Shown here one piece after another: positions 1-5,699 of a stretch of 5,699 nt of DNA. Every line of letters starts with the position of its first letter. Position 1 is the stretch's first letter. The stretch lies in the NCBI GenBank assembly GCA_022562855.1, contig JADFON010000144.1, forward strand, positions 1 to 5,699, in the 5' to 3' direction. A program made the translations under genes and the position numbers. The notes under the pieces were generated by a model that saw only the letters and a list, made by a program, of their open reading frames with translations, was not told the origin of the DNA and ran no database searches. The stretch is from Candidatus Zhuqueibacterota bacterium. GTDB taxonomy: Bacteria > SM23-31.

Positions 1-962
1 CCCAACAAACCTTCCCAAACCAAAGGATCGTAAGCTCCTTGATCTTGAAGTCCCTGGTAACTGAATCCTCCAAACTGCCTAAAGATAGGTCTGCCTTTAT
101 AGATTTCAACACCATCAAAAATTCGGTCACCATGGGCAATATACATTCCGGCGCCAGCGTCAATAACCGCCTTGGCAAAAGATTCCTGCCACTCATACAT
201 ATCTCCGGCTTTTTTATGACCATTTTCGCCGATCCCATCGGCATCCTCCTGGTCAATTTGAAAATGCTGGTAATAGATGACAAAATCTGCATTTTGACTT
301 GCAGATTTAACCGCAGCGATATTACGGTCCCAATCTTCATCCCAACCTGTCCAAACTCCATTTACACCTGGATTTGATTCCTTCGCTAAAACAACATCTC
401 TTTCATCCCGTGAGGTGGTTGCAGCAATAAGTGCTATTTTCATTCCTTTGACTTCAATAATTGCTGCGCGTGTTGCTTCTTCCAGATTATTTCCAGTTCC
501 TGCATGAGTTACACCATACTTTTTGGCAGCATCTATAGTCGCTAGTATCCCACAATTTCCTAAATCCCAAGCATGGTTATTTGACAAAGATTGTAGATTG
601 AAATTCATGGACGAGAGGAATTCCATAACATTTTCATGCACGGCATGGGGCCCACTTGTGTTACCTGGTCTATCACTTCCCAGCGCAGGTTCTCCTAACA
701 TCACCTGATAATCTTCCGGAAGATCACAGTTGTTATCAACAGTCATTTAAAAATTTGTAAATCCAATAACGGCAGATTCTATAATCGGTCTCAAACTGAA
801 AAAAGGATCGCTCAAGTGTTTGTCAGGATGCACTTTTATCAATGACTGACCAACAATAACCAAGTTGAGAGAAGGAGTATTTGAATCATTACATCCAAAC
901 GTAACAAGTAGACTTATCAAAAATACTATTTGTGCAATATGAAAATCTCTAAATATTTTCAT
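1..962 (-). pseudogene. CapA-family (PGA_cap metallophosphatase-like) lipoprotein gene, interrupted by an in-frame stop and cut by the window edge
   Basis: Translation starts at the ATG at 962-960, reads 71 codons, meets TAA at 749-747, then continues in the same frame for 248 open codons to the window edge. The first part has a hydrophobic signal segment ending at Cys24 (TFGC, a loose lipobox), then VIVGQS at about 36-40 in the place of the usual GDxML strand. The second part carries SLSNNHAWDLG, the typical NNHAxDxG motif, then VIYYQHFQ, IAHGDR and VEIYKGRPIF, all in CapA order. CapA-like proteins are metallophosphatase-fold proteins linked to poly-gamma-glutamate or surface-polymer work, but this member's substrate is unknown. 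The join reads GFTNF-stop-MTVDNN, where relatives have an [N][L/F]E motif, so GAA to TAA is the simplest event. An ATG directly follows the stop, so it could be called as two CDSs (747-962 and a partial one up to 746). No good ribosome site precedes that ATG. A sequencing error is also possible. Confidence 0.8.
744..749 (-). other. In-frame TAA followed directly by ATG inside the CapA-like gene
   Basis: On the minus strand the bases read ttt TAA ATG act, and all four codons are in the frame that encodes CapA-family sequence on both sides. The TAA falls where the family normally has the Glu of an Asn-Leu/Phe-Glu motif, and one base change (GAA to TAA) would explain it. The adjacent ATG could permit restart of translation, but no purine-rich Shine-Dalgarno is seen before it. 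A restarted product would lack both the lipoprotein signal and the first strand of the domain. Confidence 0.85.
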
Positions 963-1043
963 TTTTTATTCCCATCCGAGAATTCTAACAGGTTAATAAT
1001 ATCATACAAAAATATATTTATTTACTACGACTCACAAGTATTA

Positions 1044-1898
1044 TTATCGGATATCTCCTCCGGACTTCGCTGCGACCACTCTATTTCGCAGCACACCGAC
1101 GCCTTCAACCTCGATTTCAACTATATCGCCGGGTTTCATGGCTTTCGTGCTTCCCGGTGTACCGGTGAATATCACGTCTCCCGGCATCAGTGTGAAGTAC
1201 CGGCTCACATAGCTGACGATCGCATCGACGTCGAAAATAAGGTCTTTCGAGCTCTCTGATTGCACCACCTCACCGTTCAGGCGGGTCTGGACCAGGAGGT
1301 CGTTGTAGTTAAGACCACTGACAATCGCGGGGCCGATAGGTCCAAAGGTATCCGATGCTTTGGCCCGGAGCCACTGCAAATCGTTCCGCTGCCAGGTGCG
1401 CTCGCTTACGTCGTTGCCCGCAGTGACACCGAAAATGTAATCCGGAGCATCGGCGATCGAGACATTTTGTGCCTTTTTTCCGATAACGATCACCAGTTCG
1501 CCTTCGTAATGCAGGTTTTCGGAGTCTGCCGGGATCACGATCTCCTCCTCATGGGCGATGAGCGAGGTGGGGTACTTCGCGAACAATCCCGGGTATTCGG
1601 ATGCCGGACTGTTGCCCAAGTGGCTCCTATAATTCAATCCGACCGCAATTACCTTCGAGGGCTCGCAGGGGATCAAGAGCCGGACCTCAGCCAACCGCAC
1701 ATTCCTGCCCGTCGGTCGCGGCGAAGCAAAGAGATCTCCGTCGAGCTCGCGGATGATCTCGCCGTCAAGAATCCCATACGAGTCCCGTCCTTCATAGGCA
1801 TATCGAACGTATTTGGTGATCCCATCCTGCGCCAGGGCCATGCTGCCCGTAAAAAGCAAGCCCATCATGACCAATGCTGCCTGGTATATCATTCTCAT
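1044..1898 (-). CDS. Exported fumarylacetoacetate hydrolase (FAH) family protein
   Basis: This is a 284-residue protein with a complete FAH domain behind a Sec signal peptide. Family members are divalent-metal enzymes that hydrolyse, decarboxylate or isomerise beta-keto acid or acylpyruvate-like substrates. The actual substrate here cannot be read from sequence. Visible motifs are GLNYRSH (87-93), HYEGEL (130-135) with the expected metal ligands Glu132 and Glu134, NDVSER (162-167) with Asp163, the lysine in RAKASDTFGPIGP (Lys180), and GTPGS (246-250). An N-terminal FAH_N-like part covers about 28-80. Residues 1-24 form a signal peptide with a hydrophobic core and ALA before Gln24. The ATG at 1898 is chosen over the upstream in-frame ATG at 1943 because AGGAGG lies 8 nt before it and the signal peptide then starts properly. 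It follows the M28 peptidase gene by 63 bp. The gene is clearly more GC-rich than its neighbours. Export is odd, because this family is normally cytoplasmic. Confidence 0.9.
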   Translation of the reverse strand: MRMIYQAALVMMGLLFTGSMALAQDGITKYVRYAYEGRDSYGILDGEIIRELDGDLFASPRPTGRNVRLAEVRLLIPCEPSKVIAVGLNYRSHLGNSPASEYPGLFAKYPTSLIAHEEEIVIPADSENLHYEGELVIVIGKKAQNVSIADAPDYIFGVTAGNDVSERTWQRNDLQWLRAKASDTFGPIGPAIVSGLNYNDLLVQTRLNGEVVQSESSKDLIFDVDAIVSYVSRYFTLMPGDVIFTGTPGSTKAMKPGDIVEIEVEGVGVLRNRVVAAKSGGDIR

Positions 1899-1906
1899 TT
1901 CCCTAT

Positions 1907-1912
1907 CCTCCT
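1907..1912 (-). promoter_or_regulatory. Strong Shine-Dalgarno AGGAGG deciding the FAH-family start
   Basis: The minus strand reads AAAAAGGAGGATAGGGAA directly before the ATG at 1898, with 8 nt between AGGAGG and the start codon. This is the best ribosome binding site in the window. It fixes the start downstream of the longer possible frame that begins at 1943. The other genes have weak sites or none. Confidence 0.8.
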
Positions 1913-1961
1913 TTTTCATCCTCTTTACAGGGATGCGGTACAAAAATTATTTTACAATTTA

Positions 1962-3479
1962 TTATTTTTTTCGGGGCATTTTTTCGTCCATCATTGCTGA
2001 GAGATACACAAAACTCGCCATGATCACCGCGTTTTTCATCAGATCCTCCTGAACAAGGTTATCGTAAAAGTCCAGGTTCGTGTGTCCTGTGCCCTGTCCA
2101 ATTCTGTCCTGGAGGAACTGAAAAGCAGGCAGTCCTGCCCTGTCAAATGGGATATGGTCTGTACTGCCTACACTTCTTATGCTTACGGTGGTCATCCCAA
2201 GGTCATTAAATAAACTTGTCCATTTTGTAAATATTTGTCTTACAAATTCGTTTCCCTGCAAATAAATACCCCTGTATTGACCTTTATCGTAATCCTGGTT
2301 GTAATAGACCGAAAATTTGTTATAGGCGGGTTTTATCCCGGTTTGTGGGTCGCCAAAATATTTTTTCACATAGTTACTTGAGCCGCGCAGTCCATCTTCT
2401 TCGCTGCTCCATAAAGCAAACCGGATCGTACGGCGGGGTTTGGCGTCAATTGCTTTTAATATTCTCATTGCTTCAAACATGACCGAACAACCTGAAGCGT
2501 TGTCTGTCGCTCCCGGACTGGTATGCCATGAATCAAAATGAGAGCCGAGCATTACAATTTCATCCCTTAAATCGGGGTCCGTTCCGGGTATTTCTCCGAG
2601 TACATTATTTACTTGTGTTGCATTTCCAATATTGTTGCGTATCTCAACTTCAAGACTGACCGGTATTCCCCGTTTGATAATGCGGTACATCCTGTTATAT
2701 TGTTCGGGCAGAACAGTTATCATGGGGATAGAATTGACCATACCTTCGCGTGACCACCCGCTTTGGTTGGCTCCGGGTCTGGCAAAAGTCCTTACAACCC
2801 CGAGTCTTCCTCCCCTGCTCTCAATTACCAGGGCGGCGCCCTCAGATGTCAGGAAATCAAGACGCGCTACAGATGAAACCTGGTTTGGATTTGCAACCCG
2901 GGGGCTGCTTTGAGCAGGTGTTGGAAATACAGGGTCACGCAGGTCGTTCAGGTTTTCTTCAGTGCGGCGGTTTCTAATTATCGGAACAGTTGGATCTATC
3001 ATTAAAAGTGGAGATATTAAGACAATTTTATTCCTGAGCTGTCCTTTATATTTGGCAAGATCCTGTCTGCTGTTAATTTCGGCGATCAAAACCTCACCTG
3101 TGATCTTGCCATTGGTTCCGGGTGTATAGGCTAACGGGAATCCCACAATTGGATAATAGCCGGGTTCCAGCATATGAATTGATGTGTATTCATTGTCCCA
3201 ACTCACCCCATGATCCAATATCGGTTCAATAATAGTGTTTTCCAGTCCAATTTCTTCCATTTTTGCTTTTGCCCATATCTGAGCTTTTTTCATTCCAAGA
3301 GACCCGACCAACCGGTTTCCGTGAACATCGGTCATATAGCTTACAATGTCCATGACCTGTGACCTTTGGAAACCTTCTTCACGAATTTGCGCGATCACAT
3401 CAAGATCAGATTTTTCCTGGGCGATAATTGGCGAACTCAATAAGCCCGCTAACAAAAACAGCACATAAATTTTTCTCAT
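1962..3479 (-). CDS. Secreted M28-family zinc metallopeptidase (aminopeptidase/carboxypeptidase Q-like)
   Basis: This is a 505-residue exopeptidase of the M28 clan, expected to trim N- or C-terminal residues from peptides outside the cytoplasm using two zinc ions. A signal peptide spans about 1-21 (hydrophobic core, then IIAQ before EK). Residues of about 25-120 form a helical pro-region. A PA-like insert lies in about 120-290, and the catalytic domain occupies about 290-495. Zinc-site motifs are GSHFDSW (His314), GATDNASG (Asp326), the glutamate pair in WSSEEDG (Glu360/Glu361), the YNQDYD region (Asp396 is a candidate ligand) and TGHTNLDFYDN (His466). STDHIPFDRAGLPA (439-452) is also typical of the family. 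The start at 3479 is preferred to the in-frame ATG at 3506 because it puts the lysine/arginine-hydrophobic signal at the N terminus. No clear Shine-Dalgarno is visible. All expected catalytic residues are present, so it should be active. The FAH gene lies 63 bp downstream. Aminopeptidase and carboxypeptidase specificity cannot be separated from this sequence alone. Confidence 0.93.
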   Translation of the reverse strand: MRKIYVLFLLAGLLSSPIIAQEKSDLDVIAQIREEGFQRSQVMDIVSYMTDVHGNRLVGSLGMKKAQIWAKAKMEEIGLENTIIEPILDHGVSWDNEYTSIHMLEPGYYPIVGFPLAYTPGTNGKITGEVLIAEINSRQDLAKYKGQLRNKIVLISPLLMIDPTVPIIRNRRTEENLNDLRDPVFPTPAQSSPRVANPNQVSSVARLDFLTSEGAALVIESRGGRLGVVRTFARPGANQSGWSREGMVNSIPMITVLPEQYNRMYRIIKRGIPVSLEVEIRNNIGNATQVNNVLGEIPGTDPDLRDEIVMLGSHFDSWHTSPGATDNASGCSVMFEAMRILKAIDAKPRRTIRFALWSSEEDGLRGSSNYVKKYFGDPQTGIKPAYNKFSVYYNQDYDKGQYRGIYLQGNEFVRQIFTKWTSLFNDLGMTTVSIRSVGSTDHIPFDRAGLPAFQFLQDRIGQGTGHTNLDFYDNLVQEDLMKNAVIMASFVYLSAMMDEKMPRKK

Positions 3480-3589
3480 AATTTTTACCCGTTTATTTGA
3501 ATACAAATTACTGAAAACAAGTTATTTTAAAGTTGTCCAAAATCTTATAGTGCAGAACATCTATACCAACCATAGCTTTTCTATCCTTC

Positions 3590-3685
3590 TGTCATTCCCT
3601 GCCTGTCCATTTGGCTGTTGGGGCGGTCATTAGGCGGGAATCTCATATCTTTTTAGATCCCCGACAAAAAAACTCGGGGATGACA
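3590..3685. repeat. Interspersed-type inverted-repeat element with two hairpins
   Basis: The ends are near-inverted copies: TGTCATTCC at 3590-3598 against the complement of GGGATGACA at 3677-3685 (8 of 9 match). Inside are two stem-loops. ATTCCC-t-GCCT (3594-3604) pairs with AGGCGGGAAT (3632-3641), with one bulged base. ATCCCCGA (3657-3664) pairs perfectly with TCGGGGAT (3674-3681) around a 9-nt A-rich loop. There is no coding capacity and no U-run after either stem, so it is not a normal intrinsic terminator. The layout suits a small non-autonomous element or REP/dRS3-like palindromic repeat. Only one copy is in this window, so its repeated nature is inferred. Confidence 0.6.
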
Positions 3686-3865
3686 AATATACAAATAACT
3701 CGAAGGAATTATATTTAAAAAACAGAATCTCCTTACCGATCACGATACTAATCCTTAGATATTACTTATATGTTATAATACTATGAAGCGGAAAGGTTAT
3801 AATTCCAAATGTAAGCGTAATATAGATATACTACTACCATATGTCAATAGTTAAATGGGGAGGTG

Positions 3866-3879
3866 AAAATTGCAATTTT
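3866..3879. promoter_or_regulatory. 14-bp perfect palindrome AAAATTGCAATTTT
   Basis: This perfect dyad lies 36 bp downstream of the aconitase X small-subunit stop codon and about 390 bp upstream of the M28 start. It could be a protein-binding site or a weak AT-only hairpin. Such palindromes also arise by chance in AT-rich spacers, so the functional call is weak. Confidence 0.2.
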
Positions 3880-3915
3880 AATATTTTCGATATGTGCCTA
3901 AATTGTGCCAAAAAG

Positions 3916-4332
3916 TTACAATATTTTTATTGTGTTTTCTTTGTTTATTTTGAGGGTTTGTCCATTGCGCAGGTTTTGGAAGTCTTTTTCGGATATTGTC
4001 AGGATAGGGATCGGTTTTTTGTACATTTCGTCGGCAACGATCGATGCAAGCGCTAAGAAGTGATCTTTTTTTGTTGTTATAATTGCTGTCGGTGCTTTGC
4101 CGACGCGTATTGATTCGAGCAAGATAGCTGTGGTGGTGCTTGATCCTATTGTAAAGGGGATAGCCAGTATTTTGTTTGCCGCTATTTTTCCGGAGAGAGG
4201 GTGGCGTCTATCGATTATTTCACCTGTGTACTGGTCGTAACCTCCCCAAAAGCTGAGTGGTTGGTCGCTTATCAGGAGTTCGCCTTCAGATTCTCCCGGG
4301 ATAACCGGGTGTCCCTGTATTAGTTTTCCCAT
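3916..4332 (-). CDS. Aconitase X small subunit (DUF126 swivel domain)
   Basis: This 138-residue protein matches the swivelling domain of aconitase X, which closes over the catalytic large subunit and supplies active-site residues. Family signatures are LSFWGGYDQYTGEIID (26-41) followed by RRHPLSG (42-48), then PFTIGSSTTT (59-68) with the conserved serine loop, then GKAPTAII (78-85). The length is normal for a stand-alone subunit. Its ATG lies inside the 3' end of the large-subunit gene, with a 13-bp overlap in a different frame, so translational coupling and a one-to-one complex are likely. A separate small subunit marks this as the two-subunit type rather than the fused single-chain type. 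Known activities of the family are cis-3-hydroxy-L-proline dehydratase in bacteria and phosphomevalonate dehydratase in archaea. The window gives no decisive hint to either. Confidence 0.93.
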   Translation of the reverse strand: MGKLIQGHPVIPGESEGELLISDQPLSFWGGYDQYTGEIIDRRHPLSGKIAANKILAIPFTIGSSTTTAILLESIRVGKAPTAIITTKKDHFLALASIVADEMYKKPIPILTISEKDFQNLRNGQTLKINKENTIKIL

Positions 4333-5585
4333 ATTGTTTCGTCTGTTATTATTTTGCCTTTTATTGCTGAAATCACGCAGTCTTTTAGCTGCCCAAAGGC
4401 TACTTCTGTTCCAAGCAGTCCCGGTGAGTAGTAGGCAAATTTAGCTGAGTTTGTCATGAGCGTTTTTATGTTTTTGGGTATCATTGGGGATGTGAGGATA
4501 CAGGTATCTACGGTCAGTTTACCGCCGAAATTTTTCAGTGTTTGTATGTATCCTTTTTTGTCTGCTTTATCTCTCACTTCCCTGCTGCAGGATACTACGA
4601 ATATTGTATCCGGATGGCATTTTTGCTTTTCAATTAACGGGTTGAGTTTTTTGAATTCTTCTATGGAGAAGTGAGGACTTCCGAGTGCTATTATGTCCGG
4701 TTTATTATTTTTTGTCGTTGTCAGTTCGTTTTTTGCGTTTTTTATTTCGGTCATGGTTATTTCTTTTGATTCATCCGGCTTTTTGCCTTGAAAGGCTTCT
4801 TCGATCGTCTGCGCTTCGGGTGTTATGCCGATTATATGAAACATGGCGATGGCGCCTGCGGATGCTCCTCCGGCACACAGGGCTTTTAGCTGGTCTTCTG
4901 TCGGTTTAACACTGAATCCGTCTATAACCGGAATTTTGTCGATTACATTTTTACCGAGATAATATCCAAGCACGGAGTAGAAGGCGTCGTTTTCCTGAAG
5001 CTTGGCTGAAATATTTTTTAATGTATACAGTATGTTGCCTGCTCTGTTTTCTGTGAGATGGAGTCCGACAGCCGGAACCCGCCCGGTTATTGCCGCACAG
5101 ATATCGAGTAAATCAGGGTATCTCTCTGTTCGCGCTCCTATTACCGAGTTTGCAAATGCTATTGCGTTGGATTCTCCCCATGCTATCTGCTGCCCGAATT
5201 CCGGTCTGTATTGTGTCTGATAGGGGGCGCAGGTCCATGTAGTTATACATCCCATGTTTTGGTAAGCTACCATTTGACGGTAGGATTTGTCCGCCCAATC
5301 GGAAGGAACATCCCAATCTTTCAGTCCGCTTTTGTCGACTCCGCTTACGTTGAGCGTTGAGGGTACTTTTACTTTTGCACCAAGTTTTACCAGTCTTTCC
5401 GCATATTCAAGGGTTGCATCTCCCATGAAAAGTGAGCTGTCTATGTGCGCGGCTGTAATGTCCATCATGTTTTCCGCCTGGTAGACCTCCGCCATTCGTT
5501 TCATGATGGACATTGCCATTCGCGCGGCAGGACCATGTTCTCCCGCGATGAGCGCTTTGTCGTATTCGGTTAGTTTTAGCGGCAT
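4320..5585 (-). CDS. Aconitase X large (catalytic, Fe-S) subunit
   Basis: This 421-residue protein belongs to the DUF521/aconitase X catalytic family, cytoplasmic Fe-S hydro-lyases. It begins with the usual N terminus (LTEYDKALIAGEHG, 4-18), so the ATG at 5585 is accepted although no Shine-Dalgarno is seen. Conserved blocks are AAHIDSSLF (45-53), TTWTCAPYQ (115-123), WGESNAIAFANSVIGARTER (136-155), GLHLTENRAG (174-183), GSPHFSIEE (302-310) and TNSAKFAYYSPGLLG (378-392). Cys119, Cys333 (in VVSCSRE) and Cys362 (in VDTCIL) are the expected cluster cysteines, all present, so activity is likely. The small subunit overlaps its 3' end. In bacteria the characterised reaction is dehydration of cis-3-hydroxy-L-proline to Delta1-pyrroline-2-carboxylate. 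In archaea a homologous complex dehydrates phosphomevalonate. No partner gene of either pathway is visible here, so the substrate is left open. Confidence 0.95.
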   Translation of the reverse strand: MPLKLTEYDKALIAGEHGPAARMAMSIMKRMAEVYQAENMMDITAAHIDSSLFMGDATLEYAERLVKLGAKVKVPSTLNVSGVDKSGLKDWDVPSDWADKSYRQMVAYQNMGCITTWTCAPYQTQYRPEFGQQIAWGESNAIAFANSVIGARTERYPDLLDICAAITGRVPAVGLHLTENRAGNILYTLKNISAKLQENDAFYSVLGYYLGKNVIDKIPVIDGFSVKPTEDQLKALCAGGASAGAIAMFHIIGITPEAQTIEEAFQGKKPDESKEITMTEIKNAKNELTTTKNNKPDIIALGSPHFSIEEFKKLNPLIEKQKCHPDTIFVVSCSREVRDKADKKGYIQTLKNFGGKLTVDTCILTSPMIPKNIKTLMTNSAKFAYYSPGLLGTEVAFGQLKDCVISAIKGKIITDETIWEN

Positions 5586-5587
5586 AA

Positions 5588-5630
5588 TTTCACATATTTA
5601 ACATTGTTTTTTTCACGTATTTACATTGTT
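5588..5630. repeat. Imperfect tandem direct repeat in the aconitase X leader
   Basis: In plus-strand terms, TTTCACATATTTAACATTGTT (5588-5608) is repeated as TTTCACGTATTTACATTGTT (5611-5630), with one substitution and one single-base indel. The spacing is 23 bp, about two helical turns. The pair sits between the predicted promoter -10 and the aconitase X start codon. Each unit contains ACATTGT, a small ACA-N-TGT dyad. This suits a paired operator or a recent local duplication. Confidence 0.55.
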
Positions 5631-5635
5631 CTTCA

Positions 5636-5644
5636 ATTATACCA
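5636..5644 (-). promoter_or_regulatory. Extended -10 promoter for the aconitase X operon
   Basis: The minus strand reads TGGTATAAT, an exact TGnTATAAT extended -10. A poor -35 candidate (TTTCAA, 5658-5663) lies 16 nt upstream. Transcription would start near 5629, giving a leader of roughly 44 nt that contains the direct repeats. If the host is a Bacteroidota member, its primary sigma factor prefers a different -7 motif, which lowers confidence. Confidence 0.4.
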
Positions 5645-5666
5645 AATAGGGCATTTATTGAAACCT

Positions 5667-5699
5667 ATGAGCAGTTCAAAACAACACACCCATGAAAGC
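5667..5699 (+). CDS. Possible start of a divergent gene (only 11 codons visible)
   Basis: An ATG at 5667 on the plus strand opens a frame reading MSSSKQHTHES up to the window edge. It would diverge from the aconitase X operon across an 81-bp shared control region. This is the usual layout for a regulator next to its target, but no domain can be identified in so short a piece. No strong ribosome site precedes it, and an open stretch of this length is easily chance. Confidence 0.2.
   Translation, partial: MSSSKQHTHES

Follow-up and report, generated by a model that had tools for sequence, protein, structure and literature searches.

The contig analysed here (the window: one complete contig of 5699 bases, belonging to a draft genome of 491 contigs that derives from environmental DNA and is ~80% complete) raises the question of whether the CapA-family reading at its left end is one gene split by a stop codon and, if so, whether that stop is a recent lesion, an error in the consensus or a junction at which translation starts again. 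A family search, alignments with homologues and a structure comparison all support what the earlier note had claimed, namely that a single nonsense codon splits one CapA-family gene in frame.

A single in-frame stop codon in a CapA-family gene

Read on the minus strand, a stretch of 71 open codons begins with an ATG at 962–960; it encodes a hydrophobic leader, the motif GQSLIK and the residues FTNF, and is ended by TAA at 749–747 (747–962 with the stop included). A second ATG (746–744, minus strand) abuts the TAA, and from there 248 codons (744 bases; 3–746, minus strand) are open down to base 3, where the reading is ended by the contig edge. Re-examination of the minus strand confirmed this layout of 71 codons, TAA and 248 open codons in one frame throughout, the TAA at codon 72 being the sole stop within a reading of 320 codons. 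Given the base composition, 248 codons would stay open behind a random stop with a probability of ~2e-7. The CapA-family gene is the last visible member of a leftward row formed by an M28 peptidase, an FAA hydrolase and CapA, and it runs off the contig end; going by its nearest homologue (L032, from a Woeseia MAG, 409 aa), ~80 C-terminal codons lie beyond the end and may carry further lesions. A search of the same genome for the missing 3' end, using a full-length homologue, found only the window locus.

Homologues read through the stop site

The read-through translation, with X at the stop, matched the PGA_cap family (PF09587) over residues 40–298 with 115.6 bits against a cut-off of 27. The downstream piece alone scored 111.8 bits, and the PF09587 search with the 71-residue upstream piece alone gave no significant match. 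Judged by sequence, then, the upstream part adds modestly to the family score, and it is the alignment with homologues that joins both pieces: GQSLIK and FTNF of the upstream piece align with GQSLIK and FTNFE of rhizobial homologues. The comparison set comprised 98 related loci from plasmids, from members of the window's phylum (represented by six genomes) and from GTDB genomes. Single-sequence scans of genome contigs and viral contigs yielded no matches, and the GTDB homologues were recovered by an alignment-based scan.

In all 98 loci, a single open frame for the PGA_cap family runs across the stop site, so that intact homologues span the position as one gene rather than two; homologues with an ordinary boundary between two proteins at this site, which would have spoken against a split gene, were not found among them. 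The stop column holds Glu in 94 of the 95 homologues with a residue there, bearing out the proposal that a conserved glutamate had been hit. It is the Glu of the N-[LF]-E motif that TAA replaces, and the encoded product lacks this PGA_cap residue. Downstream of the stop, the NNHxxD motif and the later His/Glu motifs are retained (N128, N129, H130, D133, H233, H277 and E286), as are the near-invariant residues of this part (NNH, D133, G155, G157, H233, E286 and G298). The broken gene is derived from the PGA_cap family (CapA/PgsA-like), with which it has the NNHAxD, GxG, His and Glu motifs in common; it differs from the usual member in belonging to a subgroup in which GQ replaces GD at the first motif.

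The nearest homologue, L032, is intact, is 48–54% identical (54% over residues 12–325) and reads FTNFEM across the site equivalent to the stop. Since Glu is followed by Met there, the ATG after the TAA is a Met codon that was inherited, not a start that has newly arisen. This homologue is gammaproteobacterial and lies outside the window's phylum, in which the other PGA_cap proteins that were aligned belong to the GD type; as far as sequence affinity goes, the closeness of window 3–962 to L032 suggests horizontal transfer.

The lipoprotein anchor that had been proposed for the protein is only plausible from its sequence. A hydrophobic N-terminus followed by Cys is indeed present both here (LVTFGC) and in L032 (LLTACA), but the lipobox of the broken gene, TFGC, is not canonical, having Thr at −3 and Phe at −2.

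The glutamate of the stop column corresponds to a metal ligand of MslH

The nearest solved structure to the AlphaFold2 model of intact L032 (mean pLDDT 80.9) was that of MslH (Z 42, rmsd 2.3–2.4, 330 residues), and the next matches were calcineurin-like phosphatases such as YmdB, with Z of 17 and below. MslH is a lasso peptide C-terminal Trp epimerase (PDB 8gq9) whose metal is held by Glu44, Asn87, His259 and His261, and its Glu44Ala mutant has lost activity (PMC10406935). When a rhizobial member of the family was aligned with MslH, the Glu of the stop column fell on Glu44.

The L032 model has strands at residues 31–42 and 66–71 ahead of the Glu at 72. The 71-residue product would therefore be a stub of the fold that breaks off where the second core strand ends; a product of restart would miss the first two core strands and one metal ligand. 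With the L032 model matching MslH and the Glu placed directly behind that second strand, enzyme activity is not expected of either piece.

The likeness to MslH concerns the fold. The catalytic pairs of MslH (Asp11/His295 and His88/Asp91) and its metal site form a set that is incomplete in the window protein, where Asp11 is replaced by Gln and where, as in L032, the equivalent of His261 appears to be Gln. The score against NF038314, the model for MslH-type epimerases, was 68.3 bits and missed the equivalog cut-off of 700. An MslH-like fold is predicted for the intact enzyme, and epimerase chemistry should not be assumed.

A probable fresh pseudogene and its alternatives

A real and recent nonsense mutation in one ordinary PGA_cap gene is, in our judgement, the probable explanation. 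Loss of an essential metal-ligand Glu to one in-frame nonsense codon would have inactivated the gene, translation ending after 71 residues, just past the second strand of a calcineurin-like core that is predicted from the model of the intact homologue. The metal site would be formed by neither piece, and the rest of the frame would still be open because the change is recent, which would make the locus a newly formed pseudogene, at any rate in the strain that contributes most to the consensus. In keeping with recency, the conserved residues are retained and most departures from the family recur in intact L032, and there is thus no sign of long decay. An older decay was considered and rejected, as changed conserved residues are not in excess over those of L032. 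Besides the stop, there is a Val at residue 65 (window 768–770), seven codons upstream, at a position held by Asp in L032 and in 90 of 95 homologues; this Val is the only other hint of relaxed constraint, a weak one and too little to prove decay. Ordinary bacterial pseudogenes with a single nonsense codon likewise have one in-frame stop, a frame that is otherwise open and intact homologues elsewhere; the only difference here is that the stop happens to hit an essential residue.

The earlier note had named both a recent lesion and a sequencing error. The absence of excess decay relative to L032 accords with the former; the latter, a consensus error of sequencing or assembly in a metagenome-assembled contig with the true gene intact, we regard as possible but doubtful. 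Such an error would sit well with a contig of only 5.7 kb from a draft in 491 contigs that is 80% complete, with a TAA within 750 bases of the contig end and with the undamaged state of the remaining frame. On the other hand, none of 39 matches in the same genome (28 to ABC transporters and 11 to SDR proteins) has an in-frame stop, and the contig's other four genes are undamaged; errors are therefore not widespread in the consensus. The same counts bear on the proposal that TAA codes for an amino acid, whether in this organism generally or only here. The frame is open on either side of the TAA, as such decoding would require, but TAA closes the window's four other genes at their expected ends and in-frame stops are absent from the 39 matches; moreover, the known cases of recoding, selenocysteine and pyrrolysine, use TGA and TAG rather than TAA. 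Recoding was rejected as highly improbable.

TAA–ATG abutments are common between coupled genes, which might suggest a normal boundary between two separate genes here; with one open frame across the site in every one of the 98 homologous loci, the probability of a natural boundary is close to nil, and this reading was ruled out. The abutment also makes coupled restart possible in principle, and the earlier note had allowed for a downstream piece made in this way. That such a piece is produced and fulfils a separate function appears unlikely to us, even though the 248 codons stay open and retain the conserved residues of that part. The Glu-Met of L032 indicates that the Met behind the stop is inherited, and no clear ribosome-binding site lies in the 30 bases that lead up to the second ATG, whereas the first ATG (962–960) is preceded by GGATGGGAA. 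A split of this kind occurs in none of the 98 related loci, and the restart product would lack core strands 1 and 2 together with the metal-ligand Glu (L032 model; PMC10406935). The second ATG is hence a possible restart site that lacks support. It is very unlikely that stop-and-restart yields two pieces of which the downstream one, devoid of the metal site, serves as a non-catalytic binding or regulatory protein.

The predicted 248-residue 'CapA' is best annotated as a fragment or pseudogene and not as a short cytoplasmic protein. Beyond annotation the significance is slight, the gene being an ordinary broken gene. If the stop is real, this lineage would have lost a PGA_cap enzyme, secreted or anchored, not long ago; if it is not, the locus illustrates why stops in metagenome-derived draft genomes deserve a check.

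Genomic context

The M28 peptidase gene (window 1962–3506) lies beside the GQ-type PGA_cap gene. Other genes of this type also often have peptidases or peptide transporters as neighbours (L033, 3011–5029; L036, 840–2717; L041, 940–2733; and L012, L023, L024 and L025). The kinds of neighbour include, besides the M28 peptidase of the window, an S15 X-Pro dipeptidyl peptidase, a gamma-glutamyltranspeptidase, a peptide ABC transporter ATPase and pepT. These neighbourhoods give a hint that the GQ subgroup may be at work in peptide breakdown.

The FAA hydrolase gene (window 1044–1943) has a GC3 of 0.67, compared with 0.43–0.45 in the other intact genes, and was possibly acquired from elsewhere; its N-terminus resembles a signal peptide, which is unusual for the family. 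Further along the window (3916–5585), two overlapping genes, one for the swivel domain and one for the large subunit, encode aconitase X; the best NCBIfam match is cis-3-hydroxy-L-proline dehydratase, whose model describes one fused protein.
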